Notes under the pieces: generated by a model
What the model saw: the letters and a program-made list of their open reading frames with translations, nothing else
Database searches by the model: none
What the model was told of the DNA's origin: nothing
NCBI GenBank assembly: GCA_019244055.1
Contig: JAFATG010000362.1
Location: 1-45,092, forward strand
Length of the DNA stretch: 45,092 nucleotides
Direction: 5' to 3'
Source: Acidobacteriaceae bacterium
Lineage (GTDB): Bacteria > Acidobacteriota > Terriglobia > Bryobacterales > Bryobacteraceae
Part shown: positions 1-45,092 of the stretch, piece after piece
How positions within the stretch are numbered: the first letter of the stretch is position 1
How the letters are laid out: every line of letters starts with the position of its first letter
Program-made: the position numbers and the translations under genes

Positions 1-1115
1 ATTACAAAGCCGGCGAGACATTCAAGCAGCCGGAGCTGGCCGCGTCACTCGAGCGAATCGCGCGAAGCGGTTCCAAAGAGTTCTACGACGGTGAGACCGC
101 CCAGCGGCTCGCAGACGCGATGGCGGCTCATGGCGGCCTGATCACTCTAGATGATCTGAGGAAGTATAAAACAATCGAACGCACTCCGCTCACCGGAGAA
201 TACAAAGGCTACGGGATCATTACCGCTCCTCCACCGAGCGCAGGCGGTATTGGCCTGCTACAGATCATGGGCGTCCTGGACGGCACCCACTACGATACGG
301 ACGGTCCGGATTCGACGAAAGCCGTACATTACGAAGCCGAAGCGATGCGCCGCTTCTACGCTGACCGCAGCGAATATCTGGGCGATTCCGATTTTTATAA
401 CGTCCCCGTTCGCGCTCTGCTGAAGCCGGATTATTTGACGAAGCGGAGAAGCACTATCGATCCGGCTCACGCTACTCCAAGCGATTTTGTCGAGCCGGGT
501 CTGCCTAAAACCACGGAAGCGCGCGCGGCCTGGCGCGAAAATTCGGAGACCACGCACTACAACGTTGTTGACGCACAAGGAAACGCTGTGGCGGTCACTT
601 ATACGCTGAATAACTCGTATGGAAATGGCATTACAGTTCCGGGGCTCGGCTTCCTGTTAAACGACGAGATGGATGATTTTGTGGCGAAACCCGGCGAGCC
701 AAATATGTTTGGGATGGTGGGCGGAGATGCAAACGCGATCGAGCCAGGGAAGCGCGCGCTTTCGTCCATGACTCCGACGATCATCACAAAAAACGGGAAG
801 CTGTTCATGGCTGCAGGAGCTCCCGGCGGTTCGCGCATCACGACCGGCGTCACGGAAGTAATTCTGGACGTAATTGATTTTCATTTGAACCCGCAGGATG
901 CAGTCGATCTGCCCCGTTTTCACATGCAGTGGAGACCTGATGTTCTCTACTTACAGACGGGGTTTTCGCCGGCAACCGGAGAAGCCCTGAGAAGAATGGG
1001 CTACGATGTTAAACCGACTGAAAGTGTCGCCAGAGTAGAAGCTATCGTCGTGAATAACGGCGTTCTTGAAGGCGGCACGGAGTCTCACCTTCACGGCAAG
1101 GTGGCGGGTTACTGA
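1..1115 (+). CDS. ggt: Gamma-glutamyltranspeptidase, C-terminal part (5' end outside window)
   Basis: The open frame runs in from the left edge without a stop (first full codon at base 3), so the first ATG at 120 is internal. About 370 residues are present. The family cleaves gamma-glutamyl bonds of glutathione and related compounds, usually in the periplasm, and matures by autocleavage before a Thr nucleophile. That Thr is codon 549-551 in the motif TTHYNVVD. Downstream are the conserved blocks PGKRALSSMTP and GAPGGSR, the latter contributing the oxyanion-hole glycines. The visible part therefore holds the end of the large subunit and the whole small subunit. The next gene starts 44 bp downstream on the same strand. 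A signal peptide cannot be judged because the N-terminus is missing. The family assignment is firm. Confidence 0.93.
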   Translation, partial: YKAGETFKQPELAASLERIARSGSKEFYDGETAQRLADAMAAHGGLITLDDLRKYKTIERTPLTGEYKGYGIITAPPPSAGGIGLLQIMGVLDGTHYDTDGPDSTKAVHYEAEAMRRFYADRSEYLGDSDFYNVPVRALLKPDYLTKRRSTIDPAHATPSDFVEPGLPKTTEARAAWRENSETTHYNVVDAQGNAVAVTYTLNNSYGNGITVPGLGFLLNDEMDDFVAKPGEPNMFGMVGGDANAIEPGKRALSSMTPTIITKNGKLFMAAGAPGGSRITTGVTEVILDVIDFHLNPQDAVDLPRFHMQWRPDVLYLQTGFSPATGEALRRMGYDVKPTESVARVEAIVVNNGVLEGGTESHLHGKVAGY

Positions 1116-1159
1116 TTCCGCCGGCGCCGGCTCGGGCTGGCAGGAACGGGGTTTCCTTG

Positions 1160-2002
1160 ATGGACCAAATCCTATCGACACACGTCTTTGTGAGGCATCG
1201 TTTGACGACGGTGTGGCTGGAGCGAGTCTGGGAGGCAGGGTTTCCCAGCGTAGAGATTTTCTGCGCCCGCCAACATATCGATTACCGCAACAAGGCCCAG
1301 ATTGCGGAGCTTGGACATTGGTTCCGCGATGCCGAGTTGAAAATGCACTCGCTGCATTCGCCGATGTACACAGATGATGTTTGGGGCCGCTCGGGTCCGC
1401 ACGCCGTGATCGATATCACTGAACCAGTCAAAGCGCACCGGATGGCGCTCGTCGATGAGGTCAAGCGCGCGCTGGAAATCGCGGAAGTCGTCCCGTTTCG
1501 CTACCTTGTCCAGCACGTTGGGGTGGCCGAACAGGAAATGGATGACAGGCGCTGGGAATCGGCCTTCTCGTCGCTCGAAGAAATCAAAGTGTTCGCGGGA
1601 CAGCGGGGAGTGGAAGTTCTCCTCGAAAACATTCCCAATGGCTTCTCGACAGCCGAGCGTCTGAACGATCTGCTGGCCCAGACCCATTTGGACCTGCACT
1701 ACTGTTTTGACGTCGGGCATGCTCACATGACCAAGAGCATTGAGCGTGAGTTCGATCTGATGAAAGAGCGGATCCGCTCAACCCATATCCACGACAATAA
1801 TGGCGAAGAGGATCAGCATGTATTTCCAGGCAAGGGGACCATCGACTGGCGGCGGACGATGCGATTGCTTGCGTCCCGTTCCAACCAATATCCATTGATG
1901 CTCGAGCTCAAAGAGGAGACCGACATGGAGCACCCGGTCACTGAATCGCGTCGCTCCATGGATTTCTTGGCCGGCCTTTGCAAGAACAATTATGAGCAGT
2001 GA
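1160..2002 (+). CDS. Sugar phosphate isomerase/epimerase family (xylose-isomerase-like TIM barrel)
   Basis: A 280-aa protein with the signature of the AP-endonuclease-2/xylose-isomerase-like TIM barrel. The usual metal-site segments occur in order: LLENIP (Glu), CFDVGHAH (Asp/His), STHIHDN (His), [10 protein letters not shown] and a final LELKEE (Glu). These enzymes are cytoplasmic, metal-dependent and act on sugars or cyclic polyols; the substrate cannot be read from the sequence. A TTG at 1157 lies directly before the ATG at 1160, and I chose the ATG. The 3' end overlaps the start of asnS by 11 bp, so translational coupling is likely. The opposite-strand frames across it are shadows. Confidence 0.85.
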
Positions 2003-3362
2003 TTCATTGGCTTCTGAAACGACCGCTCCAACGCTTCCAGCGGGCAACGAAGCGCCTGCGAAAATTATCCCGATCAGTGATGCGCACCGCCATGTCGGCG
2101 AGCGCGTAGAATTTCAGGGCTGGCTTTACAATCTGCGCAAATCCGGCAAGATTGTTTTCCCAATCATCCGCGACGGCAGCGGGATGATGCAATGCGTCGC
2201 CGTGAAGAGCAACTTACCCGAGGACGTCTTCGAGATGTTAAAGGGTTTGACTCAGGAGAGCTCGTTTACGGTAACGGGAACGATTCGCGCAGAGTCGCGG
2301 GCGCACGGCGGCTACGAACTGGACGTGACAGACGCCAAGCTCATTCAGCGGGTCAGCGAGGAATCGCCGTACCCGATTACGCCCAAAGAGCACGGAGTCG
2401 ATTTCCTGATGGATCACCGGCACCTTTGGTTGCGCAGCCGGAGGCAGCATGCAGCTATTCGAGTGCGTCACCAGGTGATTAAATCGATCCGCGATTACCT
2501 CGATTCGAACGGCTTCACTCTGGTCGATACTCCCATCTTTACTCCCGCAGCATGCGAGGGAACGACCACGCTCTTCGAGGTAGATTACTTCGGAGATGAA
2601 AAGGTTTACCTGACGCAATCCGGCCAGTTATACAACGAAGCGAATGCCATGGCATTCGGTAAGGTTTATTGCTTCGGCCCGACGTTTCGCGCCGAAAAAT
2701 CCAAGACGCGCCGGCATTTGACGGAGTTCTGGATGGTCGAGCCGGAAATGGCGTATGCGGATCTGGAAGAGGTGAAGCGGGTGGCCGAAGCTCTGGTGGT
2801 GTACATTGTCGGCCGCGTGCTCGAACAACACGAGGAAGATCTCAAGGTTTTGGAGCGAGACCCCTCGAAGCTCGAAAATATCAAGGCGCCGTTTCCGCGC
2901 ATGAGCTACGACGACGCCGTCAAGATTCTTCAGTCAAAGGGCAGCGAAATTCGATGGGGTGGCGATTTTGGAAACGCCGACGAGACACTACTGACGCAGG
3001 ATTTCGATCGACCTGTAATTGTGGATCGTTATCCGACGCAAATCAAGGGTTTCTACTTCCAGCCGGACGAGCAGCGGCCTGAGTTGGCGCTCGGCGTGGA
3101 CGTGATCGCGCCGGAAGCATATGGGGAAATAATCGGCGGCGGGCAGCGGATCCACGATCTCGCGCTTTTAGACAAGCGGTTGCAGGAGCATCATCTTCCG
3201 CGCGAAGCATTCGAATGGTATCGCGATCTGCGGCGCTTCGGTACGGTACCGCATGCAGGTTTCGGCATGGGCGTCGAGCGCTTTGTCGCCTGGATGTGCG
3301 GACTAGAGCACGTGCGTGAAACCATTCCCTATCCGCGCATGCTGTATCGCACGCGGCCATAA
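1992..3362 (+). CDS. asnS: Asparaginyl-tRNA synthetase
   Basis: A 456-aa class II aminoacyl-tRNA synthetase that charges tRNA-Asn. An N-terminal OB-fold anticodon-binding domain (about residues 25-120, with [15 protein letters not shown] and IIRDGSG) precedes the catalytic core. Motif 2 is [21 protein letters not shown]-like around 2688-2750, and motif 3 is [16 protein letters not shown] near the C-terminus. The block GGGQRIHD and the direct [12 protein letters not shown] ending fit AsnRS rather than AspRS, which carries a large GAD insertion. The start overlaps the preceding isomerase gene, and rocF follows after 12 bp. The N-terminal extension before the OB fold (about 25 residues) is weakly conserved in type, so the exact start is less certain than the identity. 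Confidence 0.95.
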
Positions 3363-3374
3363 GTCCTCGGATAC

Positions 3375-4289
3375 ATGCGTTATTCGCGGATTGCCATACT
3401 CGGGGCTCCACTGGATCTCGGAGCGGGACGGCGCGGTGTCGACATGGGGCCATCGGCGTTGCGTCTGGCGGGATTGAACGCAAAGCTCGAGTCGCTCGGT
3501 TACGAGGTCGAAGACCTGGGAAACGTGGCCGTAGCGCAGCAGGAAAGCACCGCTACCGGCCGTGAAAACGCAAAGTATCTTCCGCAGATTGCGAAAACGT
3601 GCACATCGGTTGCAGAGAAAGTGGAAAAGGCTCTCGGCGAGGCAGCATTTCCGTTGATATTGGGAGGCGATCACTCGGTTGCGGTGGGAACGGTATCGGG
3701 CGTTTCGCATGCTTTCCAGGAGCGCGGTGAAAGGATCGGCGTGATCTGGATTGACGCACATGCGGACATGAACACCCCGGAATCAAGTCCGAGCGGCAAC
3801 GTACATGGCATGCCCTTGGCCTGCTGCCTGGGCCGCGGCCCGCATGAACTGACGCATATCTACGATTACGCGCCGAAGGTGGAGGGGCGGAATGTCATTC
3901 TGATCGGCTTGCGCGATGTGGACAAGCGGGAGCGTGACGTGGTGCGTGAATCAGGAGTGACCGCATTTACAATGCGCGATATTGACGAACGCGGCTTACC
4001 CAACATTATGGAGGAAGCGATCTCACGCGCAACCGCGGGCACGGCCGGGTTTCATTTGTCACTCGACATGGACTCCGTCGATCCGGATGAAGCGCCCGGG
4101 GTTGGGACGCCGGTCCGTGGAGGAATGACCTACCGGGAAGCGCATTTGGCTATGGAGACGGTTTGTGATTCGAGCCGCATGATCTCGATGGAAGTCGTGG
4201 AAGTGAATCCCGTGCTGGATGACGCGAATCGAACCGCGCTGCTCGGTGTGGAGTTGGTCATGTCCGCTATGGGCAAGAAGATTTTGTAG
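3375..4289 (+). CDS. rocF: Arginase
   Basis: A 304-aa ureohydrolase-fold enzyme converting arginine to ornithine and urea. All Mn2+ ligands are visible: GGDHSVAVG (His100), DAHADMN (Asp127, His129, Asp131) and DMDSVDP (Asp231, Asp233). SPSGNVHGMP forms the substrate loop, which is typical of arginase rather than agmatinase. The length is normal for bacterial arginases. It lies 12 bp after asnS. Its stop is only 5 bp from the convergent GH65 stop, leaving no room for a separate terminator. A degraded, diverged copy of an arginase 3' end lies at 10028-10126. Confidence 0.95.
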   Translation: MRYSRIAILGAPLDLGAGRRGVDMGPSALRLAGLNAKLESLGYEVEDLGNVAVAQQESTATGRENAKYLPQIAKTCTSVAEKVEKALGEAAFPLILGGDHSVAVGTVSGVSHAFQERGERIGVIWIDAHADMNTPESSPSGNVHGMPLACCLGRGPHELTHIYDYAPKVEGRNVILIGLRDVDKRERDVVRESGVTAFTMRDIDERGLPNIMEEAISRATAGTAGFHLSLDMDSVDPDEAPGVGTPVRGGMTYREAHLAMETVCDSSRMISMEVVEVNPVLDDANRTALLGVELVMSAMGKKIL

Positions 4290-4294
4290 GGGCA

Positions 4295-6412
4295 TTAGTT
4301 TACGCCCGGGCGATGAGGATTATTGTCTTTCTTCTCCGGACGCGCGTTTGCCGCAAAGACCAGGGTCTTGCGCTTGTTTCGAATGGTGACGTTTTTCAGA
4401 ATGAGTTTCTGGACTCCGGGCGGCAGTACGGGATCGAACTTACGTTCCAATCCCTTATTACTGAGGCGCAGGCCCGTGTAGCCGAACACGAACTGCTGCA
4501 GGAAAGCGCCAGCTCCCGTGATGAAGTTTACGTTCTGATTGTCAGGCGTTTCCGCGATGACTTGGAAAGGCGGCCGGAGATACGGAGTGAAGAGCGGGTT
4601 CAGGAGTTGTCCAATGAGGGGCCGATCGCCGATTTGAGCAGCCAGAATGGGATAGAATTCAGTGCCCATCATGGCGCCCGTATCGTGTTGCTCGGCGTGT
4701 GGCAACATTGTCTGGATCGCAGCGCGGACCCTTTGTGGCGAGTAAGGGAGGTCGAGCGAATACCACAACATCGGGGAATCGCTTTCGGGAACATACATCT
4801 GCGCGGCGACTTCCCGCCACTTGGGGTGCACTTCGAAGTTGAGCTCACGAGCTGCTTCTATCGCAAACTCGATATTCTTTTTTGCCACTGCATTGGTGTA
4901 TGGATCGTTGCTTACGCCAATGTCCGACTCTTTTACCGCCACTAAGTTCGAAATCTCATATCTGTGACGTTCGGCGTTGTACTTCACCCGGCTCGTCCAA
5001 AAATCGGCGGTGTCACGGAGCAAGGGCCATGCATCCTGCTCGAGCCAATTTCGATCGCCAGTAGCCAGCCAGTATTGCCACGCGGCCACCGCAATATCGC
5101 CATTAACGTGATTTTCGGAGCTTGCGTTCTGGAACGCAAAGCGAGGAGTAGTTTCGGCTCCGTCGGGTCCGGCCTCCCAGGGAAACATCGCACCTTTGTA
5201 TCCGTTTCGTTGCGCATTTCGCCGCGCCGCTTCGCGTGTTCGAGAACGAAACGCCACCATGGGCCGGGCCAACTCGGGGTGCAAAATGACCAGCGGCGGA
5301 AACATGAACGTATCGGCATCCCAAAAAATGTGGCCATAGTAGCCGGCCGAACTCAGGCCCATGGGCGGCGTACTCAAATCAAGACGTTCGCGCATGCTTC
5401 CGAGCAAGTAGAAGAGCATTGAATGAATTGAGCGCTGCAGATCTGGATTTCCTTCGACGAGCAAGTCAGAATCCCATAATGCATGCCAGGCGGCCTCGCT
5501 CGCCCCTAGCAAGGCGTGCCAGCCAGCTTGCCGCGCGATGATGGCCGATTGCTTTGCAGCCTGAGTCGCACCGCTTGCGTCCGATATCACCAGGAAAGCG
5601 AATTTCGTGAAGGTATAGCTTTCGCCACGCTTCACATTCAGGTGCAATTGCGCTTCGGCCGATTCGGTGTCTTTGTGCAGTTCCACTTCCGCGGCGCCTG
5701 TCCAATCAATCGCGATTGCTTCCCCAAGTCTGTTTCGATAGCCGGGAGCGGTTGCGCCGAGCGACATCAACAGCCCCCGCGAAGTGCGTTCGACATCGAG
5801 TGCGGTGACATCGAGCCGGCCCGGATACCAGATCGCCCATTGATTCTTAGCGGCTTCGCCCTCGAGTTTTTGGATTTTTTCCAATTGATAGCGGCGCGGG
5901 GGAGGCCAATTGCGCAGCGGAAAGCGAATAGTTAATTCGCCAGCAAACTCGGGAGTCACGGTTACGCGTGTGGCCGCCAGTTGAGCGCGATCACGCGACA
6001 CGAATTCCTCGGCGTCAATCTGGATGTTTTTCCCGCGGTCGCTCCAGATGTAGGTGGTGTGAAGCAGCCCGTTATACATGTCGAGGGCTTGGCGATAGTG
6101 CTCGATTCCGGAGTGTGTCAGGTCAGCATTCAGCCATCGGAAGCCGTTATTGATATCCACTTCGTTCCACGCGGGAGCTGAAGCGATCCGGGGAACGTCG
6201 CCTGCTGAGTGGTCGTATGCTCCTGCTAGAAAAGATCGGGCGGGCTCTGTGCCGAGCGGCGCGGTGACCACGCTGATCGCTCCGTTTCCGAGGTATGCCG
6301 CCGTATAGGGCTGCGGATTGTCGGTCTGCAGGACAAAGGAAGGGTCGTCGGCCTGCGCAACATCGCGACAGGTTAAGCTCAGCCCGAGCGCAAAGATCCA
6401 ACGGGCGACCAT
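4295..6412 (-). CDS. Exported glycoside hydrolase family 65 protein (PGGHG/ATH1-like)
   Basis: About 705 aa from ATG 6412. The N-terminus (MVARWIFALGLSLTCRDVAQADD) resembles a signal peptide. The frame is open to 6508, but that extension overlaps the receptor gene and would bury the signal sequence. The catalytic (alpha/alpha)6 barrel contains WDADTFMFP (around residue 365) and PYTNAVAKKN, with the likely general acid Glu495 in KESDIGV. The pattern MFPWEAGPDG...ENHVNGDIAVAAWQY matches the protein-glucosyl-galactosyl-hydroxylysine glucosidase branch better than trehalose or kojibiose phosphorylases. It starts 10 bp after the TonB-receptor stop, so the two are probably co-transcribed and act on the same imported or surface glycan. 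The substrate is inference. Confidence 0.85.
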   Translation of the reverse strand: MVARWIFALGLSLTCRDVAQADDPSFVLQTDNPQPYTAAYLGNGAISVVTAPLGTEPARSFLAGAYDHSAGDVPRIASAPAWNEVDINNGFRWLNADLTHSGIEHYRQALDMYNGLLHTTYIWSDRGKNIQIDAEEFVSRDRAQLAATRVTVTPEFAGELTIRFPLRNWPPPRRYQLEKIQKLEGEAAKNQWAIWYPGRLDVTALDVERTSRGLLMSLGATAPGYRNRLGEAIAIDWTGAAEVELHKDTESAEAQLHLNVKRGESYTFTKFAFLVISDASGATQAAKQSAIIARQAGWHALLGASEAAWHALWDSDLLVEGNPDLQRSIHSMLFYLLGSMRERLDLSTPPMGLSSAGYYGHIFWDADTFMFPPLVILHPELARPMVAFRSRTREAARRNAQRNGYKGAMFPWEAGPDGAETTPRFAFQNASSENHVNGDIAVAAWQYWLATGDRNWLEQDAWPLLRDTADFWTSRVKYNAERHRYEISNLVAVKESDIGVSNDPYTNAVAKKNIEFAIEAARELNFEVHPKWREVAAQMYVPESDSPMLWYSLDLPYSPQRVRAAIQTMLPHAEQHDTGAMMGTEFYPILAAQIGDRPLIGQLLNPLFTPYLRPPFQVIAETPDNQNVNFITGAGAFLQQFVFGYTGLRLSNKGLERKFDPVLPPGVQKLILKNVTIRNKRKTLVFAANARPEKKDNNPHRPGVN

Positions 6413-6422
6413 CCGCACTGCG

Positions 6423-9400
6423 TCAGAACGTGATATGCGCTCCAAATTGCATGTTACGCATGCCGTTGCCGCAAGTGGAGCAGACCTGGATATCGGTAAT
6501 GAGCCCACCGGCAGGTGAATCGACCTGAGTGTTCGGCAACTCGAGATTCTGCCGGTTGATTACATTGAAAACATCCCAGCGAATCTCCAAGCCCACCCGT
6601 TCTGTCAGTTTGAAACCTTTGGCGAGCTGCCAGTCAAGTTCGAAGAAGTTAGGGCCGCGCAACGAGTTCCGTCCCGCATCGCCAAACGTATAGAGCGGCG
6701 GTATACCGTACGCGGCAGGATTGAACCAAAGATTCGCGCTTTGATTTGGAACGGATGGATCTCCGATCAGCTCCGGCCGGCTGGTCATGTCGGGCGAGTT
6801 CAGGAAGGACTGATTCCCTATGCTTGGCGAAAATGGCAAGCCGGAGTAGTAGGACGTTATGCCACGAAACGACCAGTTTCCTACCACTCCATTCACAAAA
6901 GCGGAACCGCCCGATAGATACTTCCGGCCGTGCCCAAACGGGAGCTCAACGGTGTGGGCAAGCGTGAACGCGAATTCGCGATCAAAATCAGCGGGACCAT
7001 AGTCCTGTTGGGCGTTGTACTGGTTAGTCGGGGTGCCAAATTCGCCAAAGTCGAGAGCCTTTTGCCAACTGAAATTTGCGAGCAGCGAGTAGGCCGCGCT
7101 GAAGCGCTTGTTGGCTTGAATTTGAAGCGCATTGTAATTACTGCTGGTGCAGTCGCATTTATCGAAGATGCCCTGTGACAGACCATACTTGATAAACAGC
7201 GGACGGCGGAGATTTGCATCGGAACCGGGGCCGGGAACAGCAGCGTTAAGGCCAAAGCCGCCGTTCAGGTGGCGTCCGATGTTGCCCACGTACCCTACCG
7301 AGAGGTTTAGTTGTGGCGCTATCTGGCGCTCGACGGTAAAGTTCCACATTTCCACATAAGGGATCTTCTGGTTCGCGGGGATATAAGAGACACCGATGCC
7401 GTTCGCAAGCGGTAGTCGTCCATTTGGCGGGATGACTGGGAAAACCACCAGTGCCGGTGCGGTCGTTAGCGGAAACACCGGAAAGAAGGATGACGTTGCC
7501 GTAATGCTCTGGTTGACAATTGACGGGTAAACATCAGCCGCAAGATCATTGAAGGTCCAGCCAAATGTGCCGAGAGTGTAGCCGCGTCCGTAGCCGGTCC
7601 GAATGACCGTTTTCTCATTGATGGCGTAAGCGATACCGATGCGCGGCGAAAAATTGTGCCATTGCGTCTCGGCGTTGCCGGAGCGAGAGACGCCGCCCAC
7701 ACCCGGGATATAGACAATGTTGTTCGTCACATCGTACCGGCCCCCCTGGCCCGCATTGAGAGAGAAATCGGGGAACCACACATCCCACCGCACTCCTAAG
7801 CTAAGCGTCAACTTCGAGGTAGCCCGCCAGGTGTCCTGGACAAAATAAAACATTCTGTTTTGGCGATCTTCTTGGTTTGTCGAGATCTGAGCGAATCTGT
7901 TGAAGCTGGATGGATCTCCCAGCATGAATGAGGCAAGCCCCAAACCACTGCTGGGAATGCTGGCGTCCGCTGTTACGGAGGGGTTGAACTGATACACGCC
8001 TGCGCGGTGTTGGTCACTGGGGAGACGCAGGTTCCAGGCCAGTTCGGCTGTGCCGCCGAAACGAAATGTGTGATTGCCCGAGACTTTGGTCCAGTTATTT
8101 ACAAAGTCGAGAAGCGTCTCGCGCTCATGTAGGGGACAGTTGCAGCTATATCCCATCGAGAACCCGCCTGCACCGTTGAGGGTCAGATCGGGAAGCCCAT
8201 TCGTGTCCGGCTTTCCCGGCAGATTCAAGCCCGGAATGCCGACTGTGTTTGCCAGTTGCGTGGTCTGATCCTGGGCGGCCACGGTCACTCGGTAACGCGA
8301 AAAGCCAAAGCGGACTTCGGTCAACAGGTTCGGGTTAAAAACGTACGTGCCGCCCGAGGCGACGTTCTGATTGAGCGCGTTCGAAAGGCCTGAAAAGCCC
8401 CATTGAGGAAATGCAGGCCCACCATATAGGCCAAACGGGCCTGGTGCAGTAATGTCGGCCCCGAGATAACTGTACCGTCCGAAAAAGCGCAGTTTCTCGG
8501 TCGTGAAATAATCGCCTCGCACGTCGAACTGATTTGTGTTGTAATTCTCGACAGCCGACGTTGCGTAGTTTGGCGCCGCAGGATCCGTGGTTGCAAGGTT
8601 CGGAAGCGGAAGTGCCGCCAGAAGGTTGACGACCGGCGGCGAAATGCGTCCGGCGATGTTAGCGCCAGGAAAAATAGTTCGACCAGTTCCATCTGGATTG
8701 CCGGTGGCTGGGTCATAAATCGGAACGCCTAAATCGCTCAGATCCCCGGATCGTTCTGCGGCGGTGGGAACGCGAACCGATTGAGATGCGCCGATCCTTC
8801 GTTGAGTTCCCTGATAGTCACCGAAAAAGAAAAGCTTGTCCTTCTTGATCGGGCCGCCAATCGAGCCCCCAAACTGATTCCAACGCAGCGCGGGGATTCC
8901 CCGGTGAGGTGGCGGGGGTTGGCCGGGAGTTACCAACCCCTGTGTAAACGGATCACGAGCCTGAAAAATATTGTTTTGCAGGAATTCGAAGGCACTGCCG
9001 TGGAACTCGTTGGTTCCCGACTTTGTTTGTACCTGAATGACATTGCCCGTTGCCTGATACTCGGCATCGTAATTATTACTCTGAGCCGTAAATGAGCCGA
9101 CGGAATCTACGGCTGGATTTACCATGGTGATGCCAAGCACGGTATCATTGTTGTTCATACCGTCCAACTGATAGTTGGTCCCGGCGAATTCCTGTCCGCC
9201 CGTGTTCACCAGCGTGGACTGTTGCGGGTTCTCGCTGGGCGCGTGTTGAAACGTGTTCACGACAGAACCTGGAGTGAGCAGAGCCAGATTCGTGAAATTG
9301 CGATTTGATATGGGAAGTGAGGAGATCTGAGCTGAGCTGAGCTGCGTTTCCACGACTGCGCGGTCCGTTTCAATGCCCGGAGGCGCCGAACTGACCGTTA

Positions 9401-9761
9401 CTTCCTGGGTTGCCTGCCCGACCTGGAGCGAGGCGTCGACGCGAACGGACCGCGAAACATTTACAGCCACATTCTGCTGAACGAATTTCTGAAAACCGGT
9501 CTTCGTAATCGTAATTGTGTAGCTGCCCGCGGGCAGATTTGGCGCGGTATAGTTTCCCGATTCGTTGGTTATAACTTGAGTGGAAGCGTTAGTTGCAACG
9601 TTGGCGATTGTGATTTCAGCTCCACCTATAGCAGCACCGCTGGGATCGGTGACCGTGCCAATGATATTTCCTGAAACTGCTTGCCCGATTGAGATGTTAG
9701 GAAAGGCAGCGAGACAAAGCAAAGCAAGCGCATTTGCGCAGTGAAGTACGCGATACTGCAT
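6423..9761 (-). CDS. Oar-type TonB-dependent outer-membrane receptor
   Basis: A 1112-aa outer-membrane protein. A signal peptide (about residues 1-27) is followed by a carboxypeptidase-regulatory-like beta-sandwich (about 30-115, with GTVTDPSGAAIGGAEI and GNYTAPNLPAGSYTI), then a plug with a NNNDTVLG segment and GTNEFHGSAFEFLQN, and a long 22-strand-type barrel ending in the aromatic strand FGAHITF. Large receptors of this Oar build are abundant in acidobacteria and take up oligosaccharides or other bulky ligands. No SusD-like partner is visible. The gene lies immediately upstream of the GH65 gene on the same strand. The start ATG at 9761 has an AGGGG ribosome-binding site a few bases upstream. 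Confidence 0.92.
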   Translation of the reverse strand: MQYRVLHCANALALLCLAAFPNISIGQAVSGNIIGTVTDPSGAAIGGAEITIANVATNASTQVITNESGNYTAPNLPAGSYTITITKTGFQKFVQQNVAVNVSRSVRVDASLQVGQATQEVTVSSAPPGIETDRAVVETQLSSAQISSLPISNRNFTNLALLTPGSVVNTFQHAPSENPQQSTLVNTGGQEFAGTNYQLDGMNNNDTVLGITMVNPAVDSVGSFTAQSNNYDAEYQATGNVIQVQTKSGTNEFHGSAFEFLQNNIFQARDPFTQGLVTPGQPPPPHRGIPALRWNQFGGSIGGPIKKDKLFFFGDYQGTQRRIGASQSVRVPTAAERSGDLSDLGVPIYDPATGNPDGTGRTIFPGANIAGRISPPVVNLLAALPLPNLATTDPAAPNYATSAVENYNTNQFDVRGDYFTTEKLRFFGRYSYLGADITAPGPFGLYGGPAFPQWGFSGLSNALNQNVASGGTYVFNPNLLTEVRFGFSRYRVTVAAQDQTTQLANTVGIPGLNLPGKPDTNGLPDLTLNGAGGFSMGYSCNCPLHERETLLDFVNNWTKVSGNHTFRFGGTAELAWNLRLPSDQHRAGVYQFNPSVTADASIPSSGLGLASFMLGDPSSFNRFAQISTNQEDRQNRMFYFVQDTWRATSKLTLSLGVRWDVWFPDFSLNAGQGGRYDVTNNIVYIPGVGGVSRSGNAETQWHNFSPRIGIAYAINEKTVIRTGYGRGYTLGTFGWTFNDLAADVYPSIVNQSITATSSFFPVFPLTTAPALVVFPVIPPNGRLPLANGIGVSYIPANQKIPYVEMWNFTVERQIAPQLNLSVGYVGNIGRHLNGGFGLNAAVPGPGSDANLRRPLFIKYGLSQGIFDKCDCTSSNYNALQIQANKRFSAAYSLLANFSWQKALDFGEFGTPTNQYNAQQDYGPADFDREFAFTLAHTVELPFGHGRKYLSGGSAFVNGVVGNWSFRGITSYYSGLPFSPSIGNQSFLNSPDMTSRPELIGDPSVPNQSANLWFNPAAYGIPPLYTFGDAGRNSLRGPNFFELDWQLAKGFKLTERVGLEIRWDVFNVINRQNLELPNTQVDSPAGGLITDIQVCSTCGNGMRNMQFGAHITF

Positions 9762-9780
9762 GGTAGCCCCTGATGGCTCG

Positions 9781-9809
9781 ATTTTGCATCACGAGCTTTA
9801 AACAATCAA
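9781..9809 (-). promoter_or_regulatory. Possible sigma-70 promoter of the TonB-receptor gene
   Basis: On the minus strand, TTGATT (9804-9809) and CAAAAT (9781-9786) are separated by 17 bp, each matching the consensus at four of six positions. The predicted transcript would start near 9774, giving a very short leader that still includes the AGGGG ribosome-binding site. The spacing is good and the elements are weak. Confidence 0.3.
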
Positions 9810-9915
9810 GACGCTTTGCGGGTCTAACGGCCCAGGGAAATTACGAAGCTGCGGAAAGATTCAAGCGCGAAGGTGACGTCTAACGAGATATTTACTTCTA
9901 GCCTATTACCCTCGC

Positions 9916-10012
9916 CATCACGGAAACGCCTCGCGAATTTTCACGGTCCGGTCGAGATCATCGAGTTCCTGAAGCACCTTTAGCCGAAGATCCTTGTCGA
10001 GCTGTGCGGAAT
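9916..10012. repeat. 97-bp direct repeat, left copy (aminopeptidase 3'-end fragment)
   Basis: These bases are identical to 12900-12996, in the same orientation with an offset of 2984 bp. The right copy is the last ~31 codons plus the stop codon of the M1 aminopeptidase gene, so the left copy is an orphan gene tail with no reading frame of its own. Similarity trails on for seven matching bases at 10019-10025 after a cluster of mismatches. A shared ACCCTC precedes both copies (9908-9913 and 12891-12896) with a 1-bp indel. The two copies bracket the accessory island. Confidence 0.93.
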
Positions 10013-10027
10013 TCGGCGATTGGTGTG

Positions 10028-10126
10028 ATGGAGAGAATCCGCGATTCCGGCCGTATGATCTCTATGAATTGTGGAAGTGAATCCCGTGCTGGATGAAGCG
10101 GATCGAGCCCCGCTGCTCGGCTTGGT
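10028..10126 (+). pseudogene. Frameshifted remnant of an arginase 3' end
   Basis: The stretch resembles the end of rocF. Bases 10043-10120 align with 4167-4246 at roughly 85-90% by hand, including 26 identical bases (10071-10096 against 4197-4222). Differences fall largely at codon third positions, and the implied peptide blocks are RMISM and VEVNPVLDEADRAPLLG. A 2-bp deletion near 10066-10070 breaks the frame. It is therefore a relic of a diverged second arginase gene, not a fresh copy of the local rocF. It sits directly inside the left direct repeat. Confidence 0.8.
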
Positions 10127-10236
10127 TCGTCCCCTGCCCCTCGAATGATCGGGACGGCCGTCTGCATCTGCCAGCGAGGCGAAAGGCTCATCTATCTATA
10201 CTGTCATTCAGTGATGATCTTCACTCTGGAAGAGAA

Positions 10237-10884
10237 ATGATGAAGCTCGACGACATACTGCCGAAGCTGAGTCCTGCTGAGAAGGCTTGGCTTACGATCG
10301 GGCCTCAGAAATACGGTTGGACTATCAATGATCTCTGTCAAAAACTACTTGAGAAAACTGGGCAGGACGTTGATCCGCTGAGCGTCGAGGAATACCTTCG
10401 CCGGAAGGGTCTGCCGGTTCTATCGGCTATGAATGCTTCAGACCCCTATGCATCGCCTTCCGGAACAGTCAGTCAATTCTCGGGTGCGATGGAGCGCGAC
10501 ATAGAGCTGGCCCTTGTATCTCAGCTTGACTCATTCGGACTGCGACTCTTCGTGGATTCGAACGAGCGCAACGGGCGGCAATATCCCGCGGGCGAGTTCG
10601 GCCGTATCGATTTGCTTACGACTGATTCGAATGGGGACTTCGTGGTCATTGAGCTCAAACGCGATGACGTACCACGCGCTGTAATTGGTCAAATCGCGGG
10701 TTACATTGCCTTCGTTAAGAATCACTTAGCCGAGGCGAGGAATCACTCGGTATCTGGCTGGATTCTCGCGCGACCGTCCTCCCCAGCAGATGACCGCGTT
10801 CTTGAGGAGGCCGCGAACGCCGTCGGCATTCTGGTTAAGTGGTATTGGATCAGGGTTGAACTGCTTGAGAATCGGATTTCATGA
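10237..10884 (+). CDS. PD-(D/E)XK nuclease, DUF91/NucS C-terminal-like
   Basis: A 215-aa protein. The C-terminal part (about residues 82-210) carries a restriction-endonuclease-like core: Glu90 in ERDIELAL, then GRQYPAGEFGRIDLL with Asp125, then VVIELKR with Glu139 and Lys141, and Gln152 in IGQIAGYIAF. This order matches the nuclease domain of NucS/DUF91 proteins. The NucS N-terminal DNA-binding domain is absent. Instead there are about 75 residues with a possible small helical domain. I chose ATG 10237, preceded by GGAAGAG, because the longer frame from 10093 reads through the arginase remnant. It is convergent with the 548-aa TPR-HEPN gene, 84 bp apart, inside the repeat-bracketed island. 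Cleavage of DNA is inferred from motifs; the biological target is unknown. Confidence 0.8.
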   Translation: MMKLDDILPKLSPAEKAWLTIGPQKYGWTINDLCQKLLEKTGQDVDPLSVEEYLRRKGLPVLSAMNASDPYASPSGTVSQFSGAMERDIELALVSQLDSFGLRLFVDSNERNGRQYPAGEFGRIDLLTTDSNGDFVVIELKRDDVPRAVIGQIAGYIAFVKNHLAEARNHSVSGWILARPSSPADDRVLEEAANAVGILVKWYWIRVELLENRIS

Positions 10885-10968
10885 TTTCCCTACGCACATA
10901 CTCGGCCTCATCGCCGGCCCAGGTGCTTCATTCGAAAGCAGGAGTGAGATTAACCAGACGGAATCGTC

Positions 10969-12615
10969 TTACAAATCCCCGCTCTTGCTCTCTGAGAGAT
11001 CGCGCCCGTGACTAGACGGGTTGCGAAGCCTGACGAGCCGACGCCCACGCTCACTGTCCCACTCGTTGATGAGCCGACTGGCATTGTCTGTTAGCCAGCA
11101 CTTTAATTCGGGATGTCGTGGATCGGGCGAGTCTCTGCAGTCGTTAATCTCCCAAATCATTGTTCCAAGTTCGATGTTTCCACCTCCAAGATATTTGAGC
11201 AGTGGATCGTCCTGCTTGTGTTGAGCCGATGCACTGTTCAAAACTATCCGACGCTTTTCCCGACGGAAACGGTCGAATAGCCTGAGAAGCTCGCGCTCAG
11301 CGATGGCTGAAAAGTGTCCTGCCGCTCTCGAGCGGTTCTCGTCATACAGTTCATTACCGGACCAGATCATGTGAGCGGCACCGACCCATTCCTTCCTGCT
11401 TCGCTCATCCAGATACTTGAACTCCGGAAAATGTTGCATGACCACGCGATCTAAAACGCGCGAAACAACCGGGTGTGAATCGGCGTACTCACGCAACGGC
11501 TTCCCAAGGTCAGTTCCAGCGACTTCAGCAAAAGAAAGCGCGAAGGAGACAATCGGATCCTCACCAAAGCTGCGATCGACCTCTTCTTCCTTTCGTAGGC
11601 ACTCGACTGCCCGTTGGAGGTCGGGAGGCATGGATAGCCGGTACAGGTCGGCGAGTTTTCTCCACAGGCCCTTTGTATTTGGGAATTCCTCAGTGCATTC
11701 CTGCAGAAGACGTATTGCCGTTTCGGTGTCGCCGGACTCTGCATAAGAATCGGCAGCACGTTGAAAAGCGCTCAGCCGGAAGGGGTTGCGTTCTGCCGTT
11801 TTAGAGGCATCAAGAAAAACATCGTACTCGTGCGCGGCTCTCCCAAAATCTTGGGAGAGAAAATAACACTTTCCCAAGGCGGCGCGGTACCAAATAGGCA
11901 CAGCTGACAAGCTCCTAAACGCCTGTGCCCATTCGAGGGTGGCATCGGATATCCTATCCAATTCCGCCTTCGAGTACTCCTGCTTAGCGGATGGCTTCAT
12001 GGCCCAGTCCAACAGCACCGCTAAACGAGTGCTCACCTCGGCGTCTAAATGCGGTGCCCACCACACTAGGCGCGAGTCTGGCTTAATGTCAAGGTGGAAA
12101 CCGATAACGCTCCAGAGATACATTTGGCCAAGGAGCGCGAGATGTTCTTCGGGGGAGATGCTTCCCAGATACTTCAGACGATGATAGAGGTTGGCGGCAG
12201 TACCCCAGTCCTTAATAGCGCAGAAATTAACGATCTCCCACCGTATTGTCTTCGGGTCGTCGATTGTAGAAACATCGCGAAGCAGAACCGCACTCGCCAG
12301 ACGCTCGGCTAACCATTGGCGTGTGATACCAAGGTCAAATTGCTTATCAATATCTGGCTGAGTCGCCAGTAGAAATAGAAGATTCAGAACCGTAAAGCGA
12401 ACTGGAAACGCGCCGCCTGCCGCGATGATGCGCTCATAGAAGAAGTCCATCATCGCCTCTTCGGAACTCCCGTACAGCGCCACCCAAACCTCCACCATCA
12501 GTTCCGAGCGCTCGACTGTAACATCATCAATCGTCGGATAATCCGCGGTCGCTTCGGCTCTTTTCGCTATTTGCTGGACCTCGTTGTTAAATTCAGTTTC
12601 CAGACGTTCGAGCAT
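10969..12615 (-). CDS. TPR-like protein with C-terminal HEPN-type motif
   Basis: A 548-aa cytoplasmic protein without signal peptide or membrane segments. The middle (about residues 130-400) is helical and repeat-like, with TPR-style units such as YRAALGKCYFLSQDFGRAAHEYD, here seen around 11840-11900, and the following AFQRAADSYAESGDTETAIRLL. The last ~120 residues look like a HEPN domain: a helix with AIAERELLRLFDRFR, then LGTMIWEI, and finally LVRLRNPSSHG with Arg531 and His536. RNxxxH is the active-site signature of HEPN ribonucleases. No strong ribosome-binding site precedes the ATG at 12615. Codons look less GC-rich than in flanking genes (47-52% in two 60-base lines counted by hand). 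I do not recognise a named family; a toxin or sensor-effector role is inference. Confidence 0.72.
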   Translation of the reverse strand: MLERLETEFNNEVQQIAKRAEATADYPTIDDVTVERSELMVEVWVALYGSSEEAMMDFFYERIIAAGGAFPVRFTVLNLLFLLATQPDIDKQFDLGITRQWLAERLASAVLLRDVSTIDDPKTIRWEIVNFCAIKDWGTAANLYHRLKYLGSISPEEHLALLGQMYLWSVIGFHLDIKPDSRLVWWAPHLDAEVSTRLAVLLDWAMKPSAKQEYSKAELDRISDATLEWAQAFRSLSAVPIWYRAALGKCYFLSQDFGRAAHEYDVFLDASKTAERNPFRLSAFQRAADSYAESGDTETAIRLLQECTEEFPNTKGLWRKLADLYRLSMPPDLQRAVECLRKEEEVDRSFGEDPIVSFALSFAEVAGTDLGKPLREYADSHPVVSRVLDRVVMQHFPEFKYLDERSRKEWVGAAHMIWSGNELYDENRSRAAGHFSAIAERELLRLFDRFRREKRRIVLNSASAQHKQDDPLLKYLGGGNIELGTMIWEINDCRDSPDPRHPELKCWLTDNASRLINEWDSERGRRLVRLRNPSSHGRDLSESKSGDL

Positions 12616-12899
12616 CGCTAAATTTTACCAGCGCTAATCTCGATGATCTCGGCCCAATTTCCTCGTAAGGAAGGCACTCGTATGCGAAAAGGTTTCGTCT
12701 GCTCTCTGATGCCGACGGCGCGCGACCGCGGACTCGCATGGGCGTATGATGTGTAATCTGTCGGATATGAGATTCCGCCGGCATGAAACGGCCGGCAACG
12801 GGCATGTATCTACGAATGGCTCCCGCATTTTCGGCCACTCGGGGCCTGAGGCCTGGCGGAGGCAAAAATTAAAGCGAGTGTGAGGCCCGGACCCTCTAA
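12616..12899. other. Non-coding right part of the accessory island
   Basis: This 284-bp stretch upstream of the 548-aa gene holds only short, implausible frames. A TAAAAT lies 7-12 bases before the ATG but no convincing -35 accompanies it. GCCGGC occurs twice around 12778-12795, and GGCCTGAGGCCTGG lies near 12843-12856. No transposase or integrase remnant could be recognised. Confidence 0.4.
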
Positions 12900-12901
12900 C
12901 A

Positions 12902-15028
<2,127 letters not shown>

Positions 15029-15508
15029 CGTACGAACAGAGTGTAGACATACGTGCTGCCGTCATCCTTGTCGTCGTAGCGAGTAATAGCTGTGTTCGCG
15101 GACGCCACGGGCGTGGTGAAATCGATGAAAACAGCGTTTTCGCCCTGGCGAAGATCGAGCGGGTCCAGTTCGATATGACCGTTTTCCGGCTTTACCCGCT
15201 CGACTTTGCCGTTGACGATCAGGTCGCCAGTAACGTCTCCTCTGAAATCGAGCAGAAGCCGAACGTCGTGCGACAAACGGAAGCGAAGTTCTTCGTGCCC
15301 TTCAGTGCTGGTTGCACGCTGATTCAGTGTGAATTGCAGCTTATAACGAACGTCAGAGACGTATTGCGCGCGTTCGACCGCCAACTCCCTAGGAACGCCG
15401 GGTGGGGCACTCGCCGAGAGCGCAGGGCCAGTAAGCAAAAGCAGAAAGAGAAGGTGATTCACGAGCGGTGATTATTAGACAATTAGAGCAAAGCACTGGA
15501 ACTTACTC

Positions 15509-16789
15509 ATGAACGAACAGCAGCGCATGGCCAGACCTCTGTCAGAGGCGGATCCCGAGATCTACGATGCAATTCAACACGAGCTCGATCGGCAGAACAC
15601 CCGGCTTGAACTGATTGCAAGCGAGAATTTCACCTCCGAAGCGGTGCTGGAAGCCGCTGGTAGCGTTTTCACGAACAAATATGCAGAGGGGTATCCAGGG
15701 AAGCGATATTACGGGGGCTGCGAGTTCGTAGACATTGTCGAGAACCTAGCGCGGGAACGCGCCAAGAAGTTGTTCAATGCCGAATATGCAAACGTCCAGC
15801 CGCACTCGGGATCTCAAGCAAACGAAGCTGCTTACGCCTCGGTACTGCAGCCCGGCGATACGCTCCTCGGTATGAATCTGGCGCATGGCGGACACTTAAC
15901 GCACGGTCACCCGCTCAATTTCTCCGGAAAACTGTACAAGGTTGTTGCCTACGGCGTCCGGCGCGACGACGAACTGATCGACTACGACGAATTAGCGAAG
16001 CTCGCCGAAGAACACAAACCGAAGCTCATCATCGCGGGTGCTAGCGCTTATTCGCGAGTAATCGACTTTGCGCGGTTCCGGCAAATAGCGGACGCGGTTG
16101 GAGCCGTGTTTCTGGTCGATATTGCGCATTATTCAGGGCTCGTGGCAGCGGGCATTTATCCGAACCCCTGCGAACACGCCGACATCGTCACTTCCACTAC
16201 GCACAAGACGCTACGCGGGCCCAGATCAGGCATGATTCTGGCGAAAGAGAAGTTCGGAGCGGCTATCGACAAGGCTTTGTTTCCGGGCGCGCAGGGCGGC
16301 CCACTAGTGCACAAGATTGCGGCAAAAGCGGTGTGCTTTCTCGAGGCCGCATCAGAGAGCTTCCACGAATATCAACGGCAAGTGTTGGCGAACGCACGCG
16401 CCCTGGTGAAATCTCTGCAACACGAGGGGTATCGAGTCGTCAGCGGGGGAACCGATTCGCACATGTGCCTCGTCGACGTGTTCGCCAAAGGAGTAAAGGG
16501 TAGAGAGGCGGAAAAGGCCCTCGATGATGCGTACATAACGGCAAATAAGAACGCCATTCCCTTCGATACGAATCCTCCGCTGAACCCAAGTGGAATCCGC
16601 CTTGGCAGTCCGGCGGTCACGACGCGCGGTTTTCGTGCGGATGAGATGCAGGAAGTGGGCCGGCTGATTGCGCTGGTCCTCAACGATGTTAAATCGGAGC
16701 AAGTCAGAGCGGAGGCGCGAAAGAGAGTCCGTGCGCTCACCGAGAGATATCCGCTCTATGCATGGAAGACTCAAGCTGCCACGGTTTAG
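15509..16789 (+). CDS. glyA: Serine hydroxymethyltransferase
   Basis: A 426-aa PLP enzyme of the cytoplasm interconverting serine and glycine with transfer of the hydroxymethyl group to tetrahydrofolate, the main source of one-carbon units. Typical blocks are present: [15 protein letters not shown]-like near the N-terminus, [28 protein letters not shown], the PLP-lysine motif [13 protein letters not shown], and [17 protein letters not shown] near the C-terminus. The length is normal. It is transcribed away from the aminopeptidase and ends 8 bp from the convergent aldo/keto reductase. Confidence 0.96.
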
Positions 16790-16797
16790 CTTGAAGG

Positions 16798-17775
16798 TCA
16801 GGAGTGGCCTAGAATGCGATGTGGGCGGTAACACTGTTCGAGCTTCTTGATCTCATCCGCCGAAAGCTTCATTGATACCGCCGCGAGCGCCTCTTCCAAA
16901 TGGTGCGGCTTGCTTGCGCCGATGATCGGTGCGGTAATTCCCGGCTTGGAAAGAATCCAGGCAAGCGCGATTTGCATATTCGATAAGCCTCGTGCCCGCG
17001 CAACTTCGGCGAGGCGGTCTGCGACTGCAAAATCGTCGTCCTGATAATACATCTGCTTCGCGTACTCGTCGGTTTTTGCCCGGGACGTTTCTCCACCGTT
17101 CCGGTTGCGATTTCCGGCCAAAAAGCCACGCGCCAACGGGGACCACGGGATGAGCCCAACACCGCGCTCGCGACAGAGAGGAATCATCTCGCGTTCCTCT
17201 TCGCGATAGATCAGGTTGTAATGGTTCTGCATGGAAACGAAACGCGTCCAGCCTCGCAGCTCGGATACATAGAGCGATCTTGAGAATTGCCAGGCGAACA
17301 TGGAGGACGCACCGATATAGCGCGCCTTCCCTGCCTTAACGACGTCGTGAAGCGCTTCCATTGTCTCTTCGATGGGCGCTGAGTAATCCCAGCGATGAAT
17401 CTGATACAAGTCGACATAGTCGGTGCCGAGGCGTCGCAGACTGTGGTCGATTTCGGTCAGGATCGCCTTGCGGGATAGACCGCGGCCATTCGGATCGGGC
17501 CGCATCGGGTTGAACACCTTAGTCGCAATCACAACCTGATCGCGGTTGGCGAAGTCGCGAAGCGCACGCCCGAGGACTTCCTCGCTAACGCCGTCGGAAT
17601 ACATATTGGCGGTGTCGAAGAAGTTGATGCCCGCTTCTATGGCGCGCTTAATAAACGGACGGCTCTGGTCTTCATTAAGGACCCAGTCACGCCACTTGTC
17701 CGTGCCATAGGTCATGCAGCCCAGGCAAAGACGGGAGACTTTTAGCCCCGTGTTACCGAGATTTGTGAATTCCAT
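16798..17775 (-). CDS. Aldo/keto reductase
   Basis: A 325-aa NADPH-dependent TIM-barrel oxidoreductase. The catalytic tetrad is visible in order: Asp in INFFDTANMYSDG, Tyr in the same segment, Lys in VVIATKVF and His in LYQIHRWD. The C-terminal cofactor-binding part contains ITAPIIGASKPHHLEEAL. The sequence resembles the YajO/GSP69-type AKR branch; the substrate is not predictable. It begins 25 bp after the leuD stop on the same strand, so it may be carried on the leu transcript without a role in leucine synthesis. Confidence 0.9.
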   Translation of the reverse strand: MEFTNLGNTGLKVSRLCLGCMTYGTDKWRDWVLNEDQSRPFIKRAIEAGINFFDTANMYSDGVSEEVLGRALRDFANRDQVVIATKVFNPMRPDPNGRGLSRKAILTEIDHSLRRLGTDYVDLYQIHRWDYSAPIEETMEALHDVVKAGKARYIGASSMFAWQFSRSLYVSELRGWTRFVSMQNHYNLIYREEEREMIPLCRERGVGLIPWSPLARGFLAGNRNRNGGETSRAKTDEYAKQMYYQDDDFAVADRLAEVARARGLSNMQIALAWILSKPGITAPIIGASKPHHLEEALAAVSMKLSADEIKKLEQCYRPHRILGHS

Positions 17776-17800
17776 CCTTATGGGTCTTTGCCAATGGCTC

Positions 17801-18409
17801 TTAAGCCAGCGTATTCACCGTCAGCTCTCTTTCGGCCTCATACTGCGCAATGGCCGGTTCCTGCTTCAGAATGTAACCGAGTTCGTCCACCCCTTCGAGC
17901 ATGCAGTGCTTTGCAAATTGATCGATCGGAAATTGGGCGCGAGATCCGTCGGGCAGTGTAAGAGTCTGGTTTGCGAGATCGATAGTTACCGTCGCGCTAG
18001 GGTTTTCAGTGACTGCGGCAAGGAGCTTCTTGAGGGCCTCGGGCGGAACGATAATCGGCAGCAATGAGTTTTTGAGAGCGTTGCCGCGGAAAATGTCCGC
18101 AAACGAAGTGCTGATGACGGCGCGGAAGCCGTACTGGGTCAGCGCCCAAGGTGCGTGCTCGCGAGAGCTACCGCACCCGAAGTTGTCGCCCGCAATCAAA
18201 ACCTGCGCGGCGCGGCCTTCCGTCCGGTTCAAAATGAAATCCGGCAGCGGTTTGCCTTCCGCATCGTAGCGCCAATCATAAAAAAGCTGATCACCTAGAC
18301 CCACCTTAGAAATCGTTTTCAGGAAGCGCGCGGGGATGATCTGATCAGTGTCAATGTTGTCAATTGGCAGCGGAGCCAGTCGGCTGGTGAATGTTGTGAA
18401 ATTGTCCAT
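17801..18409 (-). CDS. leuD: 3-isopropylmalate dehydratase small subunit
   Basis: A 202-aa subunit of isopropylmalate isomerase, which with LeuC interconverts 2- and 3-isopropylmalate in leucine synthesis. The aconitase swivel domain is recognisable by [17 protein letters not shown] near the N-terminus, [14 protein letters not shown] (the substrate-binding loop) and [18 protein letters not shown]. The start lies 10 bp after leuC, the order typical of leuCD operons. The length is standard. Confidence 0.96.
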
Positions 18410-18419
18410 TGTTGTGCTC

Positions 18420-19847
18420 CTACAACATCGTCCTTACATCTGTCACAACGCCAGTGACTGCGCTCGCCGCGGCAGTGAGGGGGCTCGCCAGGAACGTTCT
18501 CCCGCCCTTACCCTGCCGCCCCTCAAAGTTGCGGTTGCTTGTGGAGACGCTGTACTCTCCAGGAGCCAACTGGTCTCCATTCATTGCAATGCACATGGAA
18601 CATCCGGCTTCGCGCCAATCCGCTCCTGCTTCTCTAAAGATTCGGTCTAATCCCTCGGCCTGCGCTTGCTGCTTTACCTGCTGCGAACCCGGCACCACCA
18701 TGACTCGGACGTTCGGACTCACTTTCCTGCCCTTTAGGATCTGTGCAGCCGCCCGCAGATCGGAAATACGGGAATTCGTGCAGCTTCCGATGAACACGAC
18801 GTTCACCTTGTGTCCCAGCAGTGGCTTGCCGGACGGCAAATCCATATAGCGCAGCGCCTTGCCCAATGAGTCGCGTTCCAATGGGTCGCTGATCGAAGTG
18901 GGGTCGGGAACCGGTGCGGTGATCGGAATGCCCATTCCCGGGTTCGTTCCGAACGTGATCATCGGCTCCAGCAAACTCGCATCAATATCAATTCGCTTGT
19001 CGTAGGAAGCATCCGGCTCGGTGGCGAGCTTTCGCCAGGAAGCGATCGCGCGATCCCAGTCAGCGCCTTTGGGCGCATACGGCCTTCCGGCGATGTATTG
19101 GTACGTGGTGTCATCCGGGGCAACGAGACCCGCGCGCGCACCGCCCTCGATGGACATGTTGCAGATCGTCATCCGCTCTTCCATCGATAGCGAGCGAATC
19201 GCCGAGCCGGCATATTCGAACACGCATCCCGTACCGCCGCTGATTCCGATCCGGGAGATCAGATTCAAGATAATGTCCTTCGCGCCGACTCCTTGCTTAA
19301 GCGTGCCGTCCACGCGAACCTCATACGTTTTCGACGGCATTTGCAACAGGCATTGCGTGGCGAGAACGTGCTCTACCTGGCTCGTCCCGATTCCGAAGGC
19401 CAGGGCGCCAAATGCTCCATGCGTGGCGGTATGGCTATCACCGCAGACGACGGTCATTCCCGGCTGTGTCAAGCCCTGCTCGGGACCGATGATGTGGACA
19501 ATTCCCTGCTTGTCACTGTGCGGGCCAAAAAACGGAATGCCGAAATCGCGACAGTTCTTCTCGAATTGCACAATTTGAGCTTCGGCGACCTTGTCCATAA
19601 TGGGCAGGTTGCGATCGTAGGTAGGAATGCTGTGATCGGTCGTCCCGAGCGTGAGATCGGGCCGGCGCACCTTAAGTCCGCGCTCCCGCAACCCTGAAAA
19701 GGCTTGTGGAGAGGTGACTTCGTGAACCAGATGCAAATCGATGTAGAGCAGAGTGGGCGCACCCTCCCGTTCTGTGACTACATGGTTATCCCAAACTTTC
19801 TCTATGATCGTGCGCGGCTTCGATGCCGGGCCATTCTTCGTTGACAT
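18420..19847 (-). CDS. leuC: 3-isopropylmalate dehydratase large subunit
   Basis: A 475-aa aconitase-type subunit binding the [4Fe-4S] cluster. Cluster cysteines lie in [13 protein letters not shown] and in the paired GCSMC motif. [32 protein letters not shown] is conserved around 19390-19470, and the N-terminus KVWDNHVV is typical. It forms the catalytic half of isopropylmalate isomerase with LeuD just downstream. It starts 47 bp after the leuB stop, the widest gap within leuABCD. Confidence 0.96.
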
Positions 19848-19894
19848 ATCTCGACTGCCTGCCTCGCTCTAAGGCGGTGTTACCACGGGTGAGG

Positions 19895-20998
19895 TTATGC
19901 GGAAACGGCTCTGGCCGAGAGCGCTTCGCAAATCGCATCGCCTACCTCAGCGGTGCTTGCAGGCTTCCCTGCGGGCTTCAGATCCGCCGTTACGCGTCCA
20001 TTATTCAATACTTGCTCGATAGCGCCGTACACGGCGCGGGCCTCGTCTACAAGACCGAAGCTGTATTCCAGCATAGCGGCAACCGAGCCAATCGCGCCCA
20101 GGGGATTCGCCTTGCCTTGCCCGGCGATGTCGGGTGCAGAGCCATGAACCGGCTCATACAAACCCACCCACGCCCCAGACGGCCGCTTGTCCCCAATGGA
20201 AGCCGATGGGAGCATTCCAATGGAGCCAGCCAGCACTGCTCCTTCATCGCTCAGAATATCGCCGAACAGGTTTTCCGTGAGCACGACATCGAACCGCTTC
20301 GGATTGAGAACCAGTTGCATGGCACAGTTATCGACCAAAATATGATCCAGCGTCACGCCGGAATAATCCGCCGCTACTTCGGTCACGACACGCCGCCATA
20401 GTTGCGAGTTCTCGAGAACGTTCGACTTATCCACGCTGGTCACTTTGTTCCGCCGCTTGCTCGCGAGCTGGAAGGCCATGTGCGCGACACGCTCGATTTC
20501 GGATCGCGTATACGCCATCGTGTTCACCGCGTGTTCGGTAGTCCCGCTGCCGAAAATCCCTCTAGGCGTTCCGTAATATAATCCGCCAGTGAGTTCGCGA
20601 ACAATAATCATGTCCGTTCCGTCCACCAGTTCGTTCTTCAGCGGAGAGGAATCGATCAAGGCGCGATAACTGCGGACCGGCCGCAAATTTGCGTACACAC
20701 CGAGCACTTTGCGGATGCCGAGTAGTCCCCGCTCGGGGCGTTTGTCAGGCGGAGCATTGTCGAACTCGGGAAGGCCGACCGCGCCAAGTAGCGTCGCGTC
20801 TGCTTTTAAGGCCAGGTCACGCGTTCCGTCCGGAAACGGACTGCCTGTTTGATGGATCGCGATGCCGCCTAGCAGTCCCTCGCTTAATGCGAGTTCGTGG
20901 CCAAAGGAATCGGCGATCCGAGCCAAGACTTTGGAAGCTTCTCGAATAACTTCAACGCCGATGCCGTCTCCCGGCAAGAGCAAGACGTTCAGCCGCAT
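19895..20998 (-). CDS. leuB: 3-isopropylmalate dehydrogenase
   Basis: A 367-aa NAD-dependent beta-decarboxylating dehydrogenase performing the third committed step of leucine synthesis. Marks of the family are LLPGDGIGVEV at the N-terminus, LRPVRSY, the YGTPRG segment, DKSNVLE, NLFGDILSDEGAVLAGSIGMLPSAS (around 20200-20275) and EPVHGSAPDIAGQGKANP. The gene begins 3 bp after leuA, implying strong coupling. Confidence 0.96.
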   Translation of the reverse strand: MRLNVLLLPGDGIGVEVIREASKVLARIADSFGHELALSEGLLGGIAIHQTGSPFPDGTRDLALKADATLLGAVGLPEFDNAPPDKRPERGLLGIRKVLGVYANLRPVRSYRALIDSSPLKNELVDGTDMIIVRELTGGLYYGTPRGIFGSGTTEHAVNTMAYTRSEIERVAHMAFQLASKRRNKVTSVDKSNVLENSQLWRRVVTEVAADYSGVTLDHILVDNCAMQLVLNPKRFDVVLTENLFGDILSDEGAVLAGSIGMLPSASIGDKRPSGAWVGLYEPVHGSAPDIAGQGKANPLGAIGSVAAMLEYSFGLVDEARAVYGAIEQVLNNGRVTADLKPAGKPASTAEVGDAICEALSARAVSA

Positions 20999-21001
20999 GC
21001 A

Positions 21002-22195
21002 TCAGTGGCCAGCCGGAACCGGCACGGCCCGCTCGGCTTCGCGCGAATGGCCGCCGATTATTGATTCGATCAAAAGCGCGATCTCATCATTCCGGAGGCC
21101 CTTCTTGTTATCTGCGGCATGGGTGAAACGCTGGTACAACTCGTCCAGTTCGCTGCGCGAGAGCTGGTATCCGAGATCTTCGGCGCGCTTATGCAGCGCG
21201 TGCCGCCCGCTGTGCTTCCCCAGAACCAGCCGCGTCTCGGGTACGCCTACGCTCTCCGGCGAGACGATTTCGTAGGTCAGGGGATTTTTTAAGTAACCAT
21301 CCTGGTGAATGCCGGCCTCATGTGCAAAGGCATTTTCGCCAACAATCGCCTTGTTTGGTTGCGGGCCGAAACTGATGAATCGCGTGAGCGTCTGGCTGGC
21401 TGGGAACAGGTTCTGCGTATGAATCTTTGTTTCAAAAGGTAGACGCTCTTGGCGCGTCTTAATGGCCATCACGATCTCTTCGAGAGCGGCATTCCCGGCG
21501 CGCTCGCCAATTCCGTTGATCGTGCACTCAATCTGCCTGGCTCCGGCTTCTATGGCGGCCAGCGAATTCGCGACAGCCAGCCCCAGATCGTCATGGCAAT
21601 GCACACTGACTATGGCGCGATCCCCCAGCGTCCTGACAATGCGGCCGATCAGCTCTGCGTATTCACTCGGAACCGAAAATCCGACCGTGTCGGGAAGATT
21701 CACCGTACGAGCGCCCGCTTCCACTACGGCTTGGCAGATAGCCTCGAGGTATTCGATGTCGGTGCGCGTGGCATCCTCCGCGGAAAACTCCACGTCATCC
21801 GTATAGTTGCGGGCCAATGATACTGCAGCGACGGCATCGTCCAACACCTGTTGCCTCGACTTTCGCAACTTATGTTTCAGGTGAATATCGCTGGTCGCAA
21901 GAAACGTATGGATACGCGGCCGCTTGGCGTGGCGGAGTGCCTCTGCCGCTCGTTCCACGTCTAGCGTACAAGAGCGGGCCAGCGCCGCGACTTGAACCCA
22001 CGGAAATTGACGGCTTATTGCATCCACGGCTTCGAAATCGCCATCTGATGCGATAGGGAATCCGGCTTCCAAAATGTCAACACCAAGATCGACGAGCGCC
22101 GTTGCCATCTCCAGCTTTTCGCTGGTGGTCATGCTGCACCCCGGAGACTGCTCTCCGTCCCGTAGGGTAGTGTCGAATATGTAGACGCGGCTCAA
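21002..22195 (-). CDS. leuA: 2-isopropylmalate synthase lacking the C-terminal regulatory domain
   Basis: This enzyme joins acetyl-CoA and 2-ketoisovalerate. The HMGL-like barrel is complete: [52 protein letters not shown], then the LeuA-type linker [13 protein letters not shown] and [12 protein letters not shown]. It ends at about 397 residues, just after subdomain II, where full-length LeuA proteins (about 510-520 aa) continue into the leucine-binding domain. I chose TTG 22195 because AGGAGAG (22202-22208) sits 6 bases before it and translation begins with [12 protein letters not shown]. The ATG at 22231 has no ribosome-binding site and adds 12 residues of no evident family character. It heads the operon. 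Confidence 0.92.
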
Positions 22196-22249
22196 CTGCT
22201 GCTCTCCTATGGGTGGTTCAACTCCCTCCATCGTAATTTAATGTGCAAG

Positions 22250-22278
22250 ATTATGCAAATTTATAGTTTTAGCAGCAA
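22250..22278 (-). promoter_or_regulatory. Probable promoter of the leu operon
   Basis: On the minus strand TTGCTG (22273-22278) and CATAAT (22250-22255) are 17 bp apart. A transcript starting near 22243 would have a leader of about 48 nt before the TTG start, leaving room for the AGGAGAG site. The -35 element lies inside the inverted repeat at 22261-22291, so LysR binding there could affect this promoter. Confidence 0.5.
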
Positions 22279-22291
22279 CTATTAGCTATAA
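22261..22291. promoter_or_regulatory. Inverted repeat, candidate LysR-type operator
   Basis: TTATAG (22261-22266) is mirrored by CTATAA (22286-22291). The inner bases are partly symmetrical, TTTAG on the left against CTATTAG on the right. The site lies in the AT-rich divergent region between leuA and the LysR gene, as expected for a LysR-family binding site. It overlaps the leuA -35 and a TATAAT (22287-22292) that could be the -10 of the LysR gene itself. Confidence 0.45.
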
Positions 22292-22322
22292 TGATGACAT
22301 AAACGCCTTGTCGGAGGGCGTT

Positions 22323-23237
22323 ATGGAACTCTATCCTCTAAAAGTCTTCCTCACAGTTGCAACAGAACGCAGTTTTTCACGAGCAGGCGAGAAACTGTTA
22401 CGCACCCAGCCTGCCATTTCTATCGCTATCCAGCGCTTGGAGAGCGATTTGAAGGAGAAGTTGATCGACCGCTCGGGCCGAGAACTGCTGCTGACGGATG
22501 CGGGACGCGTCGTTCTCGAATATGCCCGACGCTTTCAGAGCCTGGAATCCGACCTGGACAACGCGCTCCGTGAGCTGAGGGACAATTATTCGGGGCGGCT
22601 CGCTATCGGCGCCAATGAATCGACGTCGCTCTACTTGATCCAGCATATTGAGCAGTACCGGCGCCTATTTCCTAAAGTGAAAGTGCAGGTACGGCGTTCG
22701 GAGTCGAGCAAGATTCCCTCCCAATTGCTGGATGGTGAGCTAGAACTGGGAGTTATCAGTTACGACCCGGGTGACGATCATCTTCTTTCCGAGGTCATTT
22801 ACAGCGACCGGCTCACGCTGATTGTTTCTCCGAAGCATCGGTTCGCGAACAGAACCGAGCTATCAATCGCGGAACTCGATATGGAAACCTTTATCGCGCA
22901 CAACGTGATCTCACCGTACCGCGAGACAGTGCTTCGCGAATTTCAGCGGCACCGGGTTCCCCTGAACATGGACGTTGAGATGCCCACCATCGAGACCATC
23001 CGCCGACTGGTTCAGGACAACGAGGGCGTCGCGTTTGTACCGCGAATGTGCGTCGACCAAGAGCTGGCACAGGGCCTGCTTCGCGAAATTCGGGTGAAAG
23101 AACTGAACGTGGAGCGCAAAATCCGGCTGGTCTATCCGGCTAGACGCGCTTTGAGCCATGCGGCGAAGGCATTCCTGGAAGTGGTGCGGCGTGGGAGTCC
23201 GCAACCCGTACCTCTTAAAGAACCGGCATCGGCGTGA
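22323..23237 (+). CDS. LysR-family transcriptional regulator, divergent from leuABCD
   Basis: 304 aa. The N-terminal winged helix-turn-helix (about residues 1-60) contains FLTVATERSFSRAGEKL and TQPAISIAIQRLE. The periplasmic-binding-protein-like effector domain follows (SGRLAIGANESTSLYLI, LDGELELGVISYDP, LVQDNEGVAFVPRMCV). The start is ATG 22323, preceded by GGAGGG at 22313-22318; the TTG at 22308 is in frame but lies before that site. Its position facing leuA suggests it regulates leucine synthesis and itself, which is inference. The last bases overlap the GTG of thiO (GTGA). Confidence 0.93.
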   Translation: MELYPLKVFLTVATERSFSRAGEKLLRTQPAISIAIQRLESDLKEKLIDRSGRELLLTDAGRVVLEYARRFQSLESDLDNALRELRDNYSGRLAIGANESTSLYLIQHIEQYRRLFPKVKVQVRRSESSKIPSQLLDGELELGVISYDPGDDHLLSEVIYSDRLTLIVSPKHRFANRTELSIAELDMETFIAHNVISPYRETVLREFQRHRVPLNMDVEMPTIETIRRLVQDNEGVAFVPRMCVDQELAQGLLREIRVKELNVERKIRLVYPARRALSHAAKAFLEVVRRGSPQPVPLKEPASA

Positions 23238-24325
23238 GCCGGCTGGGTTCGGCCATCCCCGACGACTCCATCGCGATCGCCGGAGCTGGAATTATCGGCT
23301 TATCCATCGCCTGGAAGCTTTCGCAACGGGGATGGCGAGTTACGGTATTTGACAAGGGAGAGATCGGCCGCGAGGCAAGTTGGGCGGGAGCGGGAATGCT
23401 CTCGCTTGGCGGCGAAGTGGATCAGCCATCCCGGTTCGCAACGCTGGCGGTCGAATCGCGCCGCCAATATCCGAGTTTTATTCGCGAATTGGAGAGCGTT
23501 TCCGATCGAGTCATCGACTATCAGGAATGTGGCGCTCTGGATCTGGCTTATTCCGCCGACGAGCTCGTGAGACTGGAGGTGCGAGCGGTAGCGCAGACCC
23601 GGCTCGGAATCGAATCGAGGGCAGTCACTACCAAACAAATCCAAACATTTTGGCCCAGAGTTGGATCAGAAGACCTGGCTGGCGGACGATTCTTTCCGGC
23701 CGATGCCATTGTCGATCCGCGCGATGTCACGGCGGCTTTGCAACGAGCCTGCGCTCGGGCCGGAGCCAAGCTCCTCCCCAAGTGCGCAGTTCTCGCGGCC
23801 ACTGTCACCAAAGATGAAGTGGAGGTGCAAGCCGAATCCGGAGAGGAACGATTTCAGGCGATGGTTATCGCAGCAGGCGCCTGGAGCAGCTCGATTCCCA
23901 TTGCGGGCATTCCGCCCATTCCGGCAGCGGAGCCGGTTCGAGGGCATCTCGTTGGCTTCCGCCAGCCAGAACAGACCTGCAACACGATCTTGCGGCATGC
24001 TCACACGTATTTACTTCAGCGTGCGAATGGGCTCCTGATCGCAGGCGCTTCGGTCGAACGTGTGGGGTTCGACCGCCTTATAAATCCTGAAATCGTGGCT
24101 TGGCTGGCCTCGGAAGCGGGTCGTGTTTTACCTCATTTGAATGAAACTGCCCCCGCGGAGGCTTGGATCGGTTTTCGGCCTGGTAGCAGCGATCTCCAAA
24201 TCGGTTCCTGGCACTCCCGGCGGCTCTTTCTGGCTTATGGTCATTTCCGAAATGGAATTCTGTTGGCCCCGATTACGGCGAGTCTTGTGACAGACGATAT
24301 CAACGCCAATTTGCGAACGCGGTAG
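23234..24325 (+). CDS. thiO: Glycine oxidase-like FAD-dependent amine oxidase
   Basis: A 363-aa D-amino-acid-oxidase-fold flavoprotein. The FAD-binding Rossmann motif is IAGAGIIGLSIAWKLSQRGWRVTVFDKG (about residues 14-41), followed by EASWAGAGMLSLGGE typical of ThiO. The C-terminal part has AWIGFRPGSSDLQIG and YGHFRNGILLAPITA. ThiO oxidises glycine to the imine used for thiazole synthesis, but no other thi gene lies here, so a broader amino-acid oxidase role cannot be excluded. The GTG start overlaps the LysR stop by four bases. Its 3' end overlaps the convergent HipA-like gene by 26 bp. Confidence 0.85.
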   Translation: MSRLGSAIPDDSIAIAGAGIIGLSIAWKLSQRGWRVTVFDKGEIGREASWAGAGMLSLGGEVDQPSRFATLAVESRRQYPSFIRELESVSDRVIDYQECGALDLAYSADELVRLEVRAVAQTRLGIESRAVTTKQIQTFWPRVGSEDLAGGRFFPADAIVDPRDVTAALQRACARAGAKLLPKCAVLAATVTKDEVEVQAESGEERFQAMVIAAGAWSSSIPIAGIPPIPAAEPVRGHLVGFRQPEQTCNTILRHAHTYLLQRANGLLIAGASVERVGFDRLINPEIVAWLASEAGRVLPHLNETAPAEAWIGFRPGSSDLQIGSWHSRRLFLAYGHFRNGILLAPITASLVTDDINANLRTR

Positions 24326-25133
24326 CACGTTTTCGCTGTAGCTCGCCGAGCAATGCGGGGACGCGTGTGCGGCGTTTAAGAAGCGTTTCCAGCATTTGCT
24401 GCAGCGCGTCCTCATCACCGTCGAGCCAGCGCCGGGGAATCTCTTTCCATGCCGAATCGATGACCTCGACCGGAAAGTGTTCCACCATATCGAGCCAGGG
24501 CTGAAAGGAATCGACCGAGCGAACCTGGTCGTATACCGAGGTTCTAAAGTACAAACCTTGTAAGGGCGATTCCTGAAACTCCCAATGCGGTCCGTTGAAC
24601 GCGAATCCGTGATCAATCATCTGAGCGAAAAACCCAATTCGGGGAGGCGTTTCGCCCTTCAATGGAGTCCAGTGTTTGGCGCGCGCACGGAAGAAGACAG
24701 CCTGACGGGAATCCGCATTCCCCACCCATTTATCGAATACGAGCATCCCGAGGAAGTCCACGCGATTTTCCAATTTTCCGAGCAGCTTATCCGGCAGGAA
24801 ATCGAAAACGGCGACCCGGTCCGGATGCACCGCAAGCCGCGAACCAAAATGGATTCCGGATGGAACAGGCTCGCGGCGGGTTCCGATCGAGAGATATAGG
24901 TCGGGCGAATCCTCGATGAATTCCGGAGTGAGTTCGATCAGGGTCGTGTCGGGAACAAAGATTTGGAGATACCGGAGAAAAGCGCAGGCTAGCCATTCGT
25001 TAATCAGAATCCGGCGATGTTGAGGATTGTTAGTGAACTTGACAACGTAGAATTCGCCATCTTCAGCCTGAATCAGATGGGCCTGCGCTCCGCCTCGCAT
25101 CTTGCGAATCAGTCTTGTTGCGCGAATGGGCAT
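24300..25133 (-). CDS. HipA-like kinase-fold protein without a HipB partner
   Basis: 277 aa. The layout follows short stand-alone HipA-like proteins: an N-terminal GGAQAHLIQAEDGEFYVVKF strand-rich lobe here at about 25055-25110 (probable ATP lobe with Lys in VVKF), LINEWLACAFL, then FDKWVGNADSRQAVFF (catalytic-loop-like Asp and Asn) and MIDHGFAFNG (metal-binding DxG-like). No HTH antitoxin gene is adjacent, so this is not an obvious toxin-antitoxin pair. The C-terminus overlaps thiO by 26 bp tail to tail. The substrate is unknown. Confidence 0.72.
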   Translation of the reverse strand: MPIRATRLIRKMRGGAQAHLIQAEDGEFYVVKFTNNPQHRRILINEWLACAFLRYLQIFVPDTTLIELTPEFIEDSPDLYLSIGTRREPVPSGIHFGSRLAVHPDRVAVFDFLPDKLLGKLENRVDFLGMLVFDKWVGNADSRQAVFFRARAKHWTPLKGETPPRIGFFAQMIDHGFAFNGPHWEFQESPLQGLYFRTSVYDQVRSVDSFQPWLDMVEHFPVEVIDSAWKEIPRRWLDGDEDALQQMLETLLKRRTRVPALLGELQRKRATAFANWR

Positions 25134-25197
25134 GTTGCGAGAGCGGATGAGAGAATCAGGCTAGTACCACATCCAATACAAGGAGCGAAGGCAACGA

Positions 25198-25413
25198 ATG
25201 GCTGAAGAAACTTCCGAGAGCCACGCACAGCGGAGTCCCGACGAGCTCGCACTGGAACTAATGAAGTTCATCGCGGTGACGACTGGCTACGGTAAGGGCA
25301 CACCTGTCGCAGGGTTCGGGGGGAAGGCACCGCGTTCGGCGGAAGAGTACACGGATTCGCTCTTGGAACTCTTCGATCGGTGCCGCTCCGCAGTGCGCAA
25401 GGAGCCGAAATAG
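25198..25413 (+). CDS. Small hypothetical protein, 71 aa
   Basis: Soluble, with the internal motif TTGYGKGTPVAGFGGKAPRSAEEYTDSLLELFDRCRSAV spanning about 25282-25400: a glycine-rich loop followed by an amphipathic helix. An AAGGAGCGAAGG stretch precedes the ATG. It is divergent from the HipA-like gene and convergent with the histone-like gene, with a hairpin after its stop. I do not recognise the family. A clear ribosome-binding site and a plausible terminator support it as a real gene. Confidence 0.65.
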   Translation: MAEETSESHAQRSPDELALELMKFIAVTTGYGKGTPVAGFGGKAPRSAEEYTDSLLELFDRCRSAVRKEPK

Positions 25414-25424
25414 CAGAAAACCAC

Positions 25425-25455
25425 AGGGCCGGACCGTGTGAATCCGACCGGCCCT
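25425..25455. terminator. Hairpin between two convergent genes
   Basis: An 8-bp stem AGGGCCGG (25425-25432) pairs with CCGGCCCT (25448-25455) around a 15-nt loop. It sits in the 47-bp gap between the convergent stops at 25413 and 25461 and could serve both strands. The T-tract is poor on either side. Confidence 0.55.
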
Positions 25456-25460
25456 CCCGC

Positions 25461-26141
25461 TTATCTGCGGCGGGCCGTCTTCCTGCTGCTACTCTTCTTG
25501 CTAGCGGTTTTCTTGGCAGCCTTTCTTGACTGGGCTTTCTTGGCGCTCTTTTTAGACGTGGCTTTCTTTTGAGCTGTCTTCTTCTGCCCGGATTTCTTGG
25601 CCGCTTTCTTAGCGCCTTTAGCTGCGGTCTGCTTCATTCCTTTGCGTGCCGCAATCTTTCTTCCGGCGCTCTTCTTCTCGCTGGGGGCTTTCTTGGCCGG
25701 GGCGGCTTTTTTAGCAGCCGCGCCCGGGGCGCTCGACCTCTGAGATGCTTCCTTTGCCGACGTACTCGGTTCTTCACTCTGGCCGGCAGCGGTAGCTTTC
25801 TTTCGCGGAGAGGTTTTTCGAGCCGCACTCTTCTTAGCAGGCCCGCTCTCTTCTGTCTTGTGCCCGTCTTCCGTGGTCAGCTCATCGGCAACTTCCGAAG
25901 TTCCACGAAGCTCGTTCTCGCCATCCTGATCGGCGGAGTGCGCTTCCGAGTGAGAGGACGCCGGCTTGTGGGAAGCCGCAGCGGGCTTCCTGCTTTCCTC
26001 TTGAACTAACTCCTCTTCGTCGTCTTCCTCGTCCTCATCCTCATCGTCGTATTCGTCTTTTTCGGACTCCAATTCGACGTGTTCATCTTCGTAATCGAAG
26101 TCGTCATCTTCGTCTGGCATGAGCCAGTATATTGAACTCAC
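25461..26141 (-). CDS. Bipolar acidic / histone H1-like Lys-Ala-rich protein
   Basis: 226 aa in two opposed halves. The N-terminal ~50 residues are strongly acidic (long runs of Asp/Glu, e.g. EDEDEEDDEEE). The middle (55-95) is polar, and the C-terminal ~130 residues consist of Lys/Arg/Ala/Ser repeats such as AAKKAAPAKKAP and KKAAKKTASKKSS, resembling eukaryotic H1 tails and bacterial Hc1/AlgP-type proteins. DNA or nucleoid binding by the tail is expected from composition; the acidic head could limit or direct this. The start is GTG 26141, preceded by AAGGAGG at good distance. It is transcribed after the MltD-like gene's terminator region on the same strand. Confidence 0.8.
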   Translation of the reverse strand: MSSIYWLMPDEDDDFDYEDEHVELESEKDEYDDEDEDEEDDEEELVQEESRKPAAASHKPASSHSEAHSADQDGENELRGTSEVADELTTEDGHKTEESGPAKKSAARKTSPRKKATAAGQSEEPSTSAKEASQRSSAPGAAAKKAAPAKKAPSEKKSAGRKIAARKGMKQTAAKGAKKAAKKSGQKKTAQKKATSKKSAKKAQSRKAAKKTASKKSSSRKTARRR

Positions 26142-26241
26142 TCAGTCCTCCTTCCGCAATACTTACTATGCATCGAGATGACGCGAGAAGCAAAATAATT
26201 TCGAGAAACCAGCGTGAGCGAGCGCAACTGCATAATCCGAG

Positions 26242-26271
26242 ATCGGCCCGGGGGACCTCCTCCGGGCCGAT
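26242..26271. terminator. GC-rich hairpin after the MltD-like gene
   Basis: A 10-bp perfect stem, ATCGGCCCGG (26242-26251) with CCGGGCCGAT (26262-26271), and a 10-nt loop. It lies 26 bp beyond the MltD-like stop and upstream of the histone-like gene. It lacks a strong T-tract on the minus strand, so termination may be partial. Confidence 0.5.
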
Positions 26272-26296
26272 TTCGGTACTCGTATTGATGCTGCCG

Positions 26297-28015
26297 CTAT
26301 TCTAGGCTCGCGGTACGAAGCGCGGCCTTGCGATGCAAAACCTGAGCTGGTACGTGCCGCGTCGCAGCGACATGCGCCCTGTTTCGACCGGTGGCGGATT
26401 TCGTAGTTGCAACCGGATGATGAATACGACCATGAGCCGTTCTCATTCTCCGCGAGTTCATCTCCTCGTGGTAAGCCGCCGGAATTAACAGAACGTCGCC
26501 GGCTTCCAAAGAATCGGCTGCCCTATTTACCGCAACAATCTTTTGGGGTGCCAGGTGGTACGATCTCGCGATCGCGGCCAACGTGTCGCCAGACTCCACG
26601 TGGTGCAGACGCCAAGCGTTCCGGTTCTCCGGTGGTACCGTTTCAAGCGCCGCCTGCGTCCCTGATCCCGTTCCTTTCGGGACGTGGACAGAAAAACCGG
26701 CTGGCGCTATCGTCCGGAGTATTGACGGATTCAGGTCGCGAATAACTGATAGCGGCTGCATCGTCGCATCAGCTATCAAGTTCAGGTTCGTCGATGCGGC
26801 GAGTTGAATGGAGTCGTACTCTACTGGGACATCCGTTTCAATATTCTCCAGACCGTAATCCTGGGGATTCTTCGCCATGATAGTCATGGCCACAATAATC
26901 GGAACGTAATTGGCAGTTTCCTTGGGAAGTGCGTGACGTTTGAGCAGCTCCCAGTAATCGGCGTAGCCGGTCCGCTCAATGGCCCGGTCGACCCCTCCAG
27001 GGCCGCAATTGTACGCCGCTAGGGCCAGATACCAGTCGCCATAGCGAGCGCGGAGATCTTTCAAGTAATGCGCCGCTGCTCGCGTGGCCTTCTCTGGATC
27101 GAAGCGTTCGTCAAATGTGGAGGTGTGGACGAGATCATAATTAGCTCCTGTTTCAGAGATAAATTGCCACATTCCCACGGCACTCTTTCGCGATACCGCG
27201 CGCGGCAGGAATCCTGATTCCGCCTGGGCCAGGTATATCAATTCCTGCGGAACTCCCTCTTCGGTAAAAATCTTTTCGATCAGAGGCTTGTAGCGGCCCG
27301 ACCGGCGAAAACCCGCAAGGAGAACCTGGCGCCCGCGATCTGCCGAGAAGTAGTGGACATAGCTAAGGACAGGATCAGTTAAGTCCAGCGGAATCCCTGA
27401 ACTGGTCTGGTTCAGCTCGGTCTTCAGTTTCGGAGCGAGTTTCTCATCCACGGGGAACGTCATGTGACTGATTTCGTCGATGGGAGCCTCATCGAAGGCG
27501 ACCGCATCATCCTCCTGGCGGCCAGACCCGAGCTTCTCAATATCAAAGCGATAGACCAAGTCACAAATCTCGTCGAGACGGCGTTCGATGCGGCGACGGT
27601 CGGGAAGATTATCCGGAGCGGTTAAAAGAACATCGACCGCCGAATCGAACTCGCTACGAGCGCCATCCAGGTCCCCTTCGAAATAGAGCTGCCGGCCGGC
27701 GTTGAAGTGTGAATCGGCCCGGCTTAGCCGCTCATCCGTCTCGGGAGAGTGAATTGAAGAGTCGTCGCTATTTGGGGATACGGAGGAAAGGAAGCCGAAG
27801 GCCGTCGCATCAGGCGTTTCATTGCTTGGAGCATCATACGGATCGTGTGCGGCAGGAGAAACTGCGGGCCCCGATGCGGGACCAGTAGCCGCCCATGCAC
27901 TTCCGAACGAACTTACCGCCAAAAAAACGAATCCAGCCAGCAAGGGAAGTGATCGTCGCATCATCATTCGATAAGTAGCATTTATCGTTTGGCGAATTCC
28001 TAACGGAATCATCAC
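26297..28015 (-). CDS. Membrane-bound lytic murein transglycosylase (MltD-like) with LysM
   Basis: 572 aa. An N-terminal export signal (MMMRRSLPLLAGFVFLAVSS) precedes a ~190-residue low-complexity and helical region. The SLT catalytic domain follows (about 240-370), with IYLAQAESGFLPRAVSRKSAVGMWQF at 27165-27245 holding the catalytic Glu in QAESG, then NCGPGGVDRAI. The C-terminal region has a degenerate LysM-like segment and a clear LysM (HHVESGDTLAAIARSYHL...DVLLIP). It cleaves the peptidoglycan glycan strand in the periplasm. The signal-like stretch begins at internal Met 17-19, so the start may be 27967 rather than 28015. Confidence 0.88.
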   Translation of the reverse strand: MMIPLGIRQTINATYRMMMRRSLPLLAGFVFLAVSSFGSAWAATGPASGPAVSPAAHDPYDAPSNETPDATAFGFLSSVSPNSDDSSIHSPETDERLSRADSHFNAGRQLYFEGDLDGARSEFDSAVDVLLTAPDNLPDRRRIERRLDEICDLVYRFDIEKLGSGRQEDDAVAFDEAPIDEISHMTFPVDEKLAPKLKTELNQTSSGIPLDLTDPVLSYVHYFSADRGRQVLLAGFRRSGRYKPLIEKIFTEEGVPQELIYLAQAESGFLPRAVSRKSAVGMWQFISETGANYDLVHTSTFDERFDPEKATRAAAHYLKDLRARYGDWYLALAAYNCGPGGVDRAIERTGYADYWELLKRHALPKETANYVPIIVAMTIMAKNPQDYGLENIETDVPVEYDSIQLAASTNLNLIADATMQPLSVIRDLNPSILRTIAPAGFSVHVPKGTGSGTQAALETVPPENRNAWRLHHVESGDTLAAIARSYHLAPQKIVAVNRAADSLEAGDVLLIPAAYHEEMNSRRMRTAHGRIHHPVATTKSATGRNRAHVAATRHVPAQVLHRKAALRTASLE

Positions 28016-28233
28016 TCTAACCCAGGCTGGAACACCCGGTCAAGTCTTATACTATCCGCCCGACTTCCAATTTTGGTATCAAATTCAAAACCTTATAGTA
28101 CTCTTCGCCATAATAGAGTCTCGAAGCGACAAATCTGGAACGTCCGTTCTGTATTAAAGCGGTAGCCCGAAGTCAGCCATTCGACTGATTGGGTCCGTTA
28201 AATAACAGAAACACGAACGGTTCAGATATCTGC
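28016..28233. other. Intergenic region between the MltD-like gene and clpP
   Basis: 218 bp, AT-richer than the genes, upstream of the MltD-like gene and downstream of clpP on the minus strand. TATAAG-like boxes occur around 28052-28058 and 28092-28098, but none has a well-spaced -35. No gene or strong hairpin was seen. Confidence 0.4.
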
Positions 28234-28851
28234 TTAGCGGGTAGGTACTGGCGTAATAGCCCGGTTACTGATCACGCGATCGATCATACCGTACTCCAAT
28301 GCCGCTTCAGGTTCAAGGATGTAATCTCGATCGACATCGCGGGCAATCTTATCCACCGGCTGGCCAGTAGCGTCAGCGAGGATCTCATTTAGGGATTGGC
28401 GCATGCGCAGGATTTCGCGGGCGTAGATATCAATGTCTGCTGCCTGGCCCCCCAGACCGCTCATGGATGGTTGGTGAATCAAAATGCGCGAGTGCGGCAA
28501 ACTGAATCTCTTTCCTCTGGTTCCGCATGCGAGCAGAACTGCCGCCATCGAAGCTGCCTGGCCTAAGCAGTAGGTGACGATATCTGGTTCGATCAGGCGC
28601 ATGGTGTCCAGAATGGCGAGACCGGCGGTGATCGAGCCTCCGGGGGAATTGATGTAAAGAGAGATGTCCCGTTCGGGGTCTTCGGCGGCCAGAAATAGCA
28701 TCTGAGCCATGATCAGATTGGCAACGTTGTCGTCGATTGGCGTGCCCAGAAAGATGATGTTCTCTTTCAAGAGTCGGGAGTAGATGTCGTAGGCCCTTTC
28801 GCCTCGCGACGTCTGCTCGACTACCATCGGTACGAGTACAGAATTATTCAT
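28234..28851 (-). CDS. clpP: ATP-dependent Clp protease proteolytic subunit
   Basis: 205 aa. Serine peptidase of the Clp machine in the cytoplasm. The catalytic triad is visible: Ser101 in GQAASMA, His126 in ILIHQPS and Asp171 in [24 protein letters not shown] is the conserved core strand and loop. The frame is open up to 29178, but the ATG at 28851 is preceded by AAGGAG five bases away and gives the normal family length, so the extension is rejected. No clpX or tig gene is adjacent in this window. Confidence 0.95.
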
Positions 28852-29135
28852 CCAAGCTCCTTCACTCGCTTCACGGGAGCGAGAAGCGGGTGGCAACCCC
28901 ATGATATAGGATGCGAGCAGGTCAGAAGTTCCCGGGTATCTCGGTTTATATCTACGTTGACGCTGGAAAATGCTTGCCTGATAGTGAAAGAAACGCCTTC
29001 TTTTCTTGGCTTTCCGGCAATACAAAAGGATGGTTCGTCCTCTTTTGAAACTTAGCGCTGGGTTTGTGACGAGCCTAATTATTTCGGCCCGGGCAGACGA
29101 TATAGGTGGAGAGGCGAGGCAAAGTTGGGCTGACG
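28852..29135. other. Divergent intergenic region, clpP / GGDEF gene
   Basis: 284 bp. A small hairpin, CTCGCT (28865-28870) with AGCGAG (28878-28883), lies directly upstream of the clpP ribosome-binding site and would be in its leader. No CIRCE-type repeat is present. TATAAA-like bases occur near 28948-28953 on the minus strand without a good -35. Confidence 0.35.
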
Positions 29136-30068
29136 ATGAGAGTATTGATAGCCGACGATAGCGCCCCTTCACGAGCAATGCTGCGAAGCACGCTCACGAA
29201 GTGGGGCTATGAAGTTGTGACAGCGGAAAACGGCGCCCAAGCCTGGGATATTCTCGCGCAGCCGGACCCGCCTCCTTTGGCCATCCTGGATTGGGTAATG
29301 CCGCACATGACGGGGCCGGAAGTTTGCCGTAAAGTTAGGGAAACCTACCGGGAACCGGACACCTACATCCTCCTTCTCACTTCTAAGGCGACCAAGAGCG
29401 AAACGGTGGAAGGGCTCGAGGCGGGCGCAGATGACTACATTATTAAGCCTTTCGACCAACAGGAGCTGCAGGTCCGGCTACGGGCTGGTAAGCGCATCAT
29501 CGATCTGCAGATGCGGATCCTAAACGCGCGCGAGGAGCTTCGCGAGCGGGCGAACAAGGACTTGCTCACGATGCTACCCAACCGTTCCGCCATCGGGACA
29601 GTGCTCGAGCAAGAACTGGCACGCTGTCACCGCGACCGTCGAACTGTGGGTATAGCGCTGCTGGATATTGATCATTTTAAAAAGATCAACGATACGTATG
29701 GCCATTTCGCGGGTGATGCCGTTCTCCGCGAGACGGCTTCGCGCCTCCGACTACACATGCGTCCCTACGATCAAGTGGGCCGGTACGGAGGAGAAGAATT
29801 CCTGGTTGTGTTGCCCAACTGCGAACTGGAACAGGCAACAAACCAAGCCGAGCGCATGCGCGAGATGCTGCACTCCGCTAAAATGATCGCGGACGGAACG
29901 GAAGTAAGTGTTTCCGCCAGCTTTGGAGTGACTGTTTCCGACGGCTCGGAGCGCACCGCGGAGGTATTTGTCCGGGTGGCCGATGAGGCGCTGTATCAAG
30001 CGAAGGCGCGTGGCCGCAATTGCGTGTCGAGCCTGCGCTTAGAACATTCGGCCCAGAGATGCGGGTAA
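29136..30068 (+). CDS. Response regulator with GGDEF domain (diguanylate cyclase)
   Basis: 310 aa. A receiver domain (residues 1-120) with phospho-acceptor Asp52 in AILDWVMP and Lys104 in YIIKPF is joined by a short helical linker to a GGDEF domain (about 140-300). The active site is GGEEF (218-222) and the product-inhibition site RxxD is R209-PY-D212, five residues before it. [11 protein letters not shown] is the usual domain start. It makes cyclic di-GMP when phosphorylated, with feedback inhibition. No sensor kinase gene is adjacent. I chose ATG 29136, since the GTG 29106 start would add ten residues before the receiver's first strand. Confidence 0.93.
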
Positions 30069-30100
30069 GGGCGAGAACAATCGATTACCTGTTCCGCTGG

Positions 30101-30106
30101 TATACT
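30101..30106 (+). promoter_or_regulatory. Extended -10 element of the tRNA-Arg gene
   Basis: TATACT is preceded by TG at the extended -10 position (CTGGTATACT) and lies about 10 bp before the mature tRNA 5' end. No good -35 is present, which is usual for extended -10 promoters. Confidence 0.5.
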
Positions 30107-30115
30107 AGCTCTGTC

Positions 30116-30192
30116 GCGCCCGTAGCTCAGCTGGATAGAGCGTCTGGCTACGAACCAGAAGGCCGGGAGTTCGAATCTCTCCGGGCGCACCA
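30116..30192 (+). tRNA. tRNA-Arg (anticodon ACG)
   Basis: A complete cloverleaf by eye. The acceptor stem GCGCCCG (30116-30122) pairs with CGGGCGC (30182-30188), followed by discriminator A and an encoded CCA. D-arm GCTC...GAGC, anticodon stem TCTGG/CCAGA with anticodon ACG at 30150-30152, and a T-loop TTCGAAT. It reads CGN arginine codons after A34 is edited to inosine. The gene stands alone between the GGDEF gene and the LptFG gene. Confidence 0.95.
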
Positions 30193-30253
30193 GTTGCACC
30201 CCTTCACGTAATCTCGCCATTAACACGCAGTGGTCGCGGCGCGCGGACTCGAA

Positions 30254-32599
30254 TCAGGTTTTCATTCGCGCCAAGAAGTAGAGGCCCGCGAGCGAGAAGA
30301 TGACATCGGGCGACCAGGCAGCCATCACGGCTGGAAGTTGATTGAGGTCGCCGATTTGATCGAACATGGTTCCAATCGTCCAATACGCAATGGCGATCCC
30401 GAAGCTGATCCCTACACCGGTCATGGTCCCGCGATTGCCAGCAACGAAAGCAAACGGAATGCTGAGAACCGCCATGATCAGGGCGAACAATGGCACCGCG
30501 AATTTCTTGTAATACTGAACTCGCAATGGCGTTGTGTCGATTCCGGTGGCCTGTAATTCCCGGATATAGCGGCCGAGTTCCTGGAAATTCATTTCCTTGT
30601 ACTCTTTTTCTTCTTTAACGAACCAGGACGGTGGTTCGGTCAACTCCTGGAACGATGCGGAGCCGCGGAACAGTTTGTACGTATCGAACTCGTTTACGAC
30701 AGTCTGGCTCATTCCGTTCTGGAAAATCCAGGTGTGCCGGTCCGGGTCCCACCGCGCACGATCCGCCGAAATCTGGTGCACAACCCGGAATGTCGCCGGA
30801 TCGAGCTCGTAGACGTTCACGTTCGACATCACAGCATTCTTAGGATCGAGGAAGCTGTAATTGTAAATTCTCGAACCCTGCCCATACACCCACTGGCGGT
30901 CTGCCCGCAGATATGTCGCCACCGGTTTGTTCTTGATCTGCGCGCGCAGCATTTCCTGGCGGCGGTTCGCTCTAGGAATGTAGTAGTGATCGAATGCGAA
31001 CAGGAGCGTACTGATGGCGAAGCTGACGACCAACACAGGCGCCGCCAGACGATGAACGCTTACGCCGCCGGCCTTGAAGGCGGTGACCTCGTTGTACTTC
31101 GTCAAGATACCGAAGCAGATGAGCGAGGCGACCAAGGTCCCGATCGGCGTGAGCTGGTATATGAGGCTGGGCGCCAGGTGATAGAGGTAATCGACCATGG
31201 TCGACATTGAGATGTCGTTCTTGATCATGTCGCCGAGCAGCTCGAAAAACGTAAACACCTCAATCAGGGACACCAGGGCTACAAGCAGAATCGCGAAGTA
31301 AAAAACAAAGCCGGCCAGGACGTAACGGTCGACCAGCATTGGCCGCAGGCCGAGCCGACGAAATGCCCCAATTCGGACTGGCCGCTCTGAAAAGAATCTC
31401 CTTCCTTTTACGACAGTCGCAAGCCTCATTCCCCAACGCTTCAGATAAGCGACCAGGTCTTGATCGCCCGGTTTTTCAAGGCGGGAAAGTAGAGCCACGC
31501 CTATAATCGCGAACATCGCATCCGGGGTCCAGACGGCGATGGGAACGGGCAGGCTGCCTTTCTTGGCGAGCCCGATCAAGGTGATGAAACTCAGGTAATA
31601 AAGGAACGCCATGACAACGGTCATCACAAAAGCCGCCGATTTTCCGCCTTTCCGGGAGGAAATGCCCAGAGGAATGCCGACGAGCGCCAGGAGCAGACAA
31701 GCCAAAGGAAGCGCAAACCGCTGATGCAACTCAATGGCGGCTTCCACGCGCTCCTCGCGCGATTGCGGCGGGTGATGGTACACGAGCTTATACAGCGGAC
31801 CCGTATCCATCTCCTGAACGGTCTTATTGAGCTGCAGCTCTTCCTGCTTTTGAGCCTGCAAGGCTTCCACCTGAGTGGGTGCGGCGGTGCTGATGACCTT
31901 GCCTTCCTTATCCCGCTCGGTTGACCGGAAATTCTTCATGTCGAGAATAATGCGGTTGTTAACCGGGTCCGCGTGGGGAATGGCTTCCTCTGCCACAATG
32001 ACGCGCGGTCCCGCGCCACGATCCCGGCCCTCGCGCTTTAATTCATCAGGGGGCGTCACGTCGGCGATAAACACGTCACGCCAGACGATCTGCTTCCCAA
32101 GCGCCTGAACGTTGCCGACGTACAGAACGGTATCCGGGAACTGTTCATCAAAGATCCGCGATTCAATTGCTCCGGTAAGCTGCGCAGCAGCGAAATTACG
32201 GGCCGCTTTGGATTCGAGGCGCAGAGACAAAGGTGTCAGCCAAAGAGAAGCGAGCGCAGTCGCAAGGAGGGCACAGAAGGCGAACAGGAGCACTGGCCGC
32301 AAGACCAAGATGCTCGAGATCCCCGATGCCCGCATGGCGGTGATCTCGCTATCGGCCGACATCCGGCTCAATCCAATCAAGATACCGACGAGCACACCCA
32401 ACGGGAGGGCAAACGGAATGGTGGATGGCAAGGCGTACAAAAGCAGCTTGGCAATCACATGCCCGGGTGCCGAACTCTTGACTAATAGCGACGAGAGGCG
32501 CTCGATTGTCCGAAGGAACAGAACAAAAATGAAAAGCAGCGTTCCCAGCGTGGCACTGGTCAGGACTTCTTTGAAAATTGCTCTGCTGAGAATTCGCAT
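30254..32599 (-). CDS. LptF-LptG fusion, LPS export permease
   Basis: 781 aa, twice the usual length. Residues 1-~375 form one LptF/LptG-family unit: transmembrane segments LGTLLFIFVLFL and PFALPLGVLVGILIGLSRMSADSEITAMRASG, here near 32330-32430, then a periplasmic beta-jellyroll, then three more membrane segments. A cytoplasmic linker follows, and a second complete unit begins at about 400 (MLVDRYVLAGFVFYFAILL, ...GTLVASLICFGILTKYNEVTAFKAGG). LptF and LptG normally form a heterodimer with LptB to extract LPS from the inner membrane. Here one chain would supply both halves. lptB, lptA and lptC are not in the window. Confidence 0.88.
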   Translation of the reverse strand: MRILSRAIFKEVLTSATLGTLLFIFVLFLRTIERLSSLLVKSSAPGHVIAKLLLYALPSTIPFALPLGVLVGILIGLSRMSADSEITAMRASGISSILVLRPVLLFAFCALLATALASLWLTPLSLRLESKAARNFAAAQLTGAIESRIFDEQFPDTVLYVGNVQALGKQIVWRDVFIADVTPPDELKREGRDRGAGPRVIVAEEAIPHADPVNNRIILDMKNFRSTERDKEGKVISTAAPTQVEALQAQKQEELQLNKTVQEMDTGPLYKLVYHHPPQSREERVEAAIELHQRFALPLACLLLALVGIPLGISSRKGGKSAAFVMTVVMAFLYYLSFITLIGLAKKGSLPVPIAVWTPDAMFAIIGVALLSRLEKPGDQDLVAYLKRWGMRLATVVKGRRFFSERPVRIGAFRRLGLRPMLVDRYVLAGFVFYFAILLVALVSLIEVFTFFELLGDMIKNDISMSTMVDYLYHLAPSLIYQLTPIGTLVASLICFGILTKYNEVTAFKAGGVSVHRLAAPVLVVSFAISTLLFAFDHYYIPRANRRQEMLRAQIKNKPVATYLRADRQWVYGQGSRIYNYSFLDPKNAVMSNVNVYELDPATFRVVHQISADRARWDPDRHTWIFQNGMSQTVVNEFDTYKLFRGSASFQELTEPPSWFVKEEKEYKEMNFQELGRYIRELQATGIDTTPLRVQYYKKFAVPLFALIMAVLSIPFAFVAGNRGTMTGVGISFGIAIAYWTIGTMFDQIGDLNQLPAVMAAWSPDVIFSLAGLYFLARMKT

Positions 32600-32797
32600 G
32601 AAACGCTGACGGCCGCTCTTGTAAGCAGGGCGGGGCGAGTCAGAGTGGGCTGAGACGCAACTTCAGGATAACAGTGGACCGAGGGTGAGAATTTCGCGAT
32701 GAGTTCGCAAAGTTATGACGCAGAAGGGCTCAGGCGCAGGTGATGGGCGCCCGCTGAACACCTGTCAAGCGTGATTTTGGATTGCCATACATGGAAA

Positions 32798-32839
32798 GGT
32801 GACCGGACATCCTCGGGGCGGATCGGATTGCCGGTCACC
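32798..32839 (-). terminator. Terminator-like hairpin after the propeller gene
   Basis: A 9-bp stem, GGTGACCGG (32798-32806) with CCGGTCACC (32831-32839), and an inner ATCC/GGAT pairing. It begins 11 bp beyond the stop at 32850. On the minus strand it is followed by TTTCC. Confidence 0.65.
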
Positions 32840-32849
32840 CGCTGTTCGA

Positions 32850-35231
32850 TTAGGGCGCGAAGTACCCGGAGAGGTCCAGGATCAGTTGTGTCGTGCCGTT
32901 TGCGAAGGAATCGATCGAGCCGTTGGTGGTCGGTACAAGCGCCATGTTCGCGGTTGTCGCACCATCGAGTGCATTCAGGGTCGATACGAGAGGCTGTGTG
33001 ACCCCATCCGGCCATAGCGCCAAATAACCCAAGGTCCCGTTGGGTACTACCGTGGCATTCAGCACCAACGCTTGCGCCCCTGCGGTGAGAGCACCGCAAC
33101 TGCTGCCCGCCACATCGACTGTGAGCGGACCGCCGGTGAGGGCGCCCGAACTCGTACGCGTATCGAGCACGCGGCAGGGCGGCACCGTGCGCAACGAGAG
33201 GCCGCCGCTACCTGGCGGAGCGAAATACCCGTTCACGTCGATGACCAGATCCGTATCGCCGGTAGCGTACACGGAGATATCGCCGCTGGAACCGGCTGGC
33301 ACAATGGCGGCATTTGCGGTTATGCCGCCGTTCAGTGCGTTCAGGGTTGAGACGTAAGGTTGGCCTTGCCGTGTAGGCCATACGGTGATAAAGCCAAGCG
33401 GGCCGTGCGGGACTGCTGTGAAATTCAGCGAGTAGGCTTGCGCACTGGAGGGAATGTTGCACTCGCTCGATATAACCGGGAATACCCGAGGAAGGCCGCC
33501 GGTCAGATATGGACCGCTCAGTGCCCCTTGCGGCAGCCGCGTGTCCGCAACACGGCAGGGCGTTACCGGATAAAACTGCAGAGTCGACGTGCCTGCAGGC
33601 ACGAAATAGCCGTTAATATCCAGTACCAAATGAGTTGAGTTCGTCACGAACACATTTACACTCCCATTCGTTCCGGCTGGAACGATGGCGGCGTCCGCCT
33701 TGATGCGTCCGTCCGAGTTGAGCGTTGAGACTAAGGGTTGGCTCTGTCCAGTGGGCCAGATGGTCAGGTATCCAAGTTGCGCATCAGGCACAACGGTCAC
33801 GTTCAGCGCGTATGCGGCGGCATTGGCGGGAATTTTGTTTTCGCAAGGCGAAACCGCCAGATTAGAAGCCGGAAGGTTAAATGTCCGCGTAGTGTTGGCT
33901 ACCAGTTCCGGTCCGCCGAAGGGGCCGTCTGCGAGGCGCGTATCAACGAGACGGCAAGGCTTAATGGGGACAAACTGCATCGGCTGCCCGGCCGTTGCTT
34001 GCACAAAGGGCCAGACGGCACCGGTGTAGCTGTTATCGTCTGGGCCGCCGATTAGAGCGGTGGTCCCGCCTCCCGACAAGGCGACGGCAGTCCCCTGCTC
34101 GGCGTTGCCAACCGCTCCCATACCGAGAAGCTTGTTTCCCTGCTGGGTCCAAACGCCGCTGGAACGCGTAAAGGCCCAGGCCGCGCCAGCAGCGCTCGCA
34201 TCAAAAGGACCTCCCTCGAGAGCCGTGTTCCCATCGGCGGACAGCGCCACTGAAAACCCTTGCTCGCTTTGGCCCACCGCTTCCGTACCGACCAGCTTGT
34301 TTCCCTGCTGGCTCCAGTGACCGTTGCCATCACGCGCGAAGACCCACATGGCACCCACGTTCGTGTTGTCGTTGGGGCCACCTACCACTGCGGTGTTCCC
34401 GTCAGCAGAAAGCGCCACAGCCCGACCTTGTTGAGGCGCACCCACAGCACCAGTGCCTGCCAGCTTGCTTCCTTGTTGAGTCCAGTTCCCGTTGACATCG
34501 CGAGTGAAGACCCACGAAGCACCTGACGAACTGTTGTCCAGAGGACCTCCGACAAACGCCGTATTGCCATCGGAAGAGAGCGTGACTGAAAAGCCCTGCT
34601 CGGTTTGGCCGACACCACCGGTGCCCACCAACTTGCTTCCTTGTTGGGTCCAATTACCGTTGGCATCCCGAGTGAAGACCCACACCGCACCAGCTCCGTT
34701 GGCATCGCCGGGGCCACCTACCAGAGCGGTGTTGCCATCAGACGATAGCGCGACCGACTGGCCCTGCTGCGATGGGCTCGTGGCTCCGGAGCCGATCAGC
34801 TTGTTTCCTTGTTGAGTCCAATTTCCGCTGCCGTCCCGCGTGAAGACCCATACGGCACCCGCGGCACCGTGATCGGCCGGGCCACCTACCAGAGCGGTAT
34901 TGCCATCGGACGACAGCGCGACAGACTGGCCTTGTTGCGACGGAGTGATGGCGCCGGAACCGATTAACTTACTTCCTTGCTGAGTCCAGGTTCCGCTGCT
35001 GTCTCGCGTGAAAACCGCAGCCGCACCAGTGTAGCTGTTATCGCCGTAAAGACCGATCAGAGCGGTGTTACCGTCGGACGATAGTGCGACCGCGCCACCT
35101 TGAAAAGTTTTTCCATTTGGACCGGCATCTACCAGCTTGATCCCTTGCTGGGTGAAGACCTGCGCCGAGGCGACCGTACAAAAAGCCAACGCTGAGCACA
35201 AAAATACCGCTTGGAATCGCGAGAAATACAC
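32850..35231 (-). CDS. Secreted FG-GAP-like seven-repeat propeller protein with three DTR/NGYF modules
   Basis: 793 aa with signal peptide (residues 1-23, ending AQV). Residues ~24-415 are seven ~56-residue repeats of the form WTQQGxKLxGxGA...QGxSVALSSDGNTALVGGPxDN..GAVWVF, best read as a seven-bladed propeller. Residues ~420-793 are three ~125-residue modules, each running from FxPxxPCRxxDTR through LNxTxVP...GYLTxWP and VSTLN to LVxDxNGYFxP. Such modules recur in secreted proteins of Solibacter-like acidobacteria. The role is unknown: surface adhesion or ligand binding is inference. The start is GTG 35231 with GGAGG six bases upstream. Confidence 0.82.
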   Translation of the reverse strand: MYFSRFQAVFLCSALAFCTVASAQVFTQQGIKLVDAGPNGKTFQGGAVALSSDGNTALIGLYGDNSYTGAAAVFTRDSSGTWTQQGSKLIGSGAITPSQQGQSVALSSDGNTALVGGPADHGAAGAVWVFTRDGSGNWTQQGNKLIGSGATSPSQQGQSVALSSDGNTALVGGPGDANGAGAVWVFTRDANGNWTQQGSKLVGTGGVGQTEQGFSVTLSSDGNTAFVGGPLDNSSSGASWVFTRDVNGNWTQQGSKLAGTGAVGAPQQGRAVALSADGNTAVVGGPNDNTNVGAMWVFARDGNGHWSQQGNKLVGTEAVGQSEQGFSVALSADGNTALEGGPFDASAAGAAWAFTRSSGVWTQQGNKLLGMGAVGNAEQGTAVALSGGGTTALIGGPDDNSYTGAVWPFVQATAGQPMQFVPIKPCRLVDTRLADGPFGGPELVANTTRTFNLPASNLAVSPCENKIPANAAAYALNVTVVPDAQLGYLTIWPTGQSQPLVSTLNSDGRIKADAAIVPAGTNGSVNVFVTNSTHLVLDINGYFVPAGTSTLQFYPVTPCRVADTRLPQGALSGPYLTGGLPRVFPVISSECNIPSSAQAYSLNFTAVPHGPLGFITVWPTRQGQPYVSTLNALNGGITANAAIVPAGSSGDISVYATGDTDLVIDVNGYFAPPGSGGLSLRTVPPCRVLDTRTSSGALTGGPLTVDVAGSSCGALTAGAQALVLNATVVPNGTLGYLALWPDGVTQPLVSTLNALDGATTANMALVPTTNGSIDSFANGTTQLILDLSGYFAP

Positions 35232-35251
35232 AGATGTCCTCCGTTCGGGAG

Positions 35252-35270
35252 AAGGGGTCCGAGGCCCCTT
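35252..35270. terminator. Small GC hairpin upstream of the propeller gene
   Basis: AAGGGG (35252-35257) pairs with CCCCTT (35265-35270) around a 7-nt loop. It lies between the M16 peptidase stop (35398) and the propeller start (35231), so it may end M16 transcription or sit in the propeller gene's leader. Confidence 0.4.
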
Positions 35271-35397
35271 TTCCGCCGTCGTGGTTGGATCGTAACACGC
35301 GAAAGGTGCTCAGAGAAGTTCTGTACGTACTATCACTTATCGAAAAGCACTAAGGATTACAGGGAAATTGAACGAAATTGTCGCATCAAAAGCGGTC

Positions 35398-38058
35398 TTA
35401 ATTTGGAACACTTAAGATGATTTCCCCGATCCTCAGCTCGCGAAGCGCCGGTTCAATCGCGGCACGATCGCCGACCACCATCCAGATCATGTGCTCAGGA
35501 TTCAGAAGCAATTTGGCGCACGCTTCGACATCCGCAACGGCCAGCGCGGAGACGCGGCTGACGTAGGTGTCGTAGTAATCGAGCGGCAGACCCAGTTCGA
35601 GCAGATCTCCGAAGAGGTTGCCGATGGAATTCATCGTTTCGTGCGCTCCCGGAAGCTCGAAGATCTGCTGCTGTTTCACCTTTTCGAGCTCGTCTGGGCG
35701 GATCGGGTCGGCGCCGGTAATCCCGTTTAGCTCCTTCAGCATCTCCGAGATAGACTCGGCTGTCTTATCGCCTTGCACCGATGCATACGCCAGAAAGGGC
35801 CGTTGTGCGCGTGCGCCATACAACACCGAACCCGCGCCGTAAGACCAGTGCTTGTTTTCGCGCAAGTTCATGTTCAGACGGGCGCCGAACGTGCCCCCAA
35901 AGACGTTGTTCATGGTTTCGAGCGCGATTTCGGCATCGGCTCTGGGCGGAGGCGCAATGGTTCCAGCGAGAACGATGGAGTGTAGCGCGCCGGGTCTATC
36001 GACGAGATAAATGGTGGGTTTGCTCGGCTGCTTCACGGCGGCAAGATTCTTGACCGGCACATCCGCAGCCGGCCATGAAGCGAACAACTCTTGGATCTCC
36101 GGCTTTATTTCGGCGACCGTGGTATCACCGACAACGATGAGGGTGGCGTTGTTGGGCTTGAACCATGTGGCGTGAAAGCGGATAGCATCCTCGCGCGTCA
36201 TTTTCTGGATGGTTTCCTCGGTTCCTGAGCCGGTCAGTGGGGCACCATAAGCGTGATGCGATCCGTACAGAATAGGCGGCAGCGCCCGGAGGGCCATCTG
36301 CAGAGGAGTGACCTTCTCATTCGCGATGGTTGCGAGCTGAAGGTACCGCTGGCGCTCGAAATCGGCTTCGGGGAAGGCTGGATGGAGAATAATGTCGGCG
36401 TAAAGATCGAGCGCCTCGCGCAAGGTGGCTTTGAGGGCTGAAACATACACCGTCGATAAGTCGAGATTGCAGCCACTCGTGAGTTGAGCGCCCAACGCTT
36501 GCAATTCATCGCTGATTTCAAGAGCGCTGCGTCGAGCCGTGCCGCCGGTGAGAAGCGTGGCAGTCAGGCGGGCTGTACCGGGAGAGGCGAACTGGTCCGC
36601 GGCAAAGCCGGCGTTGACGTCGAGCCAGAAATTTACGACGGGAATTTCGTGCCGCTCGGCGACAAGCAGGCGCAAACCGTTCGAGAGCCGGTCCTCCTGC
36701 AAACGGGGAAGCTTTAGCTCGTGGGGTGCACCGAATTCGGGAGAGTGCGTTCGATCAGAAGCCGGCGAAGCGGCGGGAGCAGCGGCTGAGAACGGATGAA
36801 CTTCGAGTGCATATACGCCATCCGAGAGCCAAGCTTGAGCGGCTTCGCGGAGATCGGCAATGGTCGCCCGTTCCAGATTCAGCAGCCTGCTCCGGTAGCC
36901 TTGTGGCGAGCCAAAGTAGGTTTGACTGGTCGCGAGAATGTCTGATTTTCCGCCGAAGCCGCCGATGCGCTCCACTCCGCGGACAAAACCGGCATAGGAT
37001 TGCGTCTTGAGGCGCTGCAGCTCCCTCTCGGTTGGCCCCTCGTTGAGAAAGCGGGACAGTTCCTCGTCTACCGCGCGCTCCACCTTTTGAATATTCACGC
37101 CTTGTTTAGCCGTGGCGGCGATGACGAACTGACTTCCGATCTCACGCTCATCGAGATAGGCCGCCACCTGCGTGGCGATCTGATCGTCATACACAAGACG
37201 CTTGTATAAGCGCGATGTCTTGCCGCTCGAGAGGACGCCGGACACGAGGCGAAGATAATCAGCGGCAGGCGTGCGGTAACCGGGGACGTTCCAGATCTTA
37301 TACAGACGGGCTTGCGGGACGCGATCCTGAACCGCTTCCCGGTGCTCGCCGGTCATCTTAGCGATCCATTCGCGTTGATGGGCAACAGGGGGACCGGGCG
37401 GTATATCACCGAAGTAGCGCCGCACGCGCTCGCGCGCATCGGCCGGGGTGATGTCGCCGGCCACGACGAGAACGGCGTTTGACGGGGTGTAGTAGGTTTT
37501 GAACCACTCACGGACATCTTCGAGCGAGGCGGAATCAAGATCTTCCATCGAACCGATGACGGTATGGTCGTACGGATGCCCGACCGGGTAGGTCGATTTG
37601 ACAACGAGATCCTCGACAACGGCGTAGGGCTGATTCTCGCTTTGCCGCTTTTCGTTCTGGACGACGCCGCGCTGTAGATCGAGCACTTCCGGGCTGATCG
37701 TGTTGTAGAAATGGCCCATGCGGTCGGATTCGGCAAACAGCGCGTAATCGAGCGCGGAGGTGGGGACGTTTTCGAAATAGTTGGTGCGGTCTTCGCTGGT
37801 AGTGCCGTTCAGATCGGTGGCGCCGATCTTCTCCATGGCCTCGATGTAGCTTCCCTGAAGATGCTCACTACCGCCGAACATCAGGTGCTCGAAGAGATGC
37901 GCAAAGCCGGTTTTTCCGCGCTTTTCGTTCTTAGAACCTACGTGATACCAAAGGTTTAGCGCGACTATGGGCGTCTTGTGATCCTCGTGAAGCAGGACCG
38001 TCAGGGCATTGTCGAGCACAAATTCGTCACAGGGGATTTGAAGGTCTGAGAATCGCAT
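35398..38058 (-). CDS. M16 family zinc metallopeptidase (two-domain, pitrilysin-like)
   Basis: About 886 aa in two M16 repeats. The first half has the inverted zinc motif HLFEH (His54, Glu57, His58) with Glu136 in VVQNE as the third ligand. The second half (about 440-880) lacks HxxEH, as usual for the inactive partner half, and includes LPRLQEDRLSNGLRLLVAERHEIPVVNF (about 36640-36725) at its start. No signal peptide is evident, so the enzyme may be cytoplasmic or exported by other means. The frame opens at GTG 38076; ATG 38058 begins the conserved part. It lies 50 bp downstream of the ADOP stop on the same strand. Confidence 0.9.
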   Translation of the reverse strand: MRFSDLQIPCDEFVLDNALTVLLHEDHKTPIVALNLWYHVGSKNEKRGKTGFAHLFEHLMFGGSEHLQGSYIEAMEKIGATDLNGTTSEDRTNYFENVPTSALDYALFAESDRMGHFYNTISPEVLDLQRGVVQNEKRQSENQPYAVVEDLVVKSTYPVGHPYDHTVIGSMEDLDSASLEDVREWFKTYYTPSNAVLVVAGDITPADARERVRRYFGDIPPGPPVAHQREWIAKMTGEHREAVQDRVPQARLYKIWNVPGYRTPAADYLRLVSGVLSSGKTSRLYKRLVYDDQIATQVAAYLDEREIGSQFVIAATAKQGVNIQKVERAVDEELSRFLNEGPTERELQRLKTQSYAGFVRGVERIGGFGGKSDILATSQTYFGSPQGYRSRLLNLERATIADLREAAQAWLSDGVYALEVHPFSAAAPAASPASDRTHSPEFGAPHELKLPRLQEDRLSNGLRLLVAERHEIPVVNFWLDVNAGFAADQFASPGTARLTATLLTGGTARRSALEISDELQALGAQLTSGCNLDLSTVYVSALKATLREALDLYADIILHPAFPEADFERQRYLQLATIANEKVTPLQMALRALPPILYGSHHAYGAPLTGSGTEETIQKMTREDAIRFHATWFKPNNATLIVVGDTTVAEIKPEIQELFASWPAADVPVKNLAAVKQPSKPTIYLVDRPGALHSIVLAGTIAPPPRADAEIALETMNNVFGGTFGARLNMNLRENKHWSYGAGSVLYGARAQRPFLAYASVQGDKTAESISEMLKELNGITGADPIRPDELEKVKQQQIFELPGAHETMNSIGNLFGDLLELGLPLDYYDTYVSRVSALAVADVEACAKLLLNPEHMIWMVVGDRAAIEPALRELRIGEIILSVPN

Positions 38059-38109
38059 TCCGGCGTGAAACGTCACGATAGCAGATGGAAATCTGCCGAT
38101 CGAGGCGTC

Positions 38110-40734
38110 TCACTCGTATCTTAGGGCGGTCAGAGGATCCACCCGAAGAGCACGGGCCGCAGGGGCGAGCGTGGCGAGCAGAGCGACAGCACTAAGCGCG
38201 CCGACGACTGCAAGGAACGCAGTCGAGTCGAAAGCGCTGAGACCGGGAACCAGAAAGAATGCAAGGGGCCGCATGGCAAAGAGGGCCAGAGTCAGGCCCA
38301 CCACAATTCCGCAGCCCGCCAGCGTCAGGCTGTGACGGCAGATGATACGAATCACGTCAGCAGGCGTTGCGCCCAGCGCCACCCTTAGCCCGATTTCCCG
38401 CGTGCGGCGCGAAACCGAATACAGCAACACTCCATAAAGTCCGATAGCGGCCAGAGCGAGACCGAGGATTCCCATTGCTCCGAGTGTTATAGCGGCAGCC
38501 TGGCTAGGGAGCAGCGCCAATGTCAACGCTTGATTCATCGGTTTCGTCTCGATGGCGGCGGTCGCGTCCAGGTGGCCCAACGTGTCGTTGATCGGTTTTA
38601 CGTAAGGCGCTGGCGAACTCGCTACCCGGATGAGAAAGTGCAGATTGATCGGCTCGTTGTAAGCGAAGTATGGTTCATACACGGCAAGGCGCTGGTTTTC
38701 GCTAAGAGTGAAGTACTTACTATCCTTGGCGACGCCTACGACAAGCTTGGGCTTGTCATTCGGGAGATTCGTATTGATCGTGTGACCGATCGGATCCGTT
38801 TGGCCGAAGACCGTGCGGGCGAACGTCTCGTTTACGATCGCAACGGGTTGAGAACCCTTCCGATCGGCCGCGGAAAACTCTCCTCCACGCAGGATGGGAA
38901 CGCCAATGGTGCGGAAGTAGTCCGGACCGACATTGTTGCATTCGTATTGAACGTGAATCGGAGTCGACGAGGGCACGTCTGTTTGAATTTGTGTCCCGAT
39001 GACGCAGTTATCGTTCAAGGGAACTCGCTGCGCGATTGCGGCCGATTCCACGCCAGGCAGAGACCGCAACCGATCGAGAGCGGTGTGCACGAGCGCCATC
39101 TGTTTTCTTTGATCGGGATCCGCGTATGCGTACTTCTCGGGTACAAGCCGCGTGTAAGCCCAGATCGTATGGTGAACATCGAAACCTGGGTTCATGGTGG
39201 TAGCTCGCAGCAGGTTATGCAAGAAGAGAAAGCCGGCCGCTAGCAGCACGATCGAAACGGCGAGTTGGCCGGCGACCAAAGTGCTTCGCAGATTCCAGGT
39301 GCGTGCGGTCTGACGCTCGTCCTGCTTTAGCGCGTTGTTGATGTCCCGACGGACTGCCTTGAGCGCGGGCAGCAAGCCGCAAGCGAGCGCGCTCGCGAGC
39401 ACCAAGCCGAGGGAGTACCATAGCAAACGCCAATCGGGCTCAATGACAAGGCGAATCGGGACGGGCAACGGTAAAGCGAGGCGATTCAGGAGCTTTGCGC
39501 AGACGACGTCAACGACTAGGCCAGCCAAAGCTCCCAGAGTTGACAGCAGTAAGCTTTCGGCGAGCAGGTGACGGACGATTCGCCTCCGGCTGGCGCCGAG
39601 CGAAAGACGGACGGCCAGTTCCTGCGAGCGGCTGGAGGCCCGCGCCAACAACAGGCTGGCGACATTGGTGCAAGCGATCAGCAGCACCAGTCCAACGACA
39701 ATGAGGAGCATGAGGAAAAACGCCGTGACCGCGCCAGGCATTTGCTGATTCAGGAGGTCGAAGCCGGTCACACCCGTTACTCGCGTGTTTTTGTCCGTCC
39801 GCTTCCAGGTATCGTACGGATGGATGTGATCGAGTTGCTCAAGAACAGCTAGAAGACGCGCACGTGCAATGGCAGAGGTCCTGCCTTTCGGTAGGCGGGC
39901 ATACACTTGCACGTATTCATCGTCATGCGCAACTGGCACGTAAACTTCTGGCGAAACACCGAAGCCGAAAATGGAGCGATTATTCTCGGGAAGCACTCCT
40001 ACGACCGTGTACAGTCGACCTTCGAGAATTATCTTGCGTCCGAGAACGGCCGGGTCCTGCGCGAACCTGCTGCGCCAGATGCGGTAGGAGAGGACCGCTG
40101 TATCCGTTTCGCCCGGAGCGATGCCGCGGCCCAGAAGAAACGGGATTCCCAGTGTTTTAAAAAAATCGTCTGTGACCACTCCCGCGTAGAACCGGCTGGT
40201 CCGATCGCCTTCTCGCCAGTTCACTTCGCGCTCGACATTGATCCCAGCCATTCCGTCAAAGATGTGCGCGTCGCGCAGAAACTTGTAATCGGTCATCGAC
40301 GCCGCGCTGTTGCCGGCCTCCCGGATGGCAATAAGGGACGCGCTGTCACGGCAGGAAGGCTGGCTGAATAGAAAGCTGGTTGTGATGTTGAAGATCGTGG
40401 CGTTGGCGCCGATTCCCAGTGCGAGACAAAGGATGGCGGTCAGGGCGAAGCCGGGATTCCGGCGGAAAGCGCGGGCCGCATAACGCAGATCGGAGAACAA
40501 CTCCTCCAACCACCGCATCTGCCATGCACCCGAAGTGTTCTCGGCCGCTTTCATTCGCGAGCCGAATTCGCGGCTGGCGCGTATCGAGGCCTCGGCGCGG
40601 GATATGCCGCTCCGCTCGAGTTCCTCCGTACGGCTCTCGATATGGAATTGCATTTCATCGGCAAGTTCGGAATGAAAACGAGACTGGTTAGCCAGCCAGC
40701 GCAGCTTAAAGTAGATTTCTCGAAGTAATGCCAT
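38110..40734 (-). CDS. ADOP-type MacB/FtsX permease without its own ATPase
   Basis: 874 aa. An N-terminal cytoplasmic ~85-residue extension (FHSELADEMQFHIESRTEELERSG) is typical of acidobacterial duplicated orphan permeases. It is followed by DLRYAARAFRRNPGFALTAILCLALGIGANATIF around 40410-40510, with the first membrane helix, a MacB periplasmic domain, an FtsX membrane unit (about 350-490), and a second periplasmic plus FtsX half ending ALRVDPLTALRYE. No ATP-binding subunit is adjacent, which is usual for these genes. The PadR gene lies 12 bp upstream on the same strand. The transported substrate is unknown; efflux or envelope stress is the usual guess. Confidence 0.92.
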   Translation of the reverse strand: MALLREIYFKLRWLANQSRFHSELADEMQFHIESRTEELERSGISRAEASIRASREFGSRMKAAENTSGAWQMRWLEELFSDLRYAARAFRRNPGFALTAILCLALGIGANATIFNITTSFLFSQPSCRDSASLIAIREAGNSAASMTDYKFLRDAHIFDGMAGINVEREVNWREGDRTSRFYAGVVTDDFFKTLGIPFLLGRGIAPGETDTAVLSYRIWRSRFAQDPAVLGRKIILEGRLYTVVGVLPENNRSIFGFGVSPEVYVPVAHDDEYVQVYARLPKGRTSAIARARLLAVLEQLDHIHPYDTWKRTDKNTRVTGVTGFDLLNQQMPGAVTAFFLMLLIVVGLVLLIACTNVASLLLARASSRSQELAVRLSLGASRRRIVRHLLAESLLLSTLGALAGLVVDVVCAKLLNRLALPLPVPIRLVIEPDWRLLWYSLGLVLASALACGLLPALKAVRRDINNALKQDERQTARTWNLRSTLVAGQLAVSIVLLAAGFLFLHNLLRATTMNPGFDVHHTIWAYTRLVPEKYAYADPDQRKQMALVHTALDRLRSLPGVESAAIAQRVPLNDNCVIGTQIQTDVPSSTPIHVQYECNNVGPDYFRTIGVPILRGGEFSAADRKGSQPVAIVNETFARTVFGQTDPIGHTINTNLPNDKPKLVVGVAKDSKYFTLSENQRLAVYEPYFAYNEPINLHFLIRVASSPAPYVKPINDTLGHLDATAAIETKPMNQALTLALLPSQAAAITLGAMGILGLALAAIGLYGVLLYSVSRRTREIGLRVALGATPADVIRIICRHSLTLAGCGIVVGLTLALFAMRPLAFFLVPGLSAFDSTAFLAVVGALSAVALLATLAPAARALRVDPLTALRYE

Positions 40735-40746
40735 GGACTCGGCTCC

Positions 40747-41079
40747 TCACGCCGTCTTCATCACGAGCTGGATAGCGCTCACCAGCTTGTCGAACTCATT
40801 GGCTTCGGCTGCGAGTCGCTTCTGGCCCTCGCGTGTGAGGCGATAGAAGCGTGCTTTCCGATTCGTCTCCGAAGTCCCCCACTCGGAACTCAGCCAACCT
40901 TTCAGCAGCATCCGATTCAGCGCCGGATAGAGCGAACCCTCCTCGACGTCCAGGGCGTCGGCGGAGCACTGCTTGATGCGGCGAGCAATCGCGTATCCAT
41001 GGAGTGGACCAGCAGCGAGGGTACGCAGAATCAGCATGTAGAGCGTACCGGGAAGAAGTTGGAGGGATTCGTCGGACAT
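40747..41079 (-). CDS. PadR-family transcriptional regulator
   Basis: 110 aa, the short PadR form. The winged helix includes LLPGTLYMLILRTLAAGPLHGYAIARRI (about 40975-41060), followed by EGSLYPALNRMLLKGWLSSEWG, then RKARFYRLTREGQKRL and a final helix. It probably represses its own operon with the downstream ADOP gene. The start ATG 41079 lies about 12 nt after the predicted transcript start. Confidence 0.95.
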   Translation of the reverse strand: MSDESLQLLPGTLYMLILRTLAAGPLHGYAIARRIKQCSADALDVEEGSLYPALNRMLLKGWLSSEWGTSETNRKARFYRLTREGQKRLAAEANEFDKLVSAIQLVMKTA

Positions 41080-41094
41080 CTTGCCCTTTCCCTA

Positions 41095-41126
41095 CTATAT
41101 ATAGCTTGGACAGGGGAAAGAATCAA
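41095..41126 (-). promoter_or_regulatory. padR-ADOP promoter with palindromic operator on the -10
   Basis: On the minus strand, TTGATT (41121-41126) and TATATA (41098-41103) are 17 bp apart. The -10 lies inside the perfect palindrome CTATATATAG (41095-41104), so a dimeric regulator bound there would block the polymerase. Autoregulation by PadR is inferred from position. Confidence 0.6.
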
Positions 41127-41149
41127 GCCGCCTGCCGTAGAGTGAAGAC

Positions 41150-41683
41150 ATGGTGATTTGGACTTGGGTCGAAGGAGCGCTTTCCGACGGGAGGCCGATG
41201 TGGCTTTACATTGCGGAGGAGAGTGGGAACATTGTCCAGTCCAGCGTGTGCGACGACCAGCATCCGCGAACCGAGGACGAGTTTATCAGCCAATTCGGCG
41301 GTCGAGTGCTGCGCGCAGAATCGGACGTGCTGTCTCGAGCCGCGGCTCAGGTCGCCGAGTATTTTGCAGGGGTGCGGCTGGACTTCGATTTGCCCTTTTA
41401 CCTGGCAGGCACGCCGTTTCAACGCAGCGTTTGGAACCAGCTGCTTCAAATTCCGTTCGGTGTGACTCGTACCTATGGAGAACTCGCGGAAACGATTGGA
41501 CACCCGACCGCCTTCCGGGCCGTCGGCAATGCGAACGGACGCAACAATCTGCCGGTTTTTGTGCCTTGTCATCGGGTGCTGGCTTCGGGCGGCAAGCTGG
41601 GTGGATTCACCGGCGGAATCGGTCTCAAGAAACGGCTTCTGGCGCATGAAGCCGCGGTGCTAGCAGCGCGGCGGGCGGCTTAG
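41150..41683 (+). CDS. ogt: Methylated-DNA--protein-cysteine methyltransferase
   Basis: 177 aa. A suicide repair protein that takes O6-alkyl groups from guanine onto Cys140 in the motif VPCHRV. The N-terminal ribonuclease-like domain (1-85) is followed by the alkyltransferase domain: GTPFQRSVWNQLLQIPFGVTRTYGEL around 41410-41485, then RAVGNANGRNN with the recognition helix and arginine finger. The length fits Ogt/MGMT without the Ada activator domain. It is divergent from the padR-ADOP operon. Confidence 0.94.
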   Translation: MVIWTWVEGALSDGRPMWLYIAEESGNIVQSSVCDDQHPRTEDEFISQFGGRVLRAESDVLSRAAAQVAEYFAGVRLDFDLPFYLAGTPFQRSVWNQLLQIPFGVTRTYGELAETIGHPTAFRAVGNANGRNNLPVFVPCHRVLASGGKLGGFTGGIGLKKRLLAHEAAVLAARRAA

Positions 41684-41694
41684 TAGAAGGCTGC

Positions 41695-44157
41695 TCAGGA
41701 AGCCACTTTTCCCGAGCTGCAACGCCTGAGCGCGGTTTCGAGCAGATCGAGAAAACGGGTCTCGTCTTCCACTTCCAGACCAATCTCAAGCCAGGCGAGT
41801 TCGAGCGGTGCAATCGCCTTCTCCAAATGGCCGGGGCAGTTGATCCGATCCTTTTCCGTAGTTACAAGAATCTCGGCGCCTTGAATCATGGCTTGGTGCG
41901 CGAGCCGCTGCAGCTCAAAGGGTTTGTACAGGTGGTGATCGGGGAAGGTCCAGCGGAACACTACATCCAGGCCGAGCGATTCCAGGGTTCGCCAGAAACT
42001 TTCGGGATTGCCTAAACCGCAGAACGCTCCGAGGCGGCGGCCGTCCATGCTTGGAATGTGGCGCCCGGTCGAGTAATCCCGCCAGCTCCGAGTAACGAGC
42101 CGGGTTCGGAAGACAGGAGCCGCGGGATTATATGTACGGAGCCGTTCTGCAATGGCCGCAAAGCGGACATCGTTTTCAGAGCGCGTAACAACAAACGCAT
42201 GGGCCCTGGCCAGGGCCGTGAGTGGCTCGCGGAGTCGTCCGATGGGTACGAGTTCCTCACGACCGAAGGGGTCCAGCCCGTCAATAACGACAATGTCGAA
42301 ATCACGCAGTAGCCGGGCATGTTGGAAGCCGTCATCGAGAAGCAGGACGCCTATATCGGGAAATTGTCGAAGAAGGATTTGCGCCGTCGAGTAGCGGTCC
42401 TCCCCGATCCCGACGGGGACCAGACCGGAGCGAAGAAAGATCTGAGCTTCATCGCCAGTGAAGGCGGAGGGTACTTTCGCGCCCGGGGCAAAGACAAGAC
42501 TTCGGGCGGGAGTCTGACGCTTGTAGCCTCGGGTGAGGATAGCTGGTGCATAGTTCCTCTCCAGCAGCCGCTCTGCGAGATATGTGGTGAACGGCGTCTT
42601 CCCCGATCCACCAACCGTGATGCCACCTATGCTGATGACGGGCGCCGGTAACGGGAGCACGAGAGCAGACGCTGCTTCCGCACGCTTTCGTTTGAGGTAT
42701 CCGCCCTCGCGCCAAAGCAGAGCCAAAGGCCGCAGCAGGCAATCGGCGAGCATACTGAGCTGGGGCTTCACTGTTGCGGCGTGGTACAGCTTGACGAGAC
42801 GATTAGCGATAAGTACGGAAGCACCACGCGCGCTCCGGACGACTTGGCGCGCTCGATTACCTATGTTAGCGGCGCAGGCCGGATCGGACAGCAAACCTGC
42901 AATGGCAGATTGGAGCTCGCTTGGACTTCGAATTTGAATAAGCGCCTGGGATTCTAAAAAATCCTGCGTAATTGCCTCGAAGTTATGCATGTGTGGGCCA
43001 ACGACGACCGGCAGCCCAGACGCGGCGGGTTCGATAACGTTGTGGCCTCCGCGAGGAGCTAGGGAACCTCCCACAAAAGCTACAGTGCATCGCCGATAGG
43101 CGCCCGCGAGTTCACCCATTGTGTCAAGCAACAAAACGCCCGGTAGATGTAGCTGCGCCACCGCGCCGGAACGCATCGCACTTCGCCGGATAAAGGAGAC
43201 CTGCGTCCGTTCAAGAAGGCGCGCCACTTGATCGAATCGAGCGGGCTGGCGCGGAGCAAGAATTAGCAAGAGCTTAGGGAATTGCCCCGCGAGAGCGCGG
43301 AACGCCTCGATGACAATCTCATCTTCGTTTACATAGTGTTTCTCAAAACTGCCGCGCTCGTTTGGCCCGACCGTGCTGGCCGCAATCCAGACATGCTCGG
43401 CGCCAAAGGTTCGGATGTCGGTTTCGGGAGGCAGGGCAGCGGCGTCGTATTTCAGATTTCCCGCGGTCTCGATAGAAGCGGGCTGAGCGCCGAGCACGAG
43501 ATAGCGCGCCTTGTCGGTCGCCCCTTGCACGAACAGGAGGTCCGGTAGGCGGACGACTGGCGCAAAGAAGCGTCTCCATTGGCGATAGCGCGGCCAAGTA
43601 CGATTAGAGATACGGCCATTTACGATAGCGAGCTTCGCGCCGGTTCGTTTGGTTTCGAAAAACAGGTTCGGCCAGATCTCAGTCTCAAACACAACTAGCA
43701 GCGCGGGGCGAATCGCGTGCAAAGTTCTACGCACGCACGAGGCGTAATCGAGGGGAGCGTAGAAAACACCTTCGACCAGGCCCGAAGTCTGGCGATGCGC
43801 GGCATTTCGGCCGGCAACAGTGGATGTGGAAAGATAGATCGGAACGAGCGGAAGCGCGGTGCGAAGCGCCTGGATTAGAGGAAGGGCGCTGGCAACTTCG
43901 CCGACCGAGACGGCATGCAACCAGATGCTGCCCGGCTTCGTCCGAGTGAAGCGTCGGGGCAAAGATCCCATACGCTCGCGAAAGCGGGAGCGGTAATGGC
44001 GCTTGGCGAGGAGCCGCGCTGCGAAATAGAAAAAGACGAATGGTAAGGAAACGAGCTGGAGAAAGCGATAGAAGAGAATGGCGCGGGTGATTCCGAAGAC
44101 TGGTTTCGTGATTTCGAGTATAGCGTTGGCGGCAGTAATAGCGGCGTTGACGCTCAC
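41695..44157 (-). CDS. KdtA (WaaA)-LpxK fusion: Kdo transferase and lipid A 4'-kinase
   Basis: 820 aa joining two lipid A enzymes. Residues ~20-460 are a 3-deoxy-D-manno-octulosonic-acid transferase: an N-terminal membrane anchor, Glu87 in VSVGEVASALP, FETEIWPN, GNLKYD, and GGSLAPRGGHNVIEPAA in the C-terminal Rossmann half. Residues ~466-820 are a tetraacyldisaccharide 4'-kinase: Walker A GGITVGGSGKT (511-521), ILTRGYKR, GDEAQIF, LLDDGFQHARLLRDFDIVVID here near 42280-42350, and FPDHHLY. LpxK acts just before KdtA in the pathway, so the chain holds consecutive steps. The only plausible start is GTG 44157, which overlaps the divergent gene at 44078 by 80 bp. Confidence 0.9.
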   Translation of the reverse strand: MSVNAAITAANAILEITKPVFGITRAILFYRFLQLVSLPFVFFYFAARLLAKRHYRSRFRERMGSLPRRFTRTKPGSIWLHAVSVGEVASALPLIQALRTALPLVPIYLSTSTVAGRNAAHRQTSGLVEGVFYAPLDYASCVRRTLHAIRPALLVVFETEIWPNLFFETKRTGAKLAIVNGRISNRTWPRYRQWRRFFAPVVRLPDLLFVQGATDKARYLVLGAQPASIETAGNLKYDAAALPPETDIRTFGAEHVWIAASTVGPNERGSFEKHYVNEDEIVIEAFRALAGQFPKLLLILAPRQPARFDQVARLLERTQVSFIRRSAMRSGAVAQLHLPGVLLLDTMGELAGAYRRCTVAFVGGSLAPRGGHNVIEPAASGLPVVVGPHMHNFEAITQDFLESQALIQIRSPSELQSAIAGLLSDPACAANIGNRARQVVRSARGASVLIANRLVKLYHAATVKPQLSMLADCLLRPLALLWREGGYLKRKRAEAASALVLPLPAPVISIGGITVGGSGKTPFTTYLAERLLERNYAPAILTRGYKRQTPARSLVFAPGAKVPSAFTGDEAQIFLRSGLVPVGIGEDRYSTAQILLRQFPDIGVLLLDDGFQHARLLRDFDIVVIDGLDPFGREELVPIGRLREPLTALARAHAFVVTRSENDVRFAAIAERLRTYNPAAPVFRTRLVTRSWRDYSTGRHIPSMDGRRLGAFCGLGNPESFWRTLESLGLDVVFRWTFPDHHLYKPFELQRLAHQAMIQGAEILVTTEKDRINCPGHLEKAIAPLELAWLEIGLEVEDETRFLDLLETALRRCSSGKVAS

Positions 44158-44689
44158 GGCCGAAGAGAAGCGGTTTCAAGCGGCCGCGGCGAGCGCATAC
44201 TCGCATCAAACATCGGATCAAGTGACAGTGGGGGCGAAGGCCTTCGATAACGAGCAGCTCACGGCGCAAGCGTTCGGCAAAAAGACGGACCTGTTGCGGT
44301 ATGGCGTGCTGCCGGTGCTGGTGGTCATTGAGAACAAGCGCAGTAAGGCGCTGGATTTGAGGAATCTAGAAGTCAATCTAGTGGGCGCGGACGGGCGGCA
44401 TGTGACCGCCATCAGCCCCGAGGACATTCCGTTTTTGGGCACGTCGGGCAAACATCCGAGCGAGTCGCCGGTTCCGCTTCCATTACCAAAGAAGAAGAAC
44501 CCGCTGAACTCGCCGGACATCGTGAGCCGGGCATTCAGCGCAAAAATGCTGCCGCCGGGCGATTCCGCCACTGGTTTTTTCTATTTCGAAGCGCGCTCGG
44601 AACCAGGCGACAAGTTGTATCTGAACGGGCTTCGAGATGCGCGGTCAGGGCAGGACATTTTGTATTTCGAGTTTTCGATGGACGAGTAG
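44078..44689 (+). CDS. Unknown exported or membrane-anchored protein, 203 aa
   Basis: An N-terminal hydrophobic segment (FVISSIALAAVIAALTL, residues 10-26) looks like a signal anchor without a lipobox. The rest is soluble and probably beta-rich (LPVLVVIENKRSKALDLRN, VNLVGADGRHVTAISPED), with a Pro/Lys-rich loop PLPLPKKKNPLNSP and an ending GDSATGFFYFEARS...LYFEFSMDE. This resembles a fibronectin-like or other beta-sandwich domain, but I do not recognise a named family. Alternative GTG starts at 44084 or 44108 would shorten the overlap with the KdtA-LpxK gene. It is convergent with lgt. Confidence 0.65.
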   Translation: MARVIPKTGFVISSIALAAVIAALTLTAEEKRFQAAAASAYSHQTSDQVTVGAKAFDNEQLTAQAFGKKTDLLRYGVLPVLVVIENKRSKALDLRNLEVNLVGADGRHVTAISPEDIPFLGTSGKHPSESPVPLPLPKKKNPLNSPDIVSRAFSAKMLPPGDSATGFFYFEARSEPGDKLYLNGLRDARSGQDILYFEFSMDE

Positions 44690-44698
44690 GCCGGAGTT

Positions 44699-45092
44699 TT
44701 AGGCCCGAACGGCTTCCGGCTTTGCCGACATAGGTTGCGCGCGCTGGCGCCGAGAAATAAGAATTCCGACGCCGAGCAGGAGGAGGGCCAGCGCGATCCA
44801 CTGGGTGATCGAAAAGGGTCCGATCAACGCTTGCTCGTGCACGCGATAGAACTCAATAATAAAGCGCGCGATGGAGTAAAGGACCAGATATAAGCCAATA
44901 ATCTCGCCGGAACGGTGGCTGCGGGTCGCGCGGCGGTAGAGAAAGAAAAAAATCAGCAGGTCAGCCGCAGATTCGTAGAGCTGTACCGGGTGCAGCTTAA
45001 CATTCAAGGGCACAGGCGCCGCGAAATCAGAGCGGAATCGCACACCCCAAGGGAAGGAACATTCCCGACCCCAGCAACAACCGGCCGCAAAG
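44699..45092 (-). CDS. lgt: Prolipoprotein diacylglyceryl transferase, C-terminal part (5' end outside window)
   Basis: The frame is open to the right edge, so the Met at 45043 is an internal GTG. Reading from the edge gives AAGCCWGRECSFPWGV, then LHPVQLYES, the last membrane segments with ARFIIEFYRVHEQ, and SITQWIALALLLLGV. These are the conserved blocks of Lgt, the inner-membrane enzyme that transfers diacylglycerol from phosphatidylglycerol to the lipobox cysteine of prolipoproteins. The stop lies 9 bp from the convergent unknown gene. Confidence 0.93.
   Translation of the reverse strand, partial: FAAGCCWGRECSFPWGVRFRSDFAAPVPLNVKLHPVQLYESAADLLIFFFLYRRATRSHRSGEIIGLYLVLYSIARFIIEFYRVHEQALIGPFSITQWIALALLLLGVGILISRRQRAQPMSAKPEAVRA

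Follow-up and report, generated by a model that had tools for sequence, protein, structure and literature searches.

The window analysed here is a whole contig of 45,092 bp from a draft genome (6.2 Mb in 372 contigs), and the locus of interest is a 2887-bp insert lying between two directly repeated copies of the end of pepN (Table 1). The insert carries two convergent ORFs, both found where the earlier note had placed them, one encoding an apparent solo nuclease, whose frame is open from 10093, and the other a TPR protein with a HEPN-like C-terminal domain. The remaining ORFs listed between the repeats overlap the two genes or the flank, and none is longer than 109 aa. A 36-aa ORF to the left of the left pepN copy (9773-9880) was considered as a third gene fragment and dropped, its best non-self match being at E 0.058.

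Table 1. Features of the insert and its surroundings, with positions in the window.
Feature	Position	Strand	Remarks
Left repeat copy, the detached last ~95 bp of pepN	9916..10012	-	100% identical to right copy
Insert between the two 97-bp repeat copies, carrying both genes	10013..12899		2887 bp; exact repeat boundaries
Decayed arginase fragment, near arginase 3' end	10013..10131	+	~85% identical to intact arginase, with indels
Solo PD-(D/E)XK nuclease, NucS_C/YhcG_C-like, with a different N-terminal region	10237..10884	+	215 aa
Stretch after the TAA, matching the end of the HEPN family	10930..10968	-	profile matches; shuffle test
TPR protein with C-terminal HEPN-like domain (RNPSSH)	10969..12615	-	548 aa; stop inside family homology
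Right repeat copy, the 3' end of the resident pepN including its stop codon	12900..12996	-	
Resident pepN (M1 aminopeptidase), the insertion target	12902..15462	-	split into two ORFs

The direct repeats, which had been described as enclosing the gene pair, are indeed exact over 97 bp; what they represent is a duplicated pepN end, with nothing recognizable as the termini of an element. The pepN stop codon lies at 12902-12904, 2 bp inside the right copy, and the left copy was independently recovered as a pepN fragment in a protein search. The lower GC content attributed to the pair is real and mild: 0.539 for the insert vs. 0.568 for the window, with 4.5% of equal-sized windows being as low, and GC3 is slightly low too. 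The junctions share short words with the flanks (GGAA on the left and, close to the repeat, ACCCTC on the right), suggestive of a recombination trace, though words of this length could point only weakly to any particular route.

The insert opens with about 120 bp of arginase-related sequence; over 80 bp its identity to the intact arginase gene (Pfam) at 3375-4289, 5.9 kb to the left of the insert, is 85%. The left edge of this fragment is uncertain, as its alignment enters the repeat, to 10008. The fragment also matches places in G308, G307, G306 and G302 (E < 1e-3), and the right-hand stretch of the insert, 12616-12899, has no convincing relative in the 17 genus genomes (best E 0.034); the searches with both ends were run at E up to 10, with matches kept only at E < 1e-3. 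Besides the pepN and arginase pairs, the only same-strand repeat of at least 20 bp in the window is an exact one at 34711 and 34879, 168 bp apart. A 16-nt stretch upstream of the start of the HEPN gene (12639-12654) is an inverted 94% match to a piece of the 97-bp repeat, which may be chance. A mobile element with its own recombinase, either an integrase island or a transposon, was considered and rejected: neither gene matches a recombinase by profile, none was recognized between the repeats, and no terminal inverted repeats of at least 15 nt were found at the insert ends. No second copy of the insert was found in its own genome.

The gene into which the fragment appears to have gone is itself split here, into ORFs at 14983-15462 and 12902-15028; in the relative G297 it forms one frame of ~853 aa, pointing to a frameshift or a sequence error in the window. 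Four genus relatives have, in the stretches retrieved, an orthologous pepN without such an insert; as the genes downstream of pepN differ in them, none shows the exact empty site. Since the genome is a 372-contig draft, the pepN frameshift, the repeat junctions and the stop in the TPR-HEPN gene discussed below could all contain assembly errors.

The PD-(D/E)XK core proposed for the 215-aa protein holds up. Its presumed active-site residues, D125, E139, K141 and Q152, are located as predicted, and the D...(D/E)xK(...Q) pattern that they form lies inside the domain recognized by several profiles: Pfam YhcG_C (E 7.9e-6, 26.2 bits vs. a cut-off of 32.5, residues 84-180) and NucS_C (E 1.1e-4, 22.6 bits vs. 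24, residues 120-174), both below their curated cut-offs, and the PADLOC models PDC-S02 (E 8e-14) and PDC-S11 (E 3e-11), both over the nuclease domain. The N-terminal part shows a weak Pfam match to HTH_33 (E 0.0077, below cut-off). Orthology to NucS/EndoMS was considered and rejected, the match reaching 33 bits vs. an NCBIfam equivalog cut-off of 216 and being limited to residues 120-178. The protein is probably a metal-dependent DNase with an N-terminal targeting region of its own.

Related nucleases were found in 24 of 297 phylum genomes at E up to 0.001, the window's own genome included, with the best of the others at E 5.3e-9 (36 bits), and in 5 of the 17 genus genomes at E up to 0.01, again including its own. 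The only near full-length orthologue among these 17 is that of G302, which is 54% identical over residues 4-213 (E 3.4e-56) and keeps D125, K141 and Q152, with Asp replacing Glu139. From translations read by eye, its neighbours appear to be a glycosyltransferase to one side; to the other lie what look like a methyltransferase and a protein resembling formamidopyrimidine-DNA glycosylase. Matches were also seen in 26 plasmid records, all at less than 60% identity, and in no viral contigs.

The second protein had been described as a helical-repeat protein ending in a HEPN motif. Its TPR repeats are clear (Pfam TPR_14, E 1.5e-6, above cut-off) and the RNPSSH motif is in place; the C-terminal domain can be called HEPN-like only, by way of this motif and of weak matches of one relative, L179. 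As defined in PMC3710099, the HEPN motif is Rx4-6H with a polar residue after the R, with an additional acidic residue typically found in an Ex3[KR] arrangement. The window's RNPSSH has both the spacing and the polar residue; among eight aligned family members the His is kept in 8/8 and the Arg in 7/8, and the upstream Glu440 (E55 of the aligned domain) is also kept in 8/8, though in the window protein it is not part of an Ex3[KR]. HEPN-named Pfam models match neither the window protein at E up to 1 nor six family members at E up to 0.1. The sole HEPN-model support for the family comes from the C-terminal part of L179, whose matches to HEPN_Swt1 (E 0.0034) and DUF4145 (E 0.02), both below cut-off, span the motif and the last helix. 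Structure models are all-helical and poor, with pLDDT 44.7 for the HEPN protein alone and 50.4 for the C-terminal domain modelled with one relative. In the PDB, the C-terminal-domain profile matches no HEPN chain (three matches, at E 0.2 or worse), and the matches of the full protein are confined to the TPR part. By its sequence, the C-terminal domain appears HEPN-like and belongs to a rare family of Acidobacteriota proteins marked by an Rx4H motif; the whole protein is probably a TPR-triggered HEPN ribonuclease of an abortive-infection or BREX-accessory type.

The view that these are accessory rather than core genes holds. A profile search of the 237 genomes of the taxonomic family recovered the TPR-HEPN family in 6, the window's own included, five of the copies being full length and one partial; the other 110 of the 116 matching genomes were excluded, being TPR-only among the matches listed. 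The partial copy, that of G329 (L073), covers profile positions 213-568 and aligns only in the C-terminal part. Matches of the full protein or profile that cover the TPR part alone, including 8 outside the window, were not counted; in one search the four non-own matches at E < 1e-7 were kept and the rest of the 66 genomes (E up to 1) dropped, and L075 (G472, E 0.005) was also left out of the set. The C-terminal-domain profile matches 3 of 396 phylum genomes, again with its own among them. The closest relative is L142 (G547, same taxonomic family), at 37% identity overall. No homologues were found in plasmids or viral contigs, and the C-terminal domain has no match in phages. In the genome_contigs collection the first scan gave no TPR-HEPN homologue, and a two-row alignment gave one locus, L144, on a contig of the same length as that of L142.

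At the end of this gene an in-frame stop falls just after the RNPSSH motif, leaving the window copy to end before the family's last helix. Profile matches to the gene cross this one TAA and reach 10930, the window protein without its post-stop tail having itself been a row of both profiles that cross it. All seven relatives in the alignment extend beyond the window stop, and the post-stop residues resemble the last helix of L142: aligned by eye, the two score 27, a value reached by 81 of 100,000 shuffles. Since the relatives and the homology both extend past the stop, the window protein lacks what comes after the active-site motif in its family. The early stop may be a sign of decay, a short form that occurs naturally, or an error in the sequence.

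The earlier note's central claim was that the two genes make up an undescribed two-gene defence module, and this claim does not survive comparison with other genomes. The TPR-HEPN family is absent from all 28 nuclease loci outside the window, which are all those found (the phylum search gave 23, the genus search 4 and G329 1) and at each of which the nuclease frame was found again; the nuclease is likewise absent from all 7 TPR-HEPN loci outside the window. Some of these neighbourhoods are shortened by contig ends, as at L160 (5.3 kb), L168 (4.2 kb) and L180 (5.4 kb). The near full-length orthologue of G302, in the same genus, has no TPR-HEPN neighbour. When five TPR-HEPN-bearing genomes were searched whole, a nuclease match (E up to 0.01) was present in none of four and was weak and on another contig in the fifth. 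With 0/28 and 0/7 co-occurrence and a partnerless G302 orthologue, the pair does not recur as neighbours at any searched locus outside the window, and the module was rejected.

Proximity to known defence genes, another point on which the module had been expected to show itself, was seen for one of the seven TPR-HEPN relatives. In G360 (L074 236-10604; L143 12367-16739) the TPR-HEPN gene lies upstream of, and is co-oriented with, a complete BREX operon in the order brxA-brxB-brxC-pglX-pglZ-brxL, with an IS transposase gene on its other side. No other relative is known to adjoin a defence gene: at G373 (L071) four neighbours, including HupE/UreJ-like and FGE-sulfatase-domain proteins, were profile-scanned and none is a defence protein, and the neighbours of the five others were read by eye only. 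Near the relative in G595 (L179 2709-2969) there is an ORF that we take to be a DUF433-type antitoxin, and next to that of G329 (L073 8861-10303) an 82-aa ORF that is presumably a small HEPN protein. Neither the window TPR-HEPN protein nor any of four relatives (L071, L072, L074 and L179) is covered by a PADLOC model. The complete BREX operon downstream of one relative makes a defence role plausible for the TPR-HEPN gene by itself, and for either gene, taken separately, defence may reasonably be guessed.

It seems likely, then, that the locus records one recent insertion of 2887 bp into the 3' end of pepN, bringing in two independent accessory genes that form no conserved functional pair. The fragment would have entered the chromosomal gene at its 3' end by non-site-specific recombination, assisted by microhomology or homology, with a duplication of the last 97 bp that would have left the 3' end of pepN intact. 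DNA cleavage is predicted for the nuclease and RNA cleavage for the TPR-HEPN protein, each acting alone, and the TPR-HEPN gene, whose product is now without its last helix owing to the in-frame stop, may be decaying. That the pair is nevertheless a rare but genuine two-gene defence module, with a DNase and a HEPN RNase, known so far from this genome only, is unlikely. The genes lie side by side on the same insert, both fold classes are common in defence (the DefensePredictor paper, PMC13092281, gives PD-(D/E)XK domains in 13 and HEPN domains in 4 of 31 additional validated systems), and such a pair might be limited to unsampled lineages, some of the neighbourhoods being cut by contig ends; against this stand the lack of co-occurrence in either set of neighbourhoods and in the TPR-HEPN genomes searched whole, as well as the convergent orientation of the genes and the stop before the family's last helix in one of them.

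A non-autonomous mobile cassette that targets the 3' ends of genes and regenerates them, moved by a recombinase in trans and carrying the arginase fragment as the scar of an earlier target, would account both for a repeat that runs 2 bp beyond the stop codon of pepN, restoring the gene end, and for arginase sequence beside the left repeat copy. It is distinctly unlikely, in that the loci of four TPR-HEPN relatives are without long near-exact repeats, having only 32-70 nt pairs at 70-78%, and the G302 nuclease locus has only 26-36 nt pairs at 64-78% and one 25-nt inverted pair at 80%, to which may be added the lack of a recognized recombinase inside the insert and of a second copy in the genome. 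We regard as very unlikely indeed the more far-reaching proposal of a non-autonomous defence cassette that enters gene 3' ends with a duplication of ~97 bp, bears the arginase scar and shuffles solo nuclease and TPR-HEPN genes among the Bryobacterales. There is also a small chance of an assembly artefact, in which a separate, e.g. circular, molecule with a 97-bp stretch in common with pepN was joined into the contig at that stretch. The genome is a many-contig draft, and assembler k-mers can be as long as the repeat; on the other hand, the insert borders on the repeat at each end, so that a repeat-insert-repeat unit must presumably exist in some form.

With a single insertion of two unrelated genes as the preferred reading, the candidate two-gene defence system can be struck off the list, and the locus illustrates how one insertion event can make unrelated genes resemble a module. 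Two better-defined leads are left. The first is the rare family of TPR-HEPN proteins, with one member encoded upstream of the complete BREX operon of G360; the second is the small solo PD-(D/E)XK nuclease, which has been kept in sibling species.

The resemblance to BREX is one of association, through the co-oriented TPR-HEPN relative upstream of the G360 operon, whereas no BREX protein was found among the nine Pfam-scanned proteins of the window, from 3375 to 17775. Solo PD-(D/E)XK nucleases and TPR-HEPN fusions are both already known kinds of protein. The nuclease shares the PD-(D/E)XK core of NucS/EndoMS (NucS_C, PF01939) over its residues 120-174, and NucS/EndoMS chains are its only PDB sequence matches at E up to 1, though weak ones (E 0.14 and 0.56); it differs in having no NucS N-terminal domain, the likeness stopping at the segment noted above. 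With the YhcG_C-type nucleases (PF06250; PADLOC candidates PDC-S02 and PDC-S11) it has the nuclease domain in common, but its best match to PDC-S02 covers profile positions 154-287 of 308 and leaves the N-terminal half of that model unmatched. The TPR-HEPN fusions LA2681 and C6orf70/DUF4209 resemble the window protein in joining TPRs to a HEPN domain with an Rx4-6H motif (PMC3710099, Table 1), and may differ from it, as six members of the window family match no HEPN-named Pfam model at E up to 0.1 and one further member, L179, matches HEPN_Swt1 and DUF4145 weakly. The C6orf70 family is described in PMC3710099 as occurring in R-M related operons.
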